DNA of 64,000 bases from an uncultured Kangiella sp. (lineage in GTDB: Bacteria > Pseudomonadota > Gammaproteobacteria > Enterobacterales > Kangiellaceae): the NCBI GenBank assembly GCA_947498625.1, contig CANMKR010000003.1, forward strand, positions 186,001-250,000, given 5' to 3'. Shown here one piece after another: positions 1 through 64,000 of this stretch. Within the stretch, counting starts at the first letter, position 1; each line of letters starts with the position of its first letter. Made by a program: the position numbers and the translations under genes. The notes under the pieces are model-generated. The model made no database searches, was not told the origin of the DNA, and saw only the letters and a list, made by a program, of their open reading frames with translations.

Positions 1-406
1 CTACTTTGACTTCTGAAATAAACGGTTTACTAATATTGACGCCCATCATATAAACAGCCGCATAAACCAAAATAGCCAATAAGAAATTCGCCATTGGTCC
101 TGCCAATACAATTAAAATCCGCTTCCAGACTGGCGTTCTATTAAATGCGTAAGGTAAATCTTCTTCTGCTACATTACCTTCTCGCTCATCGACAAATTTT
201 ACGTAACCACCCAGCGGAATAGGCGCGACGGCAAACTCGGTGCCAGCCTTGTTGTACTTACTCCAAAAAGGCTTACCAAAACCCACCGAGAACCTTAATG
301 CTTTAACACCTAGTTTTTTAGCCACCCAATAGTGGCCCCACTCATGAAAAGTGACCAAAATACCTAGAAGGATTAGTAATCCAAAAATGCTGTAGAAAAA
401 GCTCAA
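1..406 (-). CDS. rseP: RseP-type site-2 intramembrane metalloprotease, N-terminal part (cut by window edge)
   Basis: Inner-membrane zinc protease that in other gammaproteobacteria cuts the anti-sigma factor RseA in the envelope-stress (sigma-E) cascade. The visible 135 codons contain the first membrane segment with the zinc motif HEWGH (HExxH), then RFSVGFG and the conserved block GPMANF in the following region. The gene runs off the left edge, so the PDZ domains and the second metal motif cannot be seen. The reading frame opens with TTG at 406, two bases beyond the dxr stop, and no earlier ATG is available, so the TTG start is my best choice but is inferred. It is the last visible member of the uppS-cdsA-dxr-rseP run and is probably cotranscribed with it. 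Confidence 0.9.
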   Translation of the reverse strand, partial: MSFFYSIFGLLILLGILVTFHEWGHYWVAKKLGVKALRFSVGFGKPFWSKYNKAGTEFAVAPIPLGGYVKFVDEREGNVAEEDLPYAFNRTPVWKRILIVLAGPMANFLLAILVYAAVYMMGVNISKPFISEVKV

Positions 407-408
407 AG

Positions 409-1599
409 TTATAACTCGCTAATTATTTGAGTAGTTAATTGTCGCGCTGATAAGTCAGCTGCCAAAACAGCCTCTAAATCCGCTATTTCAGCATAGTCAG
501 TTTGGCTTAACGTTTGCTGAATCACTTCCGCGATTTGTGTAAAGCCTATTTCTTTTTGCAAAAATGCCTCCACCGCAATTTCATTCGCGGCATTCAAAGT
601 CGCAGGCATATTGCCGCCGGATTTCATGGCATCAATGGCTAATTTCAAACATGGGAAACGTTTGAAACAAGGTTTATTGAAGGTTAATTGACTAATACTC
701 ATAAAGTCTAATGGCGCAACGCCAGCATCAACTCGTTCAGGAAATGCCAGGGCATGAGCAATCGGCGTGCGCATATCGGGATTGCCCATTTGCGAAATTA
801 CTGAGCCATCTTTATAACGAACCATCGAGTGAATAATGCTTTGCGGATGCAAAATCACTTCAATATCCGAAGGCTTTACGTCAAACATCCAACAAGCTTC
901 GATTAACTCCAATCCTTTATTCATCATAGTGGCAGAGTCAACAGAAATCTTTCTTCCCATATCCCAGTTTGGGTGAGCACAGGCTTCTTCCTGCGTGATC
1001 GACGAGAAATCATCTAACGGCTTATTTAAAAAGGGACCGCCCGAGCCAGTGAGGACAATATTTTCAATCCCACAAGAACGGATCCCTTGTGAAACAAAAT
1101 GCTCAGGTAACGATTGAAATATTGCATTATGCTCGCTGTCGATTGGCAATAAAGTGGCACCCGATTCTTTAACCGCTTGCATAAAGATAGAGCCCGACAT
1201 TACTAAAGCTTCTTTATTGGCAAGCAAGACTTTTTTACTCGCTTTAACCGCAGCTAGCGTGGGTAACAAACCTGCCGCGCCAACAATTGCAGCCATCACT
1301 GTATCTACATCACTATCGCTTGCCACTATAGACAAATCTTCAGCTGTAGATAGAACTTGCGCATTAGAATTATGGCCAGAAAGCGTTACCTTCAACTGCT
1401 CAGCCTTGCTTTCATCGGTTATAACTGCATATCGCGGCTTAAACTGTAAACACTGCTCGGCCAGCAAATCCACATTACGATGCGCTGTTAAGGCAAAAAC
1501 TTGATACTTTTCTGGATGCCGAGAAATTACATTTAAAGTGTTAATACCTATAGAGCCTGTTGCACCAAGAATGGTAATTTGCTCTTTCCTAGAAGACAT
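409..1599 (-). CDS. dxr: 1-deoxy-D-xylulose 5-phosphate reductoisomerase
   Basis: Cytosolic NADPH-dependent enzyme that converts 1-deoxy-D-xylulose 5-phosphate to 2-C-methyl-D-erythritol 4-phosphate, the first committed step of the non-mevalonate isoprenoid pathway. At 396 residues it has the family's usual length. The N-terminus carries the nucleotide-binding loop GATGSIG (residues 12-18), NKE at 128-130, and the metal/substrate motif DSEHNAIFQ at 154-162. The later SVDSATMMNKGLE block is also typical. It begins five bases after the cdsA stop and ends just before rseP. This fits a single transcript feeding undecaprenyl and quinone precursors next to uppS. Confidence 0.97.
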   Translation of the reverse strand: MSSRKEQITILGATGSIGINTLNVISRHPEKYQVFALTAHRNVDLLAEQCLQFKPRYAVITDESKAEQLKVTLSGHNSNAQVLSTAEDLSIVASDSDVDTVMAAIVGAAGLLPTLAAVKASKKVLLANKEALVMSGSIFMQAVKESGATLLPIDSEHNAIFQSLPEHFVSQGIRSCGIENIVLTGSGGPFLNKPLDDFSSITQEEACAHPNWDMGRKISVDSATMMNKGLELIEACWMFDVKPSDIEVILHPQSIIHSMVRYKDGSVISQMGNPDMRTPIAHALAFPERVDAGVAPLDFMSISQLTFNKPCFKRFPCLKLAIDAMKSGGNMPATLNAANEIAVEAFLQKEIGFTQIAEVIQQTLSQTDYAEIADLEAVLAADLSARQLTTQIISEL

Positions 1600-1604
1600 A
1601 AATC

Positions 1605-2504
1605 TTATAAACCGCCGTTAAGCCACAACAATAAAATCACGAAAAATGGTGCTACCGAAAGCGTGCTATCCAGGCGGTCAAGAAGGCCTCCATGACCAGG
1701 TAAGATATTGCTAGTATCTTTAATATCTGCTTGGCGTTTCAACATAGAAATAAATAGATCGCCAATAACGGATACGATACCTAGAATAAGCACAAAAGGA
1801 ATAAAGTACTTCAGAGGTAGTGGTAAGCCCATATAAGTTCCAAGTGCCCAAGCCACTAACAAAGAGGTAATTAAACCACCAAAGAAACCTTCCCAAGTTT
1901 TATTAGGACTAACCACTGGCGCTAGTTTATTTTTACCAAAAGTTTTTCCAGTTAGATAAGCGCCAACATCAGCACCCCAAATAATAAAAAACATCAGTAA
2001 CAATAAAAAGCCGCCATAATTAACATCGGTTTCATATTGACTAGAGCGAATTAAGACTATAGCTAACCAAGCAACAGGCAGAATCACTGCCCCCATAAAT
2101 ATTTTTATCGACGCACCTTTACTCCATAACTTGGTTCCATTTGGGTATAATAAAACAAGTACAAGAGCTAAAATCCAAACTAAATTACCGACTACAATTT
2201 TTTTAAGTGGGTTGGCTTCAAAAATACTAAAGCTTGCATTAAAATCAGGAACATTTCCCGGGCTTTGGAAAAAACCAGCTTGGTAGAGTTGATAAAATAA
2301 GTAGCCAATAAAACCTAATGTTAAGATAATGAGCTCCCAACGAACATAAGACTTTTCCGACTTTAAAAGCCCCGACCATTCCCAAGCGAGCACACCAAAA
2401 ATAGGTATCAAAATTAAAGAAAAATTTTGTAACGAAGGATAAAATAATAAAACTACTGCCAATGGCAATAACAATAAAGCTGTAATTAATCTTTGCTTAA
2501 ACAT
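1605..2504 (-). CDS. cdsA: Phosphatidate cytidylyltransferase (CDP-diglyceride synthase)
   Basis: Integral inner-membrane enzyme that makes CDP-diacylglycerol from phosphatidate and CTP, the branch point of phospholipid synthesis. The 299-residue protein is almost entirely hydrophobic, with about eight predicted membrane segments. It carries the C-terminal family signature, with SPNKTWEGFFGG followed by GHGGLLDRLDS near residues 268-278; these acidic residues bind metal and substrate in the family. It starts 19 bases after the uppS stop and is followed closely by dxr, as in many gammaproteobacteria. Nothing unusual was seen. Confidence 0.95.
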   Translation of the reverse strand: MFKQRLITALLLLPLAVVLLFYPSLQNFSLILIPIFGVLAWEWSGLLKSEKSYVRWELIILTLGFIGYLFYQLYQAGFFQSPGNVPDFNASFSIFEANPLKKIVVGNLVWILALVLVLLYPNGTKLWSKGASIKIFMGAVILPVAWLAIVLIRSSQYETDVNYGGFLLLLMFFIIWGADVGAYLTGKTFGKNKLAPVVSPNKTWEGFFGGLITSLLVAWALGTYMGLPLPLKYFIPFVLILGIVSVIGDLFISMLKRQADIKDTSNILPGHGGLLDRLDSTLSVAPFFVILLLWLNGGL

Positions 2505-2523
2505 ATACCCTTCTTATCCTCAT

Positions 2524-3243
2524 CTATCCTATTTGTTCGCCAGTTTGTCCGAAACGTCTTTGTCTTTTTGCGAAATCATTAATTGCAATTTCTAATTCTT
2601 TGCTATCAAAATCTGGCCACAAGGCATCACTAAAATACAACTCAGAATAAGCAGTTTGCCATAATAAGAAATTACTTATACGTTGCTCACCACCAGTTCT
2701 GATCATTAAATCCACATCCACAACATCAGCTGTCACAAGACGCTTATGAATGTCTTCTTCAGTAATCTTTTCAATCCCATCCATAAGGCACTGATTGGCG
2801 GCTTGAGTGATATCCCAATGACCACCATAATTGGCTGCTATTTGCAGAAGTAAACCATTATTGTCTTTAGTCAGTTCTTCTGCATTATCAATAGCTTTTT
2901 GTAACCGCTTATCAAAGCCTGCTTTATCACCAATAACCACAAGCTTTACATTATTTTTATGCAACTTCTTAGATTCGTTTTTTAAACTAGTCGCAAATAA
3001 ATCCATCAGGAAACTGACTTCATCTTGTGGCCGCTTCCAGTTTTCACTAGAGAAGGCAAATAGCGTTAAAACACTTATACCTTGCTCGCCACAATATTCC
3101 GCCATTTCACGAGCACGCTCCATTCCTGCTTTATGCCCCAAAACGCGCTTTTTACCGCGTTTTTGTGCCCAACGCCCATTACCATCCATTATGATGGCAA
3201 TGTGCTTTAAATTCTCTGGAATCTTCACGTGAATTTTATCCAT
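2524..3243 (-). CDS. uppS: Undecaprenyl diphosphate synthase (cis-prenyltransferase)
   Basis: Soluble/peripheral enzyme that condenses isopentenyl diphosphates onto farnesyl diphosphate to give the C55 lipid carrier for peptidoglycan and O-antigen. The catalytic aspartate lies in IAIIMDGNGRWAQKRG (D20), followed by FSSENWKRP and the C-terminal RTGGEQRISNF and SELYF motifs, all diagnostic. At 239 residues it is full length. It is the first gene of the uppS-cdsA-dxr-rseP run. The gap upstream of it contains a stem-loop rather than an obvious strong promoter. Confidence 0.97.
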   Translation of the reverse strand: MDKIHVKIPENLKHIAIIMDGNGRWAQKRGKKRVLGHKAGMERAREMAEYCGEQGISVLTLFAFSSENWKRPQDEVSFLMDLFATSLKNESKKLHKNNVKLVVIGDKAGFDKRLQKAIDNAEELTKDNNGLLLQIAANYGGHWDITQAANQCLMDGIEKITEEDIHKRLVTADVVDVDLMIRTGGEQRISNFLLWQTAYSELYFSDALWPDFDSKELEIAINDFAKRQRRFGQTGEQIG

Positions 3244-3274
3244 GGTACATTTTCAACATGTTCTAGATACAACA

Positions 3275-3299
3275 ACGCCGTGATTTATTTGCACGGCGT
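3275..3299. terminator. Stem-loop between the frr-linked gene and uppS
   Basis: Perfect 8-bp inverted repeat, ACGCCGTG at 3275-3282 and CACGGCGT at 3292-3299, with a 9-base AT-rich loop. It lies between the stop of the small secreted protein and uppS. It has no proper T-run on either strand, so it may be a weak terminator, a processing or stabilising hairpin, or a protein-binding dyad. Confidence 0.35.
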
Positions 3300-3315
3300 A
3301 TGTCTGCTATACTCT

Positions 3316-3651
3316 TTAAAAATACGTTTCTTGCAAGGATAAAAAATCGGCTTCGCAGTTATCTTTAAAAGAATAGGCTCTTATTTTTTTACCTGAAATA
3401 TAAGCTGTCATAACCAAGCTCAGCATTCTATCTACAACTTCTTTTTCATGTAAGGAAAAAGTTATTTTCGCTACTAAGCCACAGCCTTCAACTTCTTGTC
3501 TAACTGCAGAGTCATTGAAGTGAATACGTATAGATTTATCATTGGTATCATCATAAATTTTGATCCCTTTAACAGTGCCGAAAGCAATGTTATCAGCATT
3601 AACTGAATATGATAAAAACAAAAGCAATGCTAAAAAAATTACTCTTATCAT
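3316..3651 (-). CDS. Small secreted protein of unknown function
   Basis: I do not recognise this 111-residue protein. Residues 1-19 form a clear signal peptide (MIR, a hydrophobic run, then SVNA), so it should be exported to the periplasm. The mature part is about 92 residues, predicted mainly beta with one amphipathic helix, and has two cysteines (in EGCGL and DNCEAD) that could form a disulfide. Its ATG follows the frr TAG with no spacer, and GGAG inside the last frr codons can serve as its ribosome-binding site, so translation is probably coupled to frr. Such a gene is not normally found between frr and uppS. Function is unknown. Confidence 0.72.
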   Translation of the reverse strand: MIRVIFLALLLFLSYSVNADNIAFGTVKGIKIYDDTNDKSIRIHFNDSAVRQEVEGCGLVAKITFSLHEKEVVDRMLSLVMTAYISGKKIRAYSFKDNCEADFLSLQETYF

Positions 3652-4209
3652 CTAAATCTCCATCAACTCTTTCTCTTTCTCCGCCGCCATCGCATCAACT
3701 TTAACAATCATATCGTTAGTTAAAGTTTGAATATTCGATTCAGCAGCGCGTAACTCGTCTTCAGAGATTTCTTTCTCTTTCTCCAATTCTTTCAAAGTAG
3801 AATTAGCATCACGACGAATATTACGAATAGCCACTTTGGCATTTTCAGCTTCGCCACCAACCACTTTAGTGAGTTCGCGACGACGCTCTTCGTTCAATGG
3901 CGGCAAAGTAATACGGATCACTTGGCCTGCAACATTTGGCGTTAAGCCTAAGTCTGACTTCAAAATCGCTTTTTCAGTTGCTTCAATCGCGCCTTTATCA
4001 AAAATCTGTAACACCAAAGTACGGCCTTCTTGAACCGAAATGCTCGCTACTTGGCTGATAGGAGTATCAGCACCATAATAAGGCACCATCAAATGCTCTA
4101 ATAAACTGGGGTGAGCACGACCTGTACGGATTTTCGTTAAAGCCATTTTTAATGACTCAAGGCTTTTCTCCATACGCTCATCAGCGTCTTGGTGAATTTC
4201 GTTTATCAC
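3652..4209 (-). CDS. frr: Ribosome recycling factor
   Basis: Cytosolic factor that, with EF-G, splits the post-termination ribosome complex. Its 185 residues match the family's standard length exactly. Visible hallmarks are the N-terminal helix with [16 protein letters not shown], the beta domain with [16 protein letters not shown], and the long C-terminal helical arm rich in K, E and R. Upstream lies a 415-bp spacer with palindromic repeats rather than the usual tight junction with pyrH, so frr may have its own promoter. The downstream small secreted gene abuts its stop codon. Confidence 0.97.
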
Positions 4210-4355
4210 GGCAAACTCCTAAATATCTCTAATTCTGTTATTTCTGGGCTCTAGCACAGTATCTAGCGCATAGAGTAAGGCGCATATTATGCCCTAAATT
4301 GGCATAAAATCTAAGTAAAATAATGATTTAATGGGGATCTTGCCTATATATTGAA

Positions 4356-4382
4356 CGTCATTCCCACGAAAGTGGGAATCTA
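4356..4382. repeat. REP-like palindromic unit 1
   Basis: ATTCCCAC (4360-4367) pairs perfectly with GTGGGAAT (4372-4379) around a GAAA tetraloop. The flanks CGTC on the left and CTA on the right give the unit an orientation. It is the first of four related units in the frr-pyrH spacer. Confidence 0.8.
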
Positions 4383-4440
4383 TCTCAAAGACGCCTCAAA
4401 ACTACAACCATTTCAATAACTTAACAACCGCCAATTAGAA

Positions 4441-4465
4441 GATTCCCATTTGCATGGGAATGACA
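4441..4465. repeat. REP-like palindromic unit 2 (inverted)
   Basis: ATTCCCAT (4442-4449) pairs perfectly with ATGGGAAT (4454-4461) around TTGC. The leading GATTCCC and trailing GAATGACA make it the reverse complement of unit 1. Relative to unit 1 the inner base pair has changed on both sides, so pairing is preserved. Confidence 0.8.
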
Positions 4466-4519
4466 GTTATTTTGTGGGGTTAAGAAAAAACCTACTCACT
4501 AAAACTAACCCGGTCCCAG

Positions 4520-4545
4520 CGTCATTACCGCGCAGGCGGTAATCA
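4520..4545. repeat. REP-like palindromic unit 3
   Basis: ATTACCGC (4524-4531) pairs perfectly with GCGGTAAT (4536-4543) around GCAG, with a GTC flank on the left as in unit 1. The stem bases differ from units 1 and 2 at several positions, but each change is compensated on the other arm. Confidence 0.75.
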
Positions 4546-4574
4546 ACTTACCTGTATGCGCCACCTCTTTATAT

Positions 4575-4598
4575 GATTCCCGCTTTCGTCGGAATGAC
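4575..4598. repeat. REP-like palindromic unit 4 (inverted)
   Basis: GATTCCCGC at 4575-4583 pairs with GTCGGAAT at 4588-4595 around TTTC, with one C-C mismatch and one G-T wobble. It ends in GAATGAC like unit 2 and has the same orientation. The unit lies about 27 bases beyond the pyrH stop. Confidence 0.7.
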
Positions 4599-4624
4599 TC
4601 ATTAAGCTTTAGGGATGCACCATC

Positions 4625-5341
4625 CTAAGGATGAACAAGTGTCCCTTCTGTGCCACCGGTTACCACATCTTTTAAGGCACCAGGCTTGGTCATATTGAAA
4701 ACGCGGATATTCTTTTGGTGGTCGCGAGCTAAATGGAATGCGGTTAAATCCATCACCGCCAATTCTTTTTCCAGAGCTTCTTTATAGCTTAATTGGTCAT
4801 ATTTAACTGCTGTAGGATCTTTGGCTGGATCGGCGTTATAAACCCCATCAACTTTAGTCGCTTTTAAGACTAAATCGGCTTCAATCTCTATCCCGCGCAA
4901 ACAGGCCGCTGTATCAGTAGTAAAGAAAGGATTACCGGTACCAGCACAAAAGATAACCACCTTACCCTTTTCAAGCGCATTAATAGCGCCGCGGCGTGAA
5001 AAGCCTTCACAAACGCCATCGATCGGCATCGCTGATAATACTTTGGCGGGTATATTATTTCGCTCAAATGAATCTTGCAGCGCTAAAGAATTCATAACGG
5101 TCGCCAACATGCCCATATGATCGCCCGTTACACGATTCATACCGGCTTCGGATAGTGCCTGACCACGGTAGATATTGCCGCCCCCAATCACTACACCAAC
5201 TTCAACACCTAAAGCCGTAACAGCCTTAATCTCATCCGCCATCTGCTGCAAAATCGCAGGGTCAATACCAAACACCTGCTCGCCCTGTAAGGCCTCACCG
5301 CTAAGTTTTAAAAGAATTCGTTGGTAAGCAAGTTCAGACAT
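4625..5341 (-). CDS. pyrH: UMP kinase
   Basis: Cytosolic hexameric kinase that phosphorylates UMP to UDP in pyrimidine nucleotide synthesis, allosterically controlled by GTP and UTP in bacteria. The 238-residue sequence shows the amino-acid-kinase fold motifs: [10 protein letters not shown] near the N-terminus, [12 protein letters not shown] at about 50-61, and [14 protein letters not shown] in the middle. Its start is preceded by an AAGGAG ribosome-binding site. In most relatives pyrH follows tsf directly; here about 3 kb of other genes intervene, and pyrH has its own sigma-70-like promoter just upstream. Confidence 0.97.
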
Positions 5342-5369
5342 GATGGCTCCTTATAATTTGATTGGATGG

Positions 5370-5398
5370 ATTATAGTTGGGTTATAAGGTTGGAGCAA
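5370..5398 (-). promoter_or_regulatory. Predicted sigma-70 promoter of pyrH
   Basis: On the minus strand, TTGCTC (-35, 5398-5393) is separated by exactly 17 bases from a consensus TATAAT (-10, 5375-5370). It lies about 30 bases upstream of the pyrH start codon. This fits pyrH being transcribed independently of tsf. Confidence 0.6.
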
Positions 5399-5478
5399 TG
5401 ACAATTAGTAATTGACTCACACAAAGCAGCCCGCTAAGTTATTGAAAATAATCGCTAAAAGGGAGCTTAAGTGTACAA

Positions 5479-6306
5479 ATGATAAATGATCCAATCGTAA
5501 ATTCTGCTCTAGCAAATTGTATCTACAAGTATGGGCCAATTTCTGATCTCAGTCGAACCCTTACTGATCAAACGTTAGGTTTTAGCAGACTAAATGACTT
5601 TAATGATCCTTACGAATCTGATTATAGAGTGATCCATTATTTTCATAGCATAGAAGACGAAAAGAAATTACTAGACCCACCAGTTAATGCACTTACAGAA
5701 TTGCAAAAGCTTGTAACTGATTATTTGAGTAGGATTCGAGTAACATGTTTCTCTAGAACTGCGGTAAATAATTTAATGTGGTCACATTACGCAAAGCACC
5801 ACTCTGGGATTTGTTACTCATTCGAACATTCCCCAAAGTCGCCACTCTTTGATCCTGATAAGATGTCTTGGGGAAATGTAATTTATTCTTCTCTATTACC
5901 TGAACTAAAAATTTTCCAAGATCAAACAACAAGAGGAATGCTTCCATCAATCTTAAGTGATGTAGTTTTGACTAAATCTCAAGACTGGGCCTACGAGCAA
6001 GAGTTCAGATTCTATAATTCTTTTGATGGGAACTCGTTGAAGTATCCTATAAAAGCTCTAAAAGCTATAATTCTTGGAAGAAGAGTTTCTGAATCTGATG
6101 AAAAAAAAGTTATTGAACAAGTCACTTTTTTTAATAAAGAAAACAAAACTGATGTTAAAATTTTATTTGCTCACAGGGTTGCGAGATCATTTAATCTTGG
6201 AATTCATTCAAACTCTATTTTTCAAAAAAGCGCAGAAAACAGCTTCTCAGCATCAATACCCGTTTTAAAAAATATTTGTTCAGAATCAATCACAACCTTA
6301 AAATGA
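5479..6306 (+). CDS. DUF2971 domain protein
   Basis: 275-residue soluble protein with no signal peptide or membrane segment. The pattern matches the DUF2971 family: an early YxYGP / LGFSRLNDFNDPYESDY block (about residues 17-50), then CFSRTAVNNLMWSHYAKHHSG near residues 93-113 and CYSFE just after, with several conserved histidines and aspartates. The biochemical role of the family is not known to me. The start at 5479 follows GGGAGC. Its stop overlaps the next ATG (ATGA), so it is translationally coupled to the PhyH-type gene. It sits in the accessory segment between pyrH and tsf, is distinctly AT-rich, and may have been acquired. Confidence 0.8.
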   Translation: MINDPIVNSALANCIYKYGPISDLSRTLTDQTLGFSRLNDFNDPYESDYRVIHYFHSIEDEKKLLDPPVNALTELQKLVTDYLSRIRVTCFSRTAVNNLMWSHYAKHHSGICYSFEHSPKSPLFDPDKMSWGNVIYSSLLPELKIFQDQTTRGMLPSILSDVVLTKSQDWAYEQEFRFYNSFDGNSLKYPIKALKAIILGRRVSESDEKKVIEQVTFFNKENKTDVKILFAHRVARSFNLGIHSNSIFQKSAENSFSASIPVLKNICSESITTLK

Positions 6307-7064
6307 ATGAACAATTTGAGCAAAATGGCTTTACCACTAAGCAAAACTTTCTAAATAGGGAGCAAATTGATAATGTAAAAGCGGTTATTGAGTCTTTCCA
6401 TCATTCTTGGATAGAAACCAATAAAGACTTTTACCAATCCAGAGCCATTAACTCTGCCTATCTCAGTGGCAAGCAACATTTAAATGATGAACAAAGAAGC
6501 ACCCTATTCCAATTGATTGGCTCAAATCATTTAATGGAGCAGGTGTATTCCATCATTCCTAAAGATCCGGCTTTTATGAATACTCAGCTATTCTTTGATC
6601 CGGTAAATCCTCAGCAAAAAAACTATTGGCATAGAGACATCCAATACGATTTAGATCTTGAGCAACAAAAAGCAGCTTTATCAGGATCACAAGCCCTGCA
6701 CTTTCGAATTGCCTTAAAAGATGAGCCAGGGATAGAATTGGTTCTGGGCTCTCATTTCAATTGGGATACCCAAGAGGAACTCGATGTTCGCCTGGAGCAA
6801 AATGGCAAGAAAAGTCATGATGACTTATCCACTGGCAAGGTCATTGAATTAAAAGCTGGCGACTTGCTAATTTTTTCGGGCAAAATGATTCACCGCGGAC
6901 TTTATGGTTTGGATCGTTTATCACTGGATATTCTTTATTGTGACTCCGACAAAGAGTTACTCAAATATGCTGAGCCGGACTGTCTGCCAAATCTAGATCA
7001 GCTAAAACTAATTCAAGATCCTACCGCTTTTATGAATACCGCCAAAATTATTAATTCACTATAA
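6303..7064 (+). CDS. Phytanoyl-CoA dioxygenase (PhyH) family protein
   Basis: 253-residue predicted Fe(II)/2-oxoglutarate dioxygenase of the PhyH family. The iron-binding facial triad is visible: H110 and D112 in YWHRDIQYD, and H197 in KMIHRGLY. R205 follows in LDRLSLD and could hold 2-oxoglutarate. The substrate cannot be told from sequence; the family hydroxylates phytanoyl-CoA, ectoine, halogenated or natural-product substrates. I chose ATG 6303, which overlaps the stop of the DUF2971 gene by four bases, over an in-frame start at 6276, because the family usually begins just before the FEQNGF-type motif. The two genes probably form one unit. Confidence 0.83.
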   Translation: MNEQFEQNGFTTKQNFLNREQIDNVKAVIESFHHSWIETNKDFYQSRAINSAYLSGKQHLNDEQRSTLFQLIGSNHLMEQVYSIIPKDPAFMNTQLFFDPVNPQQKNYWHRDIQYDLDLEQQKAALSGSQALHFRIALKDEPGIELVLGSHFNWDTQEELDVRLEQNGKKSHDDLSTGKVIELKAGDLLIFSGKMIHRGLYGLDRLSLDILYCDSDKELLKYAEPDCLPNLDQLKLIQDPTAFMNTAKIINSL

Positions 7065-7121
7065 AATTCTAATAAATTCAAGGCTGTCGCCCCTTTGTCA
7101 GGTCATTTTCGTCACCGCCAA

Positions 7122-7130
7122 TGGTACAAT
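7122..7130 (+). promoter_or_regulatory. Possible extended -10 promoter of the XRE-type gene
   Basis: TGGTACAAT at 7122-7130 fits an extended -10 element (TGn plus TACAAT). There is no good -35 at 17 bp. It lies 55 bases before the start codon of the regulator gene. Confidence 0.35.
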
Positions 7131-7184
7131 TAGGCCAATATTCTTTCACAGAGAAGCCTCACAGAGTGTCGAGAGCCAACAAAG

Positions 7185-7604
7185 ATGATAGTTAAGCGAT
7201 TAAGACAAAAAAACAATTGGTCACAAGAACAGCTAGCAACCATGAGTGGTTTAAGTGTTAGAACCATTCAACGGATTGAAAGTGGTCAAAGTGCCAGTCT
7301 TGAAACTTTAAAAAGCCTCGCCTCTGTATTTGAAACAGATGTATCAAAACTAACAGAGGAAATACAAGTGATAGATAAACAGTCGGAAAAATGGAAAGAA
7401 CAGCCATGGTTAGTCAGGTATATGCTTTTTGGCGTTCGTACTCGAGTTGCACTCGTAGCCATAGAGTTGAGCTTTTTTTTTATAGGGGTAATTTTATTAT
7501 ATGCAGATATAGAAAACCGCTGGATAATGTCTTTTATTTTTGCAGGTTACTTTACTGGACTAACAATACGCCACGCAGACAAAAATAATCTCTGGGATAT
7601 CTAA
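7185..7604 (+). CDS. XRE-family HTH regulator with C-terminal membrane domain
   Basis: 139 residues in two parts. Residues 1-57 form a lambda-Cro/XRE helix-turn-helix: RLRQKNNWSQEQLATMSGLS, then VRTIQRIESGQ and ETLKSLASVF, all typical. After a charged linker, residues 86-128 hold two predicted membrane helices separated by ENRW, so the DNA-binding head would be tethered to the inner membrane. Target genes are unknown. It may sense a membrane or small-molecule cue and control its neighbours, but nothing in the sequence proves that. It is transcribed convergently with the DUF2799 lipoprotein gene across a shared terminator. Confidence 0.82.
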   Translation: MIVKRLRQKNNWSQEQLATMSGLSVRTIQRIESGQSASLETLKSLASVFETDVSKLTEEIQVIDKQSEKWKEQPWLVRYMLFGVRTRVALVAIELSFFFIGVILLYADIENRWIMSFIFAGYFTGLTIRHADKNNLWDI

Positions 7605-7613
7605 TCCTTAACT

Positions 7614-7643
7614 ACAAAAAAAGCCGCCCATTGAGCGGCTTTT
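7614..7643. terminator. Bidirectional rho-independent terminator
   Basis: AAGCCGC (7621-7627) pairs with GCGGCTT (7635-7641) over a 7-base loop. There is an A-run on the left and a T-run on the right, so it can end transcripts from both the XRE gene (plus) and the lipoprotein gene (minus). Confidence 0.85.
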
Positions 7644-7647
7644 AAAA

Positions 7648-8304
7648 TCATTCGAAACAACCTTGATAATCGCAATAATTTAAACGCTCATGCTTTAAAA
7701 TTATATACTCTAAACCGCGCTTGGCTTCTTCTATATCTTCTTCATATAAATGCTCTGAACGATATAAATCACCATAGCGGCTTCTTTGTTTTTCTATTTC
7801 TATTTGCGCTGTTCGTCTTTCTTCTTCCGTGATTTCTGGGTCACTTAGCTTATCGGTGTTCCAACGTATTTGATATTGAGCATCGTCCATCGAAGTTCTA
7901 TGATCTTCGAGTTCTTCGATCGCTTCATCAAGCTTTTTCTCAGCAGTATAAATTTCTTTGCCCGCGTTATAGCCATCCAAAAAATCTGTTGGGTCTAGGT
8001 TCCACTCTCGGCAGCTGTGTCTGTAGTAGCCACCATTTTTACCAAAAGCGTAACCGCTAATTGCAGTACAAAACTCTAAAGTACCTTTGTAATGACCTGT
8101 GGTGTATTTTGATTTGGGAGGAATAACACCACCAATCTCTTTACACTCTTGCGCATATTCATCATATTGCTTTAACGAGAAACCTCGCTTGCCTTCATCA
8201 TAACCACGAGCTTGCCAATCGGTCATGGCGCAATCTTCCACCGTTAATGACGAACAAGATGACAAGATAAAAATTAGCAATACAGCTGAAATTAGTTGTT
8301 TCAT
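7648..8304 (-). CDS. DUF2799 domain lipoprotein
   Basis: 218-residue predicted lipoprotein: a hydrophobic signal followed by the lipobox LSSC (Cys17). Residues 20-110 match the DUF2799 pattern: CAMTDWQARGYDEGKRG, then YAQECKEIGG, YTTGHYKGTLEFC and YYRHSC, with regularly spaced cysteines and glycines. From about residue 120 a charged coiled-coil region follows. AAGGGAAA precedes the start codon. Function of the domain is unknown; export and lipid anchoring are well supported. It lies directly downstream of the tsf terminator on the same strand, as part of the accessory segment. Confidence 0.82.
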   Translation of the reverse strand: MKQLISAVLLIFILSSCSSLTVEDCAMTDWQARGYDEGKRGFSLKQYDEYAQECKEIGGVIPPKSKYTTGHYKGTLEFCTAISGYAFGKNGGYYRHSCREWNLDPTDFLDGYNAGKEIYTAEKKLDEAIEELEDHRTSMDDAQYQIRWNTDKLSDPEITEEERRTAQIEIEKQRSRYGDLYRSEHLYEEDIEEAKRGLEYIILKHERLNYCDYQGCFE

Positions 8305-8348
8305 TGGTTTCCCTTAATACTTTAGTAATACTTTTTTTAATACTAACA

Positions 8349-8387
8349 AAAAAGCCGCGGCATTTTAGGATGCTGCGGCTTTTTTTT
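8349..8387 (-). terminator. Rho-independent terminator of rpsB-tsf
   Basis: A long stem, AAAAAGCCGC (8349-8358) pairing with GCGGCTTTTT (8375-8384), is extended inward by GCA/TGC. Read on the minus strand it ends in a T-run just past tsf. It separates tsf from the accessory genes and from pyrH. Confidence 0.88.
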
Positions 8388-8428
8388 GCGTTTCTCAAAA
8401 AAGAAGTTCAAATGGTTTTCTTAAAAAA

Positions 8429-9295
8429 TTAAGCACCCATTTGAGCTGCAACTTCAGCAGCAAAATCTTCTTCTTTCTTCTCGATGCCTTCACCTACCTC
8501 AAAACGAGTGTAAGAAACTACGTCAGCACCAGCAGCTTTTACTAGCTTACCAACTGTAGTTGAAGGATCTTTAATGAACCCTTGACCTTCAAGAGTAATT
8601 TCACCGATGAATTTGTTGATACGACCACCAATCATTTTTTCAATGATATTTTCTGGTTTGCCTGCCATGTCAGGTAATTCACGAATGATTGATTTTTCTT
8701 TCTCGATTACCGCAGGATCAACGTCATCAGCTTTGTTGAACTGAGGGTTAGCAGCCGCAACGTGCATTGCAACATCTTTTGCTAAATCTTCAGAACCGCC
8801 TGCTAATGAAACGATAACGCCGATACGGCCACCGTGGATGTAACCTGCAAGGTTATCACCTTCAACTTTAGTAACACGACGAACTGTGATGTTCTCACCG
8901 ATTTTCGCAACTAAGTTAGCACGTGCAGTTTCAACAGATTCGCCAGAAGCCAATGCAGTGTCATTTAAAGTAGCTACGTCAGCAATACCTTTTTCTAATG
9001 CTAAATCAGCAACCGCGTTTGCGAAACCCATGAAATTTTCGTCACGAGCAACGAAGTCAGTTTCAGAGTTGATTTCAACTAAAACACCAACGCCGTTTGC
9101 AGTGCGCGATAAGATAACACCTTCAGCCGCAACACGACCCGCTTTCTTAGCAGCTTTAGCAGCGCCAGATTTACGCATGTTATCGATTGCAACTTCAATG
9201 TCACCGTTAGTTTCAACTAGAGCTTTCTTACACTCCATCATGCCAGCGCCAGTGCGCTCACGTAATTCTTTAACTAATGCAGCAGTAATTGCCAT
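8429..9295 (-). CDS. tsf: Elongation factor Ts
   Basis: Cytosolic guanine-nucleotide exchange factor that reloads EF-Tu with GTP during translation elongation. The 288-residue protein begins with the diagnostic [19 protein letters not shown] (residues 9-27). The exchange-site motif [10 protein letters not shown] is at about 79-88, and the dimerisation core and C-terminal module follow. It is immediately followed by a strong terminator. It lies 225 bases downstream of rpsB, and that spacer has elaborate inverted repeats that could affect how much tsf message is made or kept. Gene order rpsB-tsf is conserved in nearly all bacteria. Confidence 0.98.
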
Positions 9296-9364
9296 GATAT
9301 TTTCTCCGGTTTGACCAATGGCCCTTATATGGAACCATTTATCAGAAATTCAATAGATTCAAAT

Positions 9365-9383
9365 TTGGTACGGATGGTACCAA
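9365..9383 (-). other. Hairpin in tsf leader
   Basis: TTGGTAC (9365-9371) pairs perfectly with GTACCAA (9377-9383) over a 5-base loop, about 70 bases before the tsf start codon. There is no T-run, so it is not a terminator. Confidence 0.5.
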
Positions 9384-9410
9384 TTCGCTTAACTAGCAAT
9401 AACTTTGCGA

Positions 9411-9509
9411 AAAGCTCAAGAGCGCGGCGGATACTATTAAAATAGCGGAGATTACCTAATAGGTAATTGAGCAGATTTTCATAGTATCCAACAAAGCTAT
9501 TGAGCTTTG
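9411..9509 (-). promoter_or_regulatory. Nested, mutually exclusive RNA structures between rpsB and tsf
   Basis: Three nested perfect inverted repeats are visible: AAAGCTCAA (9411-9419) with TTGAGCTTT (9500-9508); GGATACTAT (9429-9437) with ATAGTATCC (9481-9489); and ATTACCTA (9451-9458) with TAGGTAAT (9460-9467). The outermost arm at 9500-9508 can instead form a local hairpin, CAAAGCT (9492-9498) with AGCTTTG (9503-9509). Two folds therefore compete. No T-run is present, so this looks more like a processing or translational control element than a terminator. Function is inferred. Confidence 0.55.
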
Positions 9510-9520
9510 CAGCAAGTTAT

Positions 9521-10249
9521 TTACTCAGCAGCTACAAATTCTTCAGAAGAATCAGCTGTCGTTGCAGAAGCTTGCTTGCCGTCAAGAACCGCATCAGCAA
9601 CAGCGCCACAGTACAAACGAATCGCACGAATCGCATCATCGTTACCTGGGATGATGTAATCAACGCCTTTAGGGTTAGTATTAGTATCAACTACTGCTAC
9701 TACTGGAATACCCATTTTGTTTGCTTCTGCGATAGCGATGTTTTCGTGGTCTGCGTCTACAACGAATAATACGTCTGGAAGACCGCCCATATTCTTGATA
9801 CCACCGATAGAGGCTTCTAACTTAGTCATTTCACGAGAACGCATTAAAGCTTCTTTCTTCGTTAAACGCTCGAAAGTGCCGTCTTCAGCTTGCTTTTCAA
9901 GATCTTTTAAACGGTTGATAGAACCACGGATAGTTTTGTAGTTCGTCAACATGCCACCTAACCAACGCTTGTCTACAAAGAACTGACCCGCACGAGTCGC
10001 TTCTTCTTTAACAATACTGCCAGCTGCACGCTTGGTGCCTACAAAAAGAATTTTACCTTTGTTCGATGCGATCTTACCTAAGTAGTTAAGAGCATCGTTG
10101 AACATTGGAACAGTTTGCTCCAAATTGATGATATGAACCTTGTTACGAGCGCCGAAAATGTATGGACGCATTTGAGGGTTCCAGAAACGAGTTTTGTGAC
10201 CGAAGTGCACACCCGCCTGTAGCATGTCACGCATACTAACTTTAGACAT
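9521..10249 (-). CDS. rpsB: Small ribosomal subunit protein uS2
   Basis: Structural protein of the 30S subunit, needed for binding of S1 and mRNA. The 242 residues show the complete family signature: [20 protein letters not shown] at the N-terminus, [29 protein letters not shown], and [19 protein letters not shown]. An AGAAAAA-type ribosome-binding region precedes the start. In gammaproteobacteria S2 represses its own operon through a leader structure, and a 200-base leader is present here. It is cotranscribed with tsf. In E. coli map lies divergently next to rpsB; here the two are about 9.6 kb apart. Confidence 0.98.
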
Positions 10250-10554
10250 AATTTTTCTCCGAATTTCGGGTTAAGCCTCCACAAACCCCATTAAGCCGAC
10301 AAATCTCTCGATTTGCACCCCGACCAATGTGACGGTTCGTGTGTGTTTTATTTAAGTAATCTTATTGAAAATCAATAAGTTACCGTTATTCGAGCGGATA
10401 ATTATAAATCAAGGATTTACCCCTATCTCAATCTCGGCGCGCATTAAACCATTTTTAGGCAACCTAAACAAGCCTAAAAGCCTTACTTTATGGGGCTTTC
10501 TACATAGTAACTTGTAACAAAATAAAGTCGCCCCCACTCATACATTTATCCCCA
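10250..10554. promoter_or_regulatory. rpsB leader and promoter region (305 bp)
   Basis: No gene is seen here. On the minus strand TTGAGA (10431-10426), 17 bases, then TTTATA (10408-10403) or the overlapping TATAAT (10406-10401) is a likely rpsB promoter, giving an approximately 145-nt leader. The leader includes a short dyad AAATC/GATTT near 10302-10313. A role in S2 autoregulation is known for E. coli rpsB and is only inferred here. Confidence 0.5.
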
Positions 10555-10608
10555 GTGTTGCGGTATATTAGCAACTATTCGCAAAACAGAGCATTCATTA
10601 TTCTAAAC

Positions 10609-12447
10609 ATGAGCCCCAATATGCTTAATTTTCTTACAGAAGTGCTTAAAAACCAGCCCAATGACTGGTTAAGACTTACGACTCACAGGCTAGATATTTA
10701 TAACGAGGAACTGGCTAAATCAGAGTTTCTGGTAAAGCTTGATTCTTTGTATGCCAATGGCTCTGTATGTGAGGCTGAGCTGAGCAATTTACCAACCGCC
10801 TACGATTATATACGTTTGGGTCATCCCCTATCTTCTGTACTGGAGTGGGCTATTGGTAAGCTGAATAAGCTACCGCCCAGCAATGTCATTAGTTTTGCTT
10901 CGCAAACCATGCCTATTATGGCGATTTTACGCAAAAACCTACTTTCTAATACTAATACGCGGATCTGTTATAAAGGTACCTTACCAGCGCAATTTGATGT
11001 TGATATTGTGCGCAATATTTATGGCTATCAGTTTGAGTTGCAAAAAGTAGGTAGCGCTGATGATATAGCCAATTTTGAAGGCTCAACGATATTTATCGAA
11101 CATAAAGAAGATGTAGCCAACTTCAATCTTGAAAACAGTGCAGATTTCATTATCAATCTGCATGATGCTTTCGGCAGCATTGTTCTAGTGACTAGTCCAA
11201 AAGCATATGACTATGTTGCTGAAATCCAGCACGTTCGTCGTCGCGAATCTATAGCTATGACACCTGCGGATTCTAATGCGGTATTACATCAATTAGCAGG
11301 ACTGCCCTACTCTGCAGCTCAATTTGATAAAGAGGAAAATCAAAAGTCTGTTATTAACACCATTAAGTCCATATCAAATGTTGATACAAATGCACAAGTA
11401 GCTTCAAGCGGTTTGTCGATCCAGTACGCTATCTTAATGGGTTTAATCCATGCTGCTATGCAAGCAGATCCAAATAAAGCAATTAAGATTATTGTGCCGC
11501 CTAATTGTTATGGCGGAACCAATGACCAAGCTCGACGCGTTGCGGCTTGTTTAGATAACGTTGAAGTATTGGACTTGCCAGTAGATGGAGGTAATGACAT
11601 GGTGCAAGGCGTTGAGAAAATTTTAACGCTAGTTGCCGAAGCTAATGCAGTGCCATTAATCATTGCGGAAATCCCTACTAATCCAAGAGTAGAAGTCCCT
11701 GAACTAGAAAAGCTAAGACAAGCTTTATCAAAGGAACGAAAATCACCCAATGGCGAGATTGCCGTTGCTCCAGTATTTATCTTGGATCAAACATTCTGCC
11801 CAAATTATCATTTTTTGGGCGATGAAGATATTTTATCGAATGTTCAAACCATTGCTTATATCAGCGGTTCTAAATTTCCTAGTGGCGGCAAATGTACCGC
11901 GGGATATTGTGTTGCCAATAAAAAAGCTGAACATTTAATGGAAAAGATTGGTTTACATTTAAAGCTCTGCGATAACCAAGCTACACCATTGCAAATGGGA
12001 ATTCTAGCAGAGCAAATGCCCTCAATGAATCAGCGCATTGCGGATGCTTATAAGAACACTCGCGCATTCGTAAATTTCATTGAAGAAAAACTACCAGAGG
12101 CCAAAATCAATTTTGTGCCTGAAGAATTAGCAGCACAAGGCTTTACCCCTTCCGTATTTTCTTTGGACTTACCTACTAAAGGCGACACTCCAGAAGAGCG
12201 AGAAGAATACAAACGAGCTTTAAATCTCAAGTTAATTAATATGATGATTACTGAGATTCCTGAAGAAAGTAAATACTGCGTTAGTTATGGTCAGTTGAAA
12301 GGCTGTTACTGGACTATTCCAGCCACATCCACGCAAGGTACAACTAAAGAGGCCGATAAAGACTATATTGCTCGTGTGGCTGTTTCAGGGAGCCTAGATT
12401 TGGCCCGTCATAAACAAGTATTCCAGCAATTCGTAGACAATTTATAA
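10609..12447 (+). CDS. Large PLP-dependent enzyme of the cystathionine synthase/lyase type
   Basis: 612 residues (630 if a GTG at 10555 is used). The C-terminal two thirds resemble the Cys/Met-metabolism PLP enzymes (MetB/MetC fold): a glycine/serine-rich cofactor loop (ASSGLSIQYA), VPPNCYGGTNDQARR, IIAEIPTNPRVEVPEL, and the PLP lysine in ISGSKFPSGGKCTAGY (codon 11872). The first 220 or so residues have no clear counterpart, making the protein about 200 residues longer than MetB. It is cytosolic with no signal peptide. The substrate is unknown; a C-S bond lyase or synthase is the family's usual chemistry. None of the possible starts (10555 GTG, 10609 ATG, 10621 ATG) has a convincing ribosome-binding site. 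Confidence 0.75.
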   Translation: MSPNMLNFLTEVLKNQPNDWLRLTTHRLDIYNEELAKSEFLVKLDSLYANGSVCEAELSNLPTAYDYIRLGHPLSSVLEWAIGKLNKLPPSNVISFASQTMPIMAILRKNLLSNTNTRICYKGTLPAQFDVDIVRNIYGYQFELQKVGSADDIANFEGSTIFIEHKEDVANFNLENSADFIINLHDAFGSIVLVTSPKAYDYVAEIQHVRRRESIAMTPADSNAVLHQLAGLPYSAAQFDKEENQKSVINTIKSISNVDTNAQVASSGLSIQYAILMGLIHAAMQADPNKAIKIIVPPNCYGGTNDQARRVAACLDNVEVLDLPVDGGNDMVQGVEKILTLVAEANAVPLIIAEIPTNPRVEVPELEKLRQALSKERKSPNGEIAVAPVFILDQTFCPNYHFLGDEDILSNVQTIAYISGSKFPSGGKCTAGYCVANKKAEHLMEKIGLHLKLCDNQATPLQMGILAEQMPSMNQRIADAYKNTRAFVNFIEEKLPEAKINFVPEELAAQGFTPSVFSLDLPTKGDTPEEREEYKRALNLKLINMMITEIPEESKYCVSYGQLKGCYWTIPATSTQGTTKEADKDYIARVAVSGSLDLARHKQVFQQFVDNL

Positions 12448-12455
12448 AAGTACAT

Positions 12456-13277
12456 ATGACAAGAATCATTGCGCTTATCTTTTTAGTCGTTATAAACAAC
12501 AATGCAAGTGCCGAGTGGACCGCTTTGGATAAAGGTTTAGAGCTTGGAAAGTTTAAAGCAAAACAACAAAGTAAAATTGCAGACTCTACGTTTACCATTT
12601 TACGGATCAACCCTGAATATTGGCAGCTAGAATTAGCTGGCAGTAGCTGGGATGCTAAAAATAAAAATCAGACCGTCAAAGAGTGGAGTCATTCACTTGG
12701 CTATAAGGCGGCTATCAATGCTGGCATGTTCGCTACTGACTATAAAACTCATATAGGCTATATGGCGAAGGCAAATGCTTTCAATAATAAACATATCAAT
12801 CGCTACCAGTCTGTAGCCGCGTTTCATCCCAAAAAAGCTGGGCTACCTAAGTTTAAAATTTACGACCTGGATCATGAAGGGACTGATGTTAACACTATAA
12901 AAGCAAACTACAGCTCAATAGTACAAAACCTGAGGCTAATCAAAAACAATGGTGAAAACCGTTGGTCGCAGCAGAATAAAAAATGGAGCGAAGCCGCGCT
13001 TGGTATTGACGCCAATGGCAATGCTCTTTTTATTTTTAGTCGAACTCCTTTTAGTATGCATGATTTTAATAAAGAACTGCTTGCGCTTAATATTGACTTG
13101 GTTGCAGCACAGCACCTTGAAGGCGGCCCGGAAGCTCAGTTATATTACCAAGATAAGCACTCAGAAATTGAACTCTACGGAAGTTTTGAAACTGGATTTG
13201 TGGAAGATGATAATAATAACTACTCTTGGCCAATACCCAACGTGATTGGTATCAAACGCCGCAACAATAAAGACTAG
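12456..13277 (+). CDS. Phosphodiester glycosidase (NAGPA/DUF2233) family protein, exported
   Basis: 273 residues with a signal peptide (about 1-19, ending ASA). The mature part matches the NAGPA/DUF2233 fold: AAINAGMFATDYKTHIGYM near residues 87-106, a central EAALGIDANGNALFIFS (about 175-191), LNIDLVAAQHLEGGPEAQLYY (about 213-233), and a final WPIPNVIGI. In the family this fold removes GlcNAc from phosphodiesters or cleaves related glycosidic or peptidoglycan linkages. The substrate here is unknown. It starts eight bases after the PLP gene and is probably cotranscribed. The likely location is the periplasm. Confidence 0.8.
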   Translation: MTRIIALIFLVVINNNASAEWTALDKGLELGKFKAKQQSKIADSTFTILRINPEYWQLELAGSSWDAKNKNQTVKEWSHSLGYKAAINAGMFATDYKTHIGYMAKANAFNNKHINRYQSVAAFHPKKAGLPKFKIYDLDHEGTDVNTIKANYSSIVQNLRLIKNNGENRWSQQNKKWSEAALGIDANGNALFIFSRTPFSMHDFNKELLALNIDLVAAQHLEGGPEAQLYYQDKHSEIELYGSFETGFVEDDNNNYSWPIPNVIGIKRRNNKD

Positions 13278-13455
13278 TAGTCATTGTGATCTTTTTCATG
13301 CTTTAAAGAATGAGTCTTAAACAAACAAGTTTTGGTTACACTCAAGCTCAGTAAAAAACAATTTTAACGATCCACATTTATTTCACTATTTTTTCATAAA
13401 AACTCTACTGGACTAATGTTTTCATGGTTTTGTTATTTTAATAGAGGAGCAAACC

Positions 13456-13983
13456 ATGAATAACATAACTCAATCTAGTTTTAAAAAATTACTATCATTA
13501 GCCGTTCTAATGACTTCTTTAGTATTTGCTAGTGCATCATTTGCTGGTGGCACAAACAACTACAAAGAAAAGAGCAAAGATATCGTCACCACCGCCGTTG
13601 AAAATGGTAACTTTAAAACTTTAGCTGCGGCCTTAGGCGCTGCAGGTTTGGTGGATACCTTGCAAAGCAAAGGCCCATTTACCGTATTTGCACCGACCGA
13701 CGAAGCTTTTGCTAAGCTACCTGCTGGTACTGTAGAAGAGCTTTTAAAGCCTGAAAACAAGGATAAATTAACAGCAATTCTAACTTACCATGTAGTCCCT
13801 GGAAAAGTTAAAGCAAAAGATGTTGTGAAATTATCCAGCGCTAAAACCGTCAACGGTCAAAGTGTTGGTATTCAAGTGAGTAATGGTAGCGTTAAAGTCG
13901 ATAATGCCACCGTCGTTGCCACTGATGTCAAAGCAAGTAATGGTGTGATTCATGTCATTGATAATGTCATTCTGCCAAAATAA
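13456..13983 (+). CDS. Secreted single-fasciclin (FAS1) domain protein
   Basis: 175 residues: a signal peptide (about 1-30, ending ASFA) followed by one complete FAS1 domain. The two conserved boxes are present: [17 protein letters not shown] (H1 box, about residues 73-89) and [14 protein letters not shown] at the end (H2 box). YHVVPGK lies between them. FAS1 domains mediate adhesion or matrix contact, and stand-alone bacterial forms are usually periplasmic or extracellular. A strong AGAGGAG ribosome-binding site precedes the ATG and a good terminator follows, so this is a stand-alone transcript. No anchor is visible. Confidence 0.92.
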
Positions 13984-14001
13984 TTAAGCGACAATACAAA
14001 T

Positions 14002-14025
14002 AGCCAGCCACGCGCTGGCTTTTTT
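14002..14025 (+). terminator. Rho-independent terminator after the fasciclin gene
   Basis: AGCCAGC (14002-14008) pairs with GCTGGCT (14014-14020), followed by a six-base T-run. It lies 19 bases after the stop codon. Confidence 0.9.
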
Positions 14026-14101
14026 GTATCTTTATTTATTAATGTAATATTTATAAGCCTGAGTTATCTTATTGACCATTAACAATGGTCTATTCGTCAT
14101 T

Positions 14102-14494
14102 ATGGATACTAAAATTCTGGTAAAAAAAGTTCTATACTGGTCAGCAACTTTAGTGATGTTCTATTTCATGCTTTACGCAGCCATTAATTATCACATCAAG
14201 CATGAGGTAATGGCTTCTTTTTTTAAGCAATTTGGATATCCTAAATACATTGTTTACCCTTTAGCGTATCTAAAAATCACAGCGCTTTTAATTATCTTAA
14301 CGAATCGATATAACAACTTAAAAGAAATGGCCTACGGCGCCTATTTCATTAACACCCTTATGGCTACCGCAGCGCATTTAGAGGCAGGCCATCAGCCGAC
14401 TCACGCTTACGTGCTAATTATTGCCGTTATCCTTTCGTATTGGTTAAGTAATCAAGTTCGAGGCAAACCTAAAAAAGACTTTTTAACTCACTAA
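14102..14494 (+). CDS. DoxX-like small membrane protein
   Basis: 130 residues with four predicted membrane helices (about 8-32, 48-67, 75-92 and 98-118). The arrangement FYFMLYAAINYHI, then FGYPKYIVYPLAYLKITALL and AYGAYFINTLMATAAHLEAG resembles the DoxX-like family of quinone-linked or redox-associated membrane proteins. The enzymatic role is uncertain. I chose ATG 14102 rather than an upstream in-frame TTG at 14072. Downstream is the VOC/GNAT pair. Confidence 0.7.
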   Translation: MDTKILVKKVLYWSATLVMFYFMLYAAINYHIKHEVMASFFKQFGYPKYIVYPLAYLKITALLIILTNRYNNLKEMAYGAYFINTLMATAAHLEAGHQPTHAYVLIIAVILSYWLSNQVRGKPKKDFLTH

Positions 14495-14581
14495 TACTAA
14501 AAGTTTCAGTTCAAAATTCAGATATTGAGATAAAAAAAAAGAAGGCGTATATTATTTCTATAATTATTGACGGAGATAATC

Positions 14582-14953
14582 ATGAAACTTGGTGCATTTT
14601 CCATAAGCCTTGCAGTAAAAGACATTCAAGCCTCCTACGATTTCTATTCAAAGCTTGGCTTTGAACAAGTGGGCGGCGACATCTCTCAGAATTATTTGAT
14701 ATTACGTAATGCTGATAATGTCATTGGACTGTTTCAAGGCATGTTCGAAGGCAATGTATTAACATTTAATCCAGGCTGGGATCAGCAATGCAATACGCTT
14801 GAATCTTTCGATGATGTTCGAGATATTCTTAAGCACTTTAAATCACAAGGTATCGAGATGTCTCATGAAGCCATCACAGGTGATTCCGGCCCTTCAAGTT
14901 TTGCTCTAGTCGATCCTGATGACAACGCTATTCTTATCGATCAGCATGTCTAA
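14582..14953 (+). CDS. VOC (glyoxalase/bleomycin-resistance) family protein
   Basis: 123 residues forming one vicinal-oxygen-chelate module: SISLAVKDIQASYDFYSKLG (residues 6-25), NYLILRNADNVIGLF in the middle, and SSFALVDPDDNAILIDQH at the C-terminus. Proteins of this type are small metal-dependent isomerases, dioxygenases or resistance proteins; the reaction cannot be named. The start ATG follows GGAGAT with ideal spacing, so an earlier in-frame start is unlikely. Its stop overlaps the next start (TAATG), coupling it to a GNAT acetyltransferase. That pairing suggests a small detoxification or resistance unit, which is inference. Confidence 0.85.
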   Translation: MKLGAFSISLAVKDIQASYDFYSKLGFEQVGGDISQNYLILRNADNVIGLFQGMFEGNVLTFNPGWDQQCNTLESFDDVRDILKHFKSQGIEMSHEAITGDSGPSSFALVDPDDNAILIDQHV

Positions 14954-15438
14954 TGATACGTAGTGCCAATAAACATGATTCGCAAGCCATCGCGAATATT
15001 TATAATCATTACATCGAAAATACCTTTATTACTTTTGAAACTGAACCTGTCGACTCAGCAGAAATTGATGCTCGCATTCAAGACACTCATACACTAAAGC
15101 TCCCCTTTTTAGTGTATGAATATCAAAAACAGGTGCTAGGCTATGCTTACGCTAGTAGATGGAAAGGTCGCTGCGCTTATCGTTTTACGGTCGAAGTAAC
15201 CGTCTATTTAGATCCAAAAGCTATTCGCCAAGGTTTTGGTCTTGCGCTTTACCAAGAACTATTTAGTCGATTAACACAACTCGGTTACCATACCGCGATT
15301 GGCGGCATTGCCCTGCCAAATCCAGCGAGTATTGCTTTGCATGAAAAAATGGGCATGAAAAAAGTTGCTCATTTCAAAGAAACTGGCAATAAATTCGATC
15401 AATGGATTGATGTTGGCTACTGGCAAAAAAACCTCTAG
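14953..15438 (+). CDS. GNAT N-acetyltransferase (phosphinothricin/methionine-sulfone type)
   Basis: 161 residues with the GNAT fold: IRSANKHDSQAIANIYNHY at the start, FTVEVTVYLDPKAIRQGFG holding the acetyl-CoA-binding loop (RQGFGLAL), and NPASIALHEKMGMKKVAHF near the end. This combination (IYNHYIENTFITFE, YASRWKGRCAYR) is typical of Pat/MddA-type enzymes that acetylate phosphinothricin, methionine sulfone or sulfoximine. The specific substrate is inferred from similarity. The ATG overlaps the VOC stop by one base, so it is translationally coupled. Confidence 0.87.
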   Translation: MIRSANKHDSQAIANIYNHYIENTFITFETEPVDSAEIDARIQDTHTLKLPFLVYEYQKQVLGYAYASRWKGRCAYRFTVEVTVYLDPKAIRQGFGLALYQELFSRLTQLGYHTAIGGIALPNPASIALHEKMGMKKVAHFKETGNKFDQWIDVGYWQKNL

Positions 15439-15496
15439 CAATAGATATTATTCAAAAAAAGCTATGCTACAATAATTTCAAACACGATATCCCGAT

Positions 15497-16693
15497 TTGA
15501 AATTGCAACTTTCTGGCAGCGATTACACTTATATCACTCTCTTCTTTATCAGCATCATGCTGGCAACTGTATTTTTGTTAAGTTACAAAACGATTCAACC
15601 TAAAAAATACACCTTAATCTGGTCACTAGTATTTGCCCTGTCAGCAATCAAAGGAGTGATCAATGCCATCAACTCCACCTTCACCGATAGAGAACTCTAT
15701 TGGATACTTATTAATGCTTTTTCGTTGTTATTACAGTGGCTAACTTGGGCTGGCTTTAGACTTAGAGCCAATCGCTCTCCGTTCGAACCAAAAGTACTAA
15801 CGGCTCTAATCTTGATAGAACTGCTTTTAATTTATTTCACTATCTTCAGTCCACATATTGGTTACAGAATGATGTTAATTCCCATTTTTGGTGGCTTAAT
15901 GATGTTCTTATGCAGCTGGGAAATTTTTAACAGTCATAATAAAACTCGACCGGCCGAAGCCGCAGCTATAGTGATATTTGCACTCTATGGATTAACGCAA
16001 ATTACCGCAGGGATAATCAGTCTGATGCAAGGCGCTGAAATCAATGCTTATTATTTAGATATGTATCGTCAAGTTAATCTACTCTTTATGCCTGCTGCCT
16101 TTACTGGCATGGGGTTATTCACTTTATTAATATTAGTCGATGACATTGGTGTAAAACTTAAAAACTTGGCTATTACTGATAGCTTAACCCAGGTGCTCAA
16201 TCGTCGCGGGTTTTATCAAAAAGCAAAATTGATGTTGGAAAAATTTACTCATAAAAATACTTGGGGCGCGGTCATTATTACTGACATCGATAATTTTAAA
16301 AAGATCAATGATCAGTATGGTCATCATGCTGGTGATAAAGCCTTAATCAGTTTCTCCAATCACCTTTCTAATAGTTTCAATGATGATGCAATTGTCGGCC
16401 GCATAGGAGGTGAAGAGTTTGTTATTTTTGTTGTAGATAACTCAATTAATGAGCAATTTAATGGGATTGACACTCTAGTAGAAAACTGTCGAAAGAACCT
16501 TCAGCATATGGATATTCAGCATGAAAAAAACATTTTTAAATTGACAGCCAGTTTCGGTATCACTGAGTTCTTATTATCTAACACTAGTATTGAAGAAAGT
16601 TTGAGAAAAGCAGATCAAGCATTATATGAAGCGAAAAATAATGGCCGAAATTGTACTGTTAACTTTAAAAATTCGACTCAAGGAGATTGCTAA
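15497..16693 (+). CDS. Membrane-anchored diguanylate cyclase (GGDEF)
   Basis: 398 residues. The first 220 or so hold about seven hydrophobic helices and no recognisable ligand-binding domain. A GGDEF domain follows (about 227-395) with the intact active motif GGEEF at 304-308, and DIDNFKKINDQYGHHAGD upstream for metal and substrate binding. The protein should therefore make cyclic di-GMP. The position of the RxxD inhibitory site is occupied by N-D-D-A, so product inhibition is probably lost. Translation seems to start at TTG 15497, without a good ribosome-binding site. The stop overlaps the next ATG, coupling it to a VOC protein. Confidence 0.9.
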   Translation: MKLQLSGSDYTYITLFFISIMLATVFLLSYKTIQPKKYTLIWSLVFALSAIKGVINAINSTFTDRELYWILINAFSLLLQWLTWAGFRLRANRSPFEPKVLTALILIELLLIYFTIFSPHIGYRMMLIPIFGGLMMFLCSWEIFNSHNKTRPAEAAAIVIFALYGLTQITAGIISLMQGAEINAYYLDMYRQVNLLFMPAAFTGMGLFTLLILVDDIGVKLKNLAITDSLTQVLNRRGFYQKAKLMLEKFTHKNTWGAVIITDIDNFKKINDQYGHHAGDKALISFSNHLSNSFNDDAIVGRIGGEEFVIFVVDNSINEQFNGIDTLVENCRKNLQHMDIQHEKNIFKLTASFGITEFLLSNTSIEESLRKADQALYEAKNNGRNCTVNFKNSTQGDC

Positions 16694-17067
16694 TGCGATT
16701 ACCACAAGGGTTTAGCGCCATTACGCCTTATTTGTTTGTAGATAATGCAGCAGATTATATTGATTTTTTAATGCAAGCATTTAATGCCAATGAATTAGGT
16801 CGCACAGTACGCGATGAGCGAATAGTCAATTGCCTTCTATCGGTCAATGACGCTATGTTGTTCGTCAGTGAATCCACTGCAGAACACCCAGCCATGACTA
16901 CCGCTATTTATTTGTATGTTGATAATGTGGAAGACAGCTTCAAACAAGCAATAGAGGCAGGTTGTAAAATTGAGACGCAAATTTCTGATATGCCTTTTGG
17001 CGATAGATTAGGTGGCGTTCGCGATCCGAGTGGTAATATATGGTGGGTTTCTCAACATATGCTATAA
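16693..17067 (+). CDS. VOC family protein, PhnB-like
   Basis: 124 residues with one VOC/DUF1428-like fold: GFSAITPYLFVDNAADYIDF at the start, LSVNDAMLFVSEST, YLYVDNVEDSFKQAIEAG, and the ending DRLGGVRDPSGNIWWVSQH, which is typical of PhnB-type proteins. Function within the superfamily is unknown. AAGGAG lies just upstream of ATG 16693, inside the end of the diguanylate cyclase gene, and the stop/start overlap is TAATG. It is thus translated together with the cyclase. Confidence 0.85.
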   Translation: MRLPQGFSAITPYLFVDNAADYIDFLMQAFNANELGRTVRDERIVNCLLSVNDAMLFVSESTAEHPAMTTAIYLYVDNVEDSFKQAIEAGCKIETQISDMPFGDRLGGVRDPSGNIWWVSQHML

Positions 17068-17160
17068 CTTAAAATCACCACAAAACTTTGTTATATGCTT
17101 TCTTTTGAATATTACCCATGATCTTTTTACGATGGCTAACCACCTAAACGGGAGACTAGT

Positions 17161-18039
17161 ATGAATTTTAAGACTTTTTTAAGTATTTCTGCACTGTCTA
17201 TGACCTTAATTGGTTGTATGCACCAAACATCTAGCGGCGCGAAATACCAGCTCAGTGATGCTAACAAAACTTCTCTGCAATCGGTAGTTGATGCTCGCAG
17301 CAGTGAAACCAAGCAACGTGATAACTGGAGAAAACCTGCTGAAACCTTAGCTTTCTTCAGAGTCGAACCTGGAATGGCCGTGGCTGAAGCATTGCCTGGC
17401 GGCGGTTGGTACACCGAGATTATTGCTAATTATTTAGGTGCTAACGGTCAGTTGATGGGCTTAAATTACAATGATGATATGTGGCCTAAGTTTGGCTTTT
17501 TTAGTGAAGAAGCTATTAAAGGGCAAATCGCAAGAACTGCTCAATTCCCATCCATGGTAGCAAGCAAAACAACCAATGGTATTAAAGCTACTGGCTACAC
17601 TTTTAGTAACGCCCCTGCTGCTGCCAACGGCACCCTTGATAGGGTTTTAGTTATTCGCGCATTACACAATTTAAATCGTTTTGAGAATGACGGTGGCTAT
17701 CGCACTAAAGCACTAAAAGCCATGCATCGCCTGTTGAAGCCCAATGGGATGGTTGGAGTAGTTCAACATAAGGTTGCCGAATCTACTAGTGATGAAGGTG
17801 CCAATGGGCAAAGAGGCTACTTAAAAGAATCTGCGGTCATTGCTATGTTTGAAGCGGCCGGCTTTAAATTAATTGATTCGAGCAATATGCACGCTAATCC
17901 AAAAGATGTTCCAGGTCCTAAAGATATCGTTTGGCGCTTGCCGCCCACTTTGCTCGGTGCTCAGGAGAAGCCTGAATTGAAGGCCGCTATGAATGCTATT
18001 GGCGAGTCTAATCGCATGACCTTGCTATTTAAAAAGTAA
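17161..18039 (+). CDS. Predicted class I SAM methyltransferase-like lipoprotein
   Basis: 292 residues. A signal ending in the lipobox LIGC (Cys19) predicts export and lipid anchoring. After a 50-residue lead, the sequence FRVEPGMAVAEALPGGGWYTE resembles a SAM-binding motif I, followed by DRVLVIRALHNLNRF, LKPNGMVGVVQH and EAAGFKLIDSS, as in the 'predicted methyltransferase' group COG4798. SAM is not known to be available outside the cytoplasm, so either the fold has a different role or the N-terminus is misread. GGGAG precedes the ATG. A single-gene transcript is likely. Confidence 0.78.
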   Translation: MNFKTFLSISALSMTLIGCMHQTSSGAKYQLSDANKTSLQSVVDARSSETKQRDNWRKPAETLAFFRVEPGMAVAEALPGGGWYTEIIANYLGANGQLMGLNYNDDMWPKFGFFSEEAIKGQIARTAQFPSMVASKTTNGIKATGYTFSNAPAAANGTLDRVLVIRALHNLNRFENDGGYRTKALKAMHRLLKPNGMVGVVQHKVAESTSDEGANGQRGYLKESAVIAMFEAAGFKLIDSSNMHANPKDVPGPKDIVWRLPPTLLGAQEKPELKAAMNAIGESNRMTLLFKK

Positions 18040-18117
18040 AATCAATAAGTCATAAATGACTTAAAATAGAATTGTAAACTATTGTTAAATAAAGCTTTCT
18101 TTCTTCCTGAATGGACA

Positions 18118-18123
18118 TATAAT
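18118..18123 (+). promoter_or_regulatory. Possible -10 element of the DUF11 gene
   Basis: TATAAT at 18118-18123 would start transcription near 18131, 24 bases before the GTG start codon. The -35 region is poor. It is flanked by GAATG/CATTC half-sites (18109-18113 and 18124-18128). Confidence 0.4.
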
Positions 18124-18154
18124 CATTCCATATATTCATTTTGATAGGAAGAAA

Positions 18155-19351
18155 GTGAGTAAATTTCTTGCCGCTTTATTTTTTCTGGGACTCTTGCTGT
18201 TTAATACAACTACAAGTGCGGGTTTCGCCTGCCAGAATGATGCCGATGGAGCAAATGATTTACCCGGTCAGTCTGACATTACTCAAGCTTGCTACAATTT
18301 TGATGGCTTAAGTGACCCAGATCCATCCTATATCATTACGGTCAATTTTGATGATACAGGATTCCCAGGTAAAAATACTGGTGATGGCTGTGCTTTATTC
18401 GATACGGACGCCGACGTATTAGGCTTTATTGATTATGCTATTTGCTTTCAAATTGGAGACAACCCAGCTGAATTAGAACCCGGCAGTCCCTTTGCATATC
18501 AATGTACTTCTCCAAATGATAACGACTCATGCGGTGGAGCCACCTTAATCACCTTAACAAACACCAGTTGCAGTGTGTCTCTCAGTAATGACGATCCTTT
18601 TTTATCTGGAGATGATTACCCTGGCGATAGCAAAGTAACCTGCACCATAGATACAGACGATATACCTTCAGGCGGTTTGCAAGTTAACGCTTGCACCTAC
18701 CCTTCAGCATCGCCAACATCAGACCCAAAAGACTGTATTAGCTCAGCCGGTGATGGACAAATTTTTATCGTTAAAGATGCATTCCCTAACGATACCACTG
18801 ACTTTTCGTTTAATACAACTTCCGTCACAGTCAATCGAAATGACATTATAACCGGCGATGGTGCCACTTTTTTTGATGTCACTCCTGGAACATTTTCAAT
18901 CTCGGAAACGGTACCTGATAATTGGGGCTTGACCGGCATTGAGTGTCGAGATAGAAATAACAATGTTGTTGGAACTGTCGATCTGGCAACCGGTACTGTA
19001 TCAGGATTATTGATAACTCTTACAGATAGAACTATCTGTACTTTTACCAATAGAAAGCAAGCCGACATTACCATCACCAAAGATGATGCAACTGGTAATT
19101 TTACTCCAGGAGCTACCCAAACCTACTCAATAGCCGTTACAAATAATGGTCCTGCAAACTTAGCGGGCGCAGTTATTAATGACACAATTCCGGACGGAGC
19201 CACTATTGATAGCGTAGCTTGCAACGCTGGAGCAACCTGTTCAATAACATCAACTGGGCAGGATATTGCTATAACTTTAGACATTGACAATGGTGAAACT
19301 GTTATTGTGTCCGTTCAAGTAACTTACTCTACAAACCCAGCCAATTATTAA
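18155..19351 (+). CDS. Secreted DUF11-domain protein
   Basis: 398 residues with a signal peptide (about 1-22). The mature protein is cysteine-bearing and beta-rich. Residues roughly 205-295 look like a prealbumin-like repeat (IFIVKDAFPNDTTDFSF to ICTFTNRK), and 302-395 form one DUF11 domain (ADITITKDDATGNFTPGATQ). Such domains occur in cell-surface and matrix proteins. The chain stops immediately after the domain with no membrane anchor, LPXTG-like or PEP/IPTL-type tail, so it may simply be secreted or may be shortened. A GTG start follows GGAAGA. It converges with the SPOR-like gene. Confidence 0.75.
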   Translation: MSKFLAALFFLGLLLFNTTTSAGFACQNDADGANDLPGQSDITQACYNFDGLSDPDPSYIITVNFDDTGFPGKNTGDGCALFDTDADVLGFIDYAICFQIGDNPAELEPGSPFAYQCTSPNDNDSCGGATLITLTNTSCSVSLSNDDPFLSGDDYPGDSKVTCTIDTDDIPSGGLQVNACTYPSASPTSDPKDCISSAGDGQIFIVKDAFPNDTTDFSFNTTSVTVNRNDIITGDGATFFDVTPGTFSISETVPDNWGLTGIECRDRNNNVVGTVDLATGTVSGLLITLTDRTICTFTNRKQADITITKDDATGNFTPGATQTYSIAVTNNGPANLAGAVINDTIPDGATIDSVACNAGATCSITSTGQDIAITLDIDNGETVIVSVQVTYSTNPANY

Positions 19352-19362
19352 GATTTAATTTC

Positions 19363-19722
19363 CTAAGTTTCCTTAGCTAGCACTTTTTTTAAAGATTTAA
19401 TAGTTCTAGGCCAAGGCTTAATACTATGGTTTATAGACAGCACGTTTTTTGAGGCAGATATTGCTTCTTCCTTAGTGGGGTAAATACCTTCTAATATTAC
19501 CCAACGCTTTTGTTTATTTACGATAGTTCTAACTGCCACTAACTTTCTGGAAAGAGAAAGCTCCACTACAACTTTATCTAAATCAACTGTATCTGGCACA
19601 CTAGCAACTTGCAAAACATAATATTCAGGAGGTGAACTCAAAATTATATTCATCAATCTTTCGCTAGCAGTTACCTTAATAGGTAACAATAAAATACTTA
19701 AGCTAATAAGAGCTTTTCTCAT
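19363..19722 (-). CDS. Small exported SPOR-like protein
   Basis: 119 residues with a probable signal peptide (1-19). The rest (residues 33-110) follows the SPOR pattern: YYVLQVASVPD opening strand, RWVILEGIYPTKEEAISASKN, and PWPRTIKSLKKVL at the end. SPOR domains bind denuded peptidoglycan glycan strands at division sites. Here the domain would be free in the periplasm, without the usual membrane or lipoprotein anchor and long linker. The similarity is weak and is inferred by eye. It stands alone on the minus strand between the DUF11 gene and map. Confidence 0.6.
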   Translation of the reverse strand: MRKALISLSILLLPIKVTASERLMNIILSSPPEYYVLQVASVPDTVDLDKVVVELSLSRKLVAVRTIVNKQKRWVILEGIYPTKEEAISASKNVLSINHSIKPWPRTIKSLKKVLAKET

Positions 19723-19889
19723 TTAATAATCAAACTTAACAGTTAACTGGATAAAGTCTAATACTATACTAATATACCGCTTTCGATTTAAAATTTTACA
19801 CAATTTGTGTTTATTCAAAATAAAGAGCATGTGTACTCTTGACATGATAATCGTTAGAATGTCTTGCATTATTTATAAACAAATTTTTT

Positions 19890-20723
19890 ATGAGTATAAA
19901 ACTTAAGACTCCAGAACAAATTGAAGGCATGCGGGTAGCTGGTCGCTTAGCTGCTGAAGTCCTTGAAATGATCGAGCAACATATTGTTAAAGGTGTCACC
20001 ACAGAAGAGCTAGATCGAATTTGTCACGAGCATATCGTTAAAGTGCAAGGTGGTTACCCTGCTACTTTAAACTATGGTGGTCAGCCCTACCCTATGGAGT
20101 TAAATGAACAAGGAGTTCCAACTCAGCCATTTCATCCTGAGGGTTTTCCTAGATCTATCTGCACTTCTGTTAATGATGTGGTTTGTCATGGTATTCCAAA
20201 TAAAAAGCCACTAAAAAACGGTGATATTTTGAATCTCGATGTCACCGTTATTAAAGATGGTTTTCATGGTGATACCAGCAAAATGTTTATAGTCGGTGAA
20301 GCAACTAACCAAGCAAAGAAACTTATCCAAATTACTCAAGAATCCTTGTACCTTGCTATTGGGATGGTAAAGCCTGGCGCTCGCTTAGGTGATATTGGTT
20401 ATGCATTACAAAAATATGTGGAAAAGCATGGTTATTCGGTAGTGAGAGAATATTGCGGCCATGGTATTGGCGAAGTATTCCACGAAGAACCACAAGTTAC
20501 TCATTACGGCAGACCGGGTACCGGTGTTGAGCTGCAAGCGGGAATGACTTTTACTATCGAGCCAATGGTGAATTTCGGTAAAAGAAATGTCAAATTGAAT
20601 CGTAAAGATGGCTGGACGGTGAATACCAAGGACCGCTCTTTATCAGCTCAATGGGAACATACTCTGCTCTGCACCGAAACCGGTGTAGAGGTATTAACCA
20701 AGCGCCAAGAAGAAAACTTCTAA
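19890..20723 (+). CDS. map: Type I methionine aminopeptidase
   Basis: Removes the initiator methionine from nascent proteins, using two metal ions. All ligands are visible: D117, D128, H191, E224 and E256, with the catalytic H100 in VVCHGIP. At 277 residues it is longer than the 264 of E. coli: about 20 extra residues lie between NYGG and FPRSICTS (roughly 64-86), so the catalytic histidine sits at 100 instead of 79. The insertion is hydrophilic and proline-rich. It is followed after six bases by glnD, a conserved pairing. Confidence 0.96.
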   Translation: MSIKLKTPEQIEGMRVAGRLAAEVLEMIEQHIVKGVTTEELDRICHEHIVKVQGGYPATLNYGGQPYPMELNEQGVPTQPFHPEGFPRSICTSVNDVVCHGIPNKKPLKNGDILNLDVTVIKDGFHGDTSKMFIVGEATNQAKKLIQITQESLYLAIGMVKPGARLGDIGYALQKYVEKHGYSVVREYCGHGIGEVFHEEPQVTHYGRPGTGVELQAGMTFTIEPMVNFGKRNVKLNRKDGWTVNTKDRSLSAQWEHTLLCTETGVEVLTKRQEENF

Positions 20724-20729
20724 TCTCCA

Positions 20730-23372
20730 GTGGCAGCATCTGATAAATACAATTACCTCCCAAAAAGCTCTGAAGTCAATAAATCCTTTAATGATGCTTC
20801 AGAGCAACTAGTTGCATATAAAAAACACTTAAAAGGCGGCCTGCAAGCTCTTATCGAGCAATTTCAAAAAGGCACTAGCGTCAACCAATTACTCAAAGCA
20901 AGAAGCGCTCTGATTGATCATATTTTAATTCAGAGTTGGCAACAGTTTAGCGTCAGCGAACATTGCAGCTTAATTGCAGTTGGCGGTTATGGCAGGCAGG
21001 AGCTCCAACCATACTCTGATATTGATATTTTAATATTAGTCAATGAAGACTCTTGTACCAAGAAACTAGAAGCCTGGATTGCCTTTCTTTGGGACATCGG
21101 TCTTGAAGTTGGTCATAGCGTTAGAAACTTAGTAGATTGCAATCAGTTAGCTATCGATGACATTACTATCGCTACCAGTCTCATGGAATCGCGCCATCTT
21201 TGCGGCCAAGAAGGCGCCTTCGAGCAACTACAGCTTCTTTTACAAGCTAAAGACTTCTGGCCAGCAAAGGATTTTTACAAAGCAAAGGTAAAAGAACATC
21301 GACTACGGCATAAAAAATTTGAAGATAGCTCTTACAATTTAGAACCTAATATCAAATCTAATCCTGGTGGTTTGCGTGATATTCAAGTAATTCAATGGAT
21401 AGCTCTAAGACAGTTTCATTCAAAAAGCTTACATGACTTAATCTCACAGCAAATCTTTACTCGTCGAGAATACAAAACCCTTATTAGCCATCAACAGTTT
21501 TTGAGAAAAGTACGTTTTGCTTTACATGCCATAGCGGGTAAAAGAGAAGATCGACTTTCTTTTGAACACCAAAAACAGGTTGCTGTTTGGCTTGGCTACG
21601 AAGACGATAAAAAAAAGTTGGCTGTTGAATACTTAATGCAGCGTTATTATCGCTCGGTAATGACGATAAGAAATTTAGCAGAGCTTTTTATCCAAATTTT
21701 TGAACAAGATTATTTACTAGAAGATACTTCGGAACTACTGCATTATTTGGATGAGGATTTCTACATTGAAAACCATCGAATTGGCACTAAAAACGAAGAA
21801 CTTTTTAGAGAAAAGCCAGAAGCTTTAATTACTATTTTCAACTATTTAGCTCAAGACCCAGAAATAAAGCAAATTCAAGCTAAAACCTTACGGCAAATTC
21901 GCTCAAATCAGCAAATTATCAATAAGGACTACCTATTATCCAAAAAAAATAAGGATGCCTGGCTCAAGTTCTTGTCGACTAAACAAGCCACCAGCCGGGG
22001 CTTTGCCCTTATGAAAAGGACCAATATTCTGGGAGCGCTTATCAAAGAGTTTGCTCAGATAGAAGGTCAAATGCAATTTGATTTGTTTCATGCTTACACA
22101 GTGGATGAACATACTTTATTTTTATTAAGGCACATCATTCGTTACAACAAACCTGATTGCCAACAAGAATTTCCAATTTGTAGTCAAATTATGCAAGAGT
22201 TAGATGATCCAACGGGCATTTACTTAGCGGCAATATTTCACGACATTGGTAAAGGTAGAGGTGGTGATCATTCAGAGCTGGGTGCTGTTGATGCTTTTGA
22301 CTATTGCATAAAGCTTGGGTTAACCACTGAGCAAGCTGAACTGGTTTCTTGGTTGGTAAAAAATCATTTAGTCATGTCGTTAATTGCTCAGCGAAAAGAT
22401 ATTAGTGACCCCGATGTCATTGAAGCGTTTGCCAAACGACTGCCAAGTCACCAGCATCTTGAATTACTTTATGTTCTAACTGTTTCAGATATTCGCGCAA
22501 CCAATCCTACTTTGTGGAATTCGTGGAAAGCATCATTACTAAAAGAGTTATTTTTAGCGACTTCTTACTATTTAAAGCAATCTTCGCCGCGAGCGAACCA
22601 ACAAGAAATGCTACAAGATGCTAGGCAACAAGTTATTGCCCAGTCCCTTAACAACGGCTTAGAAGAGCAATCCTTACAGAATTTATTGAATGAATTAGGT
22701 GACGAATATTTATTGCGCTATCACCCAGAACAAGTCATTTGGCAATTAGAGCAATTACTCAGCCAGCCAAATTATTCAAGCGATCAACCGTTTGTGGCTA
22801 TCAAAAACCATCGCTCGCAAGCAGGTACGGAAATTTTTATCGCTATTAATGATAAACCCGATCTTTTTGCGACGATTGTTTCGGTGCTTAGTCAAAATCA
22901 AATGAACATCCAAGCAGCCACCCTTTTCACTTCACCGAAAGGATACTGTTTAGATACTTTTATCGTACTAGATAGTCAAGGACAGCCGCTATCAAATACT
23001 AGCCGCCTGGATGAGATTGAATCTAAGCTAATTGCGATGCTAAAACAATCCGACCAAACCTTATCCAAAGTCACTCGCTCAATACCTAGTCGTTATAAGC
23101 ACTTCAACGTACCGACTAAAGTTGAGTTCAGTTTTGATAAAGCTAACAAATTAACTATTTTAGAACTCACTGCATTAGATAGACCAGCTTTGTTAGTCAA
23201 AATTGCCCAGGCATTTAAAGATTGTAATCTTAAGATCCATTCAGCTAAAATTGTGACGCTTGGTGAAAAAGTCGAAGATATTTTTATCGTTAGTAACCTA
23301 GACTTATCGCCGCTAAAACCAGAACAAGAGCAAAAGCTAGAACAACTTATTATTCGCTATATCGAATCCTAA
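20730..23372 (+). CDS. glnD: Bifunctional PII uridylyltransferase/uridylyl-removing enzyme
   Basis: Cytosolic nitrogen sensor that adds UMP to PII (GlnB/GlnK) when glutamine is low and removes it when glutamine is high. The 880 residues show the full layout: the nucleotidyltransferase motif [20 protein letters not shown] (about 85-105), a helical PII-UTase domain, an HD domain with [16 protein letters not shown] (about 507-522), and two C-terminal ACT domains that bind glutamine (about 692-775 and 803-880). The start is GTG 20730 with a weak ribosome-binding site. The neighbours map and dapD match the E. coli order. Confidence 0.97.
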
Positions 23373-23382
23373 AGGCCCTATT

Positions 23383-24195
23383 ATGACAACTCAATTAGAA
23401 CAGATAATTAACGCTACATTTGATGATAGAAGTTTATTGAAAACTTCTGAAAGCATTGACGCTGTAGCTTCCGCATTAAATTTATTGGATTCTGGTAAAG
23501 CCAGAGTAGCTGAAAAAGTTGATGGTGATTGGAGAGTTAATCAGTGGCTCAAAAAAACCGTGTTATTGTCATTTAGCATCAATGAAAACAAAGTGATTAA
23601 TACTCAACTTGCTCAATTCTACGACAAGGTTCCAATGAAGTATCAAAACATGACCGAAGAAGAATTTCGTCAAGGAGGAACTCGAGTAGTACCCCATGCG
23701 ATAGCGCGTCACGGTTCTTATATCGCTAAAAATGTAGTCTTGATGCCCAGTTATACTAACATCGGTGCTTATATTGACGAAGGAACTATGGTCGATACTT
23801 GGGCGACTGTGGGTTCTTGCGCGCAAATTGGTAAAAATGTTCACTTATCAGGCGGTGCTGGTATTGGCGGTGTATTAGAGCCGTTACAAGCTGGCCCCAC
23901 GATTATCGAAGATAACTGCTTCATTGGAGCACGCTCAGAAGTTGTTGAAGGCGTTATCGTAGAAGAAGGCGCGGTCTTATCCATGGGCGTCTTTATCGGG
24001 CAAAGCACTAAAATCTATAACCGTTTAACCGATGAAGTGACTTATGGTCGGGTACCTGCTGGTTCTGTAGTAGTGCCTGGTTCATTACCGTCGGACAATG
24101 GAAAATATAATTTGAATTGCGCCGTTATTGTTAAACAAGTGGATGCAAAAACTCGCTCAAAAACTTCTATTAATGACTTGTTGAGGATGGACTAG
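23383..24195 (+). CDS. dapD: 2,3,4,5-tetrahydropyridine-2,6-dicarboxylate N-succinyltransferase
   Basis: Cytosolic trimer that succinylates tetrahydrodipicolinate in the succinylase branch of lysine and diaminopimelate synthesis. The 270 residues have the helical N-terminal domain and the left-handed beta-helix of hexapeptide repeats ([20 protein letters not shown] through [15 protein letters not shown]). A C-terminal [13 protein letters not shown] block follows. It is directly upstream of the yffB-like gene and dapE, which carries out the later desuccinylation, so this is a lysine/peptidoglycan precursor operon. Confidence 0.98.
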
Positions 24196-24204
24196 GATAA
24201 TCTG

Positions 24205-24549
24205 ATGATAAAAATTTACGGCATACCCAATTGTGATACCGTTAGAAAAGCGGTGAAATGGCTAGAAGCGCAAGACATTAAGCATGAATTCATTGATTAC
24301 CGCAAAAACCCTTTAGCCAAAGCAGAAATAGAGTCTTGGGATAAAGCGATCGGTTGGGAGGCATTCCTCAACAAGCGCTCCACTGCTTGGAAACCGCTGG
24401 AGCAAAGCGTTAAAGATACTATTGATCGCGACTCAGCCTTATCCTTAATGCTTGATAAAATTACTCTTATAAAGCGCCCAGTATTAGTTAAAGGCAAAGA
24501 AGTATTTCTAGGTTTTAAACCCGAGCAATATCAAGAGATATTTGCCTAA
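24205..24549 (+). CDS. ArsC/Spx-family thioredoxin-fold protein (YffB-like)
   Basis: 114 residues. It starts [20 protein letters not shown], with one cysteine at the position of the ArsC/Spx CxxS/CxxC motif, then [18 protein letters not shown] and [16 protein letters not shown]. This is the layout of the YffB/Spx/ArsC family, which in E. coli sits between dapD- and dapE-type genes too. Single-cysteine members of this group are thought to be glutathione-dependent reductases, not true arsenate reductases. No ars genes are near. The stop overlaps dapE's start (TAATG). Confidence 0.88.
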
Positions 24550-25694
24550 TGTCAGAATCTGAAGTTCTAAGCATTACTAAAGACCTTATCAACCGTCAGT
24601 CGGTAACTCCGGAAGACGCAGGTTGCCAAGAGTTTATGATGAATTATCTTACGGATCTTGGTTTCAAACATCAGCTGATGAACTTCGAAGATACTAAAAA
24701 CTTTTGGAGCCTAAAGTCAGCTACTAGCAGCGAGCCAGTTGTAGTATTTGCCGGACATACCGATGTAGTACCTGCTGGCCCTTTAGAGCAATGGGATACC
24801 GATCCGTTTCACGCCACGGAAAAAGATGGCTATCTTTATGGTCGCGGTGCTGCCGATATGAAATCAAGCTTAGCCGCCATGCTCGTTGCCAGCAAAAACT
24901 TTGTGCAAGACTATCCTCAACATAAAGGCTCCATCGGTTTTTTAATTACCAGTGATGAAGAAGGTCCTTTTATCAATGGTACTGTAAGAGTCGTTGAGGA
25001 GTTGCAAAAGGAAAAACAACCGATTGATTATTGTATCGTTGGCGAGCCATCAAGCTCTGAGCAATTAGGCGATGTTATAAAAAATGGGCGACGCGGTTCT
25101 TTTACTGGTTTTTTGACCATTAAAGGGCAACAAGGCCATGTTGCATATCCACACTTAGCCGATAACGCCATCCATAAATCATTTAAAGCACTGGATGCTT
25201 TAGCGAATACTGAATGGGATAATGGCAATGAGTTTTTCCCTGCCACCAGTTTTCAGATAGCGATCATTAAGGCTGGTACGGCCACTAACGTGATACCAGG
25301 CGAACTTTATTGCGAGTTTAATTTTAGATACTCAACAGAAACCGATCATCATAAACTCAAAGCCGCAGTTGAAACTATTCTAAATCAACAGCAACTTGAT
25401 TATGAGCTGAATTGGAAACTTAATGGTGAACCCTTTTTGACAGCAAAGGGGTTATTGCTACAAGCATCAAAAAAAGCCATTAAGCAAGTTTGCCAGATAG
25501 AAACACAAGCATTAACTACTGGCGGCACATCCGATGGCCGCTTTATCGCTAAAACTGGCGCCGAAATAGTTGAAATTGGACCCATCAATAAAACCATTCA
25601 TCAAGTGAATGAAAGCGTCAAAATAACCGACCTCGATAAGCTTGCTGAAATTTACTATTTAGTTTTAAAGCAGTTGCTCAGTGATGCAAACTAG
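24549..25694 (+). CDS. dapE: Succinyl-diaminopimelate desuccinylase
   Basis: Cytosolic dinuclear zinc hydrolase of the M20 family that releases succinate from N-succinyl-L,L-diaminopimelate. Ligands and catalytic residues are visible: H70 and D72 in [12 protein letters not shown]103 in [11 protein letters not shown], and E137-E138 in TSDEEGP. A distal histidine in NKTIHQVNE lies near the C-terminus. The 381 residues match the E. coli length of 375. It overlaps the yffB-like gene upstream by one base, and its end overlaps a possible start of the next peptidase gene. Confidence 0.97.
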
Positions 25695-25698
25695 TTTG

Positions 25699-26406
25699 AT
25701 GACCCCAGAACAATTATTAGGATTAGAGCAGTCTCATTTACTAACGATTGAAGACAATATCGAGCTGTTGGGACAAAAATTTCAATGCCATCATGAAGCC
25801 TTGATTCCTTTGGCAAAACTTATTCGTCAATCTGAAAATGACGGCATTCCCTTAAGAGTGGTCAGCAGTTATCGCTCTTTTGAGCAGCAAGTTGCTATTT
25901 GGAATAATAAATTTTATCAGGACGTGGTGTTAAACCTGCGCGATGGTCGAACGGTCAACTCTCAAGAACTGGCGATAAGCGATCGGGTCAATGCCATATT
26001 AAATTATTCGGCAATTCCTGGAGCTAGCCGTCATCATTGGGGAACAGATTTTGACGTATTTGATGCCAGTGCCATCGATAAAGGTTATAAGCCTGAGTTA
26101 TTGGAAACTGAATTTGAAGCACAAGGTCCTTGTGGCAATCTGCATCATTGGCTAAAAGAAAATTTAGCTCAATATGACTTTTTTAAGCCTTATGTTGAAG
26201 ATCTAGGTGGTATTGCCTGTGAACCTTGGCATATCAGTTATGCCCCCATTGCTACTCCTGCGCTAAAAGAATTCCCAGTGGGCTTGCTCCAGCAACAAAT
26301 AGAGAACTCAGAGATTGGCGGTAAAGAGATCATTTTAGGCAAACTCAATGCTTTAGTCGAAAAATACGTTAGACGTATTAGCCACTCAAGTATCATTAAA
26401 GATTAA
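25699..26406 (+). CDS. M15-family D-alanyl-D-alanine carboxypeptidase (VanY-like)
   Basis: 235 residues of a zinc D,D- or L,D-carboxypeptidase-like protein. Zinc ligands are visible in SRHHWGTDFD (H112 and D119, the SxHxxGxxxD motif) and in EPWHISY near the C-terminus. RVVSSYRSFEQQVAIW, near residue 55, is also family-typical. No signal peptide is seen, so it would act in the cytoplasm or be exported atypically; a role in recycling cell-wall peptides would fit its place after dapE. I chose ATG 25699. GTG 25681 and ATG 25684 inside dapE are alternatives. Confidence 0.85.
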   Translation: MTPEQLLGLEQSHLLTIEDNIELLGQKFQCHHEALIPLAKLIRQSENDGIPLRVVSSYRSFEQQVAIWNNKFYQDVVLNLRDGRTVNSQELAISDRVNAILNYSAIPGASRHHWGTDFDVFDASAIDKGYKPELLETEFEAQGPCGNLHHWLKENLAQYDFFKPYVEDLGGIACEPWHISYAPIATPALKEFPVGLLQQQIENSEIGGKEIILGKLNALVEKYVRRISHSSIIKD

Positions 26407-26422
26407 TTGCTAGGGAGGCTTT

Positions 26423-26563
26423 ATGTGGCAAGCTATCGGTGTGACTTTTATTATTTTTGCGATTTTATTTTCAGGTATTTGGGCACTAAAAAAATCAGCC
26501 AATAAATTTAAAGTGCCTAAAGGCGTCAAGCCTCAACCTTATGATAAAGATGACGACGACTAA
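26423..26563 (+). CDS. Small single-pass membrane protein, DUF2897-like
   Basis: 46-residue gene with a strong GGGAGG ribosome-binding site (26412-26417). A single hydrophobic helix covers residues 4-22 (GVTFIIFAILFSGIWAL), then a basic stretch KKSANKFKVPKG, and the chain ends in DKDDDD. The helix-then-lysine-proline layout resembles the DUF2897 family of short inner-membrane proteins. Function is unknown. It is probably the last gene of the dapD-dapE transcript. Confidence 0.72.
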   Translation: MWQAIGVTFIIFAILFSGIWALKKSANKFKVPKGVKPQPYDKDDDD

Positions 26564-26590
26564 CAAAACGACAACAAGCAAAATTAATTT

Positions 26591-28033
26591 ATGAATTCAT
26601 CATTACAAAAACTCTCGTTACCACTAGGGCCTTTAGTTGCATTAAGCATTGCCAGTATCATGTACTATTATGGCTTTGATTGGGCCATGATTGCTACTGC
26701 TTCCGTGACTAGTCTCTGCGCAGTTTGGTGGATTTTCGAACCTATTCCTATTCCCGCCACTTCTCTAATCCCAATGGCTGCTTTTCCTGCTTTTGGTGTC
26801 CTTAACAGCCAGCAAGTGGCATCTGCATATGGTCATTGGCTGATATTATTGCTACTGGGTGGATTTATTTTATCGGTAACTCTTGAGAAAAGCGGAACTC
26901 ATAAACGATTAGCCTTGGGAATGATTAAGCTTGTTAGTGGTGGTAACAAATCAAATTCTAAACCAATTTCTCAGCGACGAGTGGTGCTTGGTTTTATGCT
27001 TGCAAGCGCTGGTTTAAGTATGTGGATATCAAATACCGCCACGACTTTAATGTTAGTTCCGGTAGCTATCGCCATTATTCAGAGTGTCCATATTAACAAC
27101 TCAGCCAGCGCCCAAAATTTTTCTGTAGCACTAATTCTGGGCCTAGGTTATGCGGCCAGTGTTGGCGGCATGGGAACCCCAATCGGTACACCTCCTAACA
27201 CGCTTTTTATGAGTGTTTATAATGATGCCACTGGGAAGCAACTTTCTTTTTTCGATTGGATGAGCTGGGCTTTGCCTGTTGTGGTTTTTATGATCCCGGT
27301 TATGTGGCTTTGGTTAACTCGTAAACTTGAACAAAACTGTAATTTTCAATTACCTGATTTAGGCTCATGGCGAACCGAAGAAAAAAGAACATTAATCGTT
27401 TTTGTCATTACTGCATTGCTTTGGATCTTCCGTAAAGCACCTTTTGGCGGCTGGAGCGGTTTATTAGAAATGGAGATGGTCAACGATGCTTCTGTGGCTT
27501 TATTCGCAGTAGTCGCCATGTTCCTGATCCCAAATGGTAAAGTTGACCAGCAAGGAAAAAAAGAAAGACTGCTCGATTGGCACAGTGCCAACAAAATTCC
27601 GTGGGGGGTTTTATTGTTATTTGCTGGAGGTTTAACCATCGCTGCTGCATTTAAACAATCAGGTCTTAGTAGTTCAATAGGTTCATCTTTATCCTTCATT
27701 AAAGAAATGCCGATTTTCTTAACTTTGATTTTGATCTGTCTGCTGGTCACTTTCTTAACTGAATTAACCAGTAACACGGCAACCACAGCCTTACTGATGC
27801 CAATACTCGCATCCGTTGGTGATCATACCGGTATAGACCCAGCGATATTTATGGTGCCTGCAGCTATCAGCGCCAGCTGTGCCTTTATGCTACCCGTGGC
27901 CACAGGACCTAACGCCGTTATCTTCTCTACCGAAAGGATTAATGTGGAACAGATGGTTCGTAACGGTTTTGTACTGAACTTAGCAGGAGTTTTGATTGTT
28001 TCTACAATGATTTACTGGTTACTAGCAAGCTAG
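26591..28033 (+). CDS. SLC13/DASS-family sodium:dicarboxylate (or sulfate) symporter
   Basis: 480-residue polytopic inner-membrane transporter with about eleven or twelve predicted helices. It carries the two family-defining sodium/substrate motifs: SNTATTLMLVP (about residues 147-157) and TSNTATTALLMPI (about 393-405). The order of IPIPATSLIPMAAFP and GTPIGTPPNTLF also fits. Members import C4-dicarboxylates, citrate or sulfate with Na+, in line with a marine habitat. The exact substrate cannot be read from sequence. It follows the small membrane-protein gene by 27 bases. Confidence 0.92.
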   Translation: MNSSLQKLSLPLGPLVALSIASIMYYYGFDWAMIATASVTSLCAVWWIFEPIPIPATSLIPMAAFPAFGVLNSQQVASAYGHWLILLLLGGFILSVTLEKSGTHKRLALGMIKLVSGGNKSNSKPISQRRVVLGFMLASAGLSMWISNTATTLMLVPVAIAIIQSVHINNSASAQNFSVALILGLGYAASVGGMGTPIGTPPNTLFMSVYNDATGKQLSFFDWMSWALPVVVFMIPVMWLWLTRKLEQNCNFQLPDLGSWRTEEKRTLIVFVITALLWIFRKAPFGGWSGLLEMEMVNDASVALFAVVAMFLIPNGKVDQQGKKERLLDWHSANKIPWGVLLLFAGGLTIAAAFKQSGLSSSIGSSLSFIKEMPIFLTLILICLLVTFLTELTSNTATTALLMPILASVGDHTGIDPAIFMVPAAISASCAFMLPVATGPNAVIFSTERINVEQMVRNGFVLNLAGVLIVSTMIYWLLAS

Positions 28034-28086
28034 TAGTAAAATCTATTGAAAAATTGTTACCATTGAGTGAGTTAGCCGATGAATTA

Positions 28087-28827
28087 TTATCGCTTAAGAA
28101 ATTTATTGAAAATCGTTTTTGCTTCTTCGGTTTTTAATAATCTAGAGAATTCTGCAATTTCCTGATCGATAACTTCATGTAAAGTTGCTCTTTCAGTTTT
28201 CATTAAAGCTTTAGTTGTTAGCAATGAATCATTGGGTTTGGCTGCTAATTGTTCCGCTTTATCAATCGCAAAATCCCAGTAATCGCTTTCAGCGACCACT
28301 TGGTTAATCAACCCATAACCTTTTGCTATTTGCGCATCAAAACTGTCACCAAACATCAATAATTCTGATGCTCTAATATGGCCAACTTGTTGTGCTAGCA
28401 AATAACTAGAGCCGGCTTCAGCACAAACGCCTAAGTTAACAAAGGGTAAGCTAAAAACAGTTTTATCAGTAGCGTAGACCAAATCACAATGCAGTAATAA
28501 CGTGGTTCCAATACCAATTGCAGGACCTGAAACAGCAGCAATCATAGGCTTTTTAATATCCACTAATAGATGTAAAAAAGTAGCTATAGGACTTCCTGGT
28601 GCTATGACTTCTTCATCTAAAAAATCCTGAATGTCATTGCCAGCACAAAAGCACCCGAAGCCGCCTTTGAATAAAATAACCCTAACATCTGGGTCATTTT
28701 CTGCGGCAATTATTGATTCGGTCATTGCAAGGTACATTTCAGAGTTTAGCGAATTTTTTTTATCCATTCGATTAAGCTCTAAGTGCATAACCCCATTATT
28801 GACAAAAGATTGAACCAATTCAGTCAT
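28087..28827 (-). CDS. Enoyl-CoA hydratase/isomerase family protein
   Basis: 246 residues with the crotonase fold. The oxyanion-hole segments are visible as GCFCAGNDIQDF (about 58-69) and AVSGPAIGIGTTLLLHCDL (about 100-118). FSLPFVNLGVCAEAGSSYLL carries the acidic residue usually used for catalysis or isomerisation. Members hydrate or isomerise acyl-CoA; the substrate is not predictable. C-terminal helices are complete. It is downstream of serC on the same strand, only 8 bases away, although serC has no known metabolic link to it. Confidence 0.9.
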   Translation of the reverse strand: MTELVQSFVNNGVMHLELNRMDKKNSLNSEMYLAMTESIIAAENDPDVRVILFKGGFGCFCAGNDIQDFLDEEVIAPGSPIATFLHLLVDIKKPMIAAVSGPAIGIGTTLLLHCDLVYATDKTVFSLPFVNLGVCAEAGSSYLLAQQVGHIRASELLMFGDSFDAQIAKGYGLINQVVAESDYWDFAIDKAEQLAAKPNDSLLTTKALMKTERATLHEVIDQEIAEFSRLLKTEEAKTIFNKFLKR

Positions 28828-28835
28828 AAGAACCT

Positions 28836-29933
28836 TTAGCTTTGCTGCTCAAATTTTTTCATGAAATCTATCAAAGCTTTAACACCTTCGATAGACATTG
28901 CGTTGTAAATACTGGCGCGCATACCGCCGAAATCACGGTGCCCTTTTAATGCTAATAAACCTTGTTGCTGCGCTTGCGATAAGAACAATTGATCAAGCTT
29001 TGGATCTGCCAAAGTAAAAGCCACATTCATGACTGAACGACTATCAATTGCCACAGGTGAATGATAAAAATCAGATTGATCAATATAATTATACAATAAC
29101 TCAGATTTTTCTAAATTGAGCTTTTCTACTGCTGCAATGCCGCCAAGATCCTTTAACCATTCAAATACTAAACTGGCTAAATAGATCCCATAACTTGGAG
29201 GCGTATTATACAAAGAACCATGCTCAGCCATTAAAGGATACTGAAATAAAGTAGGAACCCTTTCAGTTTGCATTTGTTCAAATAGATCTTCGCGCACAAT
29301 AACCATGGTCATGCCTGACGGACCAATATTTTTCTGCGCGCCAGCGTAGATAAGAGCGTATTTTTCTATATCCACTGGGCGGGATAATATGTCAGAACAC
29401 ATATCACAAACTAAATGACCGTTAAACGCTGCTGGTTCTTGCTGGAACTGAATCCCGACAATGGTTTCGTTAGAGGTAAAGTGCAAATATTTAGCCTTTT
29501 CATCCAGTCGCCACTGTGTCTCAGGAACAATAGCTAAACCTGCCTCGGTTTGTTCGAAAGCCTGCTGCACATGAATTTTAGCAAAGCGTTTAGCTTCTTT
29601 TATCGCTTTTTTCGACCAATGTGCTTGCTCTAAATAATTCGCTGAATCATTAGGCGCTAGAAAATTCATTGGCACCATGGAAAATTGATGAGAAGCACTG
29701 CCATGCATAAAGAGCACTTTATAATGCTCAGGAATTTTGAGCAATTCTCGAAAATCATTTTCCGTTTTATCGATCAACTCTTGAAACTCAGGTGTTCGAT
29801 GACCAAATTCCATCACCGAACAACCTTGCGAATTCCAATTAAGAAACTCTGCTTGAGCTTTTTCTAAAACTGCAGTTGGTATTGCAGCAGGACCTGCAGA
29901 AAAATTATAAGCTCGATTGGCCTTGCGCATCAT
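28836..29933 (-). CDS. serC: Phosphoserine aminotransferase
   Basis: PLP enzyme making 3-phosphoserine for serine synthesis and 4-phosphohydroxythreonine for pyridoxal phosphate synthesis. The start YNFSAGPAAIPTAVLEKAQ is diagnostic, and the cofactor lysine lies in YAGAQKNIGPSGMT. 365 residues compares with 362 in E. coli. Two adjacent ATG codons (29933 and 29930) follow the gyrA stop without a gap, so translation is probably coupled to gyrA. The gyrA-serC junction is common in gammaproteobacteria. Confidence 0.97.
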   Translation of the reverse strand: MMRKANRAYNFSAGPAAIPTAVLEKAQAEFLNWNSQGCSVMEFGHRTPEFQELIDKTENDFRELLKIPEHYKVLFMHGSASHQFSMVPMNFLAPNDSANYLEQAHWSKKAIKEAKRFAKIHVQQAFEQTEAGLAIVPETQWRLDEKAKYLHFTSNETIVGIQFQQEPAAFNGHLVCDMCSDILSRPVDIEKYALIYAGAQKNIGPSGMTMVIVREDLFEQMQTERVPTLFQYPLMAEHGSLYNTPPSYGIYLASLVFEWLKDLGGIAAVEKLNLEKSELLYNYIDQSDFYHSPVAIDSRSVMNVAFTLADPKLDQLFLSQAQQQGLLALKGHRDFGGMRASIYNAMSIEGVKALIDFMKKFEQQS

Positions 29934-32567
29934 TTATTCTTCTTCGGACTCACTTGATTCATTAGTATCAACAGCTTCTTCACTAGCAGTTTCTGATGCT
30001 TCAGCTTCAGGCGCTCCGTCCTCAAACTCTTCATCATCTTCTAATTCGACAATACGCTGCAATCCTACAAGAGTTTCGCCGTCATCTAGCTTAATTAAAC
30101 GAACACCCTGAGTATTTCGACCCATCACTCGAATATCATCGACGCCAGTACGAATTAAGGTTCCACCTTTACTAATTAACATCACTTCATCGCCATCAAT
30201 CACTGGGACAGCACTCACCACGCCGCCATTCCGCTCGCTCATTTGAATCGAGATAACGCCCTGACCACCGCGTCCACGCAATGGATGATCTTCCATAGCA
30301 GTACGTTTACCATAACCGTTTTCAGTAGCCGTTAAGATAGAACCGTTTTCTTCTGCTACTACCATCGCAATCACTTTAGCGCCTTCTGGTAAACGAATAC
30401 CGCGAACACCTTTTGCGGTACGCCCCATGGCTCTGACATTTGCTTCATCGAAGCGGATAACCTTACCGGCATCACTAAACATCATGACATGATTTGAGCC
30501 ATCGGTTTTAGCAACACCAATCAATTCATCATCATCCATAATGGTTAAAGCAATAATGCCGTTCGCTCTAGGACGTGAGAATTGTTCTAAAGAAGTTTTC
30601 TTCACAGTTCCGTTAGCCGTTGCCATAAAGACATATTCGTCTTCTTTGTATTCGCGAATCGGTAAAATAGCGCTAATTTTTTCACCCTCTTCCAATGGTA
30701 AAACATTAACCACTGGCTTACCGCGCGAGCCACGGCCAGCGTTTGGTAACTCAAACACTTTCAACCAATAAACTTTACCGCGCGAAGAGAAACATAAAAT
30801 GGTGTCATGGGTCGAAGCCACTAGTAACTTTTCAATAAAGTCTTCTTCTTTCATCTTTGTCGCTGACTTACCACGACCGCCACGACGTTGTGCTTTATAT
30901 TCAGATAAAGCCTGATACTTAACGTAACCTTCGTGAGATAAAGTAACCACTACATCTTCTTCGGTAATTAAATCGGCAATGGTTAAATCTAATTTACTTT
31001 CTAAAATTTCAGAACGTCGCTCATCACCAAACTCTTCTTTTACTTGATTCAACTCTTCTCGAATAACTTCTAACAAACGATCCGTGTTTAATAGGATATG
31101 AAGTAATTCTTCGATCAAACCTAATAAATCTTTGTACTCACCTAAAATTTTATCGTGCTCTAGGCCAGTTAGCTTATGTAAACGCAACTCAAGAATTGCC
31201 TGCGCTTGCGCTTCCGATAGATTATAAACATCATCATGGAAGCCAAACTCAGCGCCTAAATCTTCTGGACGACAAGCTTCGGTACCCGCTCTTGCTAACA
31301 TTTCTGAAACCTGTCCAGGTTTCCAACTGCGAGCAATTAATTCAGCTTTTGCTTCTTTTGGAGTTGGCGATTGCTTGATCAGCTCAATCACTTCATCAAT
31401 ATTGGCTAAGGCAATCGCAAGACCTTCAAGTACGTGAGCTTTTTCGCGCGCTTTACGCAATTCAAAAATGGTACGACGGGTCACTACTTCTCGGCGGTGA
31501 GTCACAAAAGCATCTAACGCTTCTTTCAAATTAAATAAGCGTGGCTGACCATTATCCAGAGCAACCATATTGATGCCGAACACATTTTGCATTTGCGATT
31601 GAGCATAAAGATTATTAAGAATTACTTCAGGCACTTCGCCTTTGCGCAATTCAATCACCATACGCATACCGTCTTTATCAGACTCATCACGCAATCCGGT
31701 AATACCTTCGAGCTTTTTATCTTTAACCAGCTCAGCAATTTTTTCTAATAAGCGAGCTTTATTTACTTGGTAAGGAAGTTCGGTAACGACAATCGAATCT
31801 TTACCATTTTTAGGATCGGTTTCGATATGGTTACGAGCGCGCAAATAAATCTTACCGCGGCCTGTGTGATAAGCATCGACGATCCCAGCACGGCCATTAA
31901 TAATCGCAGCGGTTGGGAAGTCTGGGCCTTTAATGAATTCCATCAATTCTGGAATAGTAATATCGGGATTATCAATAATAGCCAGACAGCCTTCGATCAC
32001 TTCGTTAATATTATGCGGCGGAATATTGGTCGCCATACCTACGGCGATACCTGATGAGCCATTCACTAATAAATTAGGGATACGCGTTGGTAAAACCGTT
32101 GGCTCAGATTCAGAGCCATCATAGTTTTCTTCGAAGTCGACCGTTTCCTTATCCAAATCAGCTAGCAATTGGTGCGCCATTTTATCCATACGGACTTCCG
32201 TATAACGCATAGCTGCTGGCGAATCGCCATCAACCGAACCAAAGTTACCTTGACCATCAACTAACATGTAGCGCAATGAGAATGGCTGAGCCATACGCAC
32301 GATAGTATCGTAAACCGCGGTATCACCATGCGGGTGGTATTTACCGATAACATCACCAACGACACGGGCTGATTTCTTGTAAGCTTTGTTGTAATCATTA
32401 CCCAACACTTCCATGGCATACAATACCCTTCTATGCACGGGCTTTAGGCCATCGCGAACGTCCGGTAAAGCACGCCCAACGATAACGCTCATGGCATAAT
32501 CTAAGTAGGAATTTTTGAGCTCATCTTCGATATTAATTGGAAGTATTTCTTTGGCGACTTCACCCAT
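29934..32567 (-). CDS. gyrA: DNA gyrase subunit A
   Basis: Cuts and rejoins DNA in the A2B2 gyrase complex that introduces negative supercoils. 877 residues: the breakage-reunion domain with catalytic Tyr122 (AMRYTEVRM), the coiled-coil region, and six C-terminal beta-pinwheel blades including the GyrA box [11 protein letters not shown] very acidic tail ends in SEEE. At the quinolone-resistance positions it has Thr83 and Asp87 (E. coli numbering applies directly). Thr83 is the natural residue in Pseudomonas, so this does not by itself imply resistance. It is divergent from the amidohydrolase-ubiG operon. Confidence 0.98.
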
Positions 32568-32800
32568 AGTAAAAACCTTTTATTTTCAATAAGTTATAGT
32601 GTTTTATTTTTGTCTATATTTGATTGTTTTTTGAGCGACTGTTAGCACTCAAAATAAGCATAAAATTCTAGCATATTTGGGCTTTTTCGGCGACCTTTAA
32701 TCACTATTTTTACTGTTTAGTAAGTCATTGTTTTACCGAGGATTGAGCTAGCCTCAGAAGGCAGTTTGGTGTATAAATATTGGCCACAGATCACTCTTAA
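32568..32800. promoter_or_regulatory. Divergent promoter region between gyrA and the amidohydrolase-ubiG genes (233 bp)
   Basis: No gene is seen. The region must hold promoters for both directions; it is AT-rich, but I could not pick convincing -35/-10 pairs. A dyad TTTTGAG (32629-32635) / CTCAAAA (32648-32654) with a 12-base spacer is the only clear symmetric element and could be an operator. Confidence 0.45.
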
Positions 32801-34117
32801 TTGCAATACATTTTGAATCCTATAGATAGCCAACAGCAAATCGTAGACTTACAGATAAATGCTAAGACAGTTATGCCTTTTGATCCAAATCAAAAGGAGC
32901 TTCTATTCAATCATTCTGTATTGATTAATGATGGAACTATTGTCGATATCTTGTCGTCCGATCAAGTGGCGTCAAAATACCAAGCGAAAACAGTGGTTGA
33001 ACTTGGCCAGCATACTTTGTTGCCTAGTTTTAATAACCATTATTGCTCTATAGGCTTTAAAGCATTTCATCATATTGGCAGCGACTTGCCCTTAAATTTA
33101 CGAATTCAAAATAAAGTCCAACCGTTAGAAACTAAGCACCTTAGTCCAGAACTCACTAGCATCAGTTCAGAATTAGGGCTTGGCGATTTGTTTCGCGCGG
33201 GTTGCGGTCAATTTAGTAGCCAATATTCATACCCTAAACAAGCAATGGAGATAGCGAATAAACATTCTGTTGAAGCTCTAATTTATTACTCCATTGATGT
33301 TAGCGATGACCGTCAAACCTTCCAACATCAGCTAACCGAGTTTTTAAAACTACGGGATGAAACCAAGCATCGTCAAAATATTGAATTGGGTTTATCGTTA
33401 TCCAACCCAGAGCTATTAACTAAAGAACAGCTGAATCGTTTTAGCGGTTTATACAATGAGTTAATGATAAAACTTTTAATCTCATTAAATCCTTCGTTCC
33501 ATCGCTCACATAAAAGTTTTAAAAGTAGTAAGGCTCGCTATAAACTACTAAAAGAACACTATTTCTTGTCACCTGATTTACACCTGATTGATGTATTTGG
33601 CTTGTCTCGGCAGGAAGTATCTTTCTTATCAAAAAATAAAGTTAAATCTATTATTTGCCCTAGCGCGCAGTTAATTCACGCCAATGCATTATCACCTGTC
33701 GACTTTTTGCATAACACCAATGCCAACCTATATATCGGCACCAACAATTATCTATCATCAAATTTGAACCCATTAAAAGAATTACAGCTGTTGGCATGGC
33801 TAACCAAGCTAGAGTCACAAAACGCTCAGCTTTTCGATGCTAAGGCACTTTTGGGTTTTGCTGTACACAGCAACAAACTTGATACACCATTAACATCAGG
33901 TGCTATGAGCATAGGTGCTAAAGCTAATATCACAGCATTTGAACATGCCAATCAATACACTAATGATTATGATCCTTTTACTCAAATAGTTTATACTGCC
34001 GAACAATCTAGAGTCAGTCATTTGTGGGTTAACGGTATTGCTAAAGTGAAGGCATATCAGCTAACCGATATTGATGAGCAGTATTTAACTAAAACCCTAA
34101 GCAAATGGCTTAATTAA
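32801..34117 (+). CDS. Degenerate TRZ/ATZ amidohydrolase-family protein, metal site lost
   Basis: 438 residues. Position upstream of ubiG and overall layout match the 5'-methylthioadenosine/S-adenosylhomocysteine deaminase (MtaD-like, TRZ/ATZ) gene common there. The N-terminal beta-sandwich (INDGTIVDI) and C-terminal SGAMSIGAKANITAFE are kept. The metal ligands are not: the HxH site after LPSF reads NNHYC (residues 78-82), the HxHE strand reads LISLN (226-230), the next histidine region reads LIDVFGL (262-268), and GTDG reads GTNN (313-316). Catalysis by the usual mechanism is therefore unlikely. The frame is intact. It opens with TTG 32801 and has no good ribosome-binding site. Confidence 0.75.
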   Translation: MQYILNPIDSQQQIVDLQINAKTVMPFDPNQKELLFNHSVLINDGTIVDILSSDQVASKYQAKTVVELGQHTLLPSFNNHYCSIGFKAFHHIGSDLPLNLRIQNKVQPLETKHLSPELTSISSELGLGDLFRAGCGQFSSQYSYPKQAMEIANKHSVEALIYYSIDVSDDRQTFQHQLTEFLKLRDETKHRQNIELGLSLSNPELLTKEQLNRFSGLYNELMIKLLISLNPSFHRSHKSFKSSKARYKLLKEHYFLSPDLHLIDVFGLSRQEVSFLSKNKVKSIICPSAQLIHANALSPVDFLHNTNANLYIGTNNYLSSNLNPLKELQLLAWLTKLESQNAQLFDAKALLGFAVHSNKLDTPLTSGAMSIGAKANITAFEHANQYTNDYDPFTQIVYTAEQSRVSHLWVNGIAKVKAYQLTDIDEQYLTKTLSKWLN

Positions 34118-34132
34118 ATTTATGGCAACCTC

Positions 34133-34834
34133 ATGAGTCAAAACGTCGACCAACACGAAATTTCAAAATTTGAACAAATGGCTTCTCGCTGGTGGGATAA
34201 AGAAGGTGATTTCAAACCATTGCATGACATCAACCCTTTACGTCTTAACTTCATTCTTGACCATGCTAATGGTTTAGCCGGGAAAAAAGTTTTAGATATT
34301 GGTTGTGGTGGCGGAATCTTGACAGAATCAATGGCTAAGGAAGGCGCTGAGGTCATAGGTATCGATATGGGAGAGATGCCTCTAGAAGTTGCAAAACTGC
34401 ATCTACTAGAATCAAAATTGTCGGTAGATTATCAAAAGTCTACCGCTGAAGATTTTGCAGAAAAACATGCCGGGCAATTTGATGTAGTCACTTGTTTAGA
34501 AATGCTTGAACATGTGCCTGATCCTGAATCCATTATCAAAGCTTGTCATAAATTGGTTAAACCTGATGGCCATGTCTTCTTTTCAACCATTAATCGCAAC
34601 CCAAAAAGTTTTTTATTTGCGATTGTCGGTGCGGAATATATTTTAAATATGCTGCCCAAAGGCACTCATGATTTCAAAAAGTTTATCCGCCCTTCAGAAC
34701 TAGAGTCTTGGGCAAGACCTAATGGTTTAAGCTTTAAGAATATGATTGGAATGCACTATAACCCTATCACCAAAAAATATTGGTTGGGCGATAATGTGGA
34801 TGTTAATTATATCGTTCACTGCCTGCCTGAATAA
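34133..34834 (+). CDS. ubiG: Ubiquinone biosynthesis O-methyltransferase
   Basis: SAM-dependent enzyme that performs the two O-methylations of ubiquinone synthesis at the inner membrane. 233 residues contain [20 protein letters not shown], the SAM-binding loop [13 protein letters not shown] (about 49-61), [13 protein letters not shown], and the membrane-binding/lid region [20 protein letters not shown]. The last of these is specific for UbiG. It is followed 10 bases later by gph, the usual partner, and lies opposite gyrA as in E. coli. Confidence 0.97.
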
Positions 34835-34844
34835 CTCCTAGTAT

Positions 34845-35510
34845 ATGTTTAAGCATCAAGTTAAAGGGGTCTTTTTTGATCTCGACGGAACGCTAGTTGA
34901 TACCGCTCCTGATATGGCGTTGGCACTCAATTTGCAATTAGAACGCCATAATAAAAATCCATTGGATTACTCAGTTATTAGACCTTGGGTTTCTCATGGC
35001 GCTGCTGCACTTATTAAGTTAGGCTTTGGCGTTACTCCTGAACATCAAGAGTTTGAAGAATACCGTCTGGAATATCTAAATGTTTACTCTGATAATTTAG
35101 CCATCAAAAGCCAACTCTTTCCGCATTTAAACGATCTACTTAACCAGTTCGATGCTAACGGTATTAAATGGGGTGTTGTAACTAACAAGCCTGAGTTTTT
35201 AGCCTTACCTTTATTAGAGCAGTTAGGCTTATTGAAAAGAGCCGCCGCAGTAGTCTGTGGCGATACTGTGAAGCCGAGTAAACCAAGCCCTACGCCACTC
35301 TTTTTAGCTTGCAAGCTTGCCAAACTTAACTCAAATGAATGTATCTATGTTGGTGACGCTCAAAGAGATATCCAAGCAGCCAATTCAGCTGGCCAATACT
35401 CTGTTGCGGTTAAATATGGTTATATTACTGATGATGACAAGGTTGCTGATTGGAATGCAGATTTAGTTCTTAATTCTAGTAAAGAATTATTAGACCTGTT
35501 TAAGTCGTAA
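34845..35510 (+). CDS. gph: HAD-family phosphoglycolate phosphatase
   Basis: 221-residue HAD phosphatase with motif I FFDLDGTLVDT (nucleophile and acid/base aspartates), motif II VVTNKPEF, the KPSPTP lysine segment, and motif III YVGDAQRDIQAA. The adjacent gene ubiG places it in the Gph/UbiG pairing of gammaproteobacteria; hydrolysis of 2-phosphoglycolate, or of N-acetylmuramic acid 6-phosphate in MupP-type relatives, are the known activities. I favour Gph but cannot separate the two by eye. Confidence 0.88.
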   Translation: MFKHQVKGVFFDLDGTLVDTAPDMALALNLQLERHNKNPLDYSVIRPWVSHGAAALIKLGFGVTPEHQEFEEYRLEYLNVYSDNLAIKSQLFPHLNDLLNQFDANGIKWGVVTNKPEFLALPLLEQLGLLKRAAAVVCGDTVKPSKPSPTPLFLACKLAKLNSNECIYVGDAQRDIQAANSAGQYSVAVKYGYITDDDKVADWNADLVLNSSKELLDLFKS

Positions 35511-35522
35511 TTCCTTTTTCTG

Positions 35523-37529
35523 TTATTGTAAACGAAAGTTTTTCTTAGCCCAAAGTAAATTAAAACTTACGCCATCGTTATTTTCTGAATTAGTAGCAAA
35601 TATTTTCGCCTTATGTCGACGAGCAATGAGTCTTGCCAAATAAAGTCCAAGACCTAAATTACTGGTTCTCCCGCTGGATGAAATTGCACTATCTTTTTTT
35701 CGGTGCGATTCCATTAAGTTAAACACTGTTTGCAATTTATCTTGTTCTATCAGGGGACCATAATTAAATACCGATAACTGCAAACTGCTTTTATTCAATT
35801 CCAAAGAAATAAGAATGGTCTTTCTCTCATCACAAAAATCTACCGCATTAGAGATAATTTTATCTAGCATTTGAGCAAACAAATCTTCCGTACCCCGTAT
35901 TTTAACATCCACATCAGCAAGATTAAGCTTAAAGCTAATATCTGGCCAAGCATGAGCATAAGAGGTAACTAAAGACTCTAACAATTGACCCAACACAAAC
36001 CATTCAAGTTCTACTTTATCAATCGAGTCTTCTAATCGGTTGGCTTCACTTAAACGACTAAAACTTAAACTTAACCGCTCTAAACCAGTTCTAGCATTAT
36101 TAATTAGTTGCTGATCACCCTCATCAAGCTCTGATAGAGCCAAATTGTCAATCGAAGAACCTATAATGGCCAAAGGCGTTCTCAGCTCATGGTTAAGGCG
36201 AGCTAAGAGTTTTTGCTGGTGCCCACGACGCTGCTCCAGCCTTTGGTTATAGTAAGCCATGTTTTCATATAATTGACTTATTTCATCATGACCATCTATT
36301 TCAATATTAGAAAAATCCACCGCATCTGCATCCGCCTCATTAGCTTGTTCTGTTAGCTCATTAAGAACAGCGATCCTTTTGCGATATTTGGAAATTTGAC
36401 TGATCACCATGCTTAAAGTCACTAACCAAATAATTACAGAGATAACCCACAGCCACCATTTGATAGTTTCAAGTAGCTGCTTTTCTTCTAACAAAGATGA
36501 TTCAAGAATAACCAAGCCTGATTGCTCGCCATTCATTTGAAAAAACTTACCGGACCGAGAGTAAAAATCGATACTGCCTTGGTTAAAATCCTCTGAATGA
36601 GAACCATTTTGATAAATAGAGCGAGTAAAAGCATCGTCAATTTTTTTAACTGAACGATAACGATCGTTTGTTAGCATTTGTGTAGCATTGATTGAAAACA
36701 GATCGCCCACTTGATAAATAACCTGACCCGTTTGGTTAGTAATGGTTAACCGTTTTTGTTTTAATTCATTAGCTAATAGCCAAGCATTGTTTTTTTCACG
36801 TGCCAAAGGCAAATAAGAGAAATTAGTAAAGGTAAAAACACCTTGGTATTTATCGTTATAGTTTGAAAGCTCTTTGTTATCCACATCATATAAAACAGCA
36901 TTAAGTTTATCGCCAACTAAAAGCTTAGGTGCTCTAAATTCAACTACATAACCATTTTTAGTTTCTTGCCAGACAGCAACAATAGAGTTAATGGGTTTTA
37001 AACCGCTGCCAAACTCTCTTTGCACATTCATTCTTCCGGGAGCAACCGCTTGCAATAGCCAATAGCCGTAACCCAAGTCGAGTCTCAACATATCTGAAGA
37101 CTGCCCCTGGCTTTGATTATTAAGATAGAGCACATGATTATCTTGAACTTCAATCAAGCCATACACAAATTGCTGATCTTCTATCAGACGCATTTGCGAG
37201 GGATTAGTATCATTACGTGTCTGCAATAGATTATCTTGATAAGGAAACCATTCATCAGCAAAACCATCGACTAATATTGGTCCTTCTCTTTTTGCCACAA
37301 CTACTTGCTTGGCATTTTTTTGCAGTGACATTTGTTCTGCAAAGTTACTATCTTCCTGAATCAGCTTTAACAATAATCCATGGTAACTATTGAGCAACTG
37401 TTTGTTTGTTTCACTGTTGTTTAACTCAATTTGTCCTTGATAAACCTTAAGCGCATACCAATTTGCAGCAGGTATCAACAATAACAGCAACAGTAAGCAG
37501 AAAACTTTCCAGCCGATCCCTAATCTCAT
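35523..37529 (-). CDS. Sensor histidine kinase, 'proteobacterial dedicated sortase system' type
   Basis: 668 residues. It has an N-terminal membrane helix (about 8-25), then a periplasmic region of about 300 residues starting like a carbohydrate-binding beta sandwich (PILVDGFADEWFPYQ, about 79-93), and a second helix near 355-375. HisKA follows with phospho-acceptor H447 in LNHELRTPLAI, then an HATPase domain with LGLGLYLARLIARR. The N-terminal pattern matches my recollection of the kinase of the 'proteobacterial dedicated sortase system' (marine sortase group). The regulator gene overlaps its start (ATGA). No sortase or target protein is visible within the window. Confidence 0.82.
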   Translation of the reverse strand: MRLGIGWKVFCLLLLLLLIPAANWYALKVYQGQIELNNSETNKQLLNSYHGLLLKLIQEDSNFAEQMSLQKNAKQVVVAKREGPILVDGFADEWFPYQDNLLQTRNDTNPSQMRLIEDQQFVYGLIEVQDNHVLYLNNQSQGQSSDMLRLDLGYGYWLLQAVAPGRMNVQREFGSGLKPINSIVAVWQETKNGYVVEFRAPKLLVGDKLNAVLYDVDNKELSNYNDKYQGVFTFTNFSYLPLAREKNNAWLLANELKQKRLTITNQTGQVIYQVGDLFSINATQMLTNDRYRSVKKIDDAFTRSIYQNGSHSEDFNQGSIDFYSRSGKFFQMNGEQSGLVILESSLLEEKQLLETIKWWLWVISVIIWLVTLSMVISQISKYRKRIAVLNELTEQANEADADAVDFSNIEIDGHDEISQLYENMAYYNQRLEQRRGHQQKLLARLNHELRTPLAIIGSSIDNLALSELDEGDQQLINNARTGLERLSLSFSRLSEANRLEDSIDKVELEWFVLGQLLESLVTSYAHAWPDISFKLNLADVDVKIRGTEDLFAQMLDKIISNAVDFCDERKTILISLELNKSSLQLSVFNYGPLIEQDKLQTVFNLMESHRKKDSAISSSGRTSNLGLGLYLARLIARRHKAKIFATNSENNDGVSFNLLWAKKNFRLQ

Positions 37530-38221
37530 GCACGCAAGTTCCAGCGATACCCCATACCATAGACAGTATCAATATGATCAAAGTCTGCATCAATAGTTTG
37601 GAATTTTTGCCGGATCCGTTTTATATGGGAGGTAATGGTACTGTCATCAACTACCGCTTTGACGGCTTGCATCAGTTGTTCGCGACTTTTAACATGACCG
37701 GGTTTTTGAGCCAAAGCGCAAACAATCCAAAACTCGGTCACAGTCAAATCAACCAGTTGCTGCTGCCACTTAACTGCTAAGCGTTCGTTATCAATGGTTA
37801 AATCACCTGCTTTAATTGTCTCTTCAACCTGCTCTGTTTGTGTAAGCAGTTCCATACGGCGAAATAGCGCAGAAATTCTGGCAAGCAAATGCGGAATACT
37901 GATATCTTTAGTTAAGTAATCATCAGCTCCTAAACGCAATCCTGAAATGATGTCAAAGTCACTATCCAATGCTGTTAAAAATATAATCGGCAATTGAGTT
38001 GATTGGGTTCTTAACTTACGACAAACTTCAAATCCAGCTTCTGGTTCATCACCTAAACCAATGTCCAACAGGACCAGATCTGGCAGTCGATTTTTAAAGC
38101 TGGTCAAGGCCGACGCTTTATCACCATAAATCATGACCTCATAGCCTGATTTTTTTAAAGCCAAACTGTAGTTTTGTTGTAATAATGGTTCGTCTTCCAC
38201 CAGTGCTATGCGCTTTGCCAT
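37526..38221 (-). CDS. OmpR-family response regulator, dedicated-sortase-system type
   Basis: 231 residues: receiver domain with phospho-acceptor D53 in LVLLDIGLGDEPEAGFEVC, D9-E10 acid pair, and K105 region LTKDISIPHLLARI, then a winged-helix DNA-binding domain (SREQLMQAV, DSTITSHIKRIRQKF, YGMGYRW). The LGDEPEAGFE stretch and the overall sequence match the regulator paired with the marine 'dedicated sortase system' kinase. It overlaps the kinase by four bases, so the two are translated together. The target genes are unknown; a sortase and substrate gene elsewhere in the genome would be expected. Confidence 0.85.
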   Translation of the reverse strand: MAKRIALVEDEPLLQQNYSLALKKSGYEVMIYGDKASALTSFKNRLPDLVLLDIGLGDEPEAGFEVCRKLRTQSTQLPIIFLTALDSDFDIISGLRLGADDYLTKDISIPHLLARISALFRRMELLTQTEQVEETIKAGDLTIDNERLAVKWQQQLVDLTVTEFWIVCALAQKPGHVKSREQLMQAVKAVVDDSTITSHIKRIRQKFQTIDADFDHIDTVYGMGYRWNLRA

Positions 38222-38322
38222 TCATGTACCTTTTGTATTTTATGCTTGGGCGAGCTCTTATCTTGTTACTGAGCTACCATTTAAGTAAAATACCTCTTTA
38301 CTAAATTCCACTCAAGGATTCT

Positions 38323-39069
38323 ATGAAGAATTATACGGCAGAAGACCAGTTTCTTGCGAATAAAGTTATTTTAGTCACTGGGGCCACTGATGGTATTGGC
38401 AAACAGGCTGCATTAACCTATGCAGAATATGGTGCAACGGTTATTCTTTCAGGCAGAAACACTAAAAAGCTCGAAGCTGTTTATGATGAAATAGAATCGC
38501 TTGGCTATCCGCAACCGGCATTAGTACCGCTAAACCTTCAAAACTCTTCACCGGAACAATATTCGCAAGTTGCTGACGTGATAGCGGCAGAGTTTGGCCA
38601 GTTAGATGGCTTGTTATTGAATGCCAGTGATTTAGGCTTACTAAGCCCTATTGAGCATTTTGATGAGGAAACTTGGTATCGCGTGATGCAAGTGAATGTG
38701 AATGCGACATTTTTATTAACTAAGTATTGCCTACCTCTAATACGTAAAGCTGGCAAAGGTGCTATTGCTATGACTTCATCTGGCGTAGGTCGTCAAGGAA
38801 GAGCTTACTGGGGTGCTTATGCAGTTTCTAAATTTGCCACAGAAGGTTTAATGCAAACATTAGCTGACGAACTAGAGAAATCTGATATTATTGTAAACAG
38901 CATTAATCCTGGGGCCACTAGAACGAAAATGCGAGCGAATGCTTTTCCAGGAGAAGATCCAAACACCTTGCCAACACCAAAAGATCTAATGCCGGCATAT
39001 TTATGGTTAATGGATATTGAAAATAATCAACAAACTGGTCAAGCTATTGATGCAAGAAATTTTCTATAA
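38323..39069 (+). CDS. yciK: YciK-family short-chain oxidoreductase
   Basis: 248-residue Rossmann-fold oxidoreductase. The cofactor loop TGATDGIGKQAA is at about 19-30, NASDLGLLSPIEHF follows, and the catalytic Ser-Tyr-Lys are seen in AMTSSGVGRQGRAYWGAYAVSKFA. The RAYWGAYAVSK block and GEDPNTLPTP are characteristic of E. coli YciK. Its substrate is not known. In relatives it follows gph directly; here the kinase/regulator pair lies between them on the opposite strand. Confidence 0.92.
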   Translation: MKNYTAEDQFLANKVILVTGATDGIGKQAALTYAEYGATVILSGRNTKKLEAVYDEIESLGYPQPALVPLNLQNSSPEQYSQVADVIAAEFGQLDGLLLNASDLGLLSPIEHFDEETWYRVMQVNVNATFLLTKYCLPLIRKAGKGAIAMTSSGVGRQGRAYWGAYAVSKFATEGLMQTLADELEKSDIIVNSINPGATRTKMRANAFPGEDPNTLPTPKDLMPAYLWLMDIENNQQTGQAIDARNFL

Positions 39070-39102
39070 AGAATATTTTTATTAAAAACCAATTAAATAA
39101 CT

Positions 39103-40641
39103 TTGGATGAACTATTGGATAAGATTGGAAATAACCCCATTCAAAATAACTCTAACCTTCATAATCACTATGCAGCAGTTGATTTAGGCTCTAATAGTTT
39201 TCACATGGCCATCGCCAAACACGATGGCCAATCATTTCAGATCATTGGCAAAATCAAAGAAAAAGTTCAACTTGCTAGCGGCTTAGATGAAAATGATTAT
39301 CTATCCGATGAAGCAATCAAACGTGGATTGGATTGTCTAGAGCTATTTGCAGAAAGGCTCAAAGAAATTCCAAATCAGCAAATTAAAATTGTTGCTACCT
39401 ATACTTTAAGAAAAGCAAAAAATGCGCAAGACTTTATTAAAAAAGCTGAAACCATACTCTCTTCACCCATTGAAATTTTACCCGGAACAGAAGAAGCTCG
39501 CCTAATTTATAATGGCGTATCACATAACCATCCTGATATTAACCGCGCTTTAGTGATTGATATAGGCGGCGGTAGTACTGAAATAATTCTAGGTCATAAA
39601 TTTGAACATCAACAACTCGATAGTTTGTCTTTAGGCTGCGTAACCTACAAGCGTTACTTTGCTGATAAGTTACTTAACGAAGAGAATTTTCAAAAAGCAA
39701 TTCTAAATGCCTCATTAGAGATATCACCAACGGAGCATCGATATAAAGCTGTTCATTGGCAACATTGCATAGGTTCATCAGGTAGTATCGAAGCTGTTTA
39801 TAAAGTAGCGCAAGGATTTGGCTTCCAAGACACCCACTTAAAGAAGAACCATTTATACTTCTTAAAAAACAAGCTTATAGAAATTGGGCATATCGATAAC
39901 ATTAAGTTAGACGGCCTAAGCTCTAGCCGCGTGAATACTTTTGCTATGGGCCTAGCGATTTTGATTGCCTTATTTGAAGAACTCAATATCGAAGAGATGT
40001 ATATTTCTAATGCTTCGCTCAGAGAAGGTATTTTACTTGAATTAGCAGATGAGCTTAAAGGGTTTGATAACCGTAACCTTACCGTTGCCAGTTTAATCCA
40101 ACGCTTTAACATCGATGGGAAATTTGGTTTAGAAGTAAAGGACACTGCGCAAAGCATATTCGACCAAATTTCAGACATATGGGGAATTTATGATCCTCAC
40201 TATAAAAACCTTCTCGACTGGTCGTGTTTGCTACATGAAGTTGGCCTATCCATCAGTTATAACAAACTTCGTTATCACAGCTCTCATATTATTCAATATG
40301 CCGATATGCCCGGCTTTAGTTTACAAACCCAAGAAACGTTAGCGGCAATTGTTTTAGCACAGCATAAAAAAATCTATTTAGAAAATTTCATGAATAAGTA
40401 TGAGCCTCAAATGGATATAATGGCCATCACTCAAGTCTTACGTATGTCGATATTATTCAACATTAAGCGAGATAATATCGATATCTCTGCATTGGAATTT
40501 ATTCCTAAAACAAATAATGAGCTTTTAATTAAGATACCAAAAGCATGGAGCGACAGTCATCAACTGATTATTTTTGAATTAGAAAAAGAAGAAAAATATT
40601 GGGCGTATCACAACTTGCATTTAAGCTGGGTAATCACATAA
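39103..40641 (+). CDS. ppx: Exopolyphosphatase / guanosine pentaphosphatase family (Ppx/GppA)
   Basis: 512 residues. The N-terminal sugar-kinase-like domain has AAVDLGSNSFHMAIAKHDG (about 24-42) and, later, ALVIDIGGGSTEI and LSLGCVTYKRYF. A C-terminal HD-like domain contains LLHEVGLSISYNKLRYHSS. It hydrolyses terminal phosphates from polyphosphate or pppGpp. It converges with ppk1 with 16 bases between the stops. Synthesis and breakdown genes of polyphosphate are therefore neighbours. The start is TTG 39103, with no ATG nearby. Confidence 0.92.
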   Translation: MDELLDKIGNNPIQNNSNLHNHYAAVDLGSNSFHMAIAKHDGQSFQIIGKIKEKVQLASGLDENDYLSDEAIKRGLDCLELFAERLKEIPNQQIKIVATYTLRKAKNAQDFIKKAETILSSPIEILPGTEEARLIYNGVSHNHPDINRALVIDIGGGSTEIILGHKFEHQQLDSLSLGCVTYKRYFADKLLNEENFQKAILNASLEISPTEHRYKAVHWQHCIGSSGSIEAVYKVAQGFGFQDTHLKKNHLYFLKNKLIEIGHIDNIKLDGLSSSRVNTFAMGLAILIALFEELNIEEMYISNASLREGILLELADELKGFDNRNLTVASLIQRFNIDGKFGLEVKDTAQSIFDQISDIWGIYDPHYKNLLDWSCLLHEVGLSISYNKLRYHSSHIIQYADMPGFSLQTQETLAAIVLAQHKKIYLENFMNKYEPQMDIMAITQVLRMSILFNIKRDNIDISALEFIPKTNNELLIKIPKAWSDSHQLIIFELEKEEKYWAYHNLHLSWVIT

Positions 40642-40657
40642 TTTGTTGACTAGCTAA

Positions 40658-42772
40658 CTATAAGGACAATTCGTGCAACAGCTGTTCTTGAATTTTACTA
40701 TCATCTTCTTTACTGGCTGAAAGTTCATAACTCCCATCATTCTGTAAGATCCAGTTTTGTTTATTTGGCCTTAGCATAGCTTTAATATTGTTAATCAGTT
40801 TGCGCTTAGCAGCTGGTTCTAAAATTGGGAATGCTACTTCAACTCTTCTGTGTAAATTTCTTTCCATAATATCCGCAGAAGAAGCAAACGCTAACTCATC
40901 ACCATCATTGTAAAAAATATAAACTCTAGAGTGCTCTAAAAACCTGCCAATTACCGATGACACACTAATGTTATCAGAAACTCCTTTTATGCCAGGTTTT
41001 AAACAGCAAATCCCTCTTACTAGCAATTTAATTTTAACGCCCGCTATAGAAGCTTGATATAATTTTTTAATTAGCTCAGGATCGGTAACTGAATTTACTT
41101 TTATAAAAATCTCTGCCCTGTTTCCCAGTTCAGCAGTTTTAATTTCGGCATCAATCTGCTTAATCAATTTTTTATGCAAACTAAATGGTGCATTCCATAA
41201 CTTATTAAGTTTATATACTTTACCCATCCCAGTAAGTTGTTGGAAAACTTTATGCACATCTTCGGCAATTTCCTTGTCCGATGTTAGCAAACTATAGTCC
41301 GTATAAACTAAAGCGTTCCTATGATGATAATTGCCAGTTCCTAAATGCACAAAGCGCACTAATTTTTTCTTATCACGCCTTATAACCAAGCTCATTTTGG
41401 CATGAGTTTTAAACCCAACCACACCATAAACTACCAACACCCCAGCTTCTTGTAATTTTTGTGCTAGTTCAATATTATCCGCTTCATCAAATCTTGCTCT
41501 TAATTCCACAACGGCTGTTACTTCTTTACCTGAATGCGCTGCTTCAATCAGCGCTTCCACGATGTGAGAGTCGCTACCCGTTCGATAAAGCGTTTGTTTA
41601 ATTGCTAATACGTCAGGATCTAAAGCTGCTTGTTTTACAAACTCTACAACTGGCTTGAAGCTTTCATAGGGATGGTTCAGTAATAAATCTTTTTCTTGTA
41701 AAACCTCTAATATTGGTCTACCCATGATTAATTCTTCTGGCACTTTAGGTGTAAAACCTATGTACTTTAAATCATCTCGCTCTACTAAATCAGGTAACGA
41801 AAACAGACGATTGAGATTTACTGGGCCATCTACCAAATAAAGTTCATCAGGTGTTAAATTGCATTTTTGCAACAAAAAATTTCTTAACTTGTTGGGACAA
41901 GCTTTTTCAATTTCCAACCTCACGGCAGCGCCAAAGTTTCTAGATTGCAGCTCGCTTTTTAAGGCGATAGCTAGGTCCTCAACTTCTTGCTCATTTACCC
42001 ATAAGTCGCTATCACGTGTTAATCGAAATTGATAACAACCATTGATTTCCATTCCTGGAAATAAATTGTCTGCAAACTCTGAAACAATATTAGATAAATA
42101 GATAAATTCAGTTTGACCATTTTCCGATAATTCTTCAGGTAGAAGTATTAAACGGGGCAAAGAGCGCGGCATATGCAAAATGGCATATTCTAAATCTCTA
42201 CCAAAAGCGTCATTGCCATAAAGATGTACTAAAAAGTGCAGTGACTTATTCACTAACCTTGGAAATGGATGCGCCAGGTCTAAACTAATAGGCGTAATAA
42301 CGGGTGTTATTTGTTGCTTAAAGTACTTATTGAGCCAAGCATATTGTTTCTTAGAAAGTTCTGAAGGCTTGCGTATATGTATGTTTTCGTTTTCTAACTG
42401 TGGCAGTAAAATATCATTAAGAATACGGTACTGTTCCTCAACTAAGCTATGAGCATAGTCTCTAATATTATTTAGCACTTGCTCAGGAGACTCACCGCTA
42501 AAACTAGGTTTTGTATCGCCTCTGGCAATACGGTGACGTAAGCCTGCAACTCGCACTTCGAAAAACTCGTCTAAATTATTACTGCAAATACAAAGAAATT
42601 TAATGCGCTCTAATAGCGGAATGGTTTCGTCTAATGACTGTTGCAACACTCGCCAGTTAAACGAAAGTAGACTAATCTCACGCTCAAAATAATTATCTTG
42701 ATGGTCTAAATCAATCATTGGTTCTTGATTGGTAGTCGAAGCGTCAATATCCATGTCAGTGTTTCTTTTCAT
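40658..42772 (-). CDS. ppk1: Polyphosphate kinase 1
   Basis: Membrane-associated enzyme that polymerises ATP gamma-phosphate into polyphosphate. 704 residues: N-terminal domain LLSFNWRVLQQSLDE, head domain HPFPRLVNKSLHF, and two C-terminal PLD-like domains. The autophosphorylated histidine is H457 in GFKTHAKMSLVIRRD. The second PLD-like domain holds FLEHSRVYIFYND. VAIKQTLYRTGSDSHIVEAL is also diagnostic. It is downstream of rluB on the same strand, and converges with ppx. Confidence 0.97.
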   Translation of the reverse strand: MKRNTDMDIDASTTNQEPMIDLDHQDNYFEREISLLSFNWRVLQQSLDETIPLLERIKFLCICSNNLDEFFEVRVAGLRHRIARGDTKPSFSGESPEQVLNNIRDYAHSLVEEQYRILNDILLPQLENENIHIRKPSELSKKQYAWLNKYFKQQITPVITPISLDLAHPFPRLVNKSLHFLVHLYGNDAFGRDLEYAILHMPRSLPRLILLPEELSENGQTEFIYLSNIVSEFADNLFPGMEINGCYQFRLTRDSDLWVNEQEVEDLAIALKSELQSRNFGAAVRLEIEKACPNKLRNFLLQKCNLTPDELYLVDGPVNLNRLFSLPDLVERDDLKYIGFTPKVPEELIMGRPILEVLQEKDLLLNHPYESFKPVVEFVKQAALDPDVLAIKQTLYRTGSDSHIVEALIEAAHSGKEVTAVVELRARFDEADNIELAQKLQEAGVLVVYGVVGFKTHAKMSLVIRRDKKKLVRFVHLGTGNYHHRNALVYTDYSLLTSDKEIAEDVHKVFQQLTGMGKVYKLNKLWNAPFSLHKKLIKQIDAEIKTAELGNRAEIFIKVNSVTDPELIKKLYQASIAGVKIKLLVRGICCLKPGIKGVSDNISVSSVIGRFLEHSRVYIFYNDGDELAFASSADIMERNLHRRVEVAFPILEPAAKRKLINNIKAMLRPNKQNWILQNDGSYELSASKEDDSKIQEQLLHELSL

Positions 42773-42824
42773 AAATCTCTTTGCGTAAATTGATATTCAA
42801 ACAAGCAAGTTTTTTTATCGAGTA

Positions 42825-43652
42825 TTAGCGCGAAGGTTTACTTGGCTTTTTTTTGCTCCAAGCAAACTTACCCTTCTCTTTTCTTTTTTGATCTGGCTTT
42901 TCTTTTCTAGCGGTCACTTTCAAATCCACTACTTTTGCTAACTCGTCAATTGCCTTAGCATCTAAATCAATCCAGCGGCCACGACTTAAATTGGTCGGCA
43001 GTTCTACAGGACCATACTTCACTCGAATTAAGCGCGATACTTCCACCCCTTGCGACTGCCACAGTTTTCTAACTTCACGGTTCTTACCTTCGGATAGACT
43101 GACTTCGTACCAATGGTTAGAACCCTCACCACCCTTATCGATGATTTTTTCAAACTGACATAAATCGCCATCAACCAGCACACCTTTTTTCAAATTATTC
43201 AGCATATCATTGGTAACTTGGCCAAAAACTCGAACCGCATAGCGTCGTTCAACAGAATAGGAAGGGTGCATCAGTTTATGAGCTAACTCACCATTATTGG
43301 TGAATAATAATAAACCTGTGGTATTGATATCCAGTCGACCTACACCAATCCAGCGACCGAATTTGGTACGCGGCAAACTATCAAATACCGTAGCTCTGCC
43401 TTGAGGATCTTTTGCGGTAGAAACTTCATTTAGAGGTTTATGATAAGCAATGACACGGGTATAGGTTTCATCCTTTGCTTTTAAAGTCACAGGGTTACCA
43501 TCGACTCGGATGATATCTTTTTCGCTTGCTCGGTCACCTAAGGTAGCTATTGAGCCATTCACGCTAATTCTGCCAGCCGCAATCCATTTTTCAATTTCGC
43601 GTCTAGAGGCAAGCCCTGCATTAGCTAATATTTTTTGAATCTTTTCTGACAT
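42825..43652 (-). CDS. rluB: 23S rRNA pseudouridine(2605) synthase
   Basis: 275 residues. An S4 RNA-binding domain (EKIQKILANAGLASRREIEKW region, 1-60) is followed by the pseudouridine synthase domain with the catalytic aspartate in GRLDINTTGLLLFTNNG and the later GKNREVRKLWQSQGVEVSRL. A lysine-rich tail follows. RluB makes pseudouridine at 23S position 2605 in E. coli. The neighbourhood scpA-scpB-rluB supports the assignment, though the scpB junction is here interrupted by a coiled-coil gene. Confidence 0.93.
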   Translation of the reverse strand: MSEKIQKILANAGLASRREIEKWIAAGRISVNGSIATLGDRASEKDIIRVDGNPVTLKAKDETYTRVIAYHKPLNEVSTAKDPQGRATVFDSLPRTKFGRWIGVGRLDINTTGLLLFTNNGELAHKLMHPSYSVERRYAVRVFGQVTNDMLNNLKKGVLVDGDLCQFEKIIDKGGEGSNHWYEVSLSEGKNREVRKLWQSQGVEVSRLIRVKYGPVELPTNLSRGRWIDLDAKAIDELAKVVDLKVTARKEKPDQKRKEKGKFAWSKKKPSKPSR

Positions 43653-43718
43653 AAACTTCAGTCAATAATGTAAGTTAAGTTTATTGTAACCCATTTGTTT
43701 CTTATAAGATAAAAAAAA

Positions 43719-43733
43719 GGAGCCTAAAGCTCC
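43719..43733 (-). terminator. Rho-independent terminator after the coiled-coil gene
   Basis: GGAGC (43719-43723) pairs with GCTCC (43729-43733) over a CTAAA loop. Read on the minus strand it is followed by a run of eight T. A further dyad TGATCTA/TAGATCA is at 43735-43752. Confidence 0.75.
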
Positions 43734-43786
43734 CTGATCTAGTTTTAGATCACTTACCCCAACATCGTATAGCCCTACTTTCAGAG

Positions 43787-44359
43787 CTAGGCAGATTTAA
43801 TATGTGTAATTTTATCGTCACCGCCAACTATGGCATTTCCTTGTCTTAACTTAGTAAATTCATCGCGATAAAAGTCTCTTTCTTGTCGAAGATTGTCATT
43901 ACTTTTTTGTAGTATTTCAAAACTATGATTGACCTTTGAATAAGAAGTCTCAATACGACTAACTTCTTGCTCTTTAATATCAATCGCTTTTTCAAGCTGA
44001 ACTTCTAATGATTTAACTTTTTGCTCTAAATTACGTTTATTTTCAGCAAAGGACTGGATATCTTTAAGGAGCTTTTTATGTTCTAGATAGGTTTTAGAAA
44101 GTTTATCCGTATGCTTAGTGTTAACCCTAGTCATTTCACTAATTTGCTTGCTTTGATTAGCAATGGTTGCTTCTAGATTTTTAGCGATGGTTTTAGTGGC
44201 CGCTAATTGATTGATCAATTTGCCTTGCTGCTGCTCTTGAGTATTAATCTTATCGTATAGTGATTTAATAAAACTGCTACGTAATTTAAAGAACAAAAGG
44301 CCAAAACTTAGTATTCCAACTGCTGCTATCGAATAAATTAAAATGCTGCTCTCTTGCAT
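43787..44359 (-). CDS. Membrane-anchored coiled-coil protein of unknown function
   Basis: 190 residues. A single N-terminal membrane helix (about 6-24) is followed by a long predicted coiled coil (35-175) with heptads rich in L, K, E and Q and no cysteine. It ends in a short basic segment. I do not recognise it. The architecture resembles envelope- or division-linked proteins such as the ZapG type, but I see no specific motif. It sits between scpB and rluB, genes usually adjacent, and has its own terminator, so it was probably added to the cluster. Confidence 0.7.
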   Translation of the reverse strand: MQESSILIYSIAAVGILSFGLLFFKLRSSFIKSLYDKINTQEQQQGKLINQLAATKTIAKNLEATIANQSKQISEMTRVNTKHTDKLSKTYLEHKKLLKDIQSFAENKRNLEQKVKSLEVQLEKAIDIKEQEVSRIETSYSKVNHSFEILQKSNDNLRQERDFYRDEFTKLRQGNAIVGGDDKITHIKSA

Positions 44360-44545
44360 GTCGAATCCTTAACCAATTTGCGATAGACCCAAGGTAGCAA
44401 AAAATGTGACGCAGTTCAAATTATAAAGGTCAAACAATGCAAAATCAATGAGTTACAATGCATTTAAATTTTAAAATTTCTGATTTATACTTCAAAAGTG
44501 ACGTTTTTTGTCTTTTTTTTATACAACTATAATAGAATTTCTAAT

Positions 44546-45307
44546 CTAATCAGTGGTTTTAGCGCCGATTAGCGCTTCATCATCACTTCTTAAAGCAATT
44601 TCTTCTTCCAGATCCTTTTGTTCTTCGGTCAACTCTTCCGAATCATCTAAATCCGACTCTTCAATAGCAACCTCAGATTCTTCTTGAGCGAATTCATTAT
44701 CACCTCCCAGCTCAGGAGTTTCATCTGATTGCTCAGTTTGCTTGTCATCTTGATCAAACTTTAACTCCGGATTCAAATTATCTAAATCTTGAATCTCCGC
44801 TAACGAAGGTAATTCATCTAGACTCTTTAGGCCAAAATAATCCAAGAACTGTTTAGTGGTAGCATATAAAGCAGGCTTACCAGGAACATCACGATGACCC
44901 ACTACCCTAACCCATTCGCGCTCCAGTAGGGTTTTGATGATATTTGAACTAACGCTGACGCCGCGAACTTGCTCTACATCACCGCGTGTAGCAGGTTGAC
45001 GGTAGGCAATTAAAGATAGCGTTTCAAGCAGTGCGCGAGAATACCTAGCGGGTCTTTCTTCCCATAGGCGAGCAATCCATTCGGCATAATCCTGTCTAGC
45101 TTGGTAGCGATAACCTGTAGATACTTCTATGAGTTCAATCCCTCGACCTTCTGCTTCCTGCTGCAAACTTTCGATTGCCTTTTTAATGTCCGCAGGCTTT
45201 ACTTTTTCGTCTTCAGTGAAGAGCTCTAACATTCTATCTTTATTTAAAGTCGAACCAGCTGCCAACAAAGCAGCTTCGATAATTCTAATAATCTTTTCTT
45301 GTTGCAT
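44546..45307 (-). CDS. scpB: Segregation and condensation protein B
   Basis: Winged-helix subunit that with ScpA closes the bacterial SMC complex. 253 residues: tandem winged-helix domains with IRIIEAALLAAGSTLNKDR, LETLSLIAYRQPATRGDVE (about 93-111) and RVVGHRDVPGKPALYATTK, then a long very acidic C-terminal tail (about 195-253) that is E/D-rich. SMC itself is absent here; many gammaproteobacteria with scpAB use it at another locus or have MukBEF instead. It is 11 bases after scpA. Confidence 0.95.
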   Translation of the reverse strand: MQQEKIIRIIEAALLAAGSTLNKDRMLELFTEDEKVKPADIKKAIESLQQEAEGRGIELIEVSTGYRYQARQDYAEWIARLWEERPARYSRALLETLSLIAYRQPATRGDVEQVRGVSVSSNIIKTLLEREWVRVVGHRDVPGKPALYATTKQFLDYFGLKSLDELPSLAEIQDLDNLNPELKFDQDDKQTEQSDETPELGGDNEFAQEESEVAIEESDLDDSEELTEEQKDLEEEIALRSDDEALIGAKTTD

Positions 45308-45318
45308 AGTTTTAAGTT

Positions 45319-46272
45319 CTATTCTTCATCATGACTGGAGCTAACTTGAGGTAATTCATCGACACTTGATTCATCAACCTTAGCTCTAACGTGAATGGGG
45401 CCATATGTTTCAGTTTGAATCAGCTCTAATAACGACTCTTTGGCTAACTCCATAATCGCTAAAAAGGTTACTACCACTCCCATACGGCCTTCTTCTGGCG
45501 AAAATAACTGACTAAAGTCGCAAAAGCTTTGCGCTGAGAGTTGCTCTAAGACTTTACCCATTTTTTCACGTACGGATAAGGCTTCAAATGAAATCTGATG
45601 GCTTGAAAACATCTCTGCACGCTTTAATACATCGCGTAAAGCCAACAAAATTTCTTTCATATCCAGTTCAGGATCCGGCTTGTTAATTCGTAATTCTGGC
45701 TTCTTCGCACTGACAGTGAAGAAATCTCTACCCATACGAGGTAATTCATCAAGCTCTTCCGCAGCTTTTTTAAACTGTTCATACTCTTGAAGGCGACGAA
45801 TTAAGTCTGCTCTTGGATCATCTTCATCTTCTTCATCTTGTTTAGGTCTTGGCAATAAAACACGACTTTTGATTTCTGCCAGCATAGCAGCCATCACCAA
45901 ATATTCCGCGGCTAATTCCAAGTGTAATGTCTTCATCAACTCAACGTATTCCATATACTGCTCAGTGATATGAGCTAATGGAATATCTAAAATATCGACA
46001 TTTTGCCTTTTGATAAGATAAAGCAATAAATCTAATGGACCTTCAAAAGCTTCCAAGAACACTTCTAAAGCTTCTGGCGGAATATATAAATCGTCGGGAA
46101 ACTTTTCTAACTGCTCTCCACCTACTAAGTGAAAAGGCATTTCCTCCTGAACTACCTGTCCCTCAAGCTCAGTTTTCTCCGCAACTGCTGCCGCATCAGC
46201 CACTACCGCTGCGCCCGCAGCTTCAGCATCAGCCGGGTTAATAGTTTGATTGTCAGGAGCTTCGTTATTCAT
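45319..46272 (-). CDS. scpA: Segregation and condensation protein A
   Basis: Kleisin subunit bridging SMC heads. 317 residues with the core FEGPLDLLLYLIKRQNVDILDIPL (starting near residue 74), YLVMAAMLAEIKSRVLLPRP, and a C-terminal winged helix with VVTFLAIMELAKES. A 60-residue N-terminal extension rich in A, E and P precedes it. Its start abuts the trpS stop (TAAATG). The trpS-scpA-scpB run is transcribed together. Confidence 0.95.
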   Translation of the reverse strand: MNNEAPDNQTINPADAEAAGAAVVADAAAVAEKTELEGQVVQEEMPFHLVGGEQLEKFPDDLYIPPEALEVFLEAFEGPLDLLLYLIKRQNVDILDIPLAHITEQYMEYVELMKTLHLELAAEYLVMAAMLAEIKSRVLLPRPKQDEEDEDDPRADLIRRLQEYEQFKKAAEELDELPRMGRDFFTVSAKKPELRINKPDPELDMKEILLALRDVLKRAEMFSSHQISFEALSVREKMGKVLEQLSAQSFCDFSQLFSPEEGRMGVVVTFLAIMELAKESLLELIQTETYGPIHVRAKVDESSVDELPQVSSSHDEE

Positions 46273-47490
46273 TTATTTATACGCTAAGCCCATGGCTTGT
46301 CGGACATCATCCATAGTCTCTCTAGCCACATCTCGCGCTCTTTCCGAACCCTCAGAAACAATATTACGCACTATTTCAGGTGACTCTTTATATTCTTGTG
46401 CTCTTTCCATAAAAGTTTGCTGTTCGGCACAAACCGCATCTATCACCGGGCCTTTACACTCTAAACAGCCAATCCCAGCACTGGTACAGCCCTTTTGTAC
46501 CCAATCTTTAACTTCTTCAGAAGAGTAAATTTTGTGGAATTCCCATACCGGGCAATCTTCAGGGTTACCAGGATCCGATAAGCGGACTCGCTTGGTATCA
46601 GTCGGCATGGTACGAATTTTCTTTTCTACCACTTCTTTAGGTTCGCGCATGTTGATGGTGTTGCCGTAAGACTTCGACATTTTCTGACCATCTAAGCCTG
46701 GCATTTTCGATACCGGCGTTAACAATGCTTGCGGTTCCGGTAAGATAATTTTACCGCCACCATCTAGATAACCGTATAGACGCTCTTGATCATTCAAAGA
46801 AACACTCGCTAAAGTCTCTACTAAAGCACGGGCTTGCTCTAAAGCTTCTTGATCGCCCGTTTCTTGGAATTTTTTGCGTAAGCTTTTGTATAACTTAGCG
46901 TTTTTCTTACCCATCTTCTTAATAGCAGCTTCAACTTTCTCTTCAAAGCCAGCTTCTTTGCCATAAAAATGATTAAAGCGACGAGCAATTTCTCGGGTCA
47001 TTTCGATATGTGGGACCTGATCCGCGCCAACTGGTACATTGCCAGCTTTATAAATCAAAATATCGGCAGATTGCATCACTGGATAACCTAGGAAACCGTA
47101 GGTAGCTAAATCTTTGGTATTCAGTTTTTCCTGTTGCTCTTTATAGGTTGGAACCCGCTCTAACCAGCCTAACGGCGTGGTCATAGACAGTAGCAAATGC
47201 AATTCCGCATGCTCAGGTACTTTTGATTGCACAAAGATATTCGCCGCACTAGGACTAATACCAGCCGCTAACCAGTCAATAACCGTATCCCATACATACT
47301 CTTCAACACGGGAGGTATCGTCATAATTGGTGGTTAAAGCATGCCAATCGGCTACAAAGAAGAAACACTCGTACTCATGTTGCAACTTAACCCAATTCTT
47401 TAAAACCCCGTGATAATGGCCTAAATGCAAAGGCCCGGTCGGACGCATACCTGATAATACACGCTGCTGACCAACAGAAACTGAACTCAA
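46273..47490 (-). CDS. trpS: Tryptophan--tRNA ligase (long form)
   Basis: Class I synthetase charging tRNA(Trp). The HIGH-like motif is in PTGPLHLGHYHG and the KMSKS motif in LDGQKMSKSYGN. 405 residues is about 70 longer than E. coli TrpS: an extra basic helical segment follows REIARRFNHFYGKEAGF (roughly residues 190-250), and a cysteine-bearing stretch near the C-terminus includes CTSAGIGCLECKG. Long TrpRS forms of this size exist in a subset of gammaproteobacteria. It heads the trpS-scpA-scpB run. Confidence 0.96.
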   Translation of the reverse strand: MSSVSVGQQRVLSGMRPTGPLHLGHYHGVLKNWVKLQHEYECFFFVADWHALTTNYDDTSRVEEYVWDTVIDWLAAGISPSAANIFVQSKVPEHAELHLLLSMTTPLGWLERVPTYKEQQEKLNTKDLATYGFLGYPVMQSADILIYKAGNVPVGADQVPHIEMTREIARRFNHFYGKEAGFEEKVEAAIKKMGKKNAKLYKSLRKKFQETGDQEALEQARALVETLASVSLNDQERLYGYLDGGGKIILPEPQALLTPVSKMPGLDGQKMSKSYGNTINMREPKEVVEKKIRTMPTDTKRVRLSDPGNPEDCPVWEFHKIYSSEEVKDWVQKGCTSAGIGCLECKGPVIDAVCAEQQTFMERAQEYKESPEIVRNIVSEGSERARDVARETMDDVRQAMGLAYK

Positions 47491-47642
47491 TGGAATACCC
47501 TTATGGATGGTTATTTTTAATATTTAATAGCGGACTATTATAGCCAGATTACCCCCAAAGAGAAAAGGGAAAAGGCTATGGGTTAGACATACAAAATAAA
47601 GCATCTATAATCTAGCTCAAAGCCTCTACGAAAAAGTCACCC

Positions 47643-48251
47643 ATGGGATATAAATTCTCCGACACCATCATCAAATTTGAAGCTGATAAACCGCTAAAAT
47701 CTGATAGAAAACACTCAGAGGACAAAGCGGCAGAATTTTTAAACTTTATCAATAAAGGTGCTAAACCTATTTCTCCTGGAAAGCTAGCCGAATACCATTA
47801 TTATGTTAACGATAAGATTGAAGTGGGTGCTTACGATGAAGGGTTTATTATTTCAAATTTAAAGCTATGTAACTCTTTAATTTTTAAAGATAAAGTGGCA
47901 AAGAAAATATTAAACAAATATCAAAGCGCAGAAATCATTTCAGTTTATGTTTCTGAAACCACTAATTCAGTTGCCTTCGCACAATATAAAAATGGTGTAC
48001 AAATAAGAGCCTTTTGCTGTGAAGAAGATGATATTTCGATGAATAAAGGTCATACAAAGTACGATTCTAAAATAACTACGGATGAATATGGTGATGCATT
48101 GGAGAATTGGAATATTGGTTTACTCTCAGCTCTGAACTATTACGACAGCTGTTTTTCTAAAGAAATAGCCGAAAAAGAATCCTACGAGAATTGGAATAAA
48201 AGTATTTTTTTGTGGCCTTACCCAGGTTTTTTGAAGCGTCTTTTGATGTAA
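47643..48251 (+). CDS. Hypothetical protein, orphan on the opposite strand
   Basis: 202 residues. No signal peptide, membrane helix or known motif is recognised. The sequence is lysine- and glutamate-rich with many aromatic residues, a CCEEDD cluster near 132-137 and a hydrophobic C-terminus. It is probably a soluble protein, and its composition is more AT-rich than its neighbours. It is the only plus-strand gene within a minus-strand conserved cluster and is flanked by trpS and DUF6122. Possible acquired gene; function unknown. Confidence 0.6.
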   Translation: MGYKFSDTIIKFEADKPLKSDRKHSEDKAAEFLNFINKGAKPISPGKLAEYHYYVNDKIEVGAYDEGFIISNLKLCNSLIFKDKVAKKILNKYQSAEIISVYVSETTNSVAFAQYKNGVQIRAFCCEEDDISMNKGHTKYDSKITTDEYGDALENWNIGLLSALNYYDSCFSKEIAEKESYENWNKSIFLWPYPGFLKRLLM

Positions 48252-48254
48252 TAT

Positions 48255-48581
48255 TCAAATCCACCAAATCCCATTAGTTATTTGGCAATCGATTGAATCC
48301 AAAATGATATGAATCATTAAGCCGACTCCTAGTATTCGAGTTTTCTTAAAAATACACATTAAAAAATATAGGCTTATCGGAATTAGCGTATGCAGAGGGT
48401 GAAAGCCGACACTGCAACGATTGGGGTCGTAAATTGGCGAAGCGAGTAAATGGTCAATATCAATCACCATTCCCGCCATCATTATCAAATAAGCTTTCAG
48501 CCAAGCTTTATTATCAGAAGCACTTCTAAAGAATATGAATGAAATAATAAGCGGCACTAAAAAGTGCAGAACTAAATGCAT
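48255..48581 (-). CDS. DUF6122 family membrane protein
   Basis: 108 residues with three to four predicted membrane helices. The pattern HLVLHFLVPLIISFIFF, MMAGMVIDIDHLLASPIYDPNRC, VGFHPLHT and LDSIDC matches the DUF6122 family of small inner-membrane proteins, which carry histidines and aspartates possibly able to bind metal. No function is established. It is tightly downstream of yciO. Confidence 0.82.
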   Translation of the reverse strand: MHLVLHFLVPLIISFIFFRSASDNKAWLKAYLIMMAGMVIDIDHLLASPIYDPNRCSVGFHPLHTLIPISLYFLMCIFKKTRILGVGLMIHIILDSIDCQITNGIWWI

Positions 48582-48591
48582 AAACTAGGAA

Positions 48592-49215
48592 TTATTCGAA
48601 AAGGCTTGGATCACCAGCAGCATAGCGAATGACTTCTGGGTAGCCTGAAGTGAAATCAATCACCGAAGTTTCTTCATGACCACAATAGCCGCCATCAATC
48701 ACCGCATCCACTCGCCCATCGAGTAAATCTAATATTTCATGCGGCTCTAACACTTCATCGTCTTCCTGTTGTGGCAATTTTAATGAAGTACTCATCATGG
48801 GTTCCCCCAAATCTTCGAGCATGGCTTGGGCAATTCGGTTATCCGGAACCCGAATACCGATGGTTTTCTTTTTAGGATGCTTGAGACGATTGGGGACTTC
48901 TTGGGTTGCTTTTAGAACAAAAGTGTAAGGCCCAGGAGTGTTATTTTTAATCAAGCGAAAAGCCAAATTATCCACTCGAGCATAAACCGCCAGCTCAGTT
49001 AAATCACGACAAACCAAAGTGAAATTATGCTTTTTATCCAAATCACGAATACGACGAATTTTATCCAATACCCTCTTATCACCGATATGACAGCCTAAGG
49101 CATAGCCCGAATCTGTTGGATACACTACTAAACCGCCGTTGCGGATCATAGCCGCCACTTGGCTAATAAGCCGCGGCTGGGGGTTTTCAGGATGTATTTC
49201 TATAAGCTGTGTCAT
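48592..49215 (-). CDS. yciO: YciO/Sua5/TsaC-like protein
   Basis: 207 residues. It begins MTQLIEIHPENPQPRL and has VVYPTDSGYALGCHIGDK, KHNFTLVCRDLTELAVYA, FRLIKNNTPGPYTFVLK and IGIRVPDN, following E. coli YciO closely. The fold is that of threonylcarbamoyl-AMP synthases, but YciO's own role in tRNA modification is unsettled. I use ATG 49215 rather than an upstream TTG at 49233. It is 30 bases downstream of the PHP gene (yciV), with which it is usually paired. Confidence 0.94.
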   Translation of the reverse strand: MTQLIEIHPENPQPRLISQVAAMIRNGGLVVYPTDSGYALGCHIGDKRVLDKIRRIRDLDKKHNFTLVCRDLTELAVYARVDNLAFRLIKNNTPGPYTFVLKATQEVPNRLKHPKKKTIGIRVPDNRIAQAMLEDLGEPMMSTSLKLPQQEDDEVLEPHEILDLLDGRVDAVIDGGYCGHEETSVIDFTSGYPEVIRYAAGDPSLFE

Positions 49216-49245
49216 ATTATAAATTCTTTTCAACTATCGATAGAA

Positions 49246-50064
49246 TTACCAACGTGCCCACACTGGCTCCACGTCTTCAGGTAAAGGGGCAAACTTGCCC
49301 AACTTCACCCAACTTTTGTCGGGACTATGGAAGTCTGAACCTTGTGAGCCACACAATTTAAAAGTTTTAGCCCAAGTTGCCAATAAGTTTTTATGCCCAG
49401 GGTGAATGTTGGGATAACAAATTTCTAAGCCGTCCCCACCAAGTGCTTTAAAGTCTTCAATCAAGGTTTTTAACTTATTAGTTCCCATACCATAACGCAT
49501 TGGGTGCGCAATAACCGCCTGCCCACCCGCACTTTTGATAATCGCAATCACATCCTCTAAATCAAACCAATCATCTTTAATATGGGCCTTGCCACCCTTA
49601 GCCAAATACTTTTTAAAAGCATCTGAAAATTTCTTAACGTAACCTTGTTCAAGCAATAATTGTGCAATATGAGTTCTACACACCATGGGTTGAGAATCTA
49701 TAAGAAAGCTCACATCGTCAATCGCATGCTCAACACCCGCTTCGACTAATTTCTTGGCCATTTGTAAAGCTCTTTGCTTTCTGTTTTGTTGCTGCTGCTT
49801 CAAAAAGGATTGTAGTGCATGATTGTTAGTGTCGATATTTAATCCCAAAATATGCAAGCCTTGCTTACCATAGTTACTAGATATTTCAACACTCGGAATA
49901 ATTCTCAATTTTTCAGGCAACAACTCTAAACTTAAAAGCCCATCAATTGAATCATGATCAGAAATAGCCAATTGCTCTACTCCAGCTTTGTTAGCCATAT
50001 CAATTAATTCAACAGGCGATAAACTGCCGTCTGAATAATAGGTATGGGTATGTAAATCGATCAT
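49246..50064 (-). CDS. rnm: PHP-domain phosphoesterase (YciV/RNase AM)
   Basis: 272 residues. The metal-binding PHP signature MIDLHTHTYYSDGSLSP opens the protein. AISDHDSIDG (about 34-43), IPSVEISSNY and GSDFHSPDKSW at the C-terminus provide further ligands. In E. coli this family member hydrolyses 3',5'-nucleoside bisphosphates and trims 5' ends of rRNA. Its start faces yciB across a 110-base divergent region. Confidence 0.93.
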   Translation of the reverse strand: MIDLHTHTYYSDGSLSPVELIDMANKAGVEQLAISDHDSIDGLLSLELLPEKLRIIPSVEISSNYGKQGLHILGLNIDTNNHALQSFLKQQQQNRKQRALQMAKKLVEAGVEHAIDDVSFLIDSQPMVCRTHIAQLLLEQGYVKKFSDAFKKYLAKGGKAHIKDDWFDLEDVIAIIKSAGGQAVIAHPMRYGMGTNKLKTLIEDFKALGGDGLEICYPNIHPGHKNLLATWAKTFKLCGSQGSDFHSPDKSWVKLGKFAPLPEDVEPVWARW

Positions 50065-50127
50065 GCTTTAGATAGTCTTTTAGTAATCAACTGGTCATAA
50101 GTCCATTGTGCCTTGCTTTGCAGTCAG

Positions 50128-50153
50128 GGTAAACAATGGTTACACTGTTTACC
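50128..50153. promoter_or_regulatory. Operator-like palindrome upstream of yciB
   Basis: GGTAAACA (50128-50135) and TGTTTACC (50146-50153) form a perfect 8-bp dyad separated by 10 bases. It lies in the divergent region between rnm and yciB, 21 bases before the yciB start. It could be a repressor site or an mRNA hairpin. Confidence 0.45.
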
Positions 50154-50174
50154 AATTTATCCGATTAGTTACCT

Positions 50175-50747
50175 ATGAAATTTCTCAAAGAAAATTACCC
50201 TATTGTTGGTTTTTTAGTTGCTTATATTATTACTAAAAATTTAATCTTGGCAGCAGCAGTTTGGAGCTTAGGCTCATTAATTCAAATCATTTCTAGCATC
50301 ATATTTAAAGAACCCATTAAAAAGTCACATATTGCTTACTTTATTCTAGGCTTATTATTATTAGCGATGGCTTATTGGTTCAATGATGAGAGTTTTATTA
50401 AGTGGAAAACTACTATTATGGTTTGGGCTGGAGCACTAGTGATTTTAGTCAGGCAAATAGTAAGCAAAAAATATGTTTTTATTGATTTAATGGATACTTC
50501 TGTAGAGTTCAAAACTGATCCACCAAAGTCCAAACTCAACAAGATTAATGCCGTATGGATAGGTGCTTTAACAATCTTTGGCGGCTTAAATTTATATGTG
50601 GCTTACAACTACAGTACTGACTTTTGGTTTTATTTCAAAATGATTGGACTGTTTGTGACATTGATGGGTTTAATGATTTTAAGCTTTATTCTAGTCGCCG
50701 AACACTTGAATTTTGATGATGAAGAAACCACATCTAAGGATAACTAA
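50175..50747 (+). CDS. yciB: YciB-type inner-membrane septation protein
   Basis: 190 residues with five or six membrane helices. Family blocks: PIVGFLVAYIITKN at the N-terminus, DESFIKWKTTIMVWAGALVIL in the middle, and GLNLYVAYNYSTDFWFYFKMIG, which is the strongest signature. In E. coli YciB (IspZ/IspA) interacts with division and envelope-elongation proteins. It is followed by yciI and bolA, with spacings of 15 and 11 bases. Confidence 0.92.
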   Translation: MKFLKENYPIVGFLVAYIITKNLILAAAVWSLGSLIQIISSIIFKEPIKKSHIAYFILGLLLLAMAYWFNDESFIKWKTTIMVWAGALVILVRQIVSKKYVFIDLMDTSVEFKTDPPKSKLNKINAVWIGALTIFGGLNLYVAYNYSTDFWFYFKMIGLFVTLMGLMILSFILVAEHLNFDDEETTSKDN

Positions 50748-50762
50748 TTTTAGGGGATAATC

Positions 50763-51062
50763 ATGCTTTATCTTATTTACGCTGAAGATGTAGAGAACTC
50801 ATTACCGCTTCGTAAGCAGTCAAGGACTGCTCATGTGGAGCGTCTACAAGCTCTAAAAAACCAAGGACGCTTAATCATTGCTGGACCGACGCCGGCGATT
50901 GATACCGCCGATCCTGGCGAAGCCGGTTTTACTGGGTCAATGATTGTCGCGGAGTTCGACTCGTTAAAATCAGCACAGCAATGGGCCGACTCAGATCCAT
51001 ATATCGAAGCTGGCGTTTATAAAAAAGTAACCGTAAAACCTTATAACAAAGTACTGCCTTAA
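50763..51062 (+). CDS. yciI: YciI family protein
   Basis: 99 residues with the ferredoxin-like fold of the YciI family: MLYLIYAEDVENSLPLRK, the His in RTAHVERLQAL, GPTPAIDTADPGEAGFTGS, and WADSDPYIEAGVYKKV. The conserved His-Asp pair suggests enzymatic activity, but the substrate is unknown. A good AGGGG ribosome-binding site is present. The yciB-yciI-bolA order is common. Confidence 0.93.
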   Translation: MLYLIYAEDVENSLPLRKQSRTAHVERLQALKNQGRLIIAGPTPAIDTADPGEAGFTGSMIVAEFDSLKSAQQWADSDPYIEAGVYKKVTVKPYNKVLP

Positions 51063-51073
51063 AGGAATATCAG

Positions 51074-51337
51074 ATGATTGATAACAGCTCTCGCATTGAA
51101 AAAATGACTAAGCGATTAACCGAAAACCTTAGTCCAAGTCATTTAGAAATTATTGATGATAGCCATAAACACGTGGGGCATGCTGGCGCTAGGGACGGTA
51201 AAGGGCACTTTACTCTTATCATCAGCAGTGAATCACTTGCAGGAAAACGTATGCTCCAACAACATCGTCTAATTTATAACGCACTAGGCGACTTGATGGA
51301 AACCGATATTCATGCACTTAGTATTAAAATACATTAA
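51074..51337 (+). CDS. BolA family protein
   Basis: 87 residues with the BolA/KH-like fold: LSPSHLEIIDDSHKHVGHAGA, HFTLIISSESLAGKRMLQQHRLIY, and DLMETDIHALSIKIH. Histidines in HKHVGH and QHR could coordinate an iron-sulfur cluster together with a monothiol glutaredoxin, as in other BolA proteins. No glutaredoxin gene is in the window. BolA or IbaG cannot be told apart by eye. The stop overlaps the next ATG. Confidence 0.93.
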   Translation: MIDNSSRIEKMTKRLTENLSPSHLEIIDDSHKHVGHAGARDGKGHFTLIISSESLAGKRMLQQHRLIYNALGDLMETDIHALSIKIH

Positions 51338-51786
51338 TGGCTCTTATCAAGCTTGAGAGTTTTGAGTTTGTCTGGGAAGCGGAACTTGCAAAAAGTTTAT
51401 TAGAATCCGAGGGAATTCAAGCTTTTGTATTTGATGGTGAACATATCAGAATCAATTGGGCACTTAGTCATGCACTCGGCGGTGTAAGAGTAATGGTCAA
51501 TAAAACTGATTTTCCTGAAGCCCAACAAATTTTACAAAATTGGCGAAATGGATATTATGAAAACCAACCGGAATATCATGCTCAAGTAAGTAAGAAACAA
51601 GATGATGCCATCCTAAACGAAAATTATAAAGATATTACTCTGTGCCAAGCTTGCGGTTCTGGTAATTTAAAGCCAATTTATAATAGCCTCAAAACTCTTT
51701 TATTCTTTCTTATTGTCGGTCCAGCACCAGGAAAAACTGTTGGTAAAAAATGTATAGATTGTTCACATAAAGAATATTTTGAATAA
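51337..51786 (+). CDS. DUF2007 protein with C-terminal zinc-ribbon
   Basis: 149 residues. The first 70 form a DUF2007 domain (ESFEFVWEAELAKSLLESEG, VFDGEHIRINWALSHALGGV). The C-terminal part has a CxxC (CQACGSG) and a second CxxC (CIDCSHKE), which would bind zinc. LLFFLIVGPAP between them is a short hydrophobic stretch. DUF2007 resembles PII-like signal proteins, but no function is proven. Last gene of the yciB run and followed by a terminator. Confidence 0.83.
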   Translation: MALIKLESFEFVWEAELAKSLLESEGIQAFVFDGEHIRINWALSHALGGVRVMVNKTDFPEAQQILQNWRNGYYENQPEYHAQVSKKQDDAILNENYKDITLCQACGSGNLKPIYNSLKTLLFFLIVGPAPGKTVGKKCIDCSHKEYFE

Positions 51787-51790
51787 TAAA

Positions 51791-51815
51791 AAAGGAGGCT
51801 TAAGCCTCCTTTTTC
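51791..51815. terminator. Bidirectional terminator
   Basis: AAAGGAGGCT (51791-51800) with its perfect mirror AGCCTCCTTT and flanking A- and T-runs. It separates the converging DUF2007 and M36 protease genes. Confidence 0.88.
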
Positions 51816-51834
51816 TGTTTAACCCTTAATGGAT

Positions 51835-54800
51835 TTAACGGTTACGTCGACGTCTTAAACCTAATAGCGATAATGCTAGTAAGGTTAATAGCCCGGTGCT
51901 ACCACCACCTCCGCCGCCGCCTGGAGTTGGAGCTGGAGCCGAGTTATTGACTGAAACAGTAACTGAGGCCTTACTCTCAAACTCACCATCAGTCACAGTC
52001 ACTTCAAACGCGAAACTAGTCGTCGCTGTAACTTCTGGCGCTGTAAAGCTTGCTAAAGCCGAATCAGCATTTGATAAGGTTACGGCAGGACCTGAGGTTT
52101 GTTCCCAACTGAAACTTAAGCTATCGCTGTTTGGATCAGTAGAAGAACCAGCATCTAAATTCACAGAGGCACCTTCAGTGACCGTAATTGATGCCTGAGC
52201 TACGCGAGCATTTGGGGCTGCGTTTGCTTCCACATTCACAGTAACACGACCTGATGAAGAGTTAGTCCCATCGGATACAGTAACTTCAAATACCAATGCT
52301 TCATCTGCCGATACATCAGGTGTCGTTACTGAAGCTAAGGCTTGATTAGCGTTGTTAATTGAAACACTTGTTCCAGAGACTTGAGTCCAAGCATAGGACA
52401 AACTGTCACCTTGTGGATCTGAAGAATTACTAGCGTCTAAATTAACACTAACGTTCTCTCGAGCATTAATAGAAGAAGCCGTTAAATTCACAACGGGAGC
52501 TTCGCTATTACAAGCAATTACATTATCAATTACGCCCGATAAGAATGCGTTAGTTACACCATTAAACTGAATGTTATCAATCACCCAGCCAAAACCGCCA
52601 GTATTAGCATCAGTACCTTGACGGAATCTGATACGAACCGTTTGACCTGCAAAAGTAGTGCCAAAAGAGAGTGTTTCATTAATATAGTTAGTAGAGGTGT
52701 TTACAAACGCATTTCTCTCACTAATTGGGCTGTCATTATTTTGTGTAATAATACCGTTGTAGCCAGTACTGAAAGTACCACTTGCAGCGGTTGCGTCTAG
52801 CCAAGCACCACCATTAATACTTATTTCAACAACGCCTCCATCCCAAGAACCATCTTCGAATTCGTAGAAATGTTCAAAGTCAATTGAGAATGGATCATTG
52901 CCAATTTCTAAACTGGGAGATACAAAACTGATATCTGAACGAAAGCCATTATCAATAAAGCGCAGCGCATTACCTAAGTCAGCACGACCATCAACTGTGG
53001 TCAAAACAGCAGTTTCTAATGCAACTTGAGCACCGTCACCCACCGTTTGACTTCCCGACTCACGAGTCCAATCAGCTTCAGTAGCATTCACATCTGAGAA
53101 TTGCTCACTGCTTCTAGAAGCATCTGGACCAAGATCAAAGTTAACTTTATAAGTTAAGCTTTCAGTCGATGGTTCAACAATAGAGTCACCCGTTGCTGCT
53201 TCTGGAAACGAAACATCAAATACAACATCTTCAGCGGTCTGCGCAGAGTTTAAAGTTACTAAGAAGGTAACATCAGTACTAGTAAAACGATCCAAGTTTG
53301 GAATAACTACCCGACCATTATCGCTGAAAGTAACGTCTGCAGCAGATGACAGTTCTACGGCAACATTAGTTAAAGGCTCGCTACCAGTATTTTCAATGGT
53401 AACAGTCAGTTGAGACGTTTCACCCGCATCTAATATGCCGTCATCTGTACAGAATCCGACAGTACCATTATCGAAAGAGTTATTTAAAGTAGCGCCATTA
53501 AAATCATAACGAGATTGGCGTGCGACGAAACTTTCGACTACTCCTGCATGATCGGTAGAATCTTTAGCTGGAGAAATAGCACCAATACCTAAACCTCTTT
53601 TTGCAAAAGCAGTTAACATTAAATCATAGTCATTCGCATTAGAAGCTAAAGCCACTGACAATAATGCATCTCTTGCTTCAGTAATGGTTGGTGCGACAGG
53701 CGTCATTTTTAAAGATGCGACCAAGTAATCTTTCATCTTATCTTGAGCAATATTGAAATCATAAGTATTCAATAAAGACGCGTAAATTTCCCACAGTACC
53801 GTTCCCCAGAAGTTACCGGTATTATGCACTTGTGAGTTGTTAGAACCATCTGCACCAAACTGAACTGGATGCGAAGTTGGCAACGGATTGCCGTTTGCAA
53901 TGTGCTTAAAGGTTAATGCATTTTGCGACATGGTAGTTGTATAAGGCACTCGGCGGATCCCGAAATAGGCGTTATCGTCAGCCCATCCATACATAGGATA
54001 AAGCGCTTGATATTGATCATTGCCGGCAACATTCTTATCATTCTCTCCAACATAAGAAAGAAGCGCCATAAAGTCGCCCCAACCTTCACCCATACCTCGA
54101 CCTTGGTTATTTGATAAACCAAAGGCATTGCCGACTAAACGGTTAGTAATGTAATGGCCCCACTCATGAGCAACAATAGCGTTATCTAGAGTACCATCGA
54201 CATCTGTATTATTTCTAAATAAAGTGGCTGTCACCGTACCGCTATTCATGGCAGTACGAATAGTAGCGCCGTCATTTTGGGTTACCATCATGCTAGGAAT
54301 AGTGACAGTGTTATCGTCACCACCCATGTTAATAACTTCTGTGCCACCTTGGTTATTCGCCACAAGAACAGCTATCGCGCCAGCATCCTGAGAGTTTTTA
54401 ACTTTTACTGTAAAGTTACACTCACCCCTATCAACTAAAGCAATTTTACCGGATAAGGCAGCACTATTCGTAGGCGCTGTACAAGCATCAAATTCAGGTG
54501 CTGTTGCATCAGTAAATGCAACCAACTCTCCTGAAGTTGTTGGGTATTCTAGTGGGCCAAAAGATGCTAAGCCCGCTGTTGGATTTGTCAAACCAGCAAC
54601 GCCAGTTAGAGTTAACTGGAAGTCAACACCTTGGGTCGCAGCGCCATCATATAAATACATTTGCATACGAGGTGAAAACCCGTCCGCTGGTGTAGACATA
54701 TTAGCGTTATTACGGCCAGATGAGTCTTGACCTTCAGCATTGATTGCGTCATTACCTGAACCACCACGTCCATAGTTATCATTTTGGGCATTCAAGGAAG

Positions 54801-56058
54801 CTTCATCAAATCCTGAGTCATACATCCAATCGTGTAACCAGTTATTCATATAGAAAAGGTTCACAATGGCTGCATTCCTTGAGGAGCTTGCTAAAGCATC
54901 ATTGACGTCATAACTATAATCGAATGTATTAGTAGAAGTGGTGGTCGCTCTAAAATCAGAACCGTCTAACCCTTGCCCGCCAGAAATATCTAAATAAGCA
55001 TTAACATTATTACCATCCGTTGTAGTAGCGCCGGCGGCTAACCAAGGATCATTTCGAGAAAATGGAGCCGACTCCAGTGTTACCAACTGGTGCGCCGCGG
55101 CTTGATATACTCGAGGATTATTATTATTAACTGTTGTCGGATTAGTTCCAACAATTGGGTATTCATGACCTTGCGGACCTTCGAATAACGGGGCTTGACT
55201 TGCGTCAGGTGTAAATACTCTATAGGTAAAGCTTTCAGACTCAACCAGGTTCTTTCTAGCTAAAACTTTGCCATTGTTGGCATCGATCACATACGAGTAA
55301 GCAAACTGTTGATTGTCTTTATCTTTACCAAAAAACTCTAAGTAAAAAGCGGAGTGAAGTTGACCGAACGAGTCAAACCAAACTTCTTTTGAGCGAGCTT
55401 CTTTATCTAAAGAAAACTCGGAGCTGGTTTGAGTCATCGCAAAATGTTGATAATCCCCAGCTGTTTTGGTTGCCTCAGCAACCGCAAAAACACCTGCATT
55501 AAACAAGTCTTTTAATGCAAACTGGAAAGCATCACTAGCATCAATATTAGACTCTGCTGTTTTCGCTACAGCTACTAAATTAGGGTTAACAAAATGACCA
55601 GATGAAGCAATTAATTCATGATTTTGATTCATCAAGATATTAAACTCGCGACCAATAACTTCTTTTCCTGCGACTCTTTGCTGGTATTTAACAATAATAG
55701 GACCGTTAGCCGACTGGTGCTGAACTTTGATTTCAGCAGAATTAAGCGAATTTTTTGATTTAGCTATGCTGTTGGTTGCCACTTGCGGCATTAATTTAAC
55801 GAGGTAATGATCCGCATAAGCGGTATTTAAATCTAGACTTGACTTCAAATGGGTCAACCTAGGTTTAGCAATCTTAGCTGAATTCAGCTTTACATAATGT
55901 TCAATTCGGCCAATTTTATGTGCAACATTGGCATTACTATCAAAGCTAGAATAATAGAAATTATCCTTTAAATTCAAATTGTTATCTGCAACCAAGGAGA
56001 ATGACATCAAACTAGTTGCGACCGCAAGCGCTACTAACGGCTTCTTAAAATACTGCAT
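51835..56058 (-). CDS. Secreted M36 metallopeptidase with PA, PKD-like repeats and GlyGly-CTERM tail
   Basis: 1407 residues. Signal peptide (about 1-24), a propeptide-like FTP region (about 65-270), and a fungalysin-type catalytic domain. The zinc site is H631-E632-H635 (VAHEWGHY) with E658 in GEGWGDF. A PA domain is inserted at about 515-605 (EFDACTAPT, GKIALVDRGECNF). Late regions are beta-rich: about 860-980 and two Ig/PKD-like repeats at about 1190-1273 and 1284-1368. It ends in a GlyGly-CTERM tail (poly-Gly, hydrophobic helix, RRRR) sorted by a rhombosortase in other marine bacteria. Likely secreted or surface-attached protease. Confidence 0.94.
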   Translation of the reverse strand: MQYFKKPLVALAVATSLMSFSLVADNNLNLKDNFYYSSFDSNANVAHKIGRIEHYVKLNSAKIAKPRLTHLKSSLDLNTAYADHYLVKLMPQVATNSIAKSKNSLNSAEIKVQHQSANGPIIVKYQQRVAGKEVIGREFNILMNQNHELIASSGHFVNPNLVAVAKTAESNIDASDAFQFALKDLFNAGVFAVAEATKTAGDYQHFAMTQTSSEFSLDKEARSKEVWFDSFGQLHSAFYLEFFGKDKDNQQFAYSYVIDANNGKVLARKNLVESESFTYRVFTPDASQAPLFEGPQGHEYPIVGTNPTTVNNNNPRVYQAAAHQLVTLESAPFSRNDPWLAAGATTTDGNNVNAYLDISGGQGLDGSDFRATTTSTNTFDYSYDVNDALASSSRNAAIVNLFYMNNWLHDWMYDSGFDEASLNAQNDNYGRGGSGNDAINAEGQDSSGRNNANMSTPADGFSPRMQMYLYDGAATQGVDFQLTLTGVAGLTNPTAGLASFGPLEYPTTSGELVAFTDATAPEFDACTAPTNSAALSGKIALVDRGECNFTVKVKNSQDAGAIAVLVANNQGGTEVINMGGDDNTVTIPSMMVTQNDGATIRTAMNSGTVTATLFRNNTDVDGTLDNAIVAHEWGHYITNRLVGNAFGLSNNQGRGMGEGWGDFMALLSYVGENDKNVAGNDQYQALYPMYGWADDNAYFGIRRVPYTTTMSQNALTFKHIANGNPLPTSHPVQFGADGSNNSQVHNTGNFWGTVLWEIYASLLNTYDFNIAQDKMKDYLVASLKMTPVAPTITEARDALLSVALASNANDYDLMLTAFAKRGLGIGAISPAKDSTDHAGVVESFVARQSRYDFNGATLNNSFDNGTVGFCTDDGILDAGETSQLTVTIENTGSEPLTNVAVELSSAADVTFSDNGRVVIPNLDRFTSTDVTFLVTLNSAQTAEDVVFDVSFPEAATGDSIVEPSTESLTYKVNFDLGPDASRSSEQFSDVNATEADWTRESGSQTVGDGAQVALETAVLTTVDGRADLGNALRFIDNGFRSDISFVSPSLEIGNDPFSIDFEHFYEFEDGSWDGGVVEISINGGAWLDATAASGTFSTGYNGIITQNNDSPISERNAFVNTSTNYINETLSFGTTFAGQTVRIRFRQGTDANTGGFGWVIDNIQFNGVTNAFLSGVIDNVIACNSEAPVVNLTASSINARENVSVNLDASNSSDPQGDSLSYAWTQVSGTSVSINNANQALASVTTPDVSADEALVFEVTVSDGTNSSSGRVTVNVEANAAPNARVAQASITVTEGASVNLDAGSSTDPNSDSLSFSWEQTSGPAVTLSNADSALASFTAPEVTATTSFAFEVTVTDGEFESKASVTVSVNNSAPAPTPGGGGGGGSTGLLTLLALSLLGLRRRRNR

Positions 56059-56230
56059 GGAATTACCCCGAAATAAAAAAACTAATTAATTGCTAGCAAA
56101 AGCGTCAATTAATTTAACACAAATCGTTTATTTATAACTGTAATTTTTTGTAGCCTTGGTAGAAAATGCGAATCAGGTCTGACTTATTTTAAGTCGCTGA
56201 GTGCTGACATTAATAATAAATAGATGAAAA

Positions 56231-56254
56231 AGCCCAGCCAAGGAAGGCTGGGCT
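56231..56254 (-). terminator. Rho-independent terminator after astC
   Basis: AGCCCAGCC (56231-56239) pairs with GGCTGGGCT (56246-56254). On the minus strand it is followed by five T. It lies 10 bases beyond the astC stop. Confidence 0.88.
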
Positions 56255-56263
56255 ATAATTTAG

Positions 56264-57496
56264 TTAAGCAATCGCTGCGACGGCTTTTTCAAATCTATCC
56301 AAGCCTAGATCAATTTCTTCGTTGGTAATGTTTAGTGCTGGCGCAAAGCGAACAACGCTTAGGCCCGCAACAAGGCACATAACGCCATGTTCCCAACCTG
56401 ATACTAAGAACTCACGAGCTTTTCCTTGCCACTTTTCATTACAAACTGCGCCAATAAGCAAACCTTCGCCACGTACAGTTTCAAACACACCGTATTTTTC
56501 GCCAATAGCTTCTAATCGGGCTTTGATTTTCGTGCTTTTTTCTTTAACGCCATTCAACATTTCTGGAGTATTAATTTCATCTATAACTACGTTTGAAATA
56601 GCACAAGCGAGTGGATTACCGCCATAAGTAGAACCATGCGTGCCAACACCCATGCTTTTTGAAATTTTAGTGGTCGTCAGCATAGCGCCTATTGGGAAAC
56701 CACCGCCCATTGCTTTAGCTGTAGTTAGAATATCCGGAGTAACGCCTAAACCTTGATATGCATATAAATGACCCGTGCGGCCAACGCCGGTTTGTACTTC
56801 GTCAAACACTAATAAAGCGTTGTGCTTATCACACAGTTCGCGCACTGCTTTAGCAAATTCAGGATCAGCAGGAATAATACCACCCTCTCCTTGCACTGGC
56901 TCCATCACCACGGCACAGGTTTTATCGGTGATTAAGCCCTCAAGCGCTTTAATATTATTAAATTCGCCATGGCTAATACCTTGTGGTAATGGCTCATAAC
57001 CATGAGTGTATTTAGGCTGACCGCCCACACACACAGTAAATAAAGTACGGCCGTGAAAAGCTTGCTTAAAAGCTACAATTTCACTCTTGCCTTGATCCGG
57101 GTAATTATCGTTAGCATATTTACGGACCAGCTTAAAGGCTGCCTCATTCGCTTCACCACCGGAATTACAAAAGAAGACTTTGTCGGCAAAAGTTGCATCG
57201 GTTAACTTTTGCGCTAACTCAAGAGCAGGTTTGTTGGTGAATACGTTACTTAAGTGCCAAATTTTTTCAGATTGTTCTTTTAATGCCTTTAACATGCCAG
57301 GATGATTGTGGCCCAGCGCTGTTACGGCAATACCCCCAGCAAAGTCGATATAGTCTTTACCGTTTTGGTCCCAAACTTTTGAACCTTCACCACGCTCTGG
57401 AATAATGCTGGCAGGGTTATAATTGGGCACCATTACTTCATCGAAAGTAGCGCGAGAATATTTTGGGCTAGAATTAGGGCTTTGATTATCAGACAT
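56264..57496 (-). CDS. astC: Succinylornithine / acetylornithine aminotransferase
   Basis: PLP-dependent class III aminotransferase, 410 residues. The cofactor lysine is in [16 protein letters not shown] (about residue 257), [14 protein letters not shown] follows, and [18 protein letters not shown] precedes it. Sequence alone cannot separate ArgD from AstC. Location opposite astA-astD-astB supports the catabolic AstC role (succinylornithine to succinylglutamate semialdehyde); in many bacteria one gene does both. In the enteric operon astC leads astCADBE; here it is divergent. Confidence 0.9.
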
Positions 57497-57702
57497 AAAT
57501 CACCTGTTTGACACTTGATAAATTGAGACACGAATAAGCCGCATATAATCCACTTTTTTAACTCAAAATGCCAGTCTTTACTGGCAAAACCAGTGAATTT
57601 CCGACAAACTGATCCTTTCCTTTTCAAGCCAGATTTCTTATCATCACTGGTCTTGTTCGATTTGTGCCCAAAACACCCTAATAATTAAGGATTTATGCTT
57701 AT
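57497..57702. promoter_or_regulatory. Divergent astC/astA regulatory region (206 bp)
   Basis: Non-coding. Plus strand TATAAT at 57544-57549 is a likely -10, with TTGAGA (57523-57528, 15-bp spacing) as a possible -35. A perfect dyad TGCCAGT (57569-57575) / ACTGGCA (57580-57586), with a CTTT loop, lies downstream of that -10 and could be an operator or leader hairpin. No regulator binding site is recognised with certainty. Confidence 0.5.
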
Positions 57703-58761
57703 ATGATGGTAATTCGACCAGCTCAAACTGATGATTTGCAGGATATTCTGCAATTAGCCGCGGCTGCGGGGACTGGTTTAACGACTTTGCCCAACGATCC
57801 AGTACGCATTAAGGATAAAATTGCGAGTTCACTTAAGGCTTTCAATACACCGATTAATGAGCCTGGTCCTGAGTATTATTTCTTTGTGCTAGAAGATACA
57901 GAGCAACAAAAAGTGGTGGGCACCAGCGCTTTAGTGGCGGCCGTGGGCATGGATGAAGCTTTTTATACCTACAAGCTCGGAACCGTTGTTAATACTAGCG
58001 TCGATTTGGGTATTTATAATAAACACCAGGTTTTAGTACTAGGCAATGATTACACGGGCTGTACCGAAATCGCTACTTTATTTTTATCACCAGATTATCG
58101 TGGCGGTGTTAATGGCCGCTTATTGGCGAAATCTCGCTTTATGTTTATGGCTGATTTCCCTGAGCGATTTGCAGATACGGTGATTGCTGAAATGCGCGGT
58201 TATTCTGATGAAGAAGGTAATTCACCTTTTTGGCATTCTTTAGGGCGTCATTTCTTCAGTATGCCGTTTGCCAAAGCAGACGCCATTAGTGGCCTTGGTT
58301 CCAATCAATTTATCGCGGAATTAATGCCGCAATATCCAATTTATACCACAATGCTTTCACAAGAAGCTCAGGAAGTTATTGGACAGGTTCATCCAAAAAC
58401 AAAACCTGCTATTTCGATGCTAAAACGAGAAGGTTTTCGCTATCAAAACTATGTGGATATTTTTGATGCAGGCCCAACTATCGAAGCACCTAAAGATCAG
58501 ATAAAAACCTATCGCAGCAGTAAATTGATGCAACTAATAGTTGGCAAGCCACACATGATTAGCGACAACCAGCCTGAAACATTAATGGTTAGCAATCGAC
58601 AACTGGAAACATTCAGAACGGGCATTGTCGAATCAGACTTTGACGGCGAAATTTTATATGTGACTGAATCCTTTTTATCAGCATTAGCAGTTAATGAAGG
58701 TGATTCAGTAAGAGTTGCTAGGTTGAGAGCAAAACCTCAAAGCAATACCAACAGACAATAA
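57703..58761 (+). CDS. astA: Arginine N-succinyltransferase
   Basis: First enzyme of the arginine succinyltransferase pathway: transfers succinyl from succinyl-CoA to arginine. 352 residues with MVIRPAQTDDLQDILQLAAA at the start, a TLFLSPDYRGGVNGRLLAKSRF block, DTVIAEMRGYSDEEGNSPFW, and VGQVHPKTKPAISMLKREGF, all typical of AstA. Two ATG codons (57703 and 57706) are adjacent. It is followed by astD and astB; together they degrade arginine to glutamate and succinate for nitrogen. Confidence 0.96.
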   Translation: MMVIRPAQTDDLQDILQLAAAAGTGLTTLPNDPVRIKDKIASSLKAFNTPINEPGPEYYFFVLEDTEQQKVVGTSALVAAVGMDEAFYTYKLGTVVNTSVDLGIYNKHQVLVLGNDYTGCTEIATLFLSPDYRGGVNGRLLAKSRFMFMADFPERFADTVIAEMRGYSDEEGNSPFWHSLGRHFFSMPFAKADAISGLGSNQFIAELMPQYPIYTTMLSQEAQEVIGQVHPKTKPAISMLKREGFRYQNYVDIFDAGPTIEAPKDQIKTYRSSKLMQLIVGKPHMISDNQPETLMVSNRQLETFRTGIVESDFDGEILYVTESFLSALAVNEGDSVRVARLRAKPQSNTNRQ

Positions 58762-58781
58762 GTTCTTGAAGGACTACCACC

Positions 58782-60248
58782 ATGACTGAGAAAAATTTAT
58801 TTATTAACGACCAATGGCTTGCCGGCAATGGTAAAGCTTTCCAATCGGTAAACCCGGCTGATGGTTCAATCATTTGGGAAGCCAATGCGGCAGATGAGTC
58901 GCAAGTCGATCAGGCCATTCAAGCGGCGCAAAAAGCAGGTTGGGACTGGAGTCAAAAAAATCTAACTGAGCGAATAGAAATCATTAAACGTTTTGAAACT
59001 TTACTAAAAGAAAAAAAAGAGGCGTTAGCTGAAATAATAGCCCAAGAAACCGGTAAACCCCTTTGGGAAACCTTAACCGAAGCTGGTGCTATGGCTGGTA
59101 AAATTGACATTTCAATTAAAGCTTATGAAGAAAGAACTGGAACTAAAGAAAACCCTATGGGCGCTGGCTTAGCAGCTACCCGTCATAAACCACACGGCGT
59201 GCTGGCAGTTTTTGGCCCCTATAATTTCCCAGGGCATTTGCCTAATGGCCATATTGTTCCTGCATTAATAGCTGGCAACACGATAGTGTTTAAACCTTCT
59301 GAATTAACTCCTGCTGTTGCTGAGTTTACCGTTCGCTTATGGCAAAAAGCTGGTATTCCAGATGGTGTTATTAATCTAGTTCAAGGCGAAGTTGAAACAG
59401 GCGTTGCTTTGGCTAACCATCCACACATTGATGGTATTTTATTTACAGGTAGTGAAACGGTGGGCAATATTCTGCATAAGCAGGTCAGCGGCCAACCCAA
59501 TAAAATTTTAGCGCTTGAACTTGGCGGTAATAATCCGTTAATTATCGGCCAAGTTAACGATATTGATGCAGCCGTTTATCATACAGTGCAATCGGCTTAT
59601 ATTTCTGCTGGTCAACGTTGTACTTGCGCTCGTCGATTATTTGTTCCCAAAACAGAGCAAGGCGATGATTTTTTAGTACGTCTTTCCGAAGCTGTAAAAA
59701 ATATCCGCGTCAGTCATTATAACGATTCAGACAAGCCTTTTATGGGCCCTGTGATTTCTGAAAAAGCAGCTTTAGATTTAGTTCAAGCACAAGAAAGTTT
59801 AATCCAAAAAGGGGCCGAAGTTTTAGTGAAAATGGTTCACATGAAAACAGGTACAGGTTTTGTAAGCCCTGCGCTTTTAGATGTGACTCATATTGAAACT
59901 ATCGATGAAGAATTTTTCGGACCGCTGCTACAAGTGTATCGTTACGAAGAGTTCGACGCTGCTATCACCGAAGCCAATAATACCCGCTTTGGATTAGCAG
60001 CCGGTTTATTAAGTGATACGCCATCTGAATACGATACCTTTTATAATAAAATTCGCGCAGGGATCGTGAACTGGAATAATCAATTAACAGGAGCTTCCAG
60101 TGCGGCACCTTTTGGTGGCGTTGGAAACTCTGGTAATCACCGCCCTAGTGCTTATTATGCTGCTGATTACTGCGCCTACCCTGTTGCTTCGATTGAGAAC
60201 CCAAGCTGTTCACTGCCAGAAAATTTAACCCCTGGAGTTATTCTGTAA
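58782..60248 (+). CDS. astD: N-succinylglutamate 5-semialdehyde dehydrogenase
   Basis: NAD-dependent aldehyde dehydrogenase of 488 residues that oxidises succinylglutamate semialdehyde. [20 protein letters not shown] and [12 protein letters not shown] (catalytic Glu region) are visible, as is the nucleophile cysteine in [11 protein letters not shown]. The [15 protein letters not shown] block is characteristic of AstD. The stop overlaps astB's start (TAATG), coupling the two. Confidence 0.96.
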
Positions 60249-61621
60249 TGAGTGCATCGCAAAAAGGAAAAGCTTACGAGTTTAACTTTGACGGTTTAGT
60301 TGGCCCTACTCACAATTACGCAGGCTTATCGCATGGTAATGTGGCATCTACTGGCAATGCCAATTTAATCGCGAAACCAAAAGAAGCAGCTCTACAAGGC
60401 CTACAAAAAATGAAGGCTCTGCATGATTTGGGGTTAAAACAAGGCGTCATTGCTCCGATGGAGCGCCCAGATGTTTTTACATTACGTAAGTTAGGTTTCA
60501 CGGGCACTGACGCGCAAGTGATTATTAAAGCTGCAAAACAAGCACCAAAAGTTTTGGCGGCTTGCTCATCCGCGTCCAGCATGTGGACCGCCAATGCTTG
60601 CACCATGGCTCCATCAAGTGATACTGCCGACGGCAAGGCACACTTTACTCCGGCTAACTTAGCTAATAAATTTCATCGTTCGATAGAGCACCCAACGACC
60701 GGGCGAATTTTAAAAGCTATGTTCAACGATGAAAAGTATTTTGCTCATCACCCGGCTTTACCCAATGGTGATCATTTTGGTGATGAAGGCGCAGCCAATC
60801 ACACTCGCTTTGTGGATGTGAATGCTAATAAAGGTTATGGCAAAAAAGGCGTTCACTTTTTTGTTTATGGGAAATACGCTTTTGATGCCTCAAAGCCGGC
60901 TCCGCATAAATTCCCAGCACGGCAAACTTTTGAAGCCAGCCAAGCAGTTGCACGTTTGCATGGCTTGGATATTGATAATGTGGTTTACGCACAGCAAACC
61001 CCCAATGTGATTGATAAAGGGGTTTTCCACAACGATGTAATTTCAGTCGGTAATGGTAACGTCTTATTTGCTCATCAAAAAGCTTTTATAAATCAAATGC
61101 AGGTTTATACCGATTTAGAAAGAGCCTTTGATGGCGAAGAATTTCACGTCGTGGAAGTAGGTGCCAGCGACGTACCAGTGGAAGATGCTGTTAAATCATA
61201 CTTATTTAATAGCCAACTAGTAACCTTACCTACTGGCGATATGGCATTGATTTGTCCTGGCGAGTGTGAAGCCATCCCTTCAGTCAAAGAATACCTTGAT
61301 TGGCTAGTTGAGCAAGACACACCAATTAAAGAAGTTAAGATTTATGACGTCAAACAATCCATGCAAAATGGTGGTGGCCCTGCCTGTTTACGCCAAAGAG
61401 TTGTCTTAAATGAAACAGAGATGTCGGCAATGAATCAAAACGTTATTATGTCCGATGATTTATTTAGCTCCTTAAACACTTGGGTTGAAAAACATTACCG
61501 CGAAACTCTCACCGAAGATGACTTAGCCGATCCGAGGTTATTGACAGAGTCCAGAGCCGCACTTGATGAGCTGACTCAGATTTTGAACTTAGGTTCAGTG
61601 TATCCTTTTCAGCAAATATAA
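60248..61621 (+). CDS. astB: N-succinylarginine dihydrolase
   Basis: Amidinotransferase-fold hydrolase that converts succinylarginine to succinylornithine, two NH3 and CO2. 457 residues with [20 protein letters not shown] at the start, [19 protein letters not shown] and CPGECEAIP. The late [14 protein letters not shown] segment holds the catalytic cysteine region. Coupled with astD. The fifth gene, astE (succinylglutamate desuccinylase), is not in the window. Confidence 0.97.
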
Positions 61622-61626
61622 TAAGC

Positions 61627-61658
61627 ATTAAAAAGCCCGCAATCGCGGGCTTTTTAAT
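61627..61658. terminator. Bidirectional terminator after astB
   Basis: A 14-bp perfect stem, with AAAAAGCCCGC on the left and GCGGGCTTTTT on the right, over an AATC loop. It ends astB on the plus strand and the M56 gene on the minus strand. Confidence 0.9.
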
Positions 61659-61669
61659 GTCTGTAAATT

Positions 61670-63214
61670 TTAACTTTTCGGCTCTTTCAATCTTGGTAAT
61701 TTAGATTGGGCTGGCTTAGGAGCTTTAGGTGGCGGTGGGAATCTAAATTCAGACTGGGATGGCTTAGGGCCTTTAGGTGGTGGTGGGAATCTTAATTCCG
61801 ACTGCCCTTTGAGGATTTGCTTTTTTGAACGTTCTAATTGTTCTTTAGCTCTCATCATTTCTTTTTGGCGAAGCGATTGAGTTCTTTGCAATTCTTTATG
61901 TGCTTCCTTTAATTCCTGCTGAACTTTTTGCGCCTCTTTTTTTGATAGGTTACCTTCCAAATAGTCTGTTTGTAACTTTAATTGGTTCAATTCTAATTCT
62001 TTATACGCTTCCTGCACTTCTTCAAAGCTAAGCGCCATTTCAGCATGAACCCTTTCTGCCTCCTCCATAACTTCCTGCATTTCGACTTCCGCTAGCTCCA
62101 TCTCTTGCTCTGAAACTTTCATTTCTTCTTCAAAACGGCGCATTTCTTCTTCAGCCATTTGCACATGTTTTTCAAATTTACGTTGTTCTGATGAAGTCAT
62201 AGCGCGAGCTTTACCATTTTTATAAAGCTTCCATTGGCCATTTTCCTGTACGTAAGATTCACCATCGATAGTCCATTCAACTTTGTGCTTACTATGCTGA
62301 CCATTAGGGTGTTGTTGAAATTGATTCATATTAATCGCATATAGCGAGGTACAGCCTATTATTGCAGCAGCTCCTATCGCTAGTGCTATTTTATTAGACT
62401 TTCGTTTTACATTTTTAATGCTCATGATTCTTTCCTCAAGTTGGTTAAACATTTTCCATGAGCAAAGTAAGCTAACCGAGTGTGTGGCAGAAACGGTTGA
62501 TAATAGCGCATGTCCATAAGATTTATGATCCGGTTCAGGCGCTCTATTTAAGACAAGATAGTCGCAATACACTTCTTGATCGTGTCTAAAATTTTGTCGT
62601 GATAGATAAACTAAAGGGTTAAACCACATAAAACACACCAATAGATCCCATAATAGATTCAACCATAAGTGTTTTTGGCTGATATGGTGTTCTTCGTGTT
62701 TTATGATTAATCGTATTTGTTCCTGAGAAAGCTCTTTTTCCAATTGAACAGGGAAATATATTTTCGGTTTTATAAACCCATAAACTGCTGGTGAAAACTC
62801 TTCTTTTTTAATGCCAATAATCGGATATCGGGTTTTCAAATTTAAATGGTGTGGAACTATTATTTTTTTTAAGTCGTTTCGCAAGGTTTTATGTTGTTTA
62901 AGTAATCTAATTATTAATAAAGCACTGATAAATTCCCAGATATATAAAAGATAACTCCAGCTGTTTATGTGCTCCGTGGGTTCGACAACATAATTTGCGA
63001 TAATGTAATTGATCGTTTGCTGGGGTGCTTGCTCAAACTCTATAAAACTTAACAGTTTGGCAACTAAAAGCCCTATGGGTATCGATAACCAGAGTAGATA
63101 GGCATTGTAATTTTTTGTGGTTTTTCTAATGACTAATCTTGCTACTAGAATCACGCATAATAATAAACTGAGTTCAATATTGAATTGCCATAAATAAGCG
63201 ATTAATTCATTCAT
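61670..63214 (-). CDS. BlaR1-family M56 metallopeptidase with coiled-coil and proline-rich tail
   Basis: 514 residues. N-terminal membrane helices (about 5-28, 37-57, 85-105) and the zinc motif HEEHH (H173-H177, HExxH) in LIIKHEEHHISQKH define an M56 peptidase related to BlaR1/MecR1, which signals by cutting its paired repressor. A fourth helix is near 275-293. In place of a penicillin-binding sensor domain the C-terminus is a short WTIDGESYVQENGQWKLYKNG domain, then a glutamate/lysine coiled coil (about 335-465), and two FPPPPK repeats. The ligand is unknown. It starts three bases after the blaI-like stop. Confidence 0.9.
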   Translation of the reverse strand: MNELIAYLWQFNIELSLLLCVILVARLVIRKTTKNYNAYLLWLSIPIGLLVAKLLSFIEFEQAPQQTINYIIANYVVEPTEHINSWSYLLYIWEFISALLIIRLLKQHKTLRNDLKKIIVPHHLNLKTRYPIIGIKKEEFSPAVYGFIKPKIYFPVQLEKELSQEQIRLIIKHEEHHISQKHLWLNLLWDLLVCFMWFNPLVYLSRQNFRHDQEVYCDYLVLNRAPEPDHKSYGHALLSTVSATHSVSLLCSWKMFNQLEERIMSIKNVKRKSNKIALAIGAAAIIGCTSLYAINMNQFQQHPNGQHSKHKVEWTIDGESYVQENGQWKLYKNGKARAMTSSEQRKFEKHVQMAEEEMRRFEEEMKVSEQEMELAEVEMQEVMEEAERVHAEMALSFEEVQEAYKELELNQLKLQTDYLEGNLSKKEAQKVQQELKEAHKELQRTQSLRQKEMMRAKEQLERSKKQILKGQSELRFPPPPKGPKPSQSEFRFPPPPKAPKPAQSKLPRLKEPKS

Positions 63215-63217
63215 GGT

Positions 63218-63577
63218 TTATTCCTTTTCGAGTAATTCTTTTAAGTAAGCAATCTCTTGTTTTGATAATTGTTTGTTCTGTACAAAAGTCGCTAAGAGAT
63301 CTTTAACATTGCCGTTAAAGACTTTATTTAAAAAGCCATTGCTTTCCGATTGGATGTATTCTTCTCTTTTAATAATAGGGTGATAGAGGTACTTCCGACC
63401 TTCTTTCTCAAATCCAATAACACCCTTTTTAACCATACGGTTTAAAAAGGTTTTAACCGTTTTTTCATTCCAGTCCTGCGCTTCTAAACGCGCAACTACC
63501 TGCTGACTGGTTAATGGAGATTCCTGCCACAGCACCTCCATTACAATTTGTTCTGACTCACTCACTCGATTTGACAT
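63218..63577 (-). CDS. BlaI/MecI/CopY-family transcriptional repressor
   Basis: 119 residues with the winged-helix family fold: VSESEQIVMEVLWQESPLTS at the start, LEAQDWNEKTVKTFLNRMVKKGVI in the recognition-helix region, and KYLYHPIIKREEY. A C-terminal dimerisation helix follows. Such repressors are cleaved by a partner M56 peptidase, which is the next gene. Two perfect palindromes with TACA/TGTA cores lie directly upstream, the expected autoregulatory operators. No beta-lactamase or copper gene is adjacent. Confidence 0.93.
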   Translation of the reverse strand: MSNRVSESEQIVMEVLWQESPLTSQQVVARLEAQDWNEKTVKTFLNRMVKKGVIGFEKEGRKYLYHPIIKREEYIQSESNGFLNKVFNGNVKDLLATFVQNKQLSKQEIAYLKELLEKE

Positions 63578-63597
63578 GCTTTGCTCATTTATTTGAT

Positions 63598-63613
63598 GAT
63601 TACAAATGTAATC
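63598..63613. promoter_or_regulatory. BlaI-type operator 1
   Basis: GATTACA (63598-63604), AA, TGTAATC (63607-63613) is a perfect dyad with the TACA...TGTA core of BlaI/MecI sites. It lies 20 bases upstream of the repressor start codon. Confidence 0.75.
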
Positions 63614-63617
63614 AATG

Positions 63618-63645
63618 GTTATAGATTACACCTGTAATCTATAAC
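63618..63645. promoter_or_regulatory. BlaI-type operator 2
   Basis: A 13-bp perfect inverted repeat (63618-63630 and 63633-63645) around CC contains the same GATTACA/TGTAATC core as operator 1. The two sites are 22 bp apart centre to centre, about two helical turns, so repressor dimers could bind side by side. Confidence 0.82.
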
Positions 63646-63669
63646 ATGCAATCAAATTATGAAAAAATT

Positions 63670-64000
63670 TTAAAGGATGCGAATCGCCTCAGCTTGCAGT
63701 TGATAAAGCGTCATTCCTTGTTTTACGCTGGTAGGATCAAAAGTTTCTCCTGCATCATCAGCCATATGCTTTAAATAATTGATAGTTTCATCTTTACTCA
63801 TGGCTTTGGACTTTAGAGTACCGGTAGCATAGGCTTCACGCCCTACCGTATAGATAGGTATCACAATCACATCATCAGCCACTTTGATGCGTATGCGCTC
63901 ATCACCGCTTTTAATGTCTGCCCAACAGCCTTTCTTTTTACAAACTTTGGTGATTTGTCCCTTAAGAGTGATTTTTTGATTGGTATAACTTTCGAGCTGC
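63670..64000 (-). CDS. DUF4920-like exported/metal-site protein, 5' end cut by window edge
   Basis: The gene continues past the right edge; 110 codons are visible and the reading frame stays open to position 64000. The visible part contains GQITKVCKKKGCWADIKSGD, the cysteine pattern typical of DUF4920 proteins, then IRIKVADDVIVIPIYTVGRE and the ending MTLYQLQAEAIRIL. A start codon inside the window (GTG 63882) is unlikely to be real, because the conserved cysteines lie upstream of it. Function is unknown; members are usually periplasmic. Confidence 0.75.
   Translation of the reverse strand, partial: QLESYTNQKITLKGQITKVCKKKGCWADIKSGDERIRIKVADDVIVIPIYTVGREAYATGTLKSKAMSKDETINYLKHMADDAGETFDPTSVKQGMTLYQLQAEAIRIL

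Follow-up and report, generated by a model that had tools for sequence, protein, structure and literature searches.

Why should an amidohydrolase gene stay open over its whole length in a genome of the marine bacterium Kangiella after losing every residue that would hold the metal? The question is raised by one open reading frame of the window, the 64,000-nucleotide stretch of DNA analysed here. A first-pass annotation described it as an amidohydrolase homologue upstream of ubiG with all metal ligands lost and its frame intact, and read it as a retained pseudoenzyme. The gene and its neighbours, whose names gyrA, ubiG and gph-like we assume from general knowledge, are as follows.

32801–34117, + strand: MtaD-derived pseudoenzyme gene of the TRZ/ATZ family, metal site lost, TTG start, 438 codons (438 amino acids)
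29934–32567, − strand: open reading frame taken to be gyrA, the divergent upstream neighbour
34133–34834, + strand: open reading frame taken, as in the first-pass annotation, to be ubiG, 15 nt downstream of the pseudoenzyme gene
34845–35510, + strand: open reading frame for a HAD phosphatase after ubiG, presumably gph-like

The list of open reading frames gives zero internal stops over the 438 codons of 32801–34117. The start is weakly defined: it is a TTG, and the first in-frame ATG or GTG does not come before codon 25. The stretch 32801–32875 offers only TTG codons as starts and lacks a clear ribosome-binding site; two related copies, G017 and G015, have an ATG near the start. The top NCBIfam match of the product is PRK09045 (TRZ/ATZ hydrolase; 187 bits, residues 11–436), below that model's curated cut-off of 540 bits, and the Pfam model PF01979 misses the protein, so that the locus is absent among the genome's 13 PF01979 matches. 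Searched by sequence, the solved structures rank 3lnp first (E 3e-34), then 4gbd, 4dyk, 4f0r and 4dzh; 4f0r carries the name 5-methylthioadenosine/S-adenosylhomocysteine deaminase. ubiG is the next gene downstream in 30/30 mtaD loci and gyrA lies upstream in 28 of them. By its position, flanked by divergent gyrA and by ubiG, the window gene is the orthologue of MtaD. The MtaD-like fold and position proposed at first reading agree with this location, with the best model match and with the predicted fold described below.

A second, active MtaD, which it had been suggested to look for, was not found in the genome. A protein search with the window protein returns only itself at E ≤ 0.001, and the next match is the gene named HutF both with the PRK09045 model (64 bits) and with a six-row alignment (26 bits). 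The strongest PF01979 match, L001, was considered as a second MtaD and rejected, since its best model is an Xaa-Pro dipeptidase, though below that model's cut-off.

To score the ligands we aligned the window protein with 29 relatives, the choice of metal-binding residues resting on what we take to be family knowledge. H81 and H83 of β1 are replaced by Tyr and Ser, H228 of β5 by Ser, the catalytic E231 by Pro, H264 of β6 by Asp and D315 of β8 by Asn; none of the five metal ligands survives, nor does the catalytic residue. No alignment of the window protein restores a ligand. The description of a ligand-free homologue with an intact frame therefore stands, and the residue ranges first given for the replaced sites are correct to within a few residues. 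The altered segments are:

33035–33058, + strand: codons 79–86, NHYCSIGF, aligned in place of N-x-H-T-H-A-A-M of active Kangiella MtaD
33101–33109, + strand: codons 101–103, R-I-Q, from the alignment
33482–33493, + strand: codons 228–231, SLNP, in place of the β5 H-x-H-E; within the segment of lowest conservation, which G015 has deleted
33590–33592, + strand: codon 264, Asp, aligned in place of the β6 His
33737–33748, + strand: codons 313–316, GTNN, in place of the β8 GTDG; Asn316 is invariant in 6/6 ligand-poor copies

How widely the loss is shared was read from a protein search covering 61 genomes, 20 of them Kangiella. One match per genome was found in 19/20 Kangiella: six copies are ligand-poor (G000, which is this genome, and G012, G017, G004, G016 and G015) and 13 have every ligand. 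The remaining genome (G002, 55% complete) has no visible gene, giving no match by protein or six-row profile search and weak ones with the PRK09045 model. Of the 30 loci, 24 carry the metal ligands together with the HxHE Glu, and six do not. Another twelve loci of the family (one is partial) carry HxH in 11/11 readable cases, HxHE in 12/12 and GTD in 12/12, the β6 His not being scored separately there; in the 20 family genomes outside Kangiella (8 + 12) the ligands are retained wherever readable. Ligand loss is confined to one group among the genomes read. A profile of the six copies scores 617–708 bits against the six and at most 383 against every other copy in 40 family genomes. In trees covering 23 loci the six are monophyletic, with support 100 and a stem length of 0.89 for the MtaD protein and support 99 for gyrA+ubiG nucleotides. 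The branch order within the clade disagrees between the trees and is weak in the gyrA+ubiG tree (56–75).

Relatives checked for the substitutions seen in the window thus carry them in six of 20 Kangiella, all in one clade. The β1 pair, the β5 His, Glu231 and the β6 His are gone in 6/6 copies, the β5 site of G015 through a deletion of ~12 residues over strand 5 that keeps the frame; the β8 Asp is lost in three and retained in G015, G016 and G017. Because the β1 replacement is common to all six members of a single clade, it most simply dates from their common ancestor, and divergence within the clade therefore came after it. In effect this is a record of one or two events rather than of independent repeats. 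The record of Kangiella sp. HZ709 holds a 96% identical copy. In place of NxHTHAAM the six have a common motif, N-[HS]-[YF]-C-S-[IL]-G-[AF]. Arg101, Gln103, Leu118, Asn316, Gln402 and Leu408 are invariant in the six, where 12 or all 13 of the active Kangiella copies carry a different residue, position 101 in the latter being Trp in 13/13 and position 103 Glu in 12/13.

Such a gene could simply be dying. Pairwise identity among the pseudoenzymes is 33–46% where UbiG is 85–90% identical (the G000/G012 pair, at 96%, set aside), and the 12 active Kangiella pairs of lowest UbiG identity (79–82%) are 66–69% identical in MtaD; active Kangiella MtaD and the six share a mean identity of 29–37%. The low pseudoenzyme identity against that of UbiG indicates that evolution has been much faster, yet it is not neutral by dN/dS. 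G000 and G012 differ at 48 codons, 16 of them in amino acid, giving ω = 0.156 with ω = 1 rejected (2ΔlnL 35.3). In a custom-written branch codon model with active, stem, crown and tip classes, ω for MtaD is 0.028 on active branches, 0.126 on two young tips and 0.128 in the crown, the last value being only approximate, since beyond the G000/G012 pair the synonymous sites have reached saturation. Setting ω = 1 in the crown costs 2ΔlnL 369 and a single ratio for all branches costs 2 × 37.7; without the last 48 codons ω = 1 is still rejected (2ΔlnL 314 for the crown, 49 for the tips). Given that saturation and a stem ω unstable between fits (0.25, 0.16 and 0.05), we draw no conclusion on the stem. 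The ligand-less MtaD copies are under purifying selection after the loss, with a constraint 4–5 times weaker than that on active MtaD.

Neither do the frames look disabled, with internal stops in 0/6 ligand-poor copies. A TAA in G017 was dismissed as a disabling stop because it sits before the gene's ATG, and a stop flagged in G000 and G012 because the match there overruns the gene's own stop codon. When neutral drift from the G017 gene is simulated in a simple way, 2/500 frames are still open after 0.1 substitutions per site, and 0/500 after 0.3. With ω at 0.13–0.16, no internal stop in 6/6 and a single in-frame deletion (G015), we rejected the class of decaying pseudogene. A slower decay, in which a dispensable gene without present function has yet to acquire its first disabling mutation, would fit the raised ω, the strand-5 deletion in G015, the poor conservation of the β5 and β7 segments, the weak TTG start and the redundancy with a nucleosidase described below. 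We consider it unlikely: neutrality is strongly rejected even on the youngest tips, six copies of which five are highly diverged have stayed open, and the clade has a common motif and invariant new residues. Neutral evolution, which would have marked the gene as decaying, is thus rejected both in the clade (ω ~0.13) and in its closest pair (0.16).

The relaxation is not general, because ω for UbiG is nearly the same in the crown (0.026) as in active lineages (0.022). A four-class model does beat one ratio for UbiG (2ΔlnL 15.8), with 4.3, near the bound, on the stem and 0.044 on the tips. We considered UbiG co-evolution here and take the stem value as short-branch noise, because only two UbiG positions are fixed differently in the two groups, and none in the N-terminal part of GyrA. 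A regulatory link to UbiG, suggested at first reading, finds no evidence in these values. As a separate observation on the locus, estimated dS between G000 and G012 is uneven across window positions 31000–34834 (0.33 in the N-terminal part of gyrA, 0.11 in mtaD, 0.08 in ubiG), a possible trace of recombination.

The 3′ end of the gene carries constraint of a second kind, in the following elements.

33971–34114, + strand: codons 391–438, where conservation in the pseudoenzymes stands highest against intact relatives; its synonymous sites are also under constraint in part
33989–33997, + strand: GTTTATACT, codons 397–399 (GTT TAT ACT), conserved at synonymous sites in the genus by codon comparison
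33992–33997, + strand: TATACT, a −10-box-like sequence 17 nt after ATGATC (33969–33974)

Only over the last 48 residues, among stretches of that length, do the pseudoenzymes clearly resemble one another more than intact relatives do (an identity difference of +0.05, against 0.00 for the best non-overlapping stretch and −0.19 for the whole protein). Four-fold identity among the pseudoenzymes is 0.65 in these codons and 0.34 over the whole gene. Where residues are the same, codon likeness there is 0.555 in the pseudoenzymes against 0.426 in shuffles (reached by 1/500) and 0.460 in the active set against 0.350 (0/500); the rest of the gene has a smaller excess (0.397 against 0.366, 7/500, and 0.385 against 0.353, 0/500, respectively). 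Some of the conservation at the C terminus may therefore reflect constraint on the DNA.

TATACT occupies the place of codons 397–399 in 18/19 Kangiella loci and reads TATAAT in G004; the element sits 126–153 nt before the end of the mtaD-derived gene, often with ATGATC or ATGACC 17 nt upstream. Across 15 Kangiella loci the three-codon window has a codon identity of 0.914, when the maximum of 300 shuffles is 0.555 there and 0.819 anywhere. In the last 230 nt of eleven non-Kangiella loci TATACT is missing from ten and placed elsewhere in one. A promoter scan of 32500–35700 does not list the element, whose −35 match is poor, and returns six sites, fewer than shuffles (10.7). We regard TATACT as a candidate ubiG promoter inside the pseudoenzyme gene. 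The same element bears on the idea that the frame is kept for its neighbour, translation preventing a polar, Rho-type loss of ubiG transcription. The 15-nt gap to ubiG and the frame open in 6/6 would suit this, but it predicts an open frame and not the residue-level constraint seen, and the conserved TATACT/TATAAT suggests that ubiG has a promoter of its own; we think it very improbable.

Along the protein, five pseudoenzymes compared in pairs have a mean identity of 0.56 at residues 77–110, 0.57 at 176–190, 0.42 at 301–340 and 0.52 at 391–438, dropping to 0.18 at 225–245 and 0.25 at 276–300, the β5 and β7 segments. Constraint at 73–110 acts on the protein, because four-fold sites there are only 0.29 identical. 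An AlphaFold2 model from ten sequences (pLDDT 74, pTM 0.77), which leans partly on the aligned relatives, five of them intact enzymes, predicts that the amidohydrolase fold persists; residues 1–9, 234–240, 359–363 and 384–422 fall under pLDDT 50. The best VIA-align chains are 4dyk, 4dzh, 4gbd and 4f0r (Z 39.8–40.9 over 399–403 residues), and Foldseek agrees.

Seven residues (C82, S83, G85, R101, Q103, N316 and Q402) are invariant in 6/6 and unlike active Kangiella MtaD, and we take C82, S83 and N316 to be barrel neighbours at the ends of β1 and β8. These residues could suggest new chemistry, with a pocket rebuilt around Cys82 with Ser83, Asn316 and Arg101 for metal-independent catalysis. Against this, the β5 and β7 segments are not conserved, and we know of no amidohydrolase-fold enzyme with a Cys at the equivalent of position 82; we rate such catalysis slightly below slow decay in probability.

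For binding of a methylthioadenosine (MTA)-type ligand, as first suggested, we looked at the residues that would serve it, whose roles we assume from general knowledge of the family. R158 and the His201 of APHAPYT are lost in 6/6 copies, though His201 also varies among intact relatives (Tyr in G039; the motif is unmatched in 3/12 loci), and W101 has become Arg in 6/6. E110, whose counterpart in TM0936-type enzymes we take to hold the hydroxyls of the ribose, is retained in 5/6, and the locus adjoins a SAM-dependent methyltransferase gene. An MTA/SAH binder without catalysis, acting as a sensor of MTA-type nucleosides, would be a special case of the binding role that we favour below, its odds overlapping with that one's; we give it a small chance, about that of slow decay.

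What could have made the deaminase dispensable may be seen elsewhere in these genomes. PF01048, the family of nucleosidases and phosphorylases, is matched in G000, G012, G016 and G017 and weakly in G015, and is absent in the other 15 genus genomes, including all 13 with active MtaD; the latter therefore have no obvious methylthioinosine-cleaving enzyme. The best solved match of the nucleosidase is 2h8g, an MTA nucleosidase (E 4e-47) presumably from Arabidopsis, followed by 3bsf (At4g34840). Bacterial nucleosidase structures come far behind, and the NCBIfam bacterial models stay below their own cut-offs. This plant-type gene (L039 1480–2193; G000:C1:179271–179984) adjoins a divergent gene that we take to be apt, for APRT, and apt is matched in G000, G012, G016 and G017 only, among the 20 genus genomes. 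G015 has two nucleosidase fragments (frames of 76 and 52 codons), and G004 has no nucleosidase at E up to 1 and no apt match, so a replacement account fits four of the six fully. AhcY is found in 20/20. Outside the genus a plant-type nucleosidase occurs in 13/20 family genomes and some PF01048 protein in 17/20; nucleosidase and intact MtaD coexist in 13/20, so that the nucleosidase alone does not doom MtaD. On the simplest account both routes were present in an ancestor, after which most Kangiella retained the deaminase and the ligand-less clade the nucleosidase, later lost in G015 and perhaps G004.

Ligand loss with continued selection suggests that this relative of MtaD probably changed jobs rather than simply died. 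The retained-pseudoenzyme claim is well supported, by losses in a six-species clade, dN/dS far below 1, a fold predicted intact and a search that found no second MtaD. Our preferred reading, which we consider fairly probable, is a retained pseudoenzyme derived from the resident MtaD and serving as a metal-free binding or assembly subunit. The sequence of events, their cause and a role without catalysis we infer as follows. In the clade ancestor MTA was probably removed by the plant-type MTA nucleosidase, its adenine reusable by APRT. Catalysis by MtaD would have become dispensable once that route served, the metal site being lost afterwards, with the β1 HxH pair gone by the time the clade began to diversify. 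The protein would then have kept one face of the barrel (the β1/β8 ends, the helix at ~176–190 and the C-terminal segment) while the β5 and β7 segments decayed, and may bind or assemble through the remodelled face with its N-[HS]-[YF]-C-S-[IL]-G motif, Arg101 and Asn316. Our reason for preferring this role is that the segments still conserved share one side of the barrel, whereas β5 and β7 are decaying. A further-reading proposal, to which we give somewhat less than even odds, is that a clade-specific MtaD-derived protein acquired a new metal-independent function (binding, assembly or Cys82 chemistry) on the rebuilt β1/β8 face, following a reciprocal split among sister Kangiella between MTA deaminase and nucleosidase plus APRT.

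Pseudoenzymes often come under study long after they arose, and alongside active paralogues. Here an inactive copy occupies the orthologous locus while the genus still has active orthologues, and a pathway change that may have freed it is readable from the genomes. Among the matches listed in a literature search by title and start of abstract, nothing concerned an inactive MtaD or this Kangiella locus, which is weak evidence of absence, and the Kangiella passages of PMC3228920 hold nothing on the mtaD-derived gene. How an enzyme turns into a pseudoenzyme can be tested by comparing Kangiella sp. HZ709 with an active sister, for example K. aquimarina.

Among the closest known systems is the MTA deaminase of P. 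aeruginosa, which we take to be PA3170 (4gbd and 4dyk), its mtaD presumably also near gyrA and ubiG. The window protein is predicted to have the same fold as this PRK09045-type enzyme over residues 13–438 (Z ~40) at 20–21% identity; the ligands and catalytic Glu present there (with zinc in the PDB titles) are replaced in the window protein. A review (PMC6302742, citing Guan et al. 2012) states that MTA is deaminated by P. aeruginosa. Another is the pseudo-dihydroorotase of P. aeruginosa ATCase, a retained inactive dihydroorotase homologue that, according to the abstract of PMC7053772, ATCase needs for its activity; it belongs to another subfamily and its partner is known. By analogy with these dihydroorotase-like chains, the window protein may have a role in assembly. 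The CRMP/DPYSL proteins of animals, derived from dihydropyrimidinase, lack a metal site and are retained for binding; they differ from the window protein in host and subfamily. Also close are the active MtaD proteins of the 13 sister Kangiella, encoded at the orthologous position like the window gene and, unlike the ligand-less clade, keeping all ligands under an ω of 0.028 in genomes with no nucleosidase or apt match.
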